This document shows, one piece after another, positions 1 to 35,875 of a stretch of DNA of 35,875 bases. Made by a program: the position numbers and the translations under genes. This DNA comes from Patescibacteria group bacterium (GTDB lineage: Bacteria; Patescibacteriota; Microgenomatia; JAMCYU01). The stretch lies in NCBI GenBank assembly GCA_023473585.1, contig JAMCYU010000010.1, forward strand, positions 1 to 35,875, in the 5' to 3' direction. The notes beneath the pieces are model-generated. The model made no database searches. It was not told the DNA's origin and saw only the letters and a program-made list of their open reading frames with translations. The stretch's first letter is position 1. Every line of letters begins with the position of its first letter.

Positions 1-625
1 AGGTTCCTGCATTCGCCAAACCATTCCATTGTGAACAATCAACAGCACAAGCAGGCGGAGCCGTTGGCACCGGCGTCGGTCCGGGCGTGGCTGTGCAACA
101 AGAAGGTCCGACGCAGTTGACCACCGGCGTGGAATTATCCGGACAAACGCCGGTAAATCTCCCACCGGTACAGTCAACGACCCTATGAGTCGTATTATCG
201 CAACAGGTTTTATAATCGCCGCCAACCGCGCAGCCGCTTGAGGCGCATAAACCGGCCTCTAAATAGGGCGTTGATAAACAGCTGTCGGTCGCGTTGCACT
301 GCTCAAACTGCCATTTATATATACATTCATATCTTCCTGTACCGAGATTAACTGATGTTACTGTACAAGCCGGATCATGAGCCCATTTCCAGATAGGAAT
401 CGTCCCGTAGTCCTGAAGATAACAGCCGGCCAGGCTCTGGCAGCAAACGCTGGAAGCGGCAAGGGTATCACAAGCTCCCGGACAGGGAGCTCCTACTACC
501 GGACAATCCCCGGGAATCTTCGGATCACATTCAATCACTCTGGCAAAAACCGGTTCCACTCTTAAATCAACCAAAGGTAGCAAAAAAAGAAAAACGACCA
601 TGAAAAGAAAAAAGTATTTTCTCAT
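1..625 (-). CDS. Secreted Cys-rich protein, C-terminus cut by window edge
   Basis: The frame is open from an ATG at 625-623 to the window edge, giving 208 codons without a stop. The protein starts MRKYFFLF followed by a hydrophobic stretch and a likely signal-peptide cleavage near VEPVFARV, so export is expected. The mature part is rich in cysteines (for example CCQSLAGC, CVGPSCC) and then has a short Pro/Thr linker (TPGPTPVPTAPP). No known domain is recognised. The start codon overlaps the stop of the upstream gene (ATGA at 625-622), so the two are probably translationally coupled and form an operon. The style resembles the other large secreted proteins of this window (4635-6965, 32835-35231, 35736-35875), with disulfide-rich segments and Pro/Thr linkers, suggesting cell-surface or pilus-like roles, but that is inference. 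Confidence 0.8.
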   Translation of the reverse strand, partial: MRKYFFLFMVVFLFLLPLVDLRVEPVFARVIECDPKIPGDCPVVGAPCPGACDTLAASSVCCQSLAGCYLQDYGTIPIWKWAHDPACTVTSVNLGTGRYECIYKWQFEQCNATDSCLSTPYLEAGLCASSGCAVGGDYKTCCDNTTHRVVDCTGGRFTGVCPDNSTPVVNCVGPSCCTATPGPTPVPTAPPACAVDCSQWNGLANAGT

Positions 626-1191
626 TTGAACATTTCCTTGGTCAAAATCGCCGGTTGACCTTCAAGCATGATGGTTATACTTAATTTCGCTTGGCCCAGA
701 CATTTGATGCCCCTGTTTTCCTGGCTGATTTGGGCGATTTTTTCGCCGCTCATAACATAATCGCCCGTTTTGACCAAAATCCGGCTGTCCGGAGCCAGAA
801 GATAATCAACGCTTGATTTAACGGCTTGATCTTCAATAATCAGGTCCTCAAACTGCGCGTCTCCGGCCTCGTTAAGCTTGCGGCCGACGTACCGGACTTT
901 TCCCGAAGCAATGGCCCTAACCGTTGTTTTGGGCGGCAAAAAGAAATTAAGCTGGGTTGAGCTCGCGGTTGAAACGGGAATCGTCGCTAAAAATTCTTTG
1001 TCAACCGGCAGGGTAAAAGTTTCCTTAAGCTCGACGGCTTGCAAAGCCGGGGGCGTTGGTGAAGCTGGGGCTTTTTGCCAGAGTTTGGCTGATTTGGGGA
1101 AGGAAAAATTAAGAACAATAAAGCCGCTGACCAAAAGCAGGAAAAAAATCGTCAAAAAAATTAAGAGCAGGTTGCGTTTTTTCACCGGCAA
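622..1191 (-). CDS. Membrane-anchored degenerate M23/LytM-like protein
   Basis: The 189-aa product has a single N-terminal membrane segment (about residues 6-28) and then an extracytoplasmic part. The C-terminal half has the rhythm of an M23 peptidase or lipoyl-like beta domain: VRAIASGKVRYVG, then LIIED, then a run ending LVKTGDYVMSGEKIAQIS, as in LytM proteins where a loop follows 'G..V..G..I'. The zinc ligands of active M23 enzymes (HxxxD and HxH) are not visible, so it is probably a non-catalytic relative. The start is TTG at 1191, with an AGAGG box 8 nt upstream; a GTG two codons further is the alternative. A promoter lies at 1209-1236. It overlaps the following secreted protein by four bases (ATGA), so it may serve as its envelope partner. 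Confidence 0.6.
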   Translation of the reverse strand: MPVKKRNLLLIFLTIFFLLLVSGFIVLNFSFPKSAKLWQKAPASPTPPALQAVELKETFTLPVDKEFLATIPVSTASSTQLNFFLPPKTTVRAIASGKVRYVGRKLNEAGDAQFEDLIIEDQAVKSSVDYLLAPDSRILVKTGDYVMSGEKIAQISQENRGIKCLGQAKLSITIMLEGQPAILTKEMFK

Positions 1192-1208
1192 AAAAGACCT
1201 CTGAATTC

Positions 1209-1236
1209 AGACTACCATAAAATTAAAGATTGTCAA
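1209..1236 (-). promoter_or_regulatory. Sigma70-type promoter for the 1191-1 unit
   Basis: Minus-strand -35 TTGACA (1236-1231), 16-nt spacer, -10 TAGTCT (1214-1209). It lies 18 nt before the TTG start and leaves room for an AGAGG ribosome site, so unlike many promoters in this window it gives a short leader. Confidence 0.55.
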
Positions 1237-1268
1237 TCCTTTAAAGACCGAAAAGAAGAATCTTGGAC

Positions 1269-2804
1269 TTAAACCCTGGTTTTATCCAGTAAAAAAACAC
1301 GATGATTTTCAACAGTTAAAATATTTTTAAGAGCAATACTTACATTTTCAGATTCACTAGCTGCATCTATAAATACTTGGGCATAACGCGAAGATGTATC
1401 TTTAACTCTACCAGAAACTTTGCTAAAAAGTCTTTTGCCGAAATCGACTATTGTTTTACTACCATCGCTTGGAATCGCTATGTCTGCCTGATTAATAAGA
1501 AATCCAAGATTGAAATCTTTGGCTAAGATATCAAAATCTCGTGGAAACATTAGGGTCATATGGGGAATTCCTTTGGAATAAAAATAAGCCGTACAATTTG
1601 ATAAGGGAGAAACAAAACTCGTTTCGCCTGGAAGCCCATCAATCATAAAATAATAAATCACTTTCTGATATTCCTGTATTTTTAGATTTTCCACCCCCTT
1701 ACCCCTCGGATCCATGGGAAAAGGGATCTGCCATTCGCCTTTGGCTATCTGTTCCGGTGTGTTTTGCCCTTTCATTAAAATCTGGACGACTTCCGGCGTT
1801 AAAACCACGCCCTTATCCTTGCCTTGATTGAAGGTAATTTTCTCTCCGGCATAAACGCCTTCTTTTAAGCCGTAGGGATTGCCTTTTTCCGCGTAATATT
1901 TCTTGTCTTCGGCCTTAAAAACCAGTCCTTTAATTATAGGCGCGGTTTCGCTGATTTTTTCGACCGGTTCTCCGGTTTTGGGGTCAACGGTGGCGATCAG
2001 TTTTTTGTCTTTGGTCCAATAACCCATTTGCTCCATGCCAAACCAGCCGGCGCCTTTGGTCGCGATGGTGCTGTCGCCCAAATAACCTACATTCCCCTTT
2101 GAATCTTTAAAAGTCTCCTGTTTGGCCCAAATAATCCCCGTCACTTCATTTTTCTCATCAAGAGCAAAATAGCCCCAGTTTCCGGCCAGAACCGAATCTT
2201 CCAGCCTTTCGCCGCTTAAAGTTCTTATTGAAATCAGCAAATTGCCGTTCGTGTCTCTTTCCGAAACGATAACGCCCGAGAAAGGACGGTTATTTAAAAC
2301 GTCAATTAAAGGATTTTTAAGATAATAGTCGGCGGCTTTTTGCGCCAGACTCTCTCTTTGGATATCGGGCGTCGGGGTTGGCCGGGGTTCAGGCCCGCCC
2401 ACCACCGGCGGCAAATTAATAACCACGGCTGTTGGCGTCGGCGGAATCCTTGTCGGGGTCGCATCCGGTTTTAAAGTCGCTGTCGGCGAAGGTAAAGGAG
2501 TGGGGGTATCGGGTGTCGGTGTTGATTCCGGTTGGCCTCGATTACAACCTAAACCCGCAAGAGCGGCGAATAACAAACTTCCGCCTAGAAGTTCTCTTCT
2601 CCCGAGTTTTTTGTCCGAGTTATTTAAAGCCGAAACCAAAACACCACCGGCAATAATCGCTTCGACTAATGGCTTGGGTAATTTGACTTCATCACGTTCA
2701 TCAGGAAAGCTGACAAGAACATAGGTCCGGTCAGGACTTATCTTTTCCGCCAAAGGATTACTTTCTCTTTCGAAACTTAGACCCGCTTTTTCAGGTGTCT
2801 CCAT
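1269..2804 (-). CDS. Exported protein with internal twin-arginine/lipobox-like segment
   Basis: The 511-aa product is not recognised. It has an unusual N-terminus: about 65 mostly soluble residues, including one hydrophobic stretch (about 47-60), precede a twin-arginine-like segment GRRELLGG (RR at 69-70), a hydrophobic run and Cys87 in an LAGLGC context, which resembles a lipoprotein attachment site. A Pro/Thr linker (about residues 93-130) follows, typical of surface proteins here. The rest (about 150-511) is a globular domain with no motif I can assign; the C-terminal part contains CTAYFYSKGIPHMTLMFPRD. The upstream region shares a motif with the 7020-7781 gene, also a twin-arginine-type protein. 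If the N-terminal extension is real, signal recognition would have to be internal; no later start with a good ribosome site is evident. Confidence 0.6.
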   Translation of the reverse strand: METPEKAGLSFERESNPLAEKISPDRTYVLVSFPDERDEVKLPKPLVEAIIAGGVLVSALNNSDKKLGRRELLGGSLLFAALAGLGCNRGQPESTPTPDTPTPLPSPTATLKPDATPTRIPPTPTAVVINLPPVVGGPEPRPTPTPDIQRESLAQKAADYYLKNPLIDVLNNRPFSGVIVSERDTNGNLLISIRTLSGERLEDSVLAGNWGYFALDEKNEVTGIIWAKQETFKDSKGNVGYLGDSTIATKGAGWFGMEQMGYWTKDKKLIATVDPKTGEPVEKISETAPIIKGLVFKAEDKKYYAEKGNPYGLKEGVYAGEKITFNQGKDKGVVLTPEVVQILMKGQNTPEQIAKGEWQIPFPMDPRGKGVENLKIQEYQKVIYYFMIDGLPGETSFVSPLSNCTAYFYSKGIPHMTLMFPRDFDILAKDFNLGFLINQADIAIPSDGSKTIVDFGKRLFSKVSGRVKDTSSRYAQVFIDAASESENVSIALKNILTVENHRVFLLDKTRV

Positions 2805-2821
2805 GATTTCGCTCTCTTTAT

Positions 2822-2870
2822 CCTATAACATTTACGGCTTGCTTGTCAAATCCTGTAGTGTAACAGAATT
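2822..2870 (-). promoter_or_regulatory. Promoter of the 1269-2804 gene with shared upstream motif
   Basis: Minus-strand -35 TTGACA (2849-2844), 16-nt spacer and -10 TATAGG (2827-2822). Directly upstream of the -35 (2855-2870) is a 16-base motif, AATTCTGTTACACTAC on the minus strand, that recurs with one change upstream of the 7781 gene and beside the IS element at 4442. Confidence 0.55.
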
Positions 2871-2879
2871 TCGGAAAAA

Positions 2880-3104
2880 TTATTTAATATATGAATCAAA
2901 TTCTGCCCGTGTTAAATTTGCCTGACTAAGAATTGAGGAAAATGTTCCCATGGGAATCTCTTTGAAATTGGGGATAATTACAGTCTGGATCTTGCCTGCT
3001 TTAATTCCTCGCATTTTAATATGACTTCCACGTTGGGAAACAATCTCAAATCCTGCTCGACGTAAAGCAGAAATTACCTGCTTGGCAGAATAGAGTTTAG
3101 GCAT
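2880..3104 (-). CDS. hicA: HicA-type mRNA interferase toxin
   Basis: The 74-aa product matches HicA/YcfA toxins: a start like MPKLYSAKQVISALRRAGF and the catalytic-histidine strand QRGSHIKMR, followed by the TVIIPNFKEIPMGTFSSIL segment. HicA proteins are small dsRBD-fold ribonucleases that cut mRNA when the antitoxin is lost. A longer frame exists upstream to 3203, but the residues before MPKLY do not resemble the family, and the ATG at 3104 gives the usual length. It follows hicB and overlaps its end by eight bases, so translation is likely coupled. The order antitoxin-toxin is the reverse of the classical E. coli operon but common elsewhere. Confidence 0.85.
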   Translation of the reverse strand: MPKLYSAKQVISALRRAGFEIVSQRGSHIKMRGIKAGKIQTVIIPNFKEIPMGTFSSILSQANLTRAEFDSYIK

Positions 3105-3336
3105 ACGTGATCTTGAAAGAGAGAGGAATAAGTTCAGGGTTATTAAGAGTTTCCGGCGTTGGCACCTTTTCGTCCTCAAAATACAACTCCAGGGCCTCTT
3201 CAATATTCTTTAGAGCTTCCTTTTTATTTACTCCCTGACTGGCTACTTCAACTTCTAAACACCTTACCACGTACCAATCATCCTCTTGCCAAAGAAGAAT
3301 ATGCAAACCTGATTTTAATCTTCTTTTAGTCTTCAT
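3097..3336 (-). CDS. hicB: HicB-type antitoxin
   Basis: The 79-aa product has the HicB partial RNase H-like fold signature: the strand WYVVRCLEVEVASQGVNKKEALKNIEEALELYFED is the typical 'v.cpel.gc.s.G.t.eEAl.ni.eAl..y' pattern (given here only as key positions). HicB binds and neutralises HicA and usually represses the operon; this version is short and lacks an obvious C-terminal DNA-binding domain, so repression may need another factor. It lies immediately upstream of hicA. The ATG at 3336 is only 9 nt from a -10 box, so the mRNA is probably leaderless. The IS element inserted at 3380 sits only 6 nt upstream of the -35 box and has separated it from any upstream control sequence. Confidence 0.85.
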   Translation of the reverse strand: MKTKRRLKSGLHILLWQEDDWYVVRCLEVEVASQGVNKKEALKNIEEALELYFEDEKVPTPETLNNPELIPLSFKITYA

Positions 3337-3345
3337 AATATTTAC

Positions 3346-3374
3346 AGTCTACCATCCTCTCTCTATTTTGTCAA
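3346..3374 (-). promoter_or_regulatory. hicBA promoter, leaderless type
   Basis: Minus-strand -35 TTGACA (3374-3369), 17-nt spacer, -10 TAGACT (3351-3346), then 9 nt to the hicB ATG. The IS element begins 6 nt upstream of the -35 box. Confidence 0.6.
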
Positions 3375-3379
3375 AATTC

Positions 3380-4437
3380 TGTGCTGGACACCTAGATGAC
3401 GTACACTTTCCTCCTTTCAAAATATTCTCTAGGTGTTAGGTAGTTTATCGCCTGGTTAAATCTTCGGTTGTTGTACTTGTCATTAAAAGTTTGGCAGTAA
3501 TTTCTAATCATTAATATATCATCTAAAAGGTCTTCCTGCCAGTTGAAGAACTCATAGACAGCTGTTTGGATAAATCTTTCAGCTCTGCCATTTTGTTTGG
3601 GACAATAAGGATCGGTAAAGTAATGGGTAATCCCAGTATCTTGACAGGCTTGGTGGAAGTTTAAAAGGTATTCAGCTCCGTTGTCCGTTTGGATAGCTTT
3701 AATTTCAAACGGGAAATATCTTTTTAATTCTTCTAGAAAGAATCTGGCAGATAGCGATGATCCTGTTTCAAAACAGGAAACATAACCCATCCTGGTAAAG
3801 CCATCAATGGCGGCAAACAGATAAAATCTTTGGCCTAAAATATATAAGTGCTTGGTATCTATCTGGACCAGTGAGCCGGGATATTTTTCTCTTAGTTCTC
3901 TGGCCGCCTTAATTCTGGCGATAGCAAACCTTCTCTGTTTTCTGGTCCTTTGGACATGTTGAGAATTTAAAAGCTCGGGATGGCGGTTAAGGATTTTTTG
4001 GATGGTTGATGAACCTAGCTTAATCTTCTCTCTTTTAAGCTCCTCCTTAATTTCATACTTGCTTTTCTCCGGATCATTTCTCCTAATACTAATAACCTTG
4101 TCAATAAGCCATAAAGGAGTAATCATTTCTCTTAGATGTTTAGGTCTTCTGGTTTTATGGTTGTCCTCAAGACTTTTAAGGCTAAAACTTCTAAATCTTT
4201 TCTTCCACCGGTAGAAAGTATCAGGGGATAACGAGAAATACCTGCAGACAGCCCGGGCGTTGGTGCCGTGAGTTAAATACCAATCCCTCCACTCCAGTCT
4301 TCTTTTCCCTTCTTTAGAAAGGAGATGAATTTGAGAATATAGGCCCTTCGGCCATAAATAGCGTAACTTCATAGTTACGCCATTGTACATTCCTTTCGTC
4401 ACTTCTAAAGTGTACGGGATCTATCGTGTCCTAGACA
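3380..4437 (-). mobile_element. IS481-like insertion sequence
   Basis: About 1058 bp with imperfect terminal inverted repeats. The left end reads TGTGCTGGACACC and ends near CGTACACTTT (3380-3409); the right end, read inward, has TGTCTAGGACACG and CCGTACACTTT (4437-4407). About 24 inner positions pair with one gap. It carries one transposase gene. No clear target-site duplication is visible. The right end abuts a 71-bp sequence that is present again at 7833-7903, so the element landed at the edge of a pre-existing repeat. Confidence 0.8.
3392..4402 (-). CDS. IS481-family DDE transposase
   Basis: The 336-aa protein has an N-terminal helix-turn-helix region (TNARAVCRYFSLSPDTFYRWKKR) and an rve/DDE integrase core: first Asp in LVQIDTKHLY, second Asp in IQTDNGAEY and the Glu in KQNGRAERFIQ. 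The pattern and single-gene arrangement fit IS481, a relative of IS3 without the frameshifted orfA/orfB pair. All three catalytic residues and the length are intact, so it may be active. The frame opens with GTG at 4402; ATG codons at residues 5 and 11 are possible true starts, and none has a convincing ribosome site. The stop lies 12 bases inside the left inverted repeat. Confidence 0.9.
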   Translation of the reverse strand: MTKGMYNGVTMKLRYLWPKGLYSQIHLLSKEGKRRLEWRDWYLTHGTNARAVCRYFSLSPDTFYRWKKRFRSFSLKSLEDNHKTRRPKHLREMITPLWLIDKVISIRRNDPEKSKYEIKEELKREKIKLGSSTIQKILNRHPELLNSQHVQRTRKQRRFAIARIKAARELREKYPGSLVQIDTKHLYILGQRFYLFAAIDGFTRMGYVSCFETGSSLSARFFLEELKRYFPFEIKAIQTDNGAEYLLNFHQACQDTGITHYFTDPYCPKQNGRAERFIQTAVYEFFNWQEDLLDDILMIRNYCQTFNDKYNNRRFNQAINYLTPREYFERRKVYVI

Positions 4438-4507
4438 ATAACGTAGTGTAATAGAATTATGTATACAGTATCAAAGTTTCGAATAGCGCATAGTCTTAAT
4501 TTAGCAT
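4437..4507. repeat. 71-bp direct repeat, copy 1
   Basis: Seventy-one bases starting AATAACGTAGTGTAATAG and ending CTTAATTTAGCAT are identical to 7833-7903. The repeat begins at the outer end of the IS element. On the minus strand its end holds the motif AATTCTATTACACTAC, which in copy 2 sits just upstream of a -35 box. Confidence 0.9.
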
Positions 4508-4613
4508 AAGAATTAATCAAAAACAATACTGGCGTTCTGGAAAATTCTGACTTTCTAATTCTCTGACGTTCTGAGGCTTTGGTTTCCGAGTTCTCTGAAT
4601 CAGGTGGTGTTTA
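4508..4613. other. Low-complexity spacer with TTCTGA-like units
   Basis: Non-coding spacer between the repeat and the 4635-6965 gene. It holds degenerate repeats of the type TTCTGAC/TTCTGAG and, at its end, the small palindrome GGTGTTTACACC. No open reading frame or RNA is recognised. Confidence 0.5.
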
Positions 4614-4642
4614 CACCTTAAAAAGCTTTGCTTTTTAAGGTG
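4614..4642 (-). terminator. Perfect 13-bp hairpin over the stop codon of the 4635-6965 gene
   Basis: CACCTTAAAAAGC (4614-4626), a 3-nt loop and GCTTTTTAAGGTG (4630-4642) form a perfect stem. The TAA stop of the gene lies in the 5' arm of the transcript. There is no clear T-run after it, so it may act as an mRNA-stabilising 3' hairpin rather than a classical terminator. Confidence 0.5.
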
Positions 4643-6965
4643 CGACCTCCTGCCAGGTCAACCGGTTGAAACCGAAGTTGACGGGGAAATTAACTAAGAA
4701 ATCCGGCCGATATTCAAAATATTCTGAAGGGTAGGAATTATTATAATTCGTCCCTCCGCTATCTAAGTTCCGGTTAAAATTAAGACTGCCTGTTCCGTCC
4801 AAATTAGCATCGGCGATAAACATCCCTCCACCCAAAAATTGATTAGTCGAGACCGAGGTGTCAATTGACCCGTCGGCAATATAAATTCCTTGCATTTGGG
4901 AAGCAGCGGAACTGGCTGGATTTAAAGGCGTACTTGATCCTATACCTGTGTCAAAAGTAATGTTTCCACTTGAAATCAATGCAAAAAAACCGCCAGGCGT
5001 AACCTTAATTAGCGGATTAAAGGTTATATCGCCATCAACTAAGATAATAATTTTTTGATCGCTAGCAACCGTTCTTGTGTTCCCTCTATAACTCGTTCCG
5101 GCTCCCCCAGGTGAAAATTTATAGCAGTTACCTCCAGGATCTTTACCAAGGTCTTTAAAATGACCAGGATTGAAAAAGTTCTCTTTATCTTCAGTTACAC
5201 AATTTTGGAGTTTTGCCGAAAAGCGAACGTAATCGTATTTAGTCTGATTTCCGCCAAAACCCGTAAAGTTTTCCGTCGCCGCATCTTTAACTTTCCAGTT
5301 ATTGGGATTACTGAAAAGATTCTTCGTTTCTACGTTCCCCGTAAAATTTCCGCCGGTCGAAACAACCCCGGCCGTATTGGCCGTGCCCAAGGAAAGATAG
5401 GGACAACAACCGCCGGCGGTGCAAGTGGCTGAAGTACAGGTGTCAATAGGCATCGTTGCTCCCACACCTCCGTTGCCGTGGACGTCTCCGTAACCTGTCT
5501 GAAACCAAGCATTTTTCAAGGGAAAAACGGTAAAATTTTGCGTTATCGACGGCGCCGCTGCTAACGATACAGATTGGCTACAGGAAGACCCCCCACAAGA
5601 GAGACAAGACTCATCGGTCGCGTTATGGCTTACCGAAACGGTGTAAGAACTTCCTCTTGGCGGCTTACTGGAACAGCTGTCGCTATCATAATATCCACTG
5701 CCATTTGTCGTTAACGAACAGGCGTAGGTCGAACCACCGGTGCCGGCTATCGTTACCGTTCTTCCGCTCTGGAGACTACCGGTATTACAAGTCAAACCAG
5801 TCGTATTCTTGTAAACATTCCCGCTAATTTTTCCCGGTGGAACTAGAACAACCATCAAATAGTTATTTGCCTTCAACTCCTGGGAAAAAGTACAACCTGT
5901 TCCTGATTTATTAATCCCCTCAATCGTAAAGGTATAATTACAGGTATATCCTAGTGGAACACCAGTGACTTGAAAGGTTCGGCTACCTACAGTCAAATTG
6001 TTAAAAGAAAAATTAAGACCATTGGTATCGACTGTTCCCTTACAAAACCACCATGAATCCTGTCCTTCCGCATTCACCGAACACCAACCTTGCATTATGA
6101 CCTGCGTCGGACACCACCAAGAAGGATTATTAGTTCCGCCTTCGGCAATATTAACTCCGGGGATTACAGGATTACATTGGCTTTCACAACCGTTTATTTG
6201 ATTCCAGCAACATGCCTTATCTTCTCCAACAGGGCCTGGCGGATTGCAAGTAGCACAACTTGCTCCGTAAGGTGAACCACAATGTCCACCATCACTTGAA
6301 GTACTCTGTCCTACTCTTCCCCCGGTGCTTAAGGCAATATAGCCGTCTAGTTTTGCCGGCGCAGCAATACGGCAGTTAGCGGAGCTTCCCGGAGCCAGGC
6401 AGCATATAAAATCTTTGCCTTTCCTTTCCACGCAGTTGGCATCCCAAGGTCCTAGAGAAGCAGGTCGTGGTGGTATTGGCTCGCCACATGTTGGATCTGC
6501 ATACGGATTACAGCAATCTGTGCATTGTTGTCCGTGTTGTCCGCAAGAAACTTTACATTCATTTACACCCGGTTGACCATATACGGCACAGCATTGTAGT
6601 CCCGCAGGACAACCAGCAGGATAATTCGGCGGGCACATATTTGTAGTAGTCGTCGGAGTCGGTACAAGAGAACAGTTAAACTTTTCTTCTACGCACTGAC
6701 CGTTTCCAGGTCCACAGGAATCTATATCACAAGAGGTTTTATAAGAATAAGGCAGGGTTTGACCAGCTCCACCTTTATCCCAACATTGACCGAGCGTTCC
6801 TTGACAATCTTTGTCGGACGTGCAACCTGCCCATGGATCACAAGGAGTTCTACGTGTTTCTTGCCCAGCGCAAGAACAATCTGCAGCATATATAACCGTT
6901 AAATTTATTAACGAAGCAACGAAGAAATATGTCAAAAAAACCAAGCTCCGCAGGAAAAACCTCAT
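4635..6965 (-). CDS. Large secreted Cys-rich surface protein
   Basis: The 776-aa product has a signal peptide (about residues 1-28, ending VIYAADCSC), then roughly 300 residues with dozens of cysteines in short modules (for example CPAGLQCCAVYG, CVERKGKDFICC), a Pro/Thr linker, and a middle part that looks like a carboxypeptidase-regulatory or Ig-like beta domain (KISGNVYKNTTGLTC; tandem segments around residues 380-470). The C-terminal 250 residues have IIILVDGDITFNPLIKV and GIYIADGSIDT, a beta-helical pattern, and end YRPDFLVNFPVNFGFNRLTW. That C-terminus recurs nearly unchanged in the partial gene at 35736-35875, so it defines a paralogous family. The function is unknown; a disulfide-rich envelope, pilus-tip or adhesin role is inferred. 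The promoter at 6972-7000 predicts a leaderless mRNA. Confidence 0.75.
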   Translation of the reverse strand: MRFFLRSLVFLTYFFVASLINLTVIYAADCSCAGQETRRTPCDPWAGCTSDKDCQGTLGQCWDKGGAGQTLPYSYKTSCDIDSCGPGNGQCVEEKFNCSLVPTPTTTTNMCPPNYPAGCPAGLQCCAVYGQPGVNECKVSCGQHGQQCTDCCNPYADPTCGEPIPPRPASLGPWDANCVERKGKDFICCLAPGSSANCRIAAPAKLDGYIALSTGGRVGQSTSSDGGHCGSPYGASCATCNPPGPVGEDKACCWNQINGCESQCNPVIPGVNIAEGGTNNPSWWCPTQVIMQGWCSVNAEGQDSWWFCKGTVDTNGLNFSFNNLTVGSRTFQVTGVPLGYTCNYTFTIEGINKSGTGCTFSQELKANNYLMVVLVPPGKISGNVYKNTTGLTCNTGSLQSGRTVTIAGTGGSTYACSLTTNGSGYYDSDSCSSKPPRGSSYTVSVSHNATDESCLSCGGSSCSQSVSLAAAPSITQNFTVFPLKNAWFQTGYGDVHGNGGVGATMPIDTCTSATCTAGGCCPYLSLGTANTAGVVSTGGNFTGNVETKNLFSNPNNWKVKDAATENFTGFGGNQTKYDYVRFSAKLQNCVTEDKENFFNPGHFKDLGKDPGGNCYKFSPGGAGTSYRGNTRTVASDQKIIILVDGDITFNPLIKVTPGGFFALISSGNITFDTGIGSSTPLNPASSAASQMQGIYIADGSIDTSVSTNQFLGGGMFIADANLDGTGSLNFNRNLDSGGTNYNNSYPSEYFEYRPDFLVNFPVNFGFNRLTWQEVAP

Positions 6966-6971
6966 AAATTT

Positions 6972-7000
6972 ATAATGACAGTATTTAATATTGCTGTCAA
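6972..7000 (-). promoter_or_regulatory. Promoter of the 4635-6965 gene, leaderless type
   Basis: Minus-strand -35 TTGACA (7000-6995), 17-nt spacer, -10 CATTAT (6977-6972), then 6 nt to the ATG. No Shine-Dalgarno site fits between. Confidence 0.6.
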
Positions 7001-7019
7001 TATTAAAGAGAAAAAGGGA

Positions 7020-7781
7020 TCAGCAAGAAGAAGGCTGCGTCCAAGAAACTTGAGGCTCGGTGTATAAAACAGTATTTTCTTTTAAATTTTGTTCTAGGTT
7101 TTGATTGTATTGAGTCAATTTTTCCGAAGGAATTCCCATTAATGTTGATAATGATTCTCGTGTATCGCCTTTCCTTGCCACTATTGCCGGCAAGAGAATA
7201 ATGCTGTCTCCTATTCCATGTTGATTAACCTTAAGTATGCTTATCCTTCTCCCTCCCCAAAATAGTTGTTTTTGGGCCTCTGTGTCCGTGTCTACCACCT
7301 CACACGTTTCAACCTGATCCCGATGCTGATATTGAAGTTTAATCTGAGAACAACGAAGACCAATACTGCCGACCTTAATTCTGGTTACTTTTCCATCACC
7401 AGTAAATGAATCCTCACCAACACTAATATTACCTACGACTACAGAATCGAAACCTAGAGGAATTTCTTTTAGAACTTGAACGTCCCATCTCTCGGTTGAA
7501 TCCCTAGAACTTATTCCAAGAAGATTGAAAGGTTTCCCGACTTGGCGGAAAACTTCGACAGGCCTAATTAAGCCTTGACTATATATTTCGTCGGCTGAAG
7601 GTAGAGATACGCTCGATCTGTCAGGCGAATTAGGACTTTGTAGATTATTTTCACCCAAAAACCTTCCAGCAATAACGCCCAATAAACCGCCAGCTACACC
7701 AATTGCAAATTCTCTCCTGCTAATTTCTGGCAAAAGTCCCTTTGTCTGTCCCAGCACTTCGATATTTTTGGCTTGATCCAT
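7020..7781 (-). CDS. Tat-type exported protein with LysM-like C-terminus
   Basis: The 253-aa product carries a twin-arginine-like leader, ISRREFAIGVAGG (RR at about 22-23), followed by a hydrophobic run and no clear cleavage site, so it may stay anchored. The central part is not recognised. The C-terminal 55 residues (VARKGDTRESLSTLMGIPSE onward to LYTEP) follow the LysM pattern: a 'GDT..sls...gi....l...N.....l..g..l..p' order, though the usual Gly/Asn positions are partly changed. A LysM would fit binding to peptidoglycan or another GlcNAc polymer. The product ends with a Cys. It has its own promoter with the same upstream motif as the 1269-2804 gene, which is also a twin-arginine-type protein, so the two may be co-regulated. 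Confidence 0.6.
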   Translation of the reverse strand: MDQAKNIEVLGQTKGLLPEISRREFAIGVAGGLLGVIAGRFLGENNLQSPNSPDRSSVSLPSADEIYSQGLIRPVEVFRQVGKPFNLLGISSRDSTERWDVQVLKEIPLGFDSVVVGNISVGEDSFTGDGKVTRIKVGSIGLRCSQIKLQYQHRDQVETCEVVDTDTEAQKQLFWGGRRISILKVNQHGIGDSIILLPAIVARKGDTRESLSTLMGIPSEKLTQYNQNLEQNLKENTVLYTEPQVSWTQPSSC

Positions 7782-7804
7782 AGGTTATCCGCTAGTTTAT
7801 TTAA

Positions 7805-7853
7805 ATTATATTATCCTTACAGGTTTCTGTCAAATAACGTAGTGTAATAGAAT
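7805..7853 (-). promoter_or_regulatory. Consensus promoter of the 7020-7781 gene with upstream motif
   Basis: Minus-strand -35 TTGACA (7833-7828), 17-nt spacer, -10 TATAAT (7810-7805): a perfect consensus. The 16-base motif AATTCTATTACACTAC lies directly upstream within the 71-bp repeat. A leader of about 16 nt remains before the ATG. Confidence 0.75.
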
Positions 7854-7903
7854 TATGTATACAGTATCAAAGTTTCGAATAGCGCATAGTCTTAATTTAG
7901 CAT
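7833..7903. repeat. 71-bp direct repeat, copy 2
   Basis: Identical to 4437-4507. It starts in the first base of the -35 box of the 7020-7781 gene and fills most of the gap to the rseP stop codon. Confidence 0.9.
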
Positions 7904-7931
7904 CTTTTGATCTTTTTAACAATGCCAAAAG

Positions 7932-9071
7932 TTAGCGGCGGAAAATTCGCAGGACATCGTTGATGGTCACTAAAGCAACCAATCCCAAAAGAATGGCCAT
8001 GCCGGTCTGATGGGCCCACATTTCCCATTTGGGATTGACTCTTTTTTTTGTTAAAGCCTCTAGGGCTATAAAAAGCAAGCGTCCGCCGTCAAGAGCCGGA
8101 AAAGGCAGAATATTAATAACGGCTAAATTCAAAGAGAGAAGGCCAACCAGTTGTAAAACCGCCATCCAGCCAAACTTGACCGCCTCACCGGTGGCCTGGG
8201 CAATTCCCAAAGGACCGGCCACTTCCGCCGTTACCGGTTTAAAAGTGATTAAATTAAACAAGATTTTACCAAGTTCAAAAAACATCATTCCCGATAAACG
8301 AACGGCTTCTTGAGTTCCCAAAAAAGGCGCTTGCCAAAGAGGATATTTTTTTTCTTCCAAATTGGAAATCGCCACGCCCAAAGGGCCTTCTCCTTGGGGC
8401 GGAGAAACACGTGGGGTTAAGGAAAAGACGGGATTTTCTCCACGGCAGGAAATTTTTATCCCCGGATACCCCCCCAAGACTTTAGGATTAAGAGGACAGG
8501 GATTATCAACTGATCTTGTAACTTCAATAGAAATTTCCCGGCCGAGGTTCTTTTTGGTCAGTTCCTGAAATTGAGAAATAGCGGTAATTTTTTCATCGTT
8601 AACCAGAAAAATCCGGTCGTTGATTTTTAAACCGGCCACTTCTGCCGGCGAACCGGCCGAAATTTCTTTAACGTAAACTTTATCCGTCGGGATCAAAACG
8701 CCCTGGGTAAAAATATAGGAAATAACCAAAATCGCCAGCAAAAAATTCATGGTCACTCCGGAAACCAAAACCAAAGCTCTGGCTTTTTTTGATTTCGCAA
8801 AAAAAGCCTTGTTTTGTTTCGAAGCCAAAAGTTCGGGGTTATGAGTTCCGGCCTCATCTTCTCCGTAAAGTTTGACGAAGCCCCCGATCGGCAACCAATT
8901 AATCGAGTAAACAGTTTCTCCGCGCTTGACGCCGAAAATCCTCGGGGGCAGACCAAAACCGAATTCTTCAATTTTAATCCCCAGTTTTTTAGCCATCAAA
9001 AAATGGCCAAGTTCGTGGACTAAAACCAAAAGCGACAAAACGGCAAGAAAAACAATGAAGGTCAGTATCAT
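7932..9071 (-). CDS. rseP: RseP-type site-2 membrane metalloprotease
   Basis: The 379-aa protein is an M50 intramembrane zinc protease that cuts membrane-bound substrates such as anti-sigma factors or remnant signal peptides. HELGH is at residues 19-23 in the first membrane helix (zinc ligands H19 and H23, catalytic E20), and the third ligand region NILPFPALDGGRLLF is at about 320-334. One PDZ domain (about 125-190) includes SPAEVAGLKINDRI. Further membrane segments lie at about 99-120, 300-320 and 355-372. The length and arrangement are those of the RseP/MmpA family. It is the last gene of rpsB-tsf-frr-rseP, 15 nt after frr, so it is transcribed with translation factors; in many bacteria rseP also follows frr or cdsA. 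No anti-sigma factor is seen in the window, so the substrate is unknown. Confidence 0.93.
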   Translation of the reverse strand: MILTFIVFLAVLSLLVLVHELGHFLMAKKLGIKIEEFGFGLPPRIFGVKRGETVYSINWLPIGGFVKLYGEDEAGTHNPELLASKQNKAFFAKSKKARALVLVSGVTMNFLLAILVISYIFTQGVLIPTDKVYVKEISAGSPAEVAGLKINDRIFLVNDEKITAISQFQELTKKNLGREISIEVTRSVDNPCPLNPKVLGGYPGIKISCRGENPVFSLTPRVSPPQGEGPLGVAISNLEEKKYPLWQAPFLGTQEAVRLSGMMFFELGKILFNLITFKPVTAEVAGPLGIAQATGEAVKFGWMAVLQLVGLLSLNLAVINILPFPALDGGRLLFIALEALTKKRVNPKWEMWAHQTGMAILLGLVALVTINDVLRIFRR

Positions 9072-9086
9072 AAATAATTGGAACTT

Positions 9087-9644
9087 TTATACCTGCAGCA
9101 GTTCTTCTTCTTTTTTTCTGCCCAGTTCATCAATTTCGGTGATAAATTTATCGGTCATTTCCTGCATTTCTTTTTCCCAGCGAGCGTGATCGTCTTCGGA
9201 AATTTCTTTAGCCTGAAGAGCATTTTTCAAATGACTCATCAACTCATGTCTTAATTGTCGAATCATAATCCGACCCGCTTCCTCCTTTTGCTTGGCCAAT
9301 TTAAGGTATTCCTGACGGCGCTCCTCCGATAACGAAGGAATACTGATTCTGATCGCTTCTCCCTCAAGAATCGGTGTTAAACCAACGTTGGCCATCTGTA
9401 TTCCGCGATTAATTTCCTCAGCAATGGAAGGGTCAAAAGGCGTGATGAGGAGTGTCCTTGAATCAACCGTACTGATCGTGGCTAATTCGGCCAGTTTGAG
9501 TTTTTGCGAACCGCCGTAAACTGCTAAAACAAGATTTTCCACCAAGACGGGCGTGGCCCGGCCGGTACGAATAGTTGAAAGATCCTGACGGATAATGTCA
9601 AGAGCTTTTTGCATTTTAACCTGAGTTTCGGCTAAATCAGCCAT
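9087..9644 (-). CDS. frr: Ribosome recycling factor
   Basis: The 185-aa product has the usual length and order of RRF, the tRNA-shaped protein that with EF-G splits the post-termination ribosome. Typical positions are visible: IIRQDLSTIRTGRATPVLVENL near the start, then TISTVDSRTLLITPFDP, NRGIQMANVGLTP and the C-terminal helix bundle with RKKEEELLQV. It lies 16 nt downstream of tsf. In most bacteria pyrH (UMP kinase) sits between tsf and frr; here it is missing from that position. Confidence 0.96.
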   Translation of the reverse strand: MADLAETQVKMQKALDIIRQDLSTIRTGRATPVLVENLVLAVYGGSQKLKLAELATISTVDSRTLLITPFDPSIAEEINRGIQMANVGLTPILEGEAIRISIPSLSEERRQEYLKLAKQKEEAGRIMIRQLRHELMSHLKNALQAKEISEDDHARWEKEMQEMTDKFITEIDELGRKKEEELLQV

Positions 9645-9660
9645 AAACTTAACTTTGGGA

Positions 9661-10113
9661 TTATTTGATCGCCAGTCTCTTGAACTCTTCTATTTTAATA
9701 TTCTCACCGAATTTGACAATGTTTTCTTTAAGCAAGGCGTCTATGGTTTTGCTCTCGTCTTTAATAAAGGATTGTTCTAAAAGTTCTTTTCCGTCTTTGG
9801 GATTCATCGCGCAAATCTGCATGGCAATTTCGTGAGCTAATTTTCCAAATTCTTCGTTCCTGGCGACAAAATCAGTTTCGCAACTTAAAATAACAATGGC
9901 TCCGGAAGTTTGCGTCGCGTGAATATAAGCTTCAATAATCCCGGCTTTCGTTTCCCGACTGGCTTTTTTCGCGGCCTTAGCCAAGCCTTTTTCCGTTAAA
10001 ATTTCTTTGGCTTTTTTTTCATGACCCCCTGCTTCTTGCAGCGCCTCTTTAATGTCGGCAATTCCGGCGTTGGTCTCTTCTCTTATTTTTTTAATTTGGT
10101 CAACATTAATCAT
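9661..10113 (-). CDS. tsf: Elongation factor Ts, short form
   Basis: EF-Ts exchanges GDP for GTP on EF-Tu. The N-terminal UBA-like domain (IKKIREETNAGIADIKEAL) and the Phe finger motif TDFVARN (about residues 80-86) are intact. At 150 aa it is much shorter than the E. coli protein (about 280 aa); the second core subdomain and coiled coil are absent, as in other reduced bacteria and CPR genomes. The ATG overlaps the rpsB stop codon by four bases (ATGA), so the two are translationally coupled. Confidence 0.95.
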   Translation of the reverse strand: MINVDQIKKIREETNAGIADIKEALQEAGGHEKKAKEILTEKGLAKAAKKASRETKAGIIEAYIHATQTSGAIVILSCETDFVARNEEFGKLAHEIAMQICAMNPKDGKELLEQSFIKDESKTIDALLKENIVKFGENIKIEEFKRLAIK

Positions 10114-10919
10114 TTTTTGTGGTTTTTCTTTTTTTGTTTTTCTTCTGACGGCTTTTTTTCTTTAGGAACTTTTTCTTTCTTTTTGTCCGGTTTTTCCGTT
10201 TCGGTTTTTTTGGAAAGAGCTGCCTCTTTTTTGTTAAATAATTCTCTGCCTTCAAAGTAGGCGTCAGCCACCAAGCTGGTTATTAGTTTAATCGACCCCA
10301 CGGCATCGTCATTGGCCGGAATAGGAAAATCAACCAAATCCGGATTAGCGTTGGTGTCAACAATCGCCACGGTCTTGACATTGGTCTTCTCGGCTTCTTT
10401 AAGCGCCGATTCTTCTTTACGAATATCCACTAAAAATAAAACCTGCGGCAAATCATTTAAGTCGGCGACGCCGCCGTAGACTTGTTCCAGTTTTAAAAGC
10501 TCGCGACTTTTGAGCAGTTGTTCTTTTTTGGTAAATTTCTCCCAAAGATTTTTGGCTTTTTCCTCGCGCCCTTTTCTTAACTTGTCCAGGTTTTTTTTCA
10601 TTTCCCACCAGTTTGTTAAAAGACCGCCGGGCCAGCGCGCCACCAAAAACATCGCTCCGGCTCTTTTGGCTTCTTCCTCGACAATCCCCTTAGCCTGCCG
10701 TTTGGTGCCGACAAAAATAAGCAAACCCCCCTGGCTCGCTGTCTCTCTAACAAAATCCAGGGCTTTTTCCAAACCCACTTTGGTCTTAGCCAAATCAATA
10801 ATATGGACATGATCTCTGGCGGTATAAATAAACGAGGCCGCCCGCGGGTTCCACCTTGGCACCTGATGGCCAAAATGACAACCGGCTTCTAAAAGTTGTT
10901 TTAAGGATATTTCCTGCAT
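10110..10919 (-). CDS. rpsB: 30S ribosomal protein S2
   Basis: The 269-aa protein has the S2 signatures: LLEAGCHFGHQVPRWNP at the N-terminus, then FVGTKRQAKGIVEEEAKRAG, RWPGGLLTNW and DTNANPDLVDFPIPANDDA. The last 35 residues are a Lys/Glu/Pro-rich tail beyond the usual end, probably disordered and RNA-binding. It is the first gene of the rpsB-tsf-frr-rseP operon and has a leader of about 100 nt that could host S2 autoregulation, since rpsB leaders in other bacteria bind S2. Confidence 0.96.
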   Translation of the reverse strand: MQEISLKQLLEAGCHFGHQVPRWNPRAASFIYTARDHVHIIDLAKTKVGLEKALDFVRETASQGGLLIFVGTKRQAKGIVEEEAKRAGAMFLVARWPGGLLTNWWEMKKNLDKLRKGREEKAKNLWEKFTKKEQLLKSRELLKLEQVYGGVADLNDLPQVLFLVDIRKEESALKEAEKTNVKTVAIVDTNANPDLVDFPIPANDDAVGSIKLITSLVADAYFEGRELFNKKEAALSKKTETEKPDKKKEKVPKEKKPSEEKQKKKNHKK

Positions 10920-11018
10920 AATTTTTTTGCCCGCCGTAGTTTTTTAAACCGAGAGCGGGACTCCTCTCTCTCCTCCATCCGGTCACTGTGGTCAGGAGTC
11001 TTAACCAGATGTGTGTAA
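10920..11018 (-). promoter_or_regulatory. rpsB 5' leader with possible S2-binding hairpin
   Basis: About 100 nt of untranslated leader between the promoter and rpsB. GACTCC (11000-10995 region) and GGAGTC (about 10966-10961) can pair and enclose a GGAGGAGAG purine tract. Autogenous S2 leaders are known in bacteria; this one is proposed only by position and the short pairing. Confidence 0.35.
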
Positions 11019-11025
11019 TGGAAGT

Positions 11026-11054
11026 ATTGTATTAAAAAAACGGTTAAAAATCAA
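11026..11054 (-). promoter_or_regulatory. Promoter of the rpsB operon
   Basis: Minus-strand -35 TTGATT (11054-11049), 17-nt spacer, -10 TACAAT (11031-11026). Confidence 0.6.
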
Positions 11055-11057
11055 GAC

Positions 11058-11930
11058 CTATAAACCATAGTCCGAAAGGGCGGAACGGCCGATACGGATA
11101 CGGCGCAGACTGTAAGGGGCCTTAGCGCAAGAAACACCATGATCGGTGGTGACCGCGGCCACAAAACCCGCCTCTTGCAGATATTTGGCGGCGGTTTGAT
11201 TATAATTTCCGTAAGGATAAGCAAAAACATTAATACCCGTTTTCAGCTGATTTTCTAAAATACTCTTCGAAGAAATAATTTCGTCTTTAATCTGTTCCTC
11301 TTTTAAGCCTCCCAAACCGCGATGGGATAAAGTATGATCGCCGGCGGTGATAAGCGAACTGCCGATCATTTCCCTGGCCTGTTCCCAGGTCAGATAATCG
11401 CCTCCTTCCATAAGTTGCGTAATTAAAAAAACCGTCGCCTTAAGATTTTTTTGCCGCAAAATCGGGTAGGCTTGACTGAAAAAATCACGGTAACCGTCAT
11501 CAAAAGTAAGCGCTACCGGTTTCGCAGGCAATGGCCCGCCGTTTAAACCAAAGACAACTTCCAAAAGGCTGATGGCCGTATAGCCCTTGCCGATTAAATA
11601 GTCCATTTGTGAAGCAAAAGTCCCGGGATCAACATAAAGTGAACCAGAATTATTGTCAATGTGGTGATACATTAAAATGGGAATCCATTTGCAGGGACCG
11701 TAGCTGGCAATAAATTTTTCTTCCTCTTCTTTTCTTTTTCTTTCTTCTTCCGCCTTTTTTCTTTCCTCTTCCTGGGCTTTGAGAACGGCCGGATCAATCA
11801 CGGCCTTTTCTTCGATAACAACGGGGGTCTTTTTGGCCGTTTTGGAAACAACAAAACGCCAACCGCTAACTGCCAAAAACAGACTTAAAAAAAGAAGAAC
11901 GACCGCCCAAAAATAAATTTTCTTGTTCAT
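11058..11930 (-). CDS. Membrane-anchored NodB-type polysaccharide deacetylase
   Basis: The 290-aa product has an N-terminal membrane anchor (about residues 7-24), a Lys/Glu coiled-coil linker (about 50-72) and a NodB domain. Visible motifs are TFDDGYRD (142-149, catalytic and metal Asp), HTLSH (199-203, metal His) and AYPYGNYN (237-244). Such enzymes remove acetyl groups from N-acetylglucosamine polymers such as peptidoglycan; the exact substrate cannot be told. The C-terminus is short after the last motif (ending at GRSALSDYGL). It follows fhs by 11 nt, so it is likely co-transcribed with it, although no functional link is evident. Confidence 0.9.
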   Translation of the reverse strand: MNKKIYFWAVVLLFLSLFLAVSGWRFVVSKTAKKTPVVIEEKAVIDPAVLKAQEEERKKAEEERKRKEEEEKFIASYGPCKWIPILMYHHIDNNSGSLYVDPGTFASQMDYLIGKGYTAISLLEVVFGLNGGPLPAKPVALTFDDGYRDFFSQAYPILRQKNLKATVFLITQLMEGGDYLTWEQAREMIGSSLITAGDHTLSHRGLGGLKEEQIKDEIISSKSILENQLKTGINVFAYPYGNYNQTAAKYLQEAGFVAAVTTDHGVSCAKAPYSLRRIRIGRSALSDYGL

Positions 11931-11941
11931 CGCTTAATTTT

Positions 11942-13576
11942 TTAAAATTTTTCGGCTAAAGGATGACGAGGAAGACCGGGCATCGTCATGATTTCGCCGG
12001 CAATCGGGATAACAAAGCCCGCACCCGTGGCCAGGCGAAGATCACTGATTAAAAAAGTGTAATCTTTAGGCGCGCCCGAAAGATTGGGATCATGAGAAAA
12101 GCTGTATTGGCTTTTGGCCAAACAGACAAAAAAATCTTTGGCCAAATCCCTGTACTTGTTTAATTTTGCCCAAGCCACCTCAGAATAAGAAACGTCTTGA
12201 GCTTTATAAATTTGTCTGACAATGGCTAAAATTTTATGATCTAAAGTTTCCTTCAATTCGTAACTAAATTTAAGAGAAGGCTTTGTTTCTACCTGGCAAA
12301 GGGCCATAACTTTTTTTCCCAAATCCAATCCTCCCTCCCCGCCTTTTTGAAAAACAAAACTTTCCGCCAAAGGAAGATTGTTTTGCTCGGCCAATTTATG
12401 GAGAGCCGTAATTTCCGAAGGAAGGTCGTCGGTAAAGCGATTAAGACATAAAATTACTTTCAGACCAAAATTTTGCAGATTTTCAACATGTCTTGATAAG
12501 TTTTCAAAACCCGATTCGGAAAGCGCCCGAGCGGTCACGACTAAAACCGCCACTTTGGGCGTTAATTCTCCCAAACGGGAAACGATATTGATAAATTTTT
12601 CCGCCCCCAGATCGGCCCCAAAACCGGCCTCAACAATCGTGTAGTCGGCTAAACTTTGAGCGGTTTTAATCGCCAAAAGACTTGGACTCCCGTGGGCAAT
12701 ATTGGCAAAAGGACCGCCGTGAACAAGGGCCGGTGTCCCTTCCTGGGTTTGCACTAAATTTGGCTTCATGGCCCCTTTCAGTAAAACCGCCATGGCGCCT
12801 TCGGCTTTTAACATTTTCGCGGTCACCGGTTTTCCTTCCTGGTCAAAACCGATCGTAATCTTGGCCAGACGCTCTTTAATGTCCGCCTCATTTTTGGCCA
12901 AACAAAGAATGGTCATCACTTCCGAGGTAACGGTAATATCAAACCGCGTTTCTCTTTTAAGCGTTTCCCCGTTTTTCCTTGGCATTTTGATTTCGAGATG
13001 TCTTAAGGCGCGGTCATTAAGATCCAAAACTCTTGGCCAGAAAAGCGAATCAATTTCCATCTTTAAAGGATTTTCGAAATAAAGACTGTTGTCGATTAGG
13101 GACGCCAAAAGATTATGAGCGTAAGTGACGGCATGAATATCACCGGTAAAATGAAGATTAATCTCGCTTTGCGGTTCCACCGTCGCTTTGCCGCCGCCGG
13201 TTGCCCCGCCCTTCAAACCAAAACAGGGACCTAAAGACGGTTCGCGTAAAACGACCAGGTTTTTTTGGCCTAACTGCCAAAGGGCTTGCGAAAGACCGAT
13301 CGCGGTTGTCGTTTTCCCCTCGCCGAATTTTCCCGGAGTCATGGCGGTAACCAAAATCAGGTTATTTGACGGATTTTTTTGCCAAACGGGGCTGATTTTC
13401 GCTTTATAGGGACCGTAAAATTCCAAGTCTTTGGGTTTTAAACCGATTTTGGCGGCGACTTTTTCAATAGGCAACAATCTGATATAGTCTGACCCATTGA
13501 TTCCCGGAATCGAACGTGATAATCTGGGACTATGCCGTTCAGAAATGTCAGTTTTGCTCCTAATTTTTGTTATCAT
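11942..13576 (-). CDS. fhs: Formate-tetrahydrofolate ligase, N-terminus remodelled
   Basis: The 544-aa protein is formyl-THF synthetase, which joins formate to tetrahydrofolate at the cost of ATP. The P-loop region TPGKFGEGKTTTAIGL is at about 80-95, followed by LREPSLGPCFGLKGGATGGG and EINLHFTGDIHA, all typical. From LLPIEKVAAKIGL (residue 34 on) it aligns with the family, but the first 33 residues do not: they are encoded by a REP-like element (13477-13513) and by sequence that overlaps the RAYT gene on the other strand. The true start may be the ATG at 13576, without a visible ribosome site, or a TTG near 13477. It would supply C1 units for ThyA and purine synthesis. No GC or codon oddity elsewhere is obvious by eye. 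Confidence 0.93.
   Translation of the reverse strand: MITKIRSKTDISERHSPRLSRSIPGINGSDYIRLLPIEKVAAKIGLKPKDLEFYGPYKAKISPVWQKNPSNNLILVTAMTPGKFGEGKTTTAIGLSQALWQLGQKNLVVLREPSLGPCFGLKGGATGGGKATVEPQSEINLHFTGDIHAVTYAHNLLASLIDNSLYFENPLKMEIDSLFWPRVLDLNDRALRHLEIKMPRKNGETLKRETRFDITVTSEVMTILCLAKNEADIKERLAKITIGFDQEGKPVTAKMLKAEGAMAVLLKGAMKPNLVQTQEGTPALVHGGPFANIAHGSPSLLAIKTAQSLADYTIVEAGFGADLGAEKFINIVSRLGELTPKVAVLVVTARALSESGFENLSRHVENLQNFGLKVILCLNRFTDDLPSEITALHKLAEQNNLPLAESFVFQKGGEGGLDLGKKVMALCQVETKPSLKFSYELKETLDHKILAIVRQIYKAQDVSYSEVAWAKLNKYRDLAKDFFVCLAKSQYSFSHDPNLSGAPKDYTFLISDLRLATGAGFVIPIAGEIMTMPGLPRHPLAEKF
13477..13513. repeat. REP-like element, copy at the RAYT left end and in fhs
   Basis: Thirty-seven bases beginning ATCTGATATAGTCTGACC and ending in the palindrome GATTCCCGGAATC plus GA. 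It differs at three positions from 20994-21030 inside nrdJ. It contains the -35 box and most of the spacer of the RAYT promoter and encodes residues of the odd N-terminus of fhs on the other strand. Confidence 0.75.
13499..13525 (+). promoter_or_regulatory. RAYT promoter built on the REP palindrome
   Basis: -35 TTGATT begins in the element at about 13497, the 17-nt spacer contains the CCCGGAATC half of the palindrome, -10 is TAATCT (about 13520-13525), and 6 nt remain before the ATG at 13532. It predicts a leaderless transposase mRNA. Confidence 0.45.
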
Positions 13577-14131
13577 GTTTTTAACCGCGGTTCTGAAAAA
13601 AGAATACTTTTTCTATATGAAAAGGATTATAACAATTTTTTAGAAAGAGTTAAAGATAATCTGAAGAAATATTCAATTTCGCTACTCTCTTTTTGTTTAC
13701 TCCCTAATCACTTTCATTTTTTATTACAACAAAAGAGCGAAGCATCAGTTGCCAAATTTATGAATGCTCTTCTTTTGGGCTATGCTAAATATTTCAACAC
13801 TAAATATGAAAGGGTTGGGCCACTTTTCCAGGGTAGGTTCAAAGCTAAAATTATTGAAAACGATGAATATTTATTACAGCTCTCAAAATATATTCACTGT
13901 AATCCTTTAAGTTCCAGTTCCGGAAATCATACGGATTCCCGGAATTTTCTTTCGACCTACCATTATTCTTCTTATTCAGACTATCTTGGAACCAAAACTT
14001 GGCCGTTTGTAGAAACCGAACTTATTTTATCTTATTTCTCAAAAAACAACCCGCAGCTTTCCTATAAGAGCTTCGTTGAGGAAACAAAAGTAGACCTAGA
14101 AACTCTGGCCCCATTTGTTCTTGAAGATTGA
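13532..14131 (+). CDS. RAYT (REP-associated tyrosine transposase, Y1 HUH)
   Basis: The 199-aa product has the IS200/REP transposase signatures: YHVFNRGSEKRILF near the start, the metal-binding HUH-type motif in LLPNHFHFLL, and the region KYIHCNPL where the catalytic tyrosine lies. These single-strand nucleases move short palindromic elements in many bacteria. It overlaps the 5' end of fhs by 45 bases on the opposite strand. It is flanked by the direct repeats TGATATAGTCTGAC (13479-13492) and TGATATAGTTTGAC (14129-14142). An element related to its left end is found in nrdJ 7.5 kb away, implying that it mobilises such sequences. The frame is intact and it may be active. Confidence 0.88.
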   Translation: MPFRNVSFAPNFCYHVFNRGSEKRILFLYEKDYNNFLERVKDNLKKYSISLLSFCLLPNHFHFLLQQKSEASVAKFMNALLLGYAKYFNTKYERVGPLFQGRFKAKIIENDEYLLQLSKYIHCNPLSSSSGNHTDSRNFLSTYHYSSYSDYLGTKTWPFVETELILSYFSKNNPQLSYKSFVEETKVDLETLAPFVLED

Positions 14132-14150
14132 TATAGTTTGACGGAATCGG
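14128..14150. repeat. REP-like element, right flank of RAYT (shortened)
   Basis: TTGATATAGTTTGAC followed by GGAATCGG. Compared with the left copy, the first arm of the palindrome (about 12 bases, CCATTGATTCCC) is missing. The RAYT stop codon TGA is part of this repeat. Confidence 0.6.
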
Positions 14151-14169
14151 AGGCTATAAATGGCAAAAA

Positions 14170-15138
14170 CTAGAGACCAATCTTATAAGCAGGGGCGTAA
14201 ACGCGGTGATGTTTTTGACATTTTGCCCCGTATTGATCCTTACCTTCTTGGACCAAATTTTTGACCACGGTTCCGACCTTCACAACTTCGTCGCTCATCC
14301 GACAAGGAACATAACTAAGCTGGCCACTCCTTAATATCGGTCTTCGTCTTTCCGTAAAATGAGCCACATTCCGGCAGCCTCTCTCGTTACAGCGAGCGGA
14401 TAGAACCGCTAGATGATCAAGATGAGGCAGGGCAACCAGTATATTGGGCCACGGATCAAGCTTGAAATCAAGATCCAGCCCGACAAACAAAGTATGGATT
14501 TCCCTGTCTTCCATAATTTTTAAAAAGGCCCGAAAATTATCTTCGGTTATCTCTTTTTCTCCCGTGCCTCCGGCAAAAATGAATTCGTTAATCACCAAAA
14601 GCGTCGTTGGGGGAAAATTGGCGCTTTGCTTAATTAAATCTTCTAAACTCTTATAGGTAGGGACTAATCCCATTTTGACCCCGCCTTGGGTGTAAACAAT
14701 CCCCGAATACCGACCCAGGTCTAAATTATGCCTGACCAATTGGAAACGTCCCTTCAGTTCGCCGCGGAAAGTTACTCCTCGTCTAAGGTTGTGGTTGGCC
14801 GAATCTTTTCCCGAAGCCATAGGCCCGAAAAGTCCACCTTTAAAGACTCGCCCTTCTCTTTCACACGCATCTATCGCCGCAATAAGGTCACGGCTTGCCT
14901 GAACCTGATTATGATTATAGCGGGGATCATCATACCTGGTGGCATCCTGATAAAAAGCTATCTTGGCTCCCAAATGAGCTAATCCGTATAAAGAACGAAC
15001 TTCCGGTAGCAATTGATCAATTGAGGTTTCGGCGACGACGCCTCTCGGCCGATCATGAGCAGGTAAAACGAAACGAATCCGAGAATCGTTTCCGGGATAA
15101 TGTTGGTATTCACCAGAACATTCTTGTTTAGTCTTCAT
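14170..15138 (-). CDS. Thymidine kinase-like protein with N-terminal extension and altered active site
   Basis: The C-terminal 220 residues follow type II thymidine kinases (TK1/Tdk): P-loop position GPMASGKD (105-112), NEFIFAGG (184-191) at the DEaqF position, FVGLDLDFKLDPW (218-230), the lasso region with LSARCNERGCRNVAHFTERR (Cys250 and Cys255) and a final Cys307/His pair for zinc. Active enzymes have GK(S/T) and an Asp before the catalytic Glu; here GKD and Asn-Glu are found, while the Glu is kept. The first about 100 residues are extra (family length is about 190-200 aa; here 322) and resemble nothing known to me. It is close to dTMP kinase, in keeping with thymidine salvage, but catalysis is uncertain. 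It follows a terminator that separates it from the genes upstream. Confidence 0.7.
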   Translation of the reverse strand: MKTKQECSGEYQHYPGNDSRIRFVLPAHDRPRGVVAETSIDQLLPEVRSLYGLAHLGAKIAFYQDATRYDDPRYNHNQVQASRDLIAAIDACEREGRVFKGGLFGPMASGKDSANHNLRRGVTFRGELKGRFQLVRHNLDLGRYSGIVYTQGGVKMGLVPTYKSLEDLIKQSANFPPTTLLVINEFIFAGGTGEKEITEDNFRAFLKIMEDREIHTLFVGLDLDFKLDPWPNILVALPHLDHLAVLSARCNERGCRNVAHFTERRRPILRSGQLSYVPCRMSDEVVKVGTVVKNLVQEGKDQYGAKCQKHHRVYAPAYKIGL

Positions 15139-15162
15139 GTTGTTTTTAGCGATTTTTCCCTT

Positions 15163-15190
15163 AAAAAACCTGCTTTTTAAGAAAAGCAGG
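15163..15190 (-). terminator. Rho-independent terminator after the dTMP kinase unit
   Basis: CCTGCTTTT and AAAAGCAGG pair in a 9-bp stem with a 4-nt loop (15169-15190), followed on the minus strand by six T residues (15168-15163). It ends the 16565-15230 transcript before the thymidine kinase-like gene. Confidence 0.85.
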
Positions 15191-15229
15191 CTAATAACTA
15201 AAAAAGAATAATCGAAATTTTTTCTAAAA

Positions 15230-15451
15230 TCAAGGGGTAGTTTGCCACTCTATTGAATCTAAATACTTAGCAAATTCAGGGTCTTTGGGCACAGCCTTTA
15301 TTTTTGGCTCACCTTTATCAGGTTCACCATCAGAACCTGTCTCGGAACTGGCCGCCATCAGGTGACCGGTCCAGTCCTTTTGTCTTTGGGCACGAAGGCT
15401 GCCTCCCGGATGACCATCGTCAAATCTTGAAATTTCTGGTCCAAAAACCAT
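15230..15451 (-). CDS. Small hypothetical protein downstream of dTMP kinase fusion
   Basis: A 73-aa polar product (MVFGPEISRFDDGHPGG at the start) with no signal peptide, membrane segment or recognised domain; much of it looks disordered (SETGSDGEPDKGEPK). Its ATG is one base past the stop of the dTMP kinase fusion gene, with a GAGGGA box about 10 nt upstream inside that gene, and a terminator follows, so it fits as the second gene of a two-gene operon. It could be a partner of the fusion enzyme, but nothing in it shows this. Confidence 0.5.
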   Translation of the reverse strand: MVFGPEISRFDDGHPGGSLRAQRQKDWTGHLMAASSETGSDGEPDKGEPKIKAVPKDPEFAKYLDSIEWQTTP

Positions 15452-15452
15452 C

Positions 15453-16565
15453 TTAAATGATCCCTCTTTCTTTTAAGATTTTTAAAATTTCCTGATGAAT
15501 TTCTTCTTTGGAACGAATTTGCTGATCAGTACAGCAATTAATTTTTACCCAATTTTTCCTCGTTTTCGTTAAATATAAATACATTTTTTCTGCTTCCTGC
15601 CGGTGATGAAGATCAGCCTCCGCAATGTCCAATTTACTGCCGTTTAAATATTTGCGACCCTCTTTTTGTTTAGTTAACTCCAAAGCAATTTGCCAGGGAA
15701 CATATAAATAAATAACAATATCTTCGCGGGGAATTTTATGAACCCTATACTCTAATTCATCAACCCAGTCAACAAATTCCTGACGTTTGTTTTCGGGGAG
15801 CTTAGCCGCCTGATGCGCCATGTTGGAAGTCGCGTAACGGTTGGCAATGATTAATCCCCCTTTTTCTAACCAGTCTTCCATTTCTTCTCGGGCCGAAGCC
15901 CGATCCAAAGCGTAAGCCAAAGAGGCCAGATACGGACTCACTTCGTTAATCGTGCCGAACTCGCCGCTCAAAAACCGGCCGACAATTTTACCATGGAAAG
16001 AAGAATAATAACGGGGAAAATCCATGACTTTCGCCGGAATTTTTATCTTGATTAAGTATTCCAGCAACAATTGCGTTTGTGTTCCCTTACCCGAACCGTC
16101 ACCGCCGTCAATGACGATTAACTTCCCCTTTCTTTTTTTAAGTTCCGAAACAAAAGCCAAAAAGTTTCTAAGAATAATCGCCAAATTGCCGTCGTAATGT
16201 TCAAGATAAAGCTGGTCAGAAGGGTTGCCTGCAATCATCGGTGATAATTTATCCTCCGCTTCTTTGTAAAAAAGCGCCAAAACCGGTTTTTCTAAAGTTA
16301 GGGCATAGGCAATTTCTCCCCCGACGCCGGTTGAAGGCGAGGTCACTTCGCAAACTAAACAATCGGCTTTTTCAATCGCCTTTTTTTCCCGGGTAAAGAT
16401 TTGCTTGGAGGTTAATTCTTTATCAATTTGACGAAGATTGCCTTCCACAATTTGTTCGCCGGAAATAATTTCCTGGTTGGTTTTTTTAAAAAAAGAGAGA
16501 ATCTGTTGATATTGTTTTTGGTATTGGCCGTCCTTCGTCGTTGAAGCGGTAAAATAAATTTTCAT
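15453..16565 (-). CDS. DNPH1-like nucleotide hydrolase fused to dTMP kinase
   Basis: The 370-aa protein has two domains. Residues 1-145 match the nucleoside deoxyribosyltransferase/DNPH1 (Rcl) family: IYFTAS at the start, ADCLVCEVTSPSTGVGGEIAYAL (Asp68, Glu73, Glu84 at the expected catalytic positions), KPVLALF and LSPMIAG. DNPH1 hydrolyses the glycosidic bond of deoxynucleoside 5'-monophosphates, in particular 5-hydroxymethyl-dUMP. Residues 148-370 are a thymidylate kinase: P-loop DGGDGSGKGTQTQ (152-164), FPRY (183-186) and NRYATSNMAHQ (242-252; DR(Y/F) in most TMPKs). The GKGT end of the P-loop is adenylate-kinase-like. The fusion would place clean-up of damaged dUMP analogues beside dTMP phosphorylation. 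A leaderless-type promoter precedes it. Confidence 0.85.
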   Translation of the reverse strand: MKIYFTASTTKDGQYQKQYQQILSFFKKTNQEIISGEQIVEGNLRQIDKELTSKQIFTREKKAIEKADCLVCEVTSPSTGVGGEIAYALTLEKPVLALFYKEAEDKLSPMIAGNPSDQLYLEHYDGNLAIILRNFLAFVSELKKRKGKLIVIDGGDGSGKGTQTQLLLEYLIKIKIPAKVMDFPRYYSSFHGKIVGRFLSGEFGTINEVSPYLASLAYALDRASAREEMEDWLEKGGLIIANRYATSNMAHQAAKLPENKRQEFVDWVDELEYRVHKIPREDIVIYLYVPWQIALELTKQKEGRKYLNGSKLDIAEADLHHRQEAEKMYLYLTKTRKNWVKINCCTDQQIRSKEEIHQEILKILKERGII

Positions 16566-16573
16566 TGATTAAC

Positions 16574-16602
16574 AATATAAACCATCTTTTTCTTTTCTGC
16601 AA
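16574..16602 (-). promoter_or_regulatory. Promoter of the DNPH1-dTMP kinase gene, leaderless type
   Basis: Minus-strand -35 TTGCAG (16602-16597), 17-nt spacer, -10 TATATT (16579-16574), then 8 nt to the ATG at 16565. Confidence 0.55.
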
Positions 16603-16645
16603 TTGGGAAAAAAGACAAAAAGAAAGATAAGGAGTAAGAGGTAAT

Positions 16646-17038
16646 TTAAATTATTCTTGTTATTTTGGCAACTAAAATAAAAGGTGAGTTGTCATATCTG
16701 GGGTTTTGCATTGTTTGGATAATCTTCACAACTGGGTAAGTTTGACCGCCAACTTCAATTCCCCTTTCTCTGGCTCTTTGGATAACTAAACTTATTTTTT
16801 GATGAATGTTAGAATCAGGATAATCAGACCAGCCTCTTAAGGCATCATGAAGGGCATCACCAATCGTTGCCACTGGACCTAATTGAAAACTGCCTTCAAA
16901 AATCACAATCTCCGGTTGTTTGCTTCCGGGGAATGCTGGTTCAAAACGGCGAAACTCTGCCTCGGAAACAAGGCGACCGCGCGGTGGCCGTTGTTCTTTT
17001 GGTTTTGGCTCATTCGGTTTTAGTTCATGATTAATCAT
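16646..17038 (-). CDS. Hypothetical protein, partner of the 500-aa gene
   Basis: A 130-aa soluble product beginning MINHELKPNEPKPKEQRPP, with a basic/proline-rich start and a globular part (EIVIFEGSFQLGPVATIGDALHDALRG). No domain recognised. Its ATG overlaps the end of the upstream 500-aa gene by eight bases, so the two form a unit, and it ends about 80 nt before the dTMP kinase fusion. The GDALHDALRGW region could be an ATP-cone- or nucleotide-related fold, but that is a guess. Confidence 0.55.
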   Translation of the reverse strand: MINHELKPNEPKPKEQRPPRGRLVSEAEFRRFEPAFPGSKQPEIVIFEGSFQLGPVATIGDALHDALRGWSDYPDSNIHQKISLVIQRARERGIEVGGQTYPVVKIIQTMQNPRYDNSPFILVAKITRII

Positions 17039-18533
17039 CTTTTAAACCCCAAGTGAATTTGGGAGAGACTAGGACCGTGACAGCCTTTGAACCTTGATAA
17101 TAAGCTTCAAGAAGCTCTTTGGTTACAACTTTTAATGACACGGTTTGTCCTTCCGCTACAAGGGCTAGGTCAATCTTTGCCGACATCGGGAAACAAAGGC
17201 CCATTCGTGTCGCGATGCGCGTAAGGTAATTATGAAAAATGCCCGGTGCGGAGGTCCTCTTTAGTCCTTCAACCTGCAAGCGGTAGGTACCTTCTTGGTT
17301 AAATTCAGATTTACAGGCAAAATCACCACCAAGAACAAGGAATGGACTAACGACTTCTTTAGCGTAATCCTCAATCGGTCGTCTTCGAACAACCGAATCT
17401 TCGATTTGATCAATTTTATAAAACCGGGCCGCCTCGTCAAGAGCTCCCATAAGTCTTGGTAAAAAAACACCCTTCTTGACCGTTTCTTCTCCGAAAAGAT
17501 GTTGGGCTAAAGTAATTAGTTTTCCCGCCTCGCGCACCGCTTCTTCGGAAACTTCCGGTATTTCCCGCCAAGAAAGACCCGCTAAACAATCAGCCAGTTT
17601 TTCGGCTTGTTGATGAGTTATCTCAGGTTTGTAAGGCTCTTGACTTTTGTCGGGGAAATTAGCTGTCGCCCAAGAATTTCGACCAAACAAGTTTCTTGCC
17701 AATCCTGCTCTTAAATTGGTTTCAAATATTAAGCCTTGCTCTTTCTTTTGACCACGAAAATAATTTTCTAAAAGAACGCCGATGGTTTTAGCCGTTTCTG
17801 CGAGCACTTCGGGGGCTTTCTCTCCGGCTTCTAGACAGGTTATATCAACTATTCTCTGTACATCAAGCGAATCTAAGGATCTACGATAGAACAAAGGAAG
17901 ATTGGCCATAATTGTTTCTCTCCAAAGAAGCGCTTCTTGCCAAACTATTTGTTCTCTTACATATCCTCCGGGAGTTTTTTGTTCCGGTTTACCAAAAAGA
18001 ATATAATTTAAGGCATTCCAGGCTCTCTCTCTTACAAGAATTTGTGCTGTCGCTTGATCTCCCTCGACCAAAATCTCCGCAGGTTGAGCAAGGGAGTCAA
18101 GTCCAGCATACCACAACAAACTAATCCCAACAGTTTCAAATAACTGCCTTGTTTTCCCTCTGGCTCTTAAAATTTCTTCTTGAGTAAGTGGCGGTCGGCG
18201 GCTAAGAATCGCACAAATATTCTCAACGACAAGCTGATTAACATCTGGCCCTTCTTCATGTTCAAATATGTGACTTATAGCTTTTCTGGCAACTGGAGCC
18301 AGTAAGTCTGGGGGAATATTAACAGGGCCAAACCTGAATTTTTTGATCGCTTCCTCAAAAGACTGCCCAATTTGTTTTTGAGGACTGAGAAGATCAGCCC
18401 TAACTTTTTGACTGACTTCGGTGGGCCAATTATAAGGAGTAACAACAGGAGCTAACCTATAATTTCCACATGCTTTTAGTAGGCTCTCTCCGGTTGGGCA
18501 GGATAGGTTTGTCCTTTCTTTTAAGTTAATCAC
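17031..18533 (-). CDS. Hypothetical 500-aa soluble protein
   Basis: The product is rich in alpha-helix (Glu, Leu, Ala, Arg) without membrane segments or a signal peptide. I do not recognise a domain; helical repeats around residues 100-330 (segments such as ARGKTRQLFETVGISLLWYAG) suggest a scaffold-like fold, and the last 110 residues look more beta-rich (GGDFACKSEFNQEGTYRLQVEG). The start is GTG at 18533 with an AAGGA box 8 nt upstream. A promoter lies at 18554-18582. It sits between two deoxynucleotide gene units with the 16646-17038 gene, but nothing ties it to that pathway. Confidence 0.6.
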   Translation of the reverse strand: MINLKERTNLSCPTGESLLKACGNYRLAPVVTPYNWPTEVSQKVRADLLSPQKQIGQSFEEAIKKFRFGPVNIPPDLLAPVARKAISHIFEHEEGPDVNQLVVENICAILSRRPPLTQEEILRARGKTRQLFETVGISLLWYAGLDSLAQPAEILVEGDQATAQILVRERAWNALNYILFGKPEQKTPGGYVREQIVWQEALLWRETIMANLPLFYRRSLDSLDVQRIVDITCLEAGEKAPEVLAETAKTIGVLLENYFRGQKKEQGLIFETNLRAGLARNLFGRNSWATANFPDKSQEPYKPEITHQQAEKLADCLAGLSWREIPEVSEEAVREAGKLITLAQHLFGEETVKKGVFLPRLMGALDEAARFYKIDQIEDSVVRRRPIEDYAKEVVSPFLVLGGDFACKSEFNQEGTYRLQVEGLKRTSAPGIFHNYLTRIATRMGLCFPMSAKIDLALVAEGQTVSLKVVTKELLEAYYQGSKAVTVLVSPKFTWGLKDD

Positions 18534-18553
18534 AAACTATCCTTAGAATGCCG

Positions 18554-18582
18554 ATATTAACACAATTTGCCCTATTTCACAA
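18554..18582 (-). promoter_or_regulatory. Promoter of the 18533-16646 unit
   Basis: Minus-strand -35 TTGTGA (18582-18577), 17-nt spacer, -10 TAATAT (18559-18554), followed by a short leader with an AAGGA ribosome site before the GTG start. Confidence 0.45.
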
Positions 18583-18596
18583 GTTTTTTTAATTTT

Positions 18597-19253
18597 TTAA
18601 AGAAGAAGTTCGGCAACTTCATAAACCGAAGATAGTGAAGCATCGGCCAGAAATGATTGACCCCAAACTAAAATCGTTTTAAAGCCCAATTTTTTCGCCG
18701 GTTCAATATCAACATCTTCCCGATCGCCGATCATCAGATGCTGTCCGGAGGGCAAACCGGTAAGCTCAAGCAGAGAACGGAAAGGTTTTAAGGAAGGTTT
18801 TGGTTCGCCGGTGTCAACCACGGAAATTAGTTTTTCAAAATATTTGCTGTCCAGTCCAATGGCAGAAAGCACGTTTTCTATTTCCTCCGGCACGGAATTG
18901 CTAATAATAAAATGGTGAAACCCGGATAATCGGTCAAACATTTCAGGAAGCTTCGGGTCTTTATGAAGATAATTGATTTTGCCGATCCGCTTTTGGATTT
19001 CCCACATTTTGTAAAAAACATCCTGGGGCGTTTTCATTTTAAAAAAATTAAGAAGAACCTGCGTGCTTGAATTCGTCTTTTTTCTCTCTTCGTTAAAAAG
19101 TTTTTCGGCGCGAGCAAAAGACAGGTTCTTAACTTTGGCCACCTCTTCAATACAACCGTCCAAAAAGGCTTTACCCAAAACCGGATTGGGCTTATATAGT
19201 GTCGTATCCAAATCCCAAGCAATGACCTTAATGTCCTTAAATCTTTGATCCAT
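18597..19253 (-). CDS. HAD-family phosphatase (nucleotidase-like)
   Basis: The 218-aa product has all four HAD motifs: AWDLDTTLY (12-20; nucleophile Asp14 and acid/base Asp16), FIISNS (motif II), GEPKPSLKPF (motif III Lys) and MIGDREDVDIEPAKKLGF (motif IV). The cap is a small helical insert after motif I. It follows thyA by 5 nt and is the last gene of the nrdJ operon, which makes a (deoxy)nucleotide monophosphate phosphatase plausible, as in the pyrimidine 5'-nucleotidases of this family; the substrate is not shown by sequence. Confidence 0.85.
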   Translation of the reverse strand: MDQRFKDIKVIAWDLDTTLYKPNPVLGKAFLDGCIEEVAKVKNLSFARAEKLFNEERKKTNSSTQVLLNFFKMKTPQDVFYKMWEIQKRIGKINYLHKDPKLPEMFDRLSGFHHFIISNSVPEEIENVLSAIGLDSKYFEKLISVVDTGEPKPSLKPFRSLLELTGLPSGQHLMIGDREDVDIEPAKKLGFKTILVWGQSFLADASLSSVYEVAELLL

Positions 19254-19258
19254 AAGAT

Positions 19259-20038
19259 TTATTTTAACTTAAATTTTTTCCTGGCTTCCGTCCACTTATC
19301 TTTATAGATTTGCATGGAAACGGAAAAGTGAGTGTAAGTCCCGACCTTAACGCCGATTTCTTTGGCCATAAATTTTTGCAGAGTTGTAAAAGCGTAAGCG
19401 TTTCCCGGCCAGGCATTATACAAATCGTTCGTCTTCATCGTCACAAAAAAATGCAAAAAACCGTCCACTAATTGCGGGTGGATTAAAACCAGACAAGGGC
19501 TTGAAGTGTCTTCTCTTTTTGGCCCGAATTTCATCAAATCCCGATAAGGAATCCAGGTTGACAAAACAACCGTTCTTCGGGTTGGATCTTTTTTGAAAAT
19601 TTTAATGGCGTATTCAACCTGGTCAAGGCGTTCAACGACGCATTTTCCGTCGGGAATAATTTCTTCGATTTGTTTTTGCAAATCTTCTTTATTTTCCGAA
19701 AGGGCCGGCAACCAGGCTCTGACTTTACAATCCGGGTAACAGCGAAGCCTGGAATGGTAAGTGTATTCAAACTCTTTTTCTTTTTTTGGGTCTTTATAAC
19801 CAAAAAGGTAGGTCTTGGTGTATTCTTCAACGACTTCCCTGCTGTCTTCTGCCAATTTGGAAAGTCTGGGTTCATCCATAGGTTTATCCACAATAATCAT
19901 CATCGGCAAATCCAAAGTTTCAATCTGGTATTCGGGCGCTTGAACATAACGAAGACAGCCGTCTTTTAACATGACTTTACAGGCACTCTCCCAGGCCTCC
20001 CCCAGTGTTTTGGCATTAATAATCGTCGTTTTATACAT
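19259..20038 (-). CDS. thyA: Thymidylate synthase ThyA family, divergent
   Basis: A 259-aa ThyA-like protein, which methylates dUMP with methylene-tetrahydrofolate. Numbering from a TTG three codons upstream (20047), the arginine pair TRRTVV (157-158), catalytic Cys185 in SSPCLVLIHPQ, and the NDLYNAWPGNAYAF stretch (207-220) are at the expected positions. Asn216 at the base-recognition position fits dUMP rather than dCMP. The QRS(A)D arginine that binds phosphate is replaced by Lys-Thr (205-206), a conservative but unusual change. THFSVSMQIYKD matches the end motif TSHxxHIY. The ATG at 20038 is two bases past the stop of the MtrA-like gene. The N-terminal 90 residues are poorly matched to classical ThyA. 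It lies between the MtrA-like protein and the HAD phosphatase. Confidence 0.85.
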   Translation of the reverse strand: MYKTTIINAKTLGEAWESACKVMLKDGCLRYVQAPEYQIETLDLPMMIIVDKPMDEPRLSKLAEDSREVVEEYTKTYLFGYKDPKKEKEFEYTYHSRLRCYPDCKVRAWLPALSENKEDLQKQIEEIIPDGKCVVERLDQVEYAIKIFKKDPTRRTVVLSTWIPYRDLMKFGPKREDTSSPCLVLIHPQLVDGFLHFFVTMKTNDLYNAWPGNAYAFTTLQKFMAKEIGVKVGTYTHFSVSMQIYKDKWTEARKKFKLK

Positions 20039-20040
20039 AC

Positions 20041-20910
20041 TCACCAACCGAACTCGTCTTCTTTCTTGTCACTGATTCCCAATTCCTTTTTTCTTATTTC
20101 CAATGGTATATCCTGTTTATATTCTAATCCGTTCTCAAGCGCTATTTCGGCTTTCTCAAGTTCCCGCCCCAGATAGGCCGCATGGACATTATTTTCCGAA
20201 AATTTGCCGATTAAATTTAAGCGGCAAACTGTATCGCAAATCGAAATCGCGTCTTGACCGGTGACCTGGACATCCAATTCCAGATCATGGTTGTAATGCT
20301 GGCAGATAATGAGCTTCTCTTTCTGGTCAAGACTTATCTGAAAAGAACCCAAAGGATCACTTATAAATTTTTCGTTGGGTTTCGCCCGAAGACATTTGAT
20401 AACCTTGGCTTGCTTTAATTTTTTAATTTTCATCGGTTTTCCTGTAAAAGCGCCGGGATCCTGTCTTAACAATTGTTCAATTTTAAAATTGATTTTATTT
20501 TGATCCGTTATCCCCTGCAAGTCAATTGGCAGAATTTGTTTTCGAAACCTTTGCACTTCGTCGCTTTTCAGATTTTTCATGACCGGAATACTGCCGGTTG
20601 AACCAATCACCCTCCTGTCTTTGTCAAGACCATGATCTCTTAAGGAAATCAGCGTTTGCCCGACATCATGACCCCGCGATTGTTTCCCGCAAAGAATTAA
20701 AAATCTGATATTGGGGTTGGAAACGATATTTTTGACAACTTTCTCAATCCCGATATTTTCCGTGACGCATTTGCCGATAATGGCGACTTTTTTAAGGTCA
20801 ACCTCGATCCCCTCAACCGTGGCTTCGGTGCAAACAGCAATTGATGATTGTGGATTGCCGACTTTATAGCGTCCGTCCTCAACCGGCCAATGAGAAACTT
20901 TTACTTTCAT
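20041..20910 (-). CDS. MtrA-like (corrinoid-binding?) protein with DUF4346-like domain
   Basis: The 289-aa product has two parts. Residues 1-115 match MtrA, the corrinoid subunit of the methanogen methyltransferase: HWPVEDGRYKVGNP, AIIGKCVTENIGIEKV, FLILCGKQSRGHDVGQTL (His81 where MtrA coordinates cobalt, as I remember the family) and GSTGSIPVM. Residues about 185-270 (DPLGSFQISLDQKEKLIICQHY and QVTGQDAISICDTV) look like the DUF4346 domain, which I recall being linked to MtrA. It has no membrane anchor, unlike methanogen MtrA. Its ATG overlaps the nrdJ stop by four bases and its end is next to thyA, so it is tightly embedded between ribonucleotide reductase and thymidylate synthase. It may handle a corrinoid or a C1 group; function unknown. 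Confidence 0.8.
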   Translation of the reverse strand: MKVKVSHWPVEDGRYKVGNPQSSIAVCTEATVEGIEVDLKKVAIIGKCVTENIGIEKVVKNIVSNPNIRFLILCGKQSRGHDVGQTLISLRDHGLDKDRRVIGSTGSIPVMKNLKSDEVQRFRKQILPIDLQGITDQNKINFKIEQLLRQDPGAFTGKPMKIKKLKQAKVIKCLRAKPNEKFISDPLGSFQISLDQKEKLIICQHYNHDLELDVQVTGQDAISICDTVCRLNLIGKFSENNVHAAYLGRELEKAEIALENGLEYKQDIPLEIRKKELGISDKKEDEFGW

Positions 20911-22763
20911 AGTTCACAAGCCGAATAACCGCAACTATGGCACTTAAGACACCCCTCTTCCCTGGTTAATTTCTTTCCGCAATTCGGACATTTATCTGAT
21001 ATGGTTTGACCTATTGATTCCCGGAATCGAGTCTCATTATGTGAACTGGCCTCGCCAATATTTAAAACCTGGTTTTCCCGACTTTTGTCACGATAAGTCG
21101 TGATGCCTTTACAGCCTAATTTCCAAGCAAACATAAAGGCTTCTTCAACGTCTTCAACCGTCGCTTTGTTCGGCAGATTAATGGTTTTGGAAACGGCGTT
21201 ATCCGTATATTTTTGAAAAGCCGCCTGCATTTTGACATGCCAGACGGGATTAATTTCGTGAGCCGTGACAAATATTTTCTTCACTTTTTCTGGTACTTGT
21301 TTAATGTGTTGAATAGTCCCATATTTAAGAATTCCGTTAATGATGTTTTTAGTATTGAGTCTTTTGTCTTTCGTGTTTAGTATTTTCATCAAATCCTGAT
21401 TAACCTCGGGTAATCTGGCCCCGTCTAAAACTTCTTTATAATACGAAAGGGCAAATAAGGGTTCGATCCCCGAAGAAACACCGGCCACCATCGAAATCGA
21501 ACCGGTCGGCGCGATGGTCGTACAGGTCGCATTCCTCATCGTTTTGGTTTTTTTCTGCCAGCGGCTGCCGATAAAATTCGGAAATGAGCCTTTTTCCTTT
21601 CCCAATTGCGCCGAAGAAAAATGAGCGTTTTTACTGATAAATTTCATTAAATTTTCCGCCAACATTAGCGCCTCTTTGCTGTCATAAGGAATTTTGAGTT
21701 TAATCAAAAAATCCGCCCAACCCATTAGACCTAAGCCGATTTTGCGATTGGCCTTAACCATGCGGTCAACTTTAGCCAAGGGATAATGACCGGCAGAAAT
21801 AACATCGTCCAAAAACCGAACCGCCACTTCAACAGTTTTTTTCAGTTTTTGCCAATCAATTTTTAAAAGATCGTCTTTGCCTTTTAAAAATTTTACCAAG
21901 TTAAGACTGCCCAAATTACAGGCTTCGTAAGGTAAAAGCGGCTGCTCGCCGCATAAATTAACCGCTTCAATCGGGCCTAAATGAGGCGTCGGATTGTCCC
22001 TGTTGATGCGGTCCAAAAAGATCATCCCCGGGTCGCCGTTTTCCCAAGCCATGGCGGTTGCCACTTCGAAAATACTGCGGGCGTTAACCTTGGAAGCCAC
22101 GCGTCCGGTCCGGGGATTGATCAGTTCCCAGGACAAATTTTTCGAAACGGCCTTCATAAAAGCATCGCTCACGCCCAGTGAATAATTAACCTGCGGCAGG
22201 GTTTTTTGATCTTTTTTCGCGGTGATAAAGTCCAAAATATCAGGGTGCGTTACCGACAAAACGACCATATTACCGCTTCTTCTTTTTCCGTCCTGCATAA
22301 AAATTTCGCTGGCGGAGTCAATAATTTTCATTAAAGCGACCGGTCCGCAGGCGTTCCCCGAAGTTCCGGCGATGACATCGTTTTTCGGTCTGATTTTTGA
22401 AAAAGAAAAACCGACGCCGCCGCCGAATTTTTTCAAGATGGACGAATCCTTAACGACTTCAAAGATCTCCTCAATATTGTCTTCCATCGGTAAAACAAAA
22501 CAATTCGCCAACTGCGGAAAATTGGTCCCGGCGTTGGCCAACGTTCTTCCTCCGGGCAAAAATGCCAAAGAAGATAAAAGGGTATTAAATTTTTCCTGCC
22601 AAAGTTTTCTTAATTCCGGCGTTTCTTCGGCCGAAGAAACCGTCTTGGCGACTCTTTGGAAACAATCTTCGGGCGTTTCCGAAACCTCGCCTTTTTCGTT
22701 TTTCAGAAGATATTTAGCCCGCATGATCTGGAGACTGTTTGCAGATAGTCCTGAATTTTCCAT
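20907..22763 (-). CDS. nrdJ: Class II (adenosylcobalamin-dependent) ribonucleotide reductase
   Basis: The 618-aa protein reduces ribonucleotides to deoxyribonucleotides. The redox Cys88 is in LANCFVLP, the radical-site motif N-x-C-x-E is NLCGEQ (269-274; Cys271, Glu273), and Cys282 follows in EACNLGS. The P(T/A)GS(I/V)S loop is seen in TTIAPTGSISMV. The C-terminus has a zinc-ribbon (CPNCGKK...CLKCHSCG), common in NrdJ. No N-terminal ATP cone is evident. A REP-like element (20994-21030, residues about 578-590) forms part of the linker between the catalytic core and the zinc-ribbon. It is the first gene of the operon nrdJ-mtrA-like-thyA-HAD. Confidence 0.95.
   Translation of the reverse strand: MENSGLSANSLQIMRAKYLLKNEKGEVSETPEDCFQRVAKTVSSAEETPELRKLWQEKFNTLLSSLAFLPGGRTLANAGTNFPQLANCFVLPMEDNIEEIFEVVKDSSILKKFGGGVGFSFSKIRPKNDVIAGTSGNACGPVALMKIIDSASEIFMQDGKRRSGNMVVLSVTHPDILDFITAKKDQKTLPQVNYSLGVSDAFMKAVSKNLSWELINPRTGRVASKVNARSIFEVATAMAWENGDPGMIFLDRINRDNPTPHLGPIEAVNLCGEQPLLPYEACNLGSLNLVKFLKGKDDLLKIDWQKLKKTVEVAVRFLDDVISAGHYPLAKVDRMVKANRKIGLGLMGWADFLIKLKIPYDSKEALMLAENLMKFISKNAHFSSAQLGKEKGSFPNFIGSRWQKKTKTMRNATCTTIAPTGSISMVAGVSSGIEPLFALSYYKEVLDGARLPEVNQDLMKILNTKDKRLNTKNIINGILKYGTIQHIKQVPEKVKKIFVTAHEINPVWHVKMQAAFQKYTDNAVSKTINLPNKATVEDVEEAFMFAWKLGCKGITTYRDKSRENQVLNIGEASSHNETRFRESIGQTISDKCPNCGKKLTREEGCLKCHSCGYSACEL
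20994..21030. repeat. REP-like element inside nrdJ
   Basis: ATCTGATATGGTTTGACC through GATTCCCGGAATCGA: 34 of 37 bases equal 13477-13513. It is read in a different frame here (giving RESIGQTISD) than in fhs (giving SIPGINGSDYI). Confidence 0.75.
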
Positions 22764-22769
22764 GGCGCT

Positions 22770-22798
22770 AGTTTAACGAACCTGCCAATAATTGTAAA
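22770..22798 (-). promoter_or_regulatory. nrdJ operon promoter, leaderless type
   Basis: Minus-strand -35 TTTACA (22798-22793), 17-nt spacer, -10 TAAACT (22775-22770), then 6 nt to the ATG. No binding box of an NrdR repressor was recognised. Confidence 0.55.
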
Positions 22799-22834
22799 GA
22801 GGAAAGTTTTTCCAAGTCTGAATAAAAATTCGGG

Positions 22835-22863
22835 TTGTTAAATTTTCCTTTGTTATGTTAAAA
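22835..22863 (+). promoter_or_regulatory. Possible promoter of the tRNA cluster
   Basis: -35 TTGTTA (22835-22840), 17-nt spacer, TTAAAA (22858-22863), 10 nt before tRNA-Cys. The -10 is weak. Confidence 0.35.
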
Positions 22864-22873
22864 TAACCATGTT

Positions 22874-22945
22874 GGCGCGATGGCGAAGTGGAAACGCTGG
22901 GGTCTGCAAAACCTCGATGCGAGGGTTCGATTCCCTCTCGCGCCT
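22874..22945 (+). tRNA. tRNA-Cys (anticodon GCA)
   Basis: Acceptor GGCGCGA pairs with TCGCGCC, discriminator T (as expected for Cys), anticodon arm GGGGT-CTGCAAA-ACCTC and T-arm GAGGG-TTCGATT-CCCTC. The 3' CCA is not encoded. Confidence 0.92.
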
Positions 22946-22953
22946 CAAAACTC

Positions 22954-23158
22954 GGGTCGGTAGTTCATCGGTAGAACGCTTCTCTGACCTGCCCGCCGAA
23001 CTAATCGAAATGTTTGGGCAAGTAGTTCAATGGTAGAACGTCGTCCTGATAAGACGAAGGTTCATGGTCCGATTCCATGCTTGCCCACAGCAAAATTTCG
23101 GGTCGGCTTAGGCAGGTGGGTAAAGAAGAGGCGGATGGTTCGATTCCATCCCGACCCA
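22954..23158 (+). tRNA. tRNA-Val (GAC), interrupted in the anticodon loop
   Basis: The 5' half (22954-22988) gives acceptor GGGTCGG, D-arm GTTC...GAAC, anticodon stem CTTCT and loop start CTGAC. The 3' half (about 23122-23158) gives AA, stem AGAAG, variable AGGCG, T-arm GATGG-TTCGATT-CCATC, acceptor CCGACCC and A73. Joined, they make a regular tRNA-Val. The roughly 133-nt insert contains a complete tRNA-Ile and has ends that pair: ACCTGCC (22987-22993) with GGCAGGT (23111-23117) and GCCGA with TCGGC. It is either an intron-containing gene or a tRNA broken by a palindromic insertion. Confidence 0.6.
23016..23087 (+). tRNA. tRNA-Ile (anticodon GAT), nested inside tRNA-Val
   Basis: Acceptor GGGCAAG pairs with CTTGCCC, anticodon arm TCGTC-CTGATAA-GACGA, T-arm CATGG-TCCGATT-CCATG, discriminator A, no encoded CCA. 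It lies wholly between the two halves of tRNA-Val. Confidence 0.9.
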
Positions 23159-23173
23159 CAGTTTTGAAGAAAG

Positions 23174-23443
23174 TTAAGCCTGGAGAACTTGCATTTTATC
23201 TCTTAAAACTACTTCTCCGTTTTTACTTTTCCACTCCCAGCTTGGATCATAATGCTTTTGTAGATCTCTAATCCGCGCTGTCTTTTCCTGTGGAGATAAA
23301 TTGGGATCGTCTCTAATTTCATAGAGGACGACACGATACGGTTTCCCATCAAAAATATCTCTAATAAGAGTAGAAACAACGGGCTTTTTTTCTGGTTTAA
23401 AAACTGGAAGAAGTTGTCTTAATCTTTCTAAGCCAATTGCCAT
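23174..23443 (-). CDS. Small hypothetical protein
   Basis: An 89-aa soluble, charged product (MAIGLERLRQLLPVFKPEKKP at the start; DPNLSPQEKTARIRDLQKHYDPSWEW in the middle). No domain recognised. It is convergent with the tRNA cluster, ending 15 nt from tRNA-Val. A leaderless-type promoter precedes the ATG (23450-23478), which supports a real gene. Confidence 0.6.
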   Translation of the reverse strand: MAIGLERLRQLLPVFKPEKKPVVSTLIRDIFDGKPYRVVLYEIRDDPNLSPQEKTARIRDLQKHYDPSWEWKSKNGEVVLRDKMQVLQA

Positions 23444-23449
23444 TTTAAA

Positions 23450-23478
23450 TAAATATTTATTGGCAGAATTTATGACAA
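23450..23478 (-). promoter_or_regulatory. Promoter of the 89-aa gene, leaderless type
   Basis: Minus-strand -35 TTGTCA (23478-23473), 17-nt spacer, -10 TATTTA (23455-23450), then 6 nt to the ATG. Confidence 0.5.
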
Positions 23479-23524
23479 ACTTATTTTACTAAATCTTCAA
23501 TTAAAATGCTAGATGAAAAATCCA

Positions 23525-23550
23525 CCAAAAAACCCCGCTTAACGCAGGGT
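23525..23550 (-). terminator. Terminator of the 16S rRNA transcript
   Basis: ACCCTGC...GCGGGGT hairpin (23550-23532), 7 bp, followed by a T-run on the minus strand (23531-23525). It lies about 220 nt after the 16S 3' end, with no 23S gene or tRNA in between. T residues on the other side could also stop plus-strand transcripts. Confidence 0.8.
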
Positions 23551-23567
23551 CTTTTTTAACAACCAAA

Positions 23568-23580
23568 ATGTGATAGGAAG
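23568..23580 (-). other. 16S precursor processing stem, 3' arm
   Basis: Thirteen bases perfectly complementary to 26838-26850, so that the minus-strand precursor can form a stem enclosing 16S, as RNase III processing stems do. The rest of 23583-23766 is 16S trailer; it holds an AATCAC...GTGATT hairpin with an inner TCCGCC/GGCGGA stem (about 23728-23758) and no gene. Confidence 0.75.
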
Positions 23581-23812
23581 GTTTTGCCTTCCTGTGATAA
23601 CTTCGTCACTTAGAAAATTGTTATTTTCATCGTCACTCCGTTATCTTATATGGAAGTTTCTGTTTTTAATCCTAAAAAATCTTTCGATTTTTCAGGACAG
23701 ACGAGACAGAAAACTCGGGTGTAATCACTCCGCCTATGGCGGAAACATTTCCGTGATTGTCTCCTTAGAAAGGAGGTGATCCATCCCCAGCTTCGGCTAG
23801 GGATACCTTGTT

Positions 23813-24508
23813 CATGTCGTTCCATCACTTTCGTGTGGCATGGACTATATCTTCATCCGCAGTAATTTAAGTTTTTCTGGGTGTCCGGAACTAATCTTTC
23901 CAGCAAAATCTTTATATGATTTTGCCTTTATGTAGAATCTCCAGTATTCCGGGTCATCCTTCTGACTTGGATTATGCATTCTCCCGCAACTAATTTTTAA
24001 TTCTTCAAGAAAACGTTTTACTCTTAAAAGATCATTTCTATTCTTTTGAGCAAAATAGACGTAAAAACGAACTTGAGAACTTTTGGCAATACCTCCTTCA
24101 GCATCGAAATAACCTCTAATAAAATCAATCTTTTCTTGTTTGGATTTTATTGGTGTCTTTTTAAGGAAAATTTTAGAAAATTCCACAATCCAAAGATTGC
24201 GATTTTTTCCCTCCTTGTAAACCCAACAAGATTTTCCGAGCCTTTTGATTCCCTTTTGGAGAAAATTACAAAAAGCTTGACTTTTTGAGGCTATACGATA
24301 GGTAGTCTGTCTTTCCGTTGCGTCGTGCAAAACTCCAAGTAAATACGCTTTTGTTACCTTCGGAGCTAGCGTGTAGTCTCTACGGGGTAAACTCATAATT
24401 TGAGTATACTTCCCTCGGTATTACCATGTCCAGCAAAGCTGGATTTAGGTTTCACCGATACAGCCAGATTTTTTACCAATGTTACCACTGGGAGTCGCAA
24501 CTTGATTT
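23813..24508 (-). other. Group I intron in 16S after U1498
   Basis: The 5' exon ends AAGTCGT (U1498) and the 3' exon resumes AACAAGG; the intron ends in G, satisfying the group I U...G rule. GACTA in the 5' part (about 24378-24374) and TAGTC (23847-23843) in AAGATATAGTCC match the R and S core elements that form P7. The homing endonuclease gene spans from R to S: its start region includes the P7 5' strand and its TAG stop is part of the P7 3' strand. Confidence 0.85.
23845..24396 (-). CDS. LAGLIDADG homing endonuclease, intron-encoded (intron 2, position 1498)
   Basis: The 183-aa protein has two LAGLIDADG-type helices: a degenerate one at AYLLGVLHDATE and a good one at DFIRGYFDAEGGI, so it works as a monomer. 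The following pattern (VRFYVYFAQKNRNDLLRVKRFLEELKI, then CGRMHNPSQ) is typical of group I intron endonucleases. It would cut intronless 16S genes at the 1498 site and promote spread. The acidic catalytic residue in the first motif is an Asp within LHDAT, the second is DAEGG. Start ATG at 24396. Confidence 0.9.
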   Translation of the reverse strand: MSLPRRDYTLAPKVTKAYLLGVLHDATERQTTYRIASKSQAFCNFLQKGIKRLGKSCWVYKEGKNRNLWIVEFSKIFLKKTPIKSKQEKIDFIRGYFDAEGGIAKSSQVRFYVYFAQKNRNDLLRVKRFLEELKISCGRMHNPSQKDDPEYWRFYIKAKSYKDFAGKISSGHPEKLKLLRMKI

Positions 24509-24596
24509 ACGACTTAGTCCCCATCGCCGACCTCGGCTTCACTCCGACTAATGCCGGACCTTCGGCCGCTGCCGACTTTGTTGGCTTGACGGGCGG

Positions 24597-25475
24597 ATTT
24601 CGATAGCTTAAAGTTGCTTCGATTCCCCACCCGGCGAGCGGATTTCCCGCACCGGGCGAGCCCTAAAATTCATTTCTGATTTTAATCGTCTGATTTGCAA
24701 AATACCTTCCCTTGTAAGATATTTTTTCTTATTGATTAAGTTAAAAATCTCACAAAAATTCTTAAAGGATTTTTGCTTTAACTGACCTTGCAAGGGATAC
24801 TTCTTAAAGAAAGGAATAAGAGTTTCTTGAATATCTTTTTGTGAATTTATTTCAAATCTGAAACACGGTGTATGATTCTTCCGTTTTTCTTTTTGAAAAT
24901 AAACTCCTCCACGACCAAAAAACTTTTTTATCTTATCTAAAAGATGTTTCTCTTCTTGTCGAAGCTTAATGTAAAAATGAGTTTCTATTTTAGGAATCCA
25001 TTTTCCGGGTTTCCTGCCTCTCAAATTTACATAAAAACATCCCTCTCCGTCAGTTAATCCAACAATGTAATCAGCTGTAATCATTAGGTTACTTCCTTCA
25101 CCGCTGCGTGTATAATTGGATTATATCACGGAGACGATTACTATGAAGTAGCTGACTTCTTTTAAGGTCATTGCTTCTTTCCTTAAAAGATCTCTCTGGG
25201 TCATTTAGAAAACTATTCCAGACATACCTATAGAAGCTTGGTTAATGATCTTCCCCATAACACACCGCATGAGTCGATCGCTTCTTTAAGTTATAGGTCT
25301 ATCTTTTGCCTCAGGCCCTCCAGACCAGCTTCTCACGAAACCGGACCTGCCATTTATTTTTTTGGCTATAAAAGTGGATTTTAACCACTTAGTCACCGCA
25401 AAATGCGGGATCCCGCTAATGGCGGGATTTCCTAAACTGCCAGACGCGCATTCTGTCCTATACTTATAGGACATT
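24597..25475 (-). other. Insertion in 16S between positions 1398 and 1399
   Basis: The exon boundaries that restore the universal sequence are GTACACA (A1398) and CCGCCCGTC (C1399). The 879-nt insert starts AATGTCCTATAAG, which is an 8-bp hairpin, and ends CGAAAT. It does not start after U nor end in G, so it does not fit the group I boundary rule, yet GGTCT (25326-25322) and AAAAGATAGACC (25307-25296) enclose a GCC-TGA-GGC hairpin like a P7-P8 core. An AAAT occurs at both junctions. It carries a homing endonuclease gene. It could be a diverged group I intron or an excised intervening sequence. Confidence 0.7.
24608..25084 (-). CDS. LAGLIDADG homing endonuclease, single motif (insert at 1398)
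   Basis: The 158-aa protein has one LAGLIDADG helix, YIVGLTDGEGCFYVNL (near residues 6-21), so it would act as a homodimer like I-CreI. The pattern then continues as in the LAGLIDADG_1 family (KIETHFYIKLRQEEKHLLDKI, FRFEINSQKDIQETLIPFF), and GREGILQIRRLKSEMN-type segments near the end support it. An AGGAAG box precedes the ATG. It lies in the 3' part of the insert, downstream of the possible core elements. Confidence 0.9.
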   Translation of the reverse strand: MITADYIVGLTDGEGCFYVNLRGRKPGKWIPKIETHFYIKLRQEEKHLLDKIKKFFGRGGVYFQKEKRKNHTPCFRFEINSQKDIQETLIPFFKKYPLQGQLKQKSFKNFCEIFNLINKKKYLTREGILQIRRLKSEMNFRARPVREIRSPGGESKQL

Positions 25476-25783
25476 TGTGTACAAGATCTGAGAACGTATT
25501 CACCGCGACTTGCTGATCCGCGATTACTAGCGATTCCGAGTTCATGCAGGCGAGTTTCAGCCTGCAATCCCCACTGAGGCGAAATTTTAGGGATTAGCTT
25601 CCCCTCGCGGAGTTGCAACCCGTTGTTCTTCGCCATTGTAGTGTGTGTGTTGCCCAGGGCATAAGCGCCGTGCTGACTTGACGTCGTCCCCACCTTCCTC
25701 CCAACCGAATGGCAGGGCTGTCTCTAATGAAAATTTAACATTAAATAGGGGTTGCGCTCGTTATGGCACTTAAGCCAACACCC

Positions 25784-25814
<31 letters not shown>

Positions 25815-26793
25815 GCTTTGTATCACCCTCGAAGGTCCCACGTTTCCGTGGGCTTGCAGATACATGTCAAACCCTGGTGAGGTTCTTCGCTTTGTCTCGA
25901 ATTAAACCACACGCTCCACCGCTTGTGCAGATCCCCGTCAATTCCTTTGAGTTTTAAGCTTGCGCTCGTACTCCCCAGGCGCTCTGCTTAACGTGTTAAC
26001 TTACGACTCCGATCTTGCGACCAGAATCTAGCAGAGATAGTTTAGGGCTTGGACTACGCAGGTCTCTAATCTGCTTCGCTCCCCAAGCTTTCGTGCCTCA
26101 GCGTCAAGGATTAGTTAGGTTTCTGCCTTCGCCATTGGTGTTCCTTCTGATATCAACGCATTTCACTGCTCCACCAGAAGTTCCGAAACCCCCACTAATC
26201 TTCAAGAATTATAGTCTCGCACCCAGTTCCAAGGTTGAGCCTTGGGATTTTAGACGCGACTTATAATCCCGCCTACGCGACTCTTTACGCCCAATAAATC
26301 CGGATAACGCTTGCACTCTACGTATTACCGCGACTGCTGGCACGTAGTTTGTAAGTGCTTATTCTATAGGTACCGTCGGACGTACCAGATGGTACATCCC
26401 TTCCCTATCAAAAGTGGTTTACAATCCTAAGATCTTCATCCCACACGCGGTGTCGCTGCGTCAGAGTTTCCTCCATTGCGCAATATTCCCGGTTGCTGCC
26501 ACCCGTAGGTGTAGGGCCCGTGTCTCAGTGCCCTTGTGGCTGACCGACCTCTCAGTCCAGCTACCCGTCATCGCCTTGGTAGGCCATTACCCCACCAACT
26601 AGCTGATAGGACGCAGGCTCATCCTTCGACGCGAAGTTACTCGCTTTCTTCCTCGATTACTCTCGGAACTTATACAGGATTACCCCGTCTTTCGACGAGC
26701 TATCCTTAATCAAAGGGTAGATTCCTACGTGTTACTCACCCGTCCGCCGCTGACCTCTTGCGAGGCCCGCTCGACTTGCATGCCTAAGGCACA

Positions 26794-26829
<36 letters not shown>

Positions 26830-26837
26830 AAAATTAA

Positions 26838-26850
26838 CTTCCTATCACAT
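26838..26850 (-). other. 16S precursor processing stem, 5' arm
   Basis: Perfect 13-base complement of 23568-23580, placed a few bases before the 16S 5' end. Confidence 0.75.
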
Positions 26851-26881
26851 CCTGATTGTTAAAGTGCCGAAAAAATTTATA

Positions 26882-27151
26882 TTACTCTCTTTCTTTGCCT
26901 TTTGGTACAATATTTTCGTACAAATTGCCTGTTTCATTATCAACGGTTAAAGTAACCCCGACTAATGGTCCATTTAACAAATCAAGTTTATGTGTGCCAA
27001 AACCTTCTCCGGTTTTCGTTCTACTAATTCTCCCGCGTGTTGCCCCAAGAAGTGCCGCTGTTTCCTCTTTCAGTTTAACTTCCCGACCGGCTAATTCGCT
27101 TGGCAAACTTACTTCTTCTCTTCTGACAAAATCATCAAGTGTTGGTGACAT
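26882..27151 (-). CDS. Small hypothetical protein in the 16S transcription unit
   Basis: An 89-aa product starting MSPTLDDFVRREEVSLPSELAGREVK, soluble, with a beta-rich C-terminal half (GPLVGVTLTVDNETGNLYEN). No domain recognised. The ATG at 27151 has a very good Shine-Dalgarno AGGAGG 5-6 nt upstream; a longer frame to 27193 runs into the terminator hairpin and is rejected. It ends only 47 nt before the 16S gene, leaving little space for a separate rRNA promoter, so it probably shares the promoter at 27267 with 16S. Confidence 0.65.
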   Translation of the reverse strand: MSPTLDDFVRREEVSLPSELAGREVKLKEETAALLGATRGRISRTKTGEGFGTHKLDLLNGPLVGVTLTVDNETGNLYENIVPKGKERE

Positions 27152-27177
27152 TTTCTCCTCCTTTCCAGGCAGAGAAC

Positions 27178-27241
27178 AAAAAAGCCCCGCCAAGCGGGGC
27201 TGATTTCCCGTCCGCCAACTTGCGTCGACGGCTCACTTGGC
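27178..27241 (-). promoter_or_regulatory. Attenuator-like leader: terminator hairpin and competing stem
   Basis: AGCCCCGC-TTG-GCGGGGCT (27200-27182) followed by five T residues is a good terminator placed between the promoter and the 89-aa/16S unit. Upstream, CGCCAAG (27241-27235) can pair either with TTGGCG (27217-27212) or with CTTGGCG of the terminator (27193-27187 region). The two choices exclude each other, as in attenuators or riboswitches. A palindromic CGTCGACG lies in the loop. Confidence 0.55.
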
Positions 27242-27266
27242 GAAAACTTTAGGTCATACTTGGTGC

Positions 27267-27295
27267 ATCATAACAAAGCCCTCGCCCTTTGTCAA
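27267..27295 (-). promoter_or_regulatory. Strong promoter upstream of the 89-aa gene and 16S
   Basis: Minus-strand -35 TTGACA (27295-27290), 17-nt spacer, -10 TATGAT (27272-27267). The leader of about 110 nt contains the attenuator-like structure. Confidence 0.75.
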
Positions 27296-27392
27296 GCGCA
27301 AATTGTTTCTTAAAAGACCATCTTCAAATCTGATCTTCTCCTCGATAACTTACTATATTGCTTTAAAGTAATATAGTGACAAAACAAACACG

Positions 27393-27926
27393 TCATTTTA
27401 ATTGCTCCATGATTTCAAAGAGAATGATTCCTAAAGAAACCATGACATTTAAAGATTTATTGACGCCGAACATCGGAATCTCAACGATCTCGTCGACCAT
27501 GTCTAAAACTTCCTGACTGACGCCATAAGTCTCATTACCGACGACCACTGCCAACGGAAATTCGACTTTCATTTGTGTATAGGGAACACTTCTTGCATCC
27601 TGTTCCACGACTAAAGTTTTGAGTTTTGAGTTTTGAGTTTTGAGTTCCTGGATTACTTCAACGGCCGTCGAAGCATAACTCCAGTCAACCCACTGCCAGG
27701 TATTGATGGAGGCTTTTTTAATCCGTGTGTTGGGCGGCGTTAAGGTTTCACCGCAAAGAAAGACTTTTTCCGCAGCCACGGCATCGGCCAATCGGAATAT
27801 AGAACCCACATTATACGTATCAAGTACATTGTCTAGAATTATATAAATAGGATTTTTCTTAATGGAGATAAGTTCCTCTTTGGTGGGTTCAGAGGTTCTT
27901 AATTCTTTGGCACCGAGTTTAACCAT
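27393..27926 (-). CDS. SpoU/TrmH-family RNA 2'-O-methyltransferase
   Basis: The 177-aa SPOUT enzyme has the three motifs: NVGSIFRLADA (39-49; motif 1 with the catalytic Arg), LAVVVGNETYGVS (motif 2) and IPMFGVNKSLNVMVSLGI (motif 3), which form the knotted SAM site. Such enzymes methylate riboses in tRNA (for example Gm18) or rRNA; the target cannot be told. It is a minimal form without an RNA-binding extension. The coding sequence contains a 7-bp unit repeated four times (27617-27644) in the linker region KTQNSKLKT, where a change of unit number would shift the frame. The promoter predicts a leaderless mRNA. Confidence 0.9.
   Translation of the reverse strand: MVKLGAKELRTSEPTKEELISIKKNPIYIILDNVLDTYNVGSIFRLADAVAAEKVFLCGETLTPPNTRIKKASINTWQWVDWSYASTAVEVIQELKTQNSKLKTLVVEQDARSVPYTQMKVEFPLAVVVGNETYGVSQEVLDMVDEIVEIPMFGVNKSLNVMVSLGIILFEIMEQLK
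27617..27644. repeat. Heptamer tandem repeat in the SpoU gene
   Basis: Four perfect copies of TTTTGAG (plus strand) inside the coding region. Seven is not a multiple of three, so slippage would switch the reading frame. Confidence 0.9.
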
Positions 27927-27932
27927 GGCCTA

Positions 27933-27961
27933 ATTCTATCAGGCCTTTTTTTCGCTTTCAA
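27933..27961 (-). promoter_or_regulatory. Promoter of the SpoU gene, leaderless type
   Basis: Minus-strand -35 TTGAAA (27961-27956), 17-nt spacer, -10 TAGAAT (27938-27933), then 6 nt to the ATG. Confidence 0.55.
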
Positions 27962-28040
27962 GGAGAACAAAAACCCCAGCCACGGCCAAAAGATTTTTTC
28001 AGGTTGTCAACTTCTAACTTGTAAATTTTTATGATCAGTT

Positions 28041-28069
28041 TTGACTTTTGAAATCTTTTTTGCTATAAG
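28041..28069 (+). promoter_or_regulatory. Promoter of the nuclease-like unit, leaderless type
   Basis: -35 TTGACT (28041-28046), 17-nt spacer, -10 TATAAG (28064-28069), then 9 nt to the ATG at 28079. Confidence 0.55.
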
Positions 28070-28078
28070 TTCAGCTGT

Positions 28079-28429
28079 ATGGTCTGGCAGGAGTTTTTCC
28101 GTAAAGTTTCAGATTCTCCCCCCAAAAAAGAAATAGATACGAAAGAAGATATATCAAAATCCTCTCCCATTGTTTTACAACCAATAGCTATATACTTTAG
28201 CGATAGAACAGGCTGGATTTGCATTGGAAATACTCCAAGTGCAGGCAACCCTGAAGCAAGAGCAGCTAATGACCGAGCTATTTCCTCAGCACGAATGGGG
28301 AAATTTATTCAGGCCGCTGAAGAATTTTCCACTGCCAGTGCATCCGAACCAAAAATCCCGGGTTATGTAGTCAATGTTCAAGAAGCCCTCTTTGGAGAAA
28401 TAAGCAAGAATTTTATCAATCTCTCCTAA
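28079..28429 (+). CDS. N-terminal part of a frameshifted nuclease-like gene
   Basis: A 116-aa frame (MVWQEFFRKVSDSPPKKE at the start; PIAIYFSDRTGWICIGN inside) that stops at TAA 28427-28429. No domain recognised; the segment ANDRAISSARMGKF and the following helix may be a nucleotide- or protein-binding helix pair. The next frame (+1) is open from 28404 to 29015 without a break, and the codon context at the junction (CTC TCC TAA AGG) continues smoothly as LSPKGNYSFKK, so this is most likely the first third of one protein of about 312 aa. Confidence 0.6.
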   Translation: MVWQEFFRKVSDSPPKKEIDTKEDISKSSPIVLQPIAIYFSDRTGWICIGNTPSAGNPEARAANDRAISSARMGKFIQAAEEFSTASASEPKIPGYVVNVQEALFGEISKNFINLS

Positions 28430-28592
28430 AGGAAACTACAGCTTTAAAAAGGGAATAAAACCAGAAGAGACCAATGATACTACTATACCAGTCTTTGGAC
28501 CGTATATAGAAAAAGATCATTATGAAAAAATTTCCCGCTTTTCCCAAAGATTTGCCGAAATTCCCGGGGTCCAAGAAGTAGTTAATAATGCA

Positions 28593-29015
28593 ATGTCGCG
28601 CCACTGGGAAAGTCGCTACGGCGGAGCCTTCCAAATTAAAGTGGCAGAGGCTCTTGGTCCAGAAAATATTAGAGGTCTTGAAGAAAAACATAAAGTACGG
28701 GAGAGAGAAACTAACCGCGTTGATGTTGCCACCAAAAATAATATTGCTATTGAATGTAAAACTTTCGTTTGGAAAGCTGCGATTGGCACAATTCAAAAGT
28801 GGATAGAACAGGCTGTCGTTCGGCTAAGGCCTGATGAAGAAGGACACAGGTACAATAGTGTTTTAATTGTTATTCCTGAAGACAAAAATCCTCAAGAAAT
28901 TAATTCAATATTAATGCCATATCTCCATTTGAATTGGCCAGAATTCTCTGATAAAATCAGGGTCTGTAGAATATCAGAATTAAAAGAAAATCTTGTTGGA
29001 TTATTAGGGAGGTAA
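28593..29015 (+). CDS. PD-(D/E)XK nuclease-like protein (3' part of frameshifted gene)
   Basis: The first ATG is at 28593, giving 140 aa, but the frame is open from 28404 (KGNYSFKKGIKPEETND onward) and no ribosome site precedes the ATG, so the piece is probably the continuation of 28079-28429. It has the restriction-endonuclease fold signature: a Glu in ESRYGGAFQIKVAEAL, Asp in TNRVDVATKNN, and IECKT (E-x-K), then a Gln in the helix IQKWIEQAV. These match the order of nuclease active sites that cleave DNA. The surrounding genes give no clear system; a defence or mobile-element role is possible. It is followed after 4 nt by the 29020-29715 gene. Confidence 0.65.
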   Translation: MSRHWESRYGGAFQIKVAEALGPENIRGLEEKHKVRERETNRVDVATKNNIAIECKTFVWKAAIGTIQKWIEQAVVRLRPDEEGHRYNSVLIVIPEDKNPQEINSILMPYLHLNWPEFSDKIRVCRISELKENLVGLLGR

Positions 29016-29019
29016 AATA

Positions 29020-29715
29020 ATGTATTCATATTGCTTTATTTTTTACAAACCAGGTAAAAAATTTTATGAAGGACGAGAATTAAAGAAAATGATTGATAAC
29101 TTGTTATCTTCAGGTTATGGGGTTTCTCCAATCTCTCCCCATGATCGGCATCTTAAAAAAGAGGGTTTTGAAATCAAGCCCCAAGAAACAGAGCTCCATC
29201 TTAGACTAGAAAAATCTGGTCACCACTTAGAGTTCCATCTTAATCCTGCCGAGGAAGAAATCCATGGAGCAATTGCAGATCTCTCAATGCCTGAAGAACA
29301 ATTTAAGGAGGATCCCAAAGAAAATACTAAATTATTAGAAAGAGCAGCTTGGGTTATTTCTGCTGCAGTAAAACCTTTGTTTGCCTGGGGGGATCACGAA
29401 TTAGAAATAAGTAGACTTGAACCCTGGCTTCGTTTTGACAGAATCAATGCTCTTGCCTGGTCGAATATCTTCAGTAAAGAACTGGTAGAACGCCTGGGAG
29501 GCATTAAAAATATTTTACTCAGGACATCTCCTGAGATGGAAAAGGAGGCTTCTAATATGATGAAAGAGCTCTCTATTATTCCTGTTTCTCTTTCCATTCT
29601 TCCTACCGAACCAGTATCAGCTCATATTACCCTAGAATGCGAAGCGCGTTTTCCCAATGCGATTTTACGGAGTTTTGAGATTATCTCACCTAACGCAATT
29701 GAAAAAGGCAAGTAG
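29020..29715 (+). CDS. Hypothetical protein downstream of nuclease-like gene
   Basis: The 231-aa soluble protein starts MYSYCFIFYKPGKKFYEGREL. A GGGAGG box lies 7 nt before the ATG, inside the end of the nuclease-like gene, so the two are co-translated. Residues 60-80 (ELHLRLEKSGHHLEFHLNP) and 185-215 look beta-rich, the middle alpha-helical. No domain recognised. Because it is coupled to a nuclease, it could be an inhibitor or partner of it, but the sequence does not show this. Confidence 0.6.
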   Translation: MYSYCFIFYKPGKKFYEGRELKKMIDNLLSSGYGVSPISPHDRHLKKEGFEIKPQETELHLRLEKSGHHLEFHLNPAEEEIHGAIADLSMPEEQFKEDPKENTKLLERAAWVISAAVKPLFAWGDHELEISRLEPWLRFDRINALAWSNIFSKELVERLGGIKNILLRTSPEMEKEASNMMKELSIIPVSLSILPTEPVSAHITLECEARFPNAILRSFEIISPNAIEKGK

Positions 29716-29811
29716 GTACTTCTCTCCATTTGAGGACCGTTTTTTACTAATTTCTTCAGGTTTCAACTTATATACTAGGCTTCTGACTCATTTAGGTTTC
29801 TCACCGCCTGA

Positions 29812-29994
29812 TTATCTGCCGGTTTCAATAATCACAAAAACGCCGGCCACCGCCAAAAAGATGGCGATCAACAACCACTGGGTTGAGGCCAGCCAAAAAT
29901 CAGTACCGGCCGCTCCCACACCAGCCATGATCAATGCCAAAACCGAGGCCGCCATTAAAACGCGGGCAAAAACTGGCTTTCTGTAAAAATTCAT
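29812..29994 (-). CDS. Small membrane protein, two helices
   Basis: A 60-aa product with two hydrophobic helices (about residues 10-30 and 37-57) joined by a short loop. GGGAGG is 6 nt before the ATG, so expression is likely. It looks like other tiny CPR membrane proteins of unknown role. A palindrome (30011-30041) lies in its 5' leader. Confidence 0.65.
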   Translation of the reverse strand: MNFYRKPVFARVLMAASVLALIMAGVGAAGTDFWLASTQWLLIAIFLAVAGVFVIIETGR

Positions 29995-30010
29995 TTTCTC
30001 ACCTCCCTTC

Positions 30011-30041
30011 GCCCGCCGAAGCGAGATAAGCGAAGGCGGGC
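30011..30041. repeat. GC-rich palindrome upstream of the 60-aa gene
   Basis: GCCCGCC (30011-30017) pairs with GGCGGGC (30035-30041), separated by GAAGCGAGATAAGCGAA. The same GCCCGCCGAA core appears in the ends of the tRNA-Val insert at 22990-23000, so it may be a small dispersed element. Confidence 0.6.
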
Positions 30042-30087
30042 AAAAAACAAGTTTCTTAAATCAGCTTAGAAGATTTTGAAAATGATG

Positions 30088-30969
30088 TCAAATAAAAGAA
30101 ACCAGAATAATGATGATCGCCAAAACGATTCGGTAAACCACAAAAGGCATAAAAGACCTTTTTTGCACAAATTTTAAAAGAAATTTGATCGTTAAGATTC
30201 CGGCGGCAAACGAACTTAAAATTCCCAAAAACAATTCGATATTCGATATTCGATATTCGATATTCGATATTTTTAATATTCCTGCTAGTACGGATCCCGC
30301 AATTATCGGCGCCGACAAGAGGAAAGAAAATTTGACCGCCGCTTCCCTTTTTAAACCAACAAAAAGCCCCACCGTCATACTGACCCCGGAACGCGAAACG
30401 CCGGGAATAATCGCCAGGGCCTGACCCAAACCAATGAAAAAAGCTCTTTTTAAATCCAAATCCTCAAGGGTTTTTTGGTGAGTAAATTTTTTATCCGCAA
30501 TGTATAAAAGAAGGCCGAAGAAAGCCAAACTTATAGCAATAATTATGGGGCTGCGGAAAAAGGTTTCGGCCCAGGATTCAAACAAAAAGCCGAAGACGAG
30601 ACCGGGAATGGTCGCAATAAAAAGAAGGCTAAGGGCGCGGTGAGCCCACAAATTTTGTGAGGCTTCACCTTGCGAGCGCCGATGACTTTCATTTAACAAC
30701 GTATGGTTTTCCGCGAGAGAATTTGAAGCCGAATCAAAATTTCTGTGGGCGACTTCAGCGCCTCGCCGAATAATCTCTAGCCATTCTCTCCAAAAATAGA
30801 TTAAAATCGCCAAAAGCGTCCCCAAGTGTAAAGCGATATCAAAGGTCAGACCCGGGTCGGGAAATTTAAAAAACCAGGGAAGCAAAATTAAATGAGCGGT
30901 TGAGGAAATCGGTAAGAATTCCGTAACGCCCTGAACCAAACCCAAAATAATAATTTGGGCAAAATCCAT
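30088..30969 (-). CDS. uppP: Undecaprenyl-diphosphatase with a 36-residue insert
   Basis: The 293-aa membrane enzyme dephosphorylates undecaprenyl diphosphate for cell-wall and glycan export. The motifs GLVQGVTEFLPISSTAHL (11-28) and PGVSRSG near the second active-site loop are complete, and 7-8 hydrophobic helices are visible. Residues about 74-109 (AHRNFDSASNSLAENHT... to SQNLWAH) are an extra stretch in a cytoplasmic loop, encoded by a 108-bp palindromic element (30643-30750); the family normally has a short loop there. A 7-bp unit is repeated five times near the 3' end (30235-30269), coding for IEYRISNIE. It follows the NYN gene by 10 nt and is probably co-transcribed. Confidence 0.93.
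   Translation of the reverse strand: MDFAQIIILGLVQGVTEFLPISSTAHLILLPWFFKFPDPGLTFDIALHLGTLLAILIYFWREWLEIIRRGAEVAHRNFDSASNSLAENHTLLNESHRRSQGEASQNLWAHRALSLLFIATIPGLVFGFLFESWAETFFRSPIIIAISLAFFGLLLYIADKKFTHQKTLEDLDLKRAFFIGLGQALAIIPGVSRSGVSMTVGLFVGLKREAAVKFSFLLSAPIIAGSVLAGILKISNIEYRISNIELFLGILSSFAAGILTIKFLLKFVQKRSFMPFVVYRIVLAIIIILVSFI
30235..30269. repeat. Heptamer tandem repeat in uppP
   Basis: Five perfect copies of TTCGATA (plus strand) within the coding region. Copy-number change would shift the frame near the C-terminus. Confidence 0.9.
30643..30750. repeat. 108-bp palindromic element inserted in uppP
   Basis: Left arm GCCCACAAATTTTG..GGCTTCA (30643-30666) and right arm TGAAGCC..CAAAATTTCTGTGGGC (30724-30750) form an imperfect inverted repeat of about 24-27 bases around a 57-base centre. 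The element is 36 codons and keeps the frame. It resembles in principle the translated palindromic elements of Rickettsia. Confidence 0.75.
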
Positions 30970-30979
30970 AAAAAAGAAC

Positions 30980-31483
30980 TTAATGGGGTCTAATCAAAAA
31001 TTTAGCCGGATCTTTATCCAAATCAATAAATTCGTCCGCTTCTTCGATTAATCTCTTCGAGGCCGATTTGCCAAAAGCAATAACCTCGACTTTGCAACCG
31101 GTATTTCTTCTTAAATATTCAACCAAAGGCACATAATCGCCGTCGCCGGAAATCAAAACGACCGCGTCCAGTCTTTGCGCCAAAGTCACGGCATCAATGG
31201 TAATCCCAACGTCCCAATCGCCTTTTTTGGCCCCGCCGGCAAAAATCTGCAGTTCTTTTTGTTTGACTTCAAAACCGGAAAGTTCCAGGGCTTTGAAAAA
31301 ATCTTTTTCCTGTTCAATATCGGCGGAAATAACGTAGGCAATGGCTCGAATCAGCTGCCGGCCGGCGACAGCCTCCTTTAAAATCGCCCCAAAATTAGCC
31401 CTGGCTTCATACATATGCCGGGCCGAATGATACATGTTGGAAACATCAACAAAAACGCCGACTCTTTGATTTAAATTTTTCAT
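30980..31483 (-). CDS. NYN-domain (PIN-like) ribonuclease
   Basis: The 167-aa product matches LabA/DUF88 NYN proteins: VGVFVDVSNMYHS (residues 8-20, first Asp), ISADIEQEKDFFKALE, GDWDVGITIDAVTLA (middle Asps) and VVLISGDGDYVPLVEYLRR (third acidic cluster). NYN domains cleave RNA with a metal held by four Asp. It is the first gene of a two-gene unit with uppP. The ATG lies 8 nt after a TATAAT; an interleaved inverted repeat overlaps this region and could regulate it. Confidence 0.88.
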   Translation of the reverse strand: MKNLNQRVGVFVDVSNMYHSARHMYEARANFGAILKEAVAGRQLIRAIAYVISADIEQEKDFFKALELSGFEVKQKELQIFAGGAKKGDWDVGITIDAVTLAQRLDAVVLISGDGDYVPLVEYLRRNTGCKVEVIAFGKSASKRLIEEADEFIDLDKDPAKFLIRPH

Positions 31484-31496
31484 ATAAGAAGATTAT

Positions 31497-31549
31497 ATCA
31501 AAGATAAATGAGCAATATAATATATCTTTGATTAATTCGCTTTGCTCAT
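31497..31549 (-). promoter_or_regulatory. Interleaved inverted repeats over the NYN promoter
   Basis: ATCAAAGATA (31497-31506) pairs with TATCTTTGAT (31523-31532); ATGAGCAA (31508-31515) pairs with TTGCTCAT (31542-31549). The arms are in the order A-B-A'-B', the topology of a pseudoknot. One arm overlaps the GATATAAT -10 region. It could be an operator for two dimers or an RNA structure. Confidence 0.5.
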
Positions 31550-31557
31550 TATATCAC

Positions 31558-31594
31558 TTCCTAATTCCTAATATCTATATCTAAATTACGGTGT
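31558..31594. repeat. Solo copy of the sequence flanking the four-helix-bundle gene
   Basis: TCCTAATTCCTAATATCTATATC and TTACGGTG at the end resemble 35693-35741, which lies downstream of the 35317 gene. Both copies end over the CACCGTAA stop of a minus-strand gene. Confidence 0.5.
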
Positions 31595-31903
31595 AGGAGT
31601 AGGAGAAATGGTTGGACTTGGAGAGGGTGTTACTGATGGTTTCGGTGTTACGGTTGGCTTAACGGTGGCTTTAACGGTTGGTTTCGGCGTCGGTGAAGAA
31701 GTCGCGCTCGGTGTCGGCGTCAATTCGCTGGTTGGTGAAGGTCCGCCGACTGGCGGAGGACTCGTAAAAAGAACCTTAATCCCCTCGTCCGGTACCGGTG
31801 AAACAACTTTGTTCCGGCCAAAAGCAAACCAGGAAAATAAAATGATTAACAAAATGAAACCCAAAATCGCGGCTAAATATGTTGTTTTCTTCTCGTTTTC
31901 CAT
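31586..31903 (-). CDS. Membrane-anchored Pro/Thr/Ser-rich protein
   Basis: A 105-aa product with one N-terminal membrane segment (about residues 8-29) followed by a 70-residue tail made almost only of Pro, Thr, Ser, Val and Lys (TPTPSATSSPTPKPTVKATVK type). This is a cell-surface linker without a globular head. The end PTPTP is abrupt at the stop codon (CACCGTAA), which also lies within a repeat, so the original C-terminal domain may have been lost. An AGAGG box is just before the ATG. Confidence 0.65.
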   Translation of the reverse strand: MENEKKTTYLAAILGFILLIILFSWFAFGRNKVVSPVPDEGIKVLFTSPPPVGGPSPTSELTPTPSATSSPTPKPTVKATVKPTVTPKPSVTPSPSPTISPTPTP

Positions 31904-31954
31904 TACCTCTAATCATACCATACCAATGCAAATCAAGGGTGAGGTGACTGCCCC

Positions 31955-32794
31955 TTAAAGATGTCCGCTTCTCTTAAGAAGTTCAGATAAAGTTACTGGT
32001 GTCAAGTTTCGCCTCTTAAGCTCATCTAAAATCATTGGAAAGGCCTCAACATCAGTTTCAATAAAATGTTGAAGGACAATGGAACCGTTTTGAACTCTAT
32101 CGCCCACTGCCCTGAAAACTCCATCTGTATTAATTCTTCCGTACTGACGCGTCGATTCGCTGTCAATATCCCAAAGAGCAACGCCTAATCCTCGTTTGGC
32201 AATAGTTGCCCTAATCCATTTTGTCCCTTCTGGTGAAGTAAATCCTGCCATTCCTGGGGGACGGATAAATCTCATCAAAACATGGGTTCTGCAAGCTCTA
32301 TCAACGGCTGCTTGAGCCATATCAATCTCTCGCAAGATACCTTCTTCCGAAAGCCCAGTCAACCACGAGTGAGAATAAGTGTGATTCTCAATCTCATGTC
32401 CTTCCTCAAAGGCGCGTTGCCAAAGGGCCAAGTCTGCATCAATCATTCTTCCTGTTGGAAAAAGCGTTAATTTGACCCCTCTCCTTTTGGCGATATCAAG
32501 AATTGTCCTAACATTTCCAAGATTCCAGGCATCGTCAATCGTCAGAGCAACAAGTGGTAAAGATCTGTCTCCATGACGGTATACCGAAGCAAGTGGGATT
32601 TCTTTTTCTTTAACCTCTTGAGCACGAGGGCCTGGTGTTGGAGATGGGGGGGGTGGATGAACAAATCTTGGTTTATCTTCTTCGGGGGCTGGCCACGCCA
32701 AAACGCTACGCTCTTTATCAATTCCAAATAAAACAAATCCACCTGCGCTTGCGCATGCACCTTTTATAAAAAAACGTCTTGACACATCCATCAT
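31955..32794 (-). CDS. Tat-exported polysaccharide deacetylase
   Basis: NodB-type deacetylase of about 279 aa. Visible motifs are LTIDDAWN (catalytic/metal Asp pair), ENHTYSH (His metal ligands) and FIRPPGMAG (groove). The N-terminus, MMDVSRRFFIKGACASAGGF, is a twin-arginine leader, and a Pro-rich linker follows. The frame also has a TTG at 32812; the ATG at 32794 is preferred because the Tat leader then begins at the usual distance. It is the second deacetylase of the window and is exported differently from the first (11058-11930), so both may act on envelope glycans. It lies 40 nt after the 32835-35231 gene and is probably co-transcribed. Confidence 0.85.
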   Translation of the reverse strand: MMDVSRRFFIKGACASAGGFVLFGIDKERSVLAWPAPEEDKPRFVHPPPPSPTPGPRAQEVKEKEIPLASVYRHGDRSLPLVALTIDDAWNLGNVRTILDIAKRRGVKLTLFPTGRMIDADLALWQRAFEEGHEIENHTYSHSWLTGLSEEGILREIDMAQAAVDRACRTHVLMRFIRPPGMAGFTSPEGTKWIRATIAKRGLGVALWDIDSESTRQYGRINTDGVFRAVGDRVQNGSIVLQHFIETDVEAFPMILDELKRRNLTPVTLSELLKRSGHL

Positions 32795-32834
32795 GTCTTT
32801 TGGGCAAACCAATTCATTATAATCCTTTTGTCAA

Positions 32835-35231
32835 TTAAGGGTTTAGTTCCTTAATCACCCATTCCTGGGCGTTTTTCACGCCGCCGATTTTTTCGGGATA
32901 AACCTTAAGATTTTGGGTGAATTCCTGATCGCAAGTCGCGTCCGGAACAAAGGGCACCTGGTAAGGATAAAGTCCGCCTCCCTGAAGCCAATAACCGGGC
33001 GCTTTATTGGCCATATAATCGGGCACCGAAGCCAGACAATAATTTAAATCGGATTCGCCGGCGTCCGACCAATTGTTGGTCTCCTTCTTGGCCGGCTTAA
33101 AAATCGCTTGAAAAATCCCGTTTTGTCCGGCCAAAGCTTCGTGAACCGTATTTAAATAGGGATAATAAACAACCGGCCAAACCGGAGTGTTAAAATCATC
33201 GCCGGCATTGCCTTTGGTACATTGATTTCCAGTCCATTGTTCGCAAGTTAAAGTCGTTGACGGTCCGACGAAAAGCGCGTGACCGGAAATATCAACTTCG
33301 TCACTCCCCCCGCCCGGTTTTGAGGCCGGAAGATTGGGCGGCGTGCAAGCCGGCGCCTGACCCGGCGGCAAGGGGTTGCTGCCCTGAAACCAGATATCTC
33401 CCGGGCAGGTTGACGGGTAATTGTCTCTGGGTTCAAAAGTTAGCTTCAGAGGAATCGTTGACGGATCGGTCCCGACCGGATAAGTTGGCAGAAATAAATT
33501 GGCCATGGGATAATCAGTCTGAAGATAGATTCCGCCGCTGCCCGACGGGATATTTTCATAATGAATACCAATATGATTATTGATTTGGACATGGATAAGC
33601 GAAGTCGAGATATTGTGGGTGACACGAACGCCGTACTGTAATCTGCCGTTTTGAACCCAGGTTTTTTCAATCGTCACGCCGATCTGTGGACAGGCGGTTT
33701 CTGCTGGGAGAACTTTGCCTGTATTGCTTTCGGCCAGATTATTCGTTTTTAAAATTTGCGCCGTGCCGCTTTGGGCGGCCGATAAAAGCATGCCGGACAA
33801 AAAAACCGAGGTGTCTTTTAAGGCGGAAATCCAGGGGGTTTTGGTCGTCACCGTCGTTCCGTCTCCCCCATCGCAGGCGGCCATCTTCACCGCCCCATTA
33901 ACTAAAGTTTTGGGGTTGGCAATTAAGGGAATCTGAACCCATTTTTTGCCCCATTGTCTTTGCCAGGCGTTATAAGAAGGATCTCCGGCTTGGGGCGGCG
34001 CCTGAATGGCTCCAATATCGGTCCCGTCCGCGATCAAACACTCGTTGGAGCTGGCGGTCGGACACTCAAGACTGCCGATATTTTGGGATGAGCAATAAGT
34101 TCCGTTTTGACATTTTTGTAAATAATCCTTGCGCATTTCGGTTTGCAAATCCAAACTGGTTAATCTGGCCAAAACACCGGCTTTTTCCGGCCGGCCCAAA
34201 CCCAGAGTATTTTGGATAACCGCATTCCCCTGATAGGCAAACGGCCCGGCTAAATACTGCGTCAGTTCCTGGGCAAAAGGAATGGACAAATCCTTAAATT
34301 GATCAAAAAAACCGGCCCTGGTAACCGTTCTTTTCGTTTCGCCGGGAAAAAGCGAAGCGTCCTGTTTAAACTTGACCGGGTCGGTTAAGGAAGGCGTTGT
34401 CTCGTTGGTTTCGACTTTTCTGGTCGGCGTAAAAGGCTTGGAATTAATAACCCCTCCGGCTGTCCCGGCACAGGAGTCTTTTTGCGGAATATATTGTCTT
34501 GAGGCTTCGGGTAAACTTTGCCACCAGTCTTTGCGGGACCTGGGATCCATATAACAGCCCGAGTCCCGAATCGCCAATTTCACCTCGCTTGAGGCGGCAA
34601 AGCCGAAAATCTGGCCGGAGCGAAGCGCCGGCAAAGATTTTCTGCCCTGGCTGTTTAAGTTTTGATAAAGATTAAGTAAATTCTGATCAACGCAAATATC
34701 CTCAAGCTGCAGCGTATAGCCGGTCGCAACGGTGTCATTGTTCGTGTATTTAAGGGTAATGCTCGTGTCCGTCGCGTATAAAACTAAAGCTTCGTAACCG
34801 CTGCCGATCGTGTAGCCCGACCTTGGCAGTCTTAAGGCTTCGCCGGCGTTGGCGCTAAAACCCAAAAGTGTGACCTCCGGTTCGTCAAGAACCTGACCTT
34901 TCGTGTTGTTCGCCCAATTCCAGTCATAAACCTGATAAGTGCCGACAATCGGCCGCGCCCCTCCGCCGTCAAAAAGCGTCGCTAACTGCGGCGCAATGGT
35001 TTCCGTCGGTCCGGGCATTTCGACCAGAACCCGATCTTTACTGGCGGGAACATAACCTCTAATTAGTAAATTTAAATCAGGATGTTGGTTAGCCGGACGA
35101 TCAGCAACCGGCGGCAAAACCTGAAGCGAACCGTAATTTTCGCCCGAACCCGAACAAGCCGCCATGGCAGGAGAAACAGCTGATAGGGCGTAGATAATAG
35201 ATAGTAGTAGAACGAGGAAAATTTTCCGCAT
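32835..35231 (-). CDS. Large secreted protein of unknown function
   Basis: The 798-aa product has a signal peptide (MRKIFLVLLLSIIYALSAVSPAMA). The rest has Cys-containing and Gly/Asn-rich segments, several conserved aromatic stretches (for example WWQSLPEASRQYIPQ) and beta-rich middle segments (QIGVTIEKTWVQNGRLQYGVRV). I recognise no domain. It ends with LKVYPEKIGGVKNAQEWVIKEL. It may be a surface or pilus-associated protein and, by position, could be part of the same system as the partial gene at the window end and the first gene of the window. The promoter at 35240 predicts a leaderless mRNA. Confidence 0.7.
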   Translation of the reverse strand: MRKIFLVLLLSIIYALSAVSPAMAACSGSGENYGSLQVLPPVADRPANQHPDLNLLIRGYVPASKDRVLVEMPGPTETIAPQLATLFDGGGARPIVGTYQVYDWNWANNTKGQVLDEPEVTLLGFSANAGEALRLPRSGYTIGSGYEALVLYATDTSITLKYTNNDTVATGYTLQLEDICVDQNLLNLYQNLNSQGRKSLPALRSGQIFGFAASSEVKLAIRDSGCYMDPRSRKDWWQSLPEASRQYIPQKDSCAGTAGGVINSKPFTPTRKVETNETTPSLTDPVKFKQDASLFPGETKRTVTRAGFFDQFKDLSIPFAQELTQYLAGPFAYQGNAVIQNTLGLGRPEKAGVLARLTSLDLQTEMRKDYLQKCQNGTYCSSQNIGSLECPTASSNECLIADGTDIGAIQAPPQAGDPSYNAWQRQWGKKWVQIPLIANPKTLVNGAVKMAACDGGDGTTVTTKTPWISALKDTSVFLSGMLLSAAQSGTAQILKTNNLAESNTGKVLPAETACPQIGVTIEKTWVQNGRLQYGVRVTHNISTSLIHVQINNHIGIHYENIPSGSGGIYLQTDYPMANLFLPTYPVGTDPSTIPLKLTFEPRDNYPSTCPGDIWFQGSNPLPPGQAPACTPPNLPASKPGGGSDEVDISGHALFVGPSTTLTCEQWTGNQCTKGNAGDDFNTPVWPVVYYPYLNTVHEALAGQNGIFQAIFKPAKKETNNWSDAGESDLNYCLASVPDYMANKAPGYWLQGGGLYPYQVPFVPDATCDQEFTQNLKVYPEKIGGVKNAQEWVIKELNP

Positions 35232-35239
35232 TAAGTTCA

Positions 35240-35268
35240 GTTTAACAAGAAAAGAAAGAAAGTGTCAA
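35240..35268 (-). promoter_or_regulatory. Promoter of the 798-aa gene, leaderless type
   Basis: Minus-strand -35 TTGACA (35268-35263), 17-nt spacer, -10 TTAAAC (35245-35240), then 8 nt to the ATG. Confidence 0.55.
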
Positions 35269-35278
35269 ATTGTTTTGG

Positions 35279-35306
35279 ATATAGATAATAGATATAGGAA
35301 TTAGTA
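35279..35306. repeat. Left flank of the four-helix-bundle element
   Basis: ATATAGATAATAGATATAGG then AATTAG; an imperfect inverted counterpart of the right flank (35693-35735). Confidence 0.45.
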
Positions 35307-35316
35307 GAATGAAATT

Positions 35317-35700
35317 ATGACCATTATAAAACTTGAAGAGCTTAATGTTTGGCAGGATTCAAGAAAATTGATGAAAATAATTTACGAAACGGTTAAAATC
35401 TTTCCCCCAGAAGAAAAATATAATCTCATTAAACATTTAAAAGAGTCTTCCAGAAATATACCTGGGAATATCGCTGAGGGTTTTGGTAGATTCCACTATC
35501 AGGAAAGCATTCAATTCTACCGCATTGCTCGTGGTTCTTTAAATGAGGTAAAAAGCGACATTTATTGTGCTTCCGATGCTGGTTATCTTAAGACTGATAA
35601 GAAAAACGAAATTTTACAACAAATAGAAACGGTGGCAAAAATGTTAAACGGCCTAATTTCTTCAACCAAAAGATTAAAAGTTTCCTCTCCTAATTCTTAA
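35317..35700 (+). CDS. Four-helix-bundle protein (S23/IVP, Avd-like)
   Basis: The 127-aa product matches the four-helix bundle/S23 family: LEELNVWQDSRKLMKIIY at the start, FPPEEKYNLIKHLKESSRNIPGNIAEGFGR (the key Ser-Ile-N-IaEG block), IQFYRIARGSLNEVKSDI and a final helix. Related genes occur as intervening sequences in 23S rRNA and as Avd in diversity-generating retroelements; no reverse transcriptase or variable repeat is near. The gene is on the opposite strand to its neighbours and is flanked by related sequences, so it looks like an independent mobile gene. A TAGAAT 6 nt before the ATG suggests leaderless expression, but the -35 is weak. Confidence 0.85.
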   Translation: MTIIKLEELNVWQDSRKLMKIIYETVKIFPPEEKYNLIKHLKESSRNIPGNIAEGFGRFHYQESIQFYRIARGSLNEVKSDIYCASDAGYLKTDKKNEILQQIETVAKMLNGLISSTKRLKVSSPNS

Positions 35701-35735
35701 TCACCAATTCCCAATAACTATATCTTTATCTAATC
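35693..35735. repeat. Right flank of the four-helix-bundle element
   Basis: TCCTAATTCTTAATCACC through ACTATATCTTTATCTAATC; resembles 31558-31590 and, inverted, the left flank. Confidence 0.45.
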
Positions 35736-35875
35736 TTACGGTGCGACTTCCTGCCAGGTCAGGCGGTTGAAGCCGAAAGCTGGGGGAAAATTGACCAGGA
35801 AATCGGGACGATAGACAAAGTATTCTGAAGGATTTAAATTATTGTCTAAACTTATATTACGATAGAGGTTGATGC
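35736..35875 (-). CDS. C-terminus of a paralogue of the 4635-6965 protein (partial)
   Basis: Only the last 45 codons and the stop (TAA at 35738-35736) are in the window. They read NLYRNISLDNNLNPSEYF and then YRPDFLVNFPPAFGFNRLTW, almost identical to the C-terminus of the 776-aa secreted protein at 4635-6965 (EYFEYRPDFLVNFPVNFGFNRL). This conserved end is a family mark and may be the anchoring or sorting part. Confidence 0.85.
   Translation of the reverse strand, partial: INLYRNISLDNNLNPSEYFVYRPDFLVNFPPAFGFNRLTWQEVAP

Follow-up and report, generated by a model that had tools for sequence, protein, structure and literature searches.

Integrative elements target tRNA genes, often in the anticodon arm, and carry sequence that keeps the tRNA working. 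In phages, the SegB protein is described, in the excerpts of the two relevant papers, as a GIY-YIG enzyme that is associated with tRNAs and reported to cut within tRNA genes (PMC13096335, PMC2988022). Mobile tRNA introns of the Thermoproteales have also been mentioned (PMC10714607), and the rRNA genes of the Candidate Phyla Radiation (CPR) contain insertion sequences with LAGLIDADG endonucleases, many of them group I or group II introns (PMC11270868). We found no literature on bacterial tRNA genes nested in tRNA genes, a weak absence because the search was confined to open-licence papers.

The locus studied here is such a nest. The window, i.e., the whole stretch of DNA that was analysed (35,875 bases), is the entire contig C10, one of the 12 that make up a draft genome of 809,578 bases (genomes, contigs and loci are designated G, C and L). 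At 22954-23157 of the forward strand, two tRNA halves surround a complete tRNA-Ile(GAT) (Table 1), which confirms the nested structure given in a preliminary description of this DNA. The insert has 133 bases, lies between the anticodon bases A35 and T36, and consists of inverted-repeat arms and a whole tRNA-Ile(GAT). It starts with CCTGCCCGCC and finishes with GGCAGGTGGG, i.e., its ends are of the CC...GG form. The outer halves pair in 7/7 positions of the acceptor stem and 5/5 of the T stem. Folding of the nest is predicted to give a cloverleaf whose anticodon arm is extended (-86.5 kcal/mol, z -5.4, 0/200 shuffles). The ends of the insert had been said to be able to pair, and its arms indeed out-pair shuffled ones (1/300 shuffles); in most nests of this kind, the terminal inverted repeats also pair better than shuffles. 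At this spot, ARAGORN and Rfam call the inner gene and nothing else, and this gene is the sole tRNA-Ile(GAT) found in the genome. The segment GGGTCGG at 23100 was considered as a second outer 5' end and dropped because it is part of the 3' arm, which recurs in locus L114.

Table 1. Features of the nested tRNA locus and its surroundings in the window.
Feature	Position	Strand	Evidence or remark
tRNA-Cys(GCA), upstream neighbour, outside the nest	22874-22946	+	ARAGORN, Rfam
Outer tRNA-Ile(GAT), 5' half, through anticodon base A35	22954-22987	+	ARAGORN call on the join with 23121-23157
Insert, 5' arm, CCTGCCCGCCGAACTAATCGAAATGTTT	22988-23015	+	Pairs with the 3' arm; resembles arms of L114, L110, L120
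Inner tRNA-Ile(GAT), complete	23016-23088	+	ARAGORN; Rfam 71.3 bits
Insert, 3' arm, terminating in GGCAGGTGGG	23089-23120	+	Pairs with the 5' arm; similar arm in L114
Outer tRNA-Ile(GAT), 3' half, starting at anticodon base T36	23121-23157	+	Join with the 5' half; stem pairing
Two LAGLIDADG genes	24608-25084, 23845-24396	-	LAGLIDADG_1 E 5e-20, LAGLIDADG_3 E 8e-14
16S rRNA gene	25440-26835	-	

Two other observations concern the rest of the window. The sequence GCCCGCCGAA, noted earlier as recurring at 30011, does recur there, but the signal is weak (5 sites with at most one mismatch, against 2.5 expected); this copy lies within a short palindromic repeat (GCCCGCC..GGCGGGC, window 30009-30041), and another is found at 6625-6634 on the reverse strand. 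The two LAGLIDADG genes adjoin the 16S rRNA gene on its downstream side, and no 23S rRNA was found within the window.

The outer gene had been taken for a tRNA-Val(GAC). Joined after CTGA and before TAA, i.e., at A35^T36, its halves are read by ARAGORN as tRNA-Ile(GAT), and an uninterrupted relative in G019 is contiguous, 94-95% identical over both halves, and carries the anticodon GAT. The misreading arose because the first C of the insert was counted into the anticodon. The preliminary description had also named an intact tRNA-Val(GAC) elsewhere in the genome as part of what would speak against its own reading, and one is present at C4:116367. Its alternative, in which a palindromic element with tRNA-Ile broke another tRNA gene, is supported and reaches much further than was proposed, except for its target: the interrupted gene specifies the very tRNA that the element carries.

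Nests of this type are widespread. A degenerate pattern of the nest retrieved 23 stretches from 84,980 species genomes, and 20 of them are a tRNA-Ile(GAT) gene with a tRNA 5' half before it; those with a group given belong to the Patescibacteria, both Microgenomates and Parcubacteria. The pattern had no match in the viral collection, and a phage origin was discarded. The window's own genome has further nests, Val(TAC)-in-Val and Ala(CGC)-in-Ala, with the end motif in common, and an Arg(CCT) nest located in the D loop. We then made a covariance model from 12 nests, the one in the window included, which spans 22954-23157 at 180 bits; known nests mostly score above 85 bits and single tRNAs up to about 70 bits. 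With a threshold of at least 93 bits, 90 of the 367 genomes sampled from the class of the window's genome, roughly a quarter, have a match, an unvalidated count because the matches of lower score were not read. All 67 high-scoring matches that were fetched and read contain a complete inner tRNA, nearly all with outer halves (by eye), and they span eight amino acids: Ile(GAT, TAT), Val(GAC, TAC, CAC), Ala(CGC), Thr(TGT, CGT), Gly(GCC, TCC, CCC), Pro(TGG), Met(CAT), and Arg(TCT). An inner Ala(GGC) occurs as well. Some nests have three levels (G118, L104, L120), and others retain a single outer half (L006, L080, L098, L110). That the window comes from a draft assembly in 12 contigs could suggest an assembly artefact, but the same architecture is found in many independent assemblies, including one pattern nest in the chromosome record CP066689.1, and we give this explanation practically no weight.

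The inner and outer genes match in identity. Since free cut points gave ambiguous anticodons, they were replaced by a joining test bounded by the CC..GG ends, under which the outer halves of 35 loci form a cloverleaf whose acceptor stem is perfect. The anticodon inside equals the one outside in 28 of these 35 loci, against 3.5 expected from permutation of the inner labels (2000 rounds, at most 11); some mismatches, e.g., Ile(AAT) around Ile(GAT), look like decay. Judged by eye, the insert in the anticodon loop separates positions 35 and 36 of the Ile, Met, Thr, Arg, and Gly(TCC) genes, and the Val and Ala genes are split between 37 and 38; a few insertions are in the D loop (L232, L237, L241). 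Matched identity could arise from duplication in place, i.e., from a replication or repair error that copied a tRNA gene into its own anticodon loop with no mobility involved. The near identity of the inner and outer genes in L103 (99%) and L118 (94%) would also fit this explanation, as would L121 (Nomurabacteria), where a tRNA-Ile 5' half plus spacer occurs twice in a row, nearly unchanged, before the full gene in what resembles a tandem duplication. Yet the identity between inner and outer genes is usually just about 70-80%, and the ends of the inserts recur across tRNA identities and classes. We regard duplication in place as unlikely.

The two copies differ in their state of preservation. 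In the 22 nests that were curated, every inner gene is perfect, and about half of the outer copies are defective: they show disrupted stems, altered anticodons or insertions. The many outer copies that remain intact would also be compatible with a function. This bears on the possibility of a spliced nested precursor, in which end processing would cut out the inner tRNA and the outer halves, held by the arms, would be joined into a second functional tRNA. The fold with an extended anticodon arm would permit it and the outer stems covary across nests, although such covariation is also expected if insertions hit different native tRNA genes. Broken pairs are confined to the outer helices, and many loci retain one half. 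The tRNA-splicing endonuclease (PF01974) was found in 0 of 11 genomes (this one and 10 related ones), with all four archaeal controls positive, the RtcB ligase was present in only 1 of the 11 (the window's genome is among the 10 without it), and Rfam gives no intron family match at the spot. A working splicing route is, in our view, very improbable, and the earlier suggestion of a tRNA inside the spliced intron of a tRNA-Val fails in addition on the identity of the outer gene.

Among the inserts, units for different tRNAs have in common the recurring end motif ACCYGCCYGCC..GGCRGGYRGGT (with variants), and the arms of the window's nest have close counterparts in Parcubacteria (L114, L110, L120). 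At the level of sequence, we consider the anatomy of the nests, the matched identity of their genes and the sharing of ends by distant genomes to be established. The end motif also occurs in a free 22-bp palindrome that is dispersed in several genomes; this palindrome, ACCTGCCTGCCGGCAGGCAGGT or a close form of it, is found in L135, L136, L146, L150, L128, and others, lying in an apparent tRNA T loop in L136 and near the tip of another palindrome in L150. Several unrelated end families exist. At least three more, not of the CC..GG form, are found in the anticodon loop of tRNA-Ile genes (L200/L227/L240, which are Ile(TAT) units; L210/L224; L107/L115/L197). This diversity counts against the invasion reading proposed below, as a single mechanism must explain all of them.

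The direction of the insertion can be read at one site. In genus g112, the tRNA-Val(CAC) of G135 is uninterrupted and shares its upstream context with a nest of G126. Once joined, the outer halves of G126 agree with this uninterrupted gene in all but one base, the insert between them has 112 bases, and the comparison reveals no target duplication. This exact empty site in a congener implies that the native gene of the G126 nest is the outer one, into which the inner gene came as a newcomer; the comparison covers one Val nest and not the window's own Ile nest. At the same site, the native gene of G245 is broken and is accompanied by a GIY-YIG gene (Pfam E 3e-15) and a complete tRNA-Val(CAC). 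For another nest, in G289, no counterpart was found among the 11 remaining species of genus g58, which fits rapid turnover; the genus-wide search with this nest gave no empty site, the locus being rearranged there. The exact empty site, the recurrence of nests and the decay of outer copies are, like the anatomy, directly apparent in the genomes compared.

Taken together, the data are probably best explained by the invasion of elements with a replacement tRNA as cargo. A small DNA element with palindromic ends and a complete tRNA-Ile(GAT) would have entered the anticodon loop of the resident tRNA-Ile(GAT), splitting the resident gene and bringing the same tRNA. Because the same tRNA was supplied, the cell would have survived; the inner gene would now do the work, and the outer halves would be a relic. 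The process would be repeated for many tRNAs of Patescibacteria and, at one site, could produce nests within nests. The mover would be an enzyme that cuts tRNA genes, most plausibly one of the small GIY-YIG endonucleases encoded beside them. From these patterns we infer both the movement of the units as elements and the part of such an enzyme in it.

The distribution of GIY-YIG genes bears on the nature of the mover. Across the 14 genomes examined, the number of GIY-YIG matches per genome ranges from 2 to 13, long UvrC-like ones counted. Small GIY-YIG loci are often close to tRNAs: 16 of 29 lie at most 300 bp from one, against about 1.3 expected from tRNA density (a rough estimate), and in G000 four of the five small genes are within about 115 bp of a tRNA. 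Beyond several of the tRNA-adjacent genes, on the side away from the tRNA, lie relic fragments of that tRNA. Short nests, in contrast, show no enrichment: a GIY-YIG gene is nearby in 4 of 37 loci, compared with 12 of 28 ordinary tRNA loci of G000, and there is none beside the window's nest. Because so few short nests are near such genes and the one in the window has none, we only hypothesise that small GIY-YIG endonucleases linked to tRNAs may move the nest units.

Particular arrangements of these genes recur. In G000 (C4:54500-57200; L062, about 1800-2350), a full tRNA-Glu(TTC) comes immediately after a small GIY-YIG gene, with tRNA-Glu relics on both sides, and G126 (L284) has a similar arrangement and similar upstream palindromes. 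The order tRNA-Arg(TCG), GIY-YIG gene, tRNA-Lys(CTT) is found in G000 (C4:105234-105737), G118 (L266), and G186 (L267), which represent three families of the class.

The elements could also have another mover, i.e., a recombinase or transposase acting on DNA hairpins, with the GIY-YIG genes at tRNA genes being a separate matter. The palindromic ends, the dispersed free palindrome with the same motif and the scarcity of GIY-YIG genes near short nests are consistent with this possibility, whereas GIY-YIG genes occur at comparable sites together with a tRNA and with relic halves, which argues against it. We give this version of the element invasion a substantial chance, if somewhat short of an even one. 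For the invasion itself, we lean towards a more specific formulation: Patescibacteria would harbour minimal elements that home and rescue, made of about 100-150 bases with a complete tRNA gene between inverted repeats, which enter a loop of a gene for the same tRNA and take over its job. Since such a unit takes over the job of its target, it would not be easily lost, and successive rounds would build nests and turn over the tRNA set.

If this is true, the tRNA genes in much of bacterial diversity are giving way to copies that invade them, the old ones being left as nested halves, which would explain the split tRNA halves in genomes of Patescibacteria. It would be a natural case of an element that brings the rescue for its own damage to an essential gene, and a caution for annotation tools, which see only the inner gene. 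The mechanism is directly testable, as one site in one genus has empty (G135), filled (G126), and endonuclease-bearing (G245) forms.

The nests appear to be new relative to the kinds of systems compared here, in the sense that they do not fit into any of them, which is distinct from a proof of mechanism. They resemble the CPR rRNA insertions in affecting RNA genes of the same bacteria, where homing endonucleases occur, but those insertions target rRNA, and tRNA is unmentioned in the text of that study (PMC11270868). They share with phage SegB the link between GIY-YIG endonucleases and tRNA genes; SegB belongs to phage tRNA arrays, for which the excerpts available do not describe nested replacement, and the window's nest lacks a GIY-YIG gene. 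The mobile tRNA introns of Thermoproteales and the split tRNAs of Archaea have a similar insert in the anticodon loop and a similar pairing of palindromic ends. The archaeal introns, however, are spliced by an endonuclease that is absent here, contain no tRNA in the insert and leave the outer gene working; neither a group I nor a group II intron core was found in our insert, where Rfam gives tRNA only. MITE/REP-like repeats are also short, with inverted-repeat ends, no protein of their own and dispersed relatives of the end motif. The nests differ from them by the lack of target duplication at the empty site (G135/G126), by the tRNA cargo and by an insertion tied to loops of tRNAs of the same identity. 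Integrative elements of tRNA genes are similar in that they insert into a tRNA gene and preserve the tRNA function, but they encode an integrase, leave direct repeats and restore the gene by an overlapping end. The window's insert encodes no integrase, its 133 bases being taken up by the arms and the tRNA, and the nests, with neither repeat nor protein, carry a whole second tRNA gene instead.
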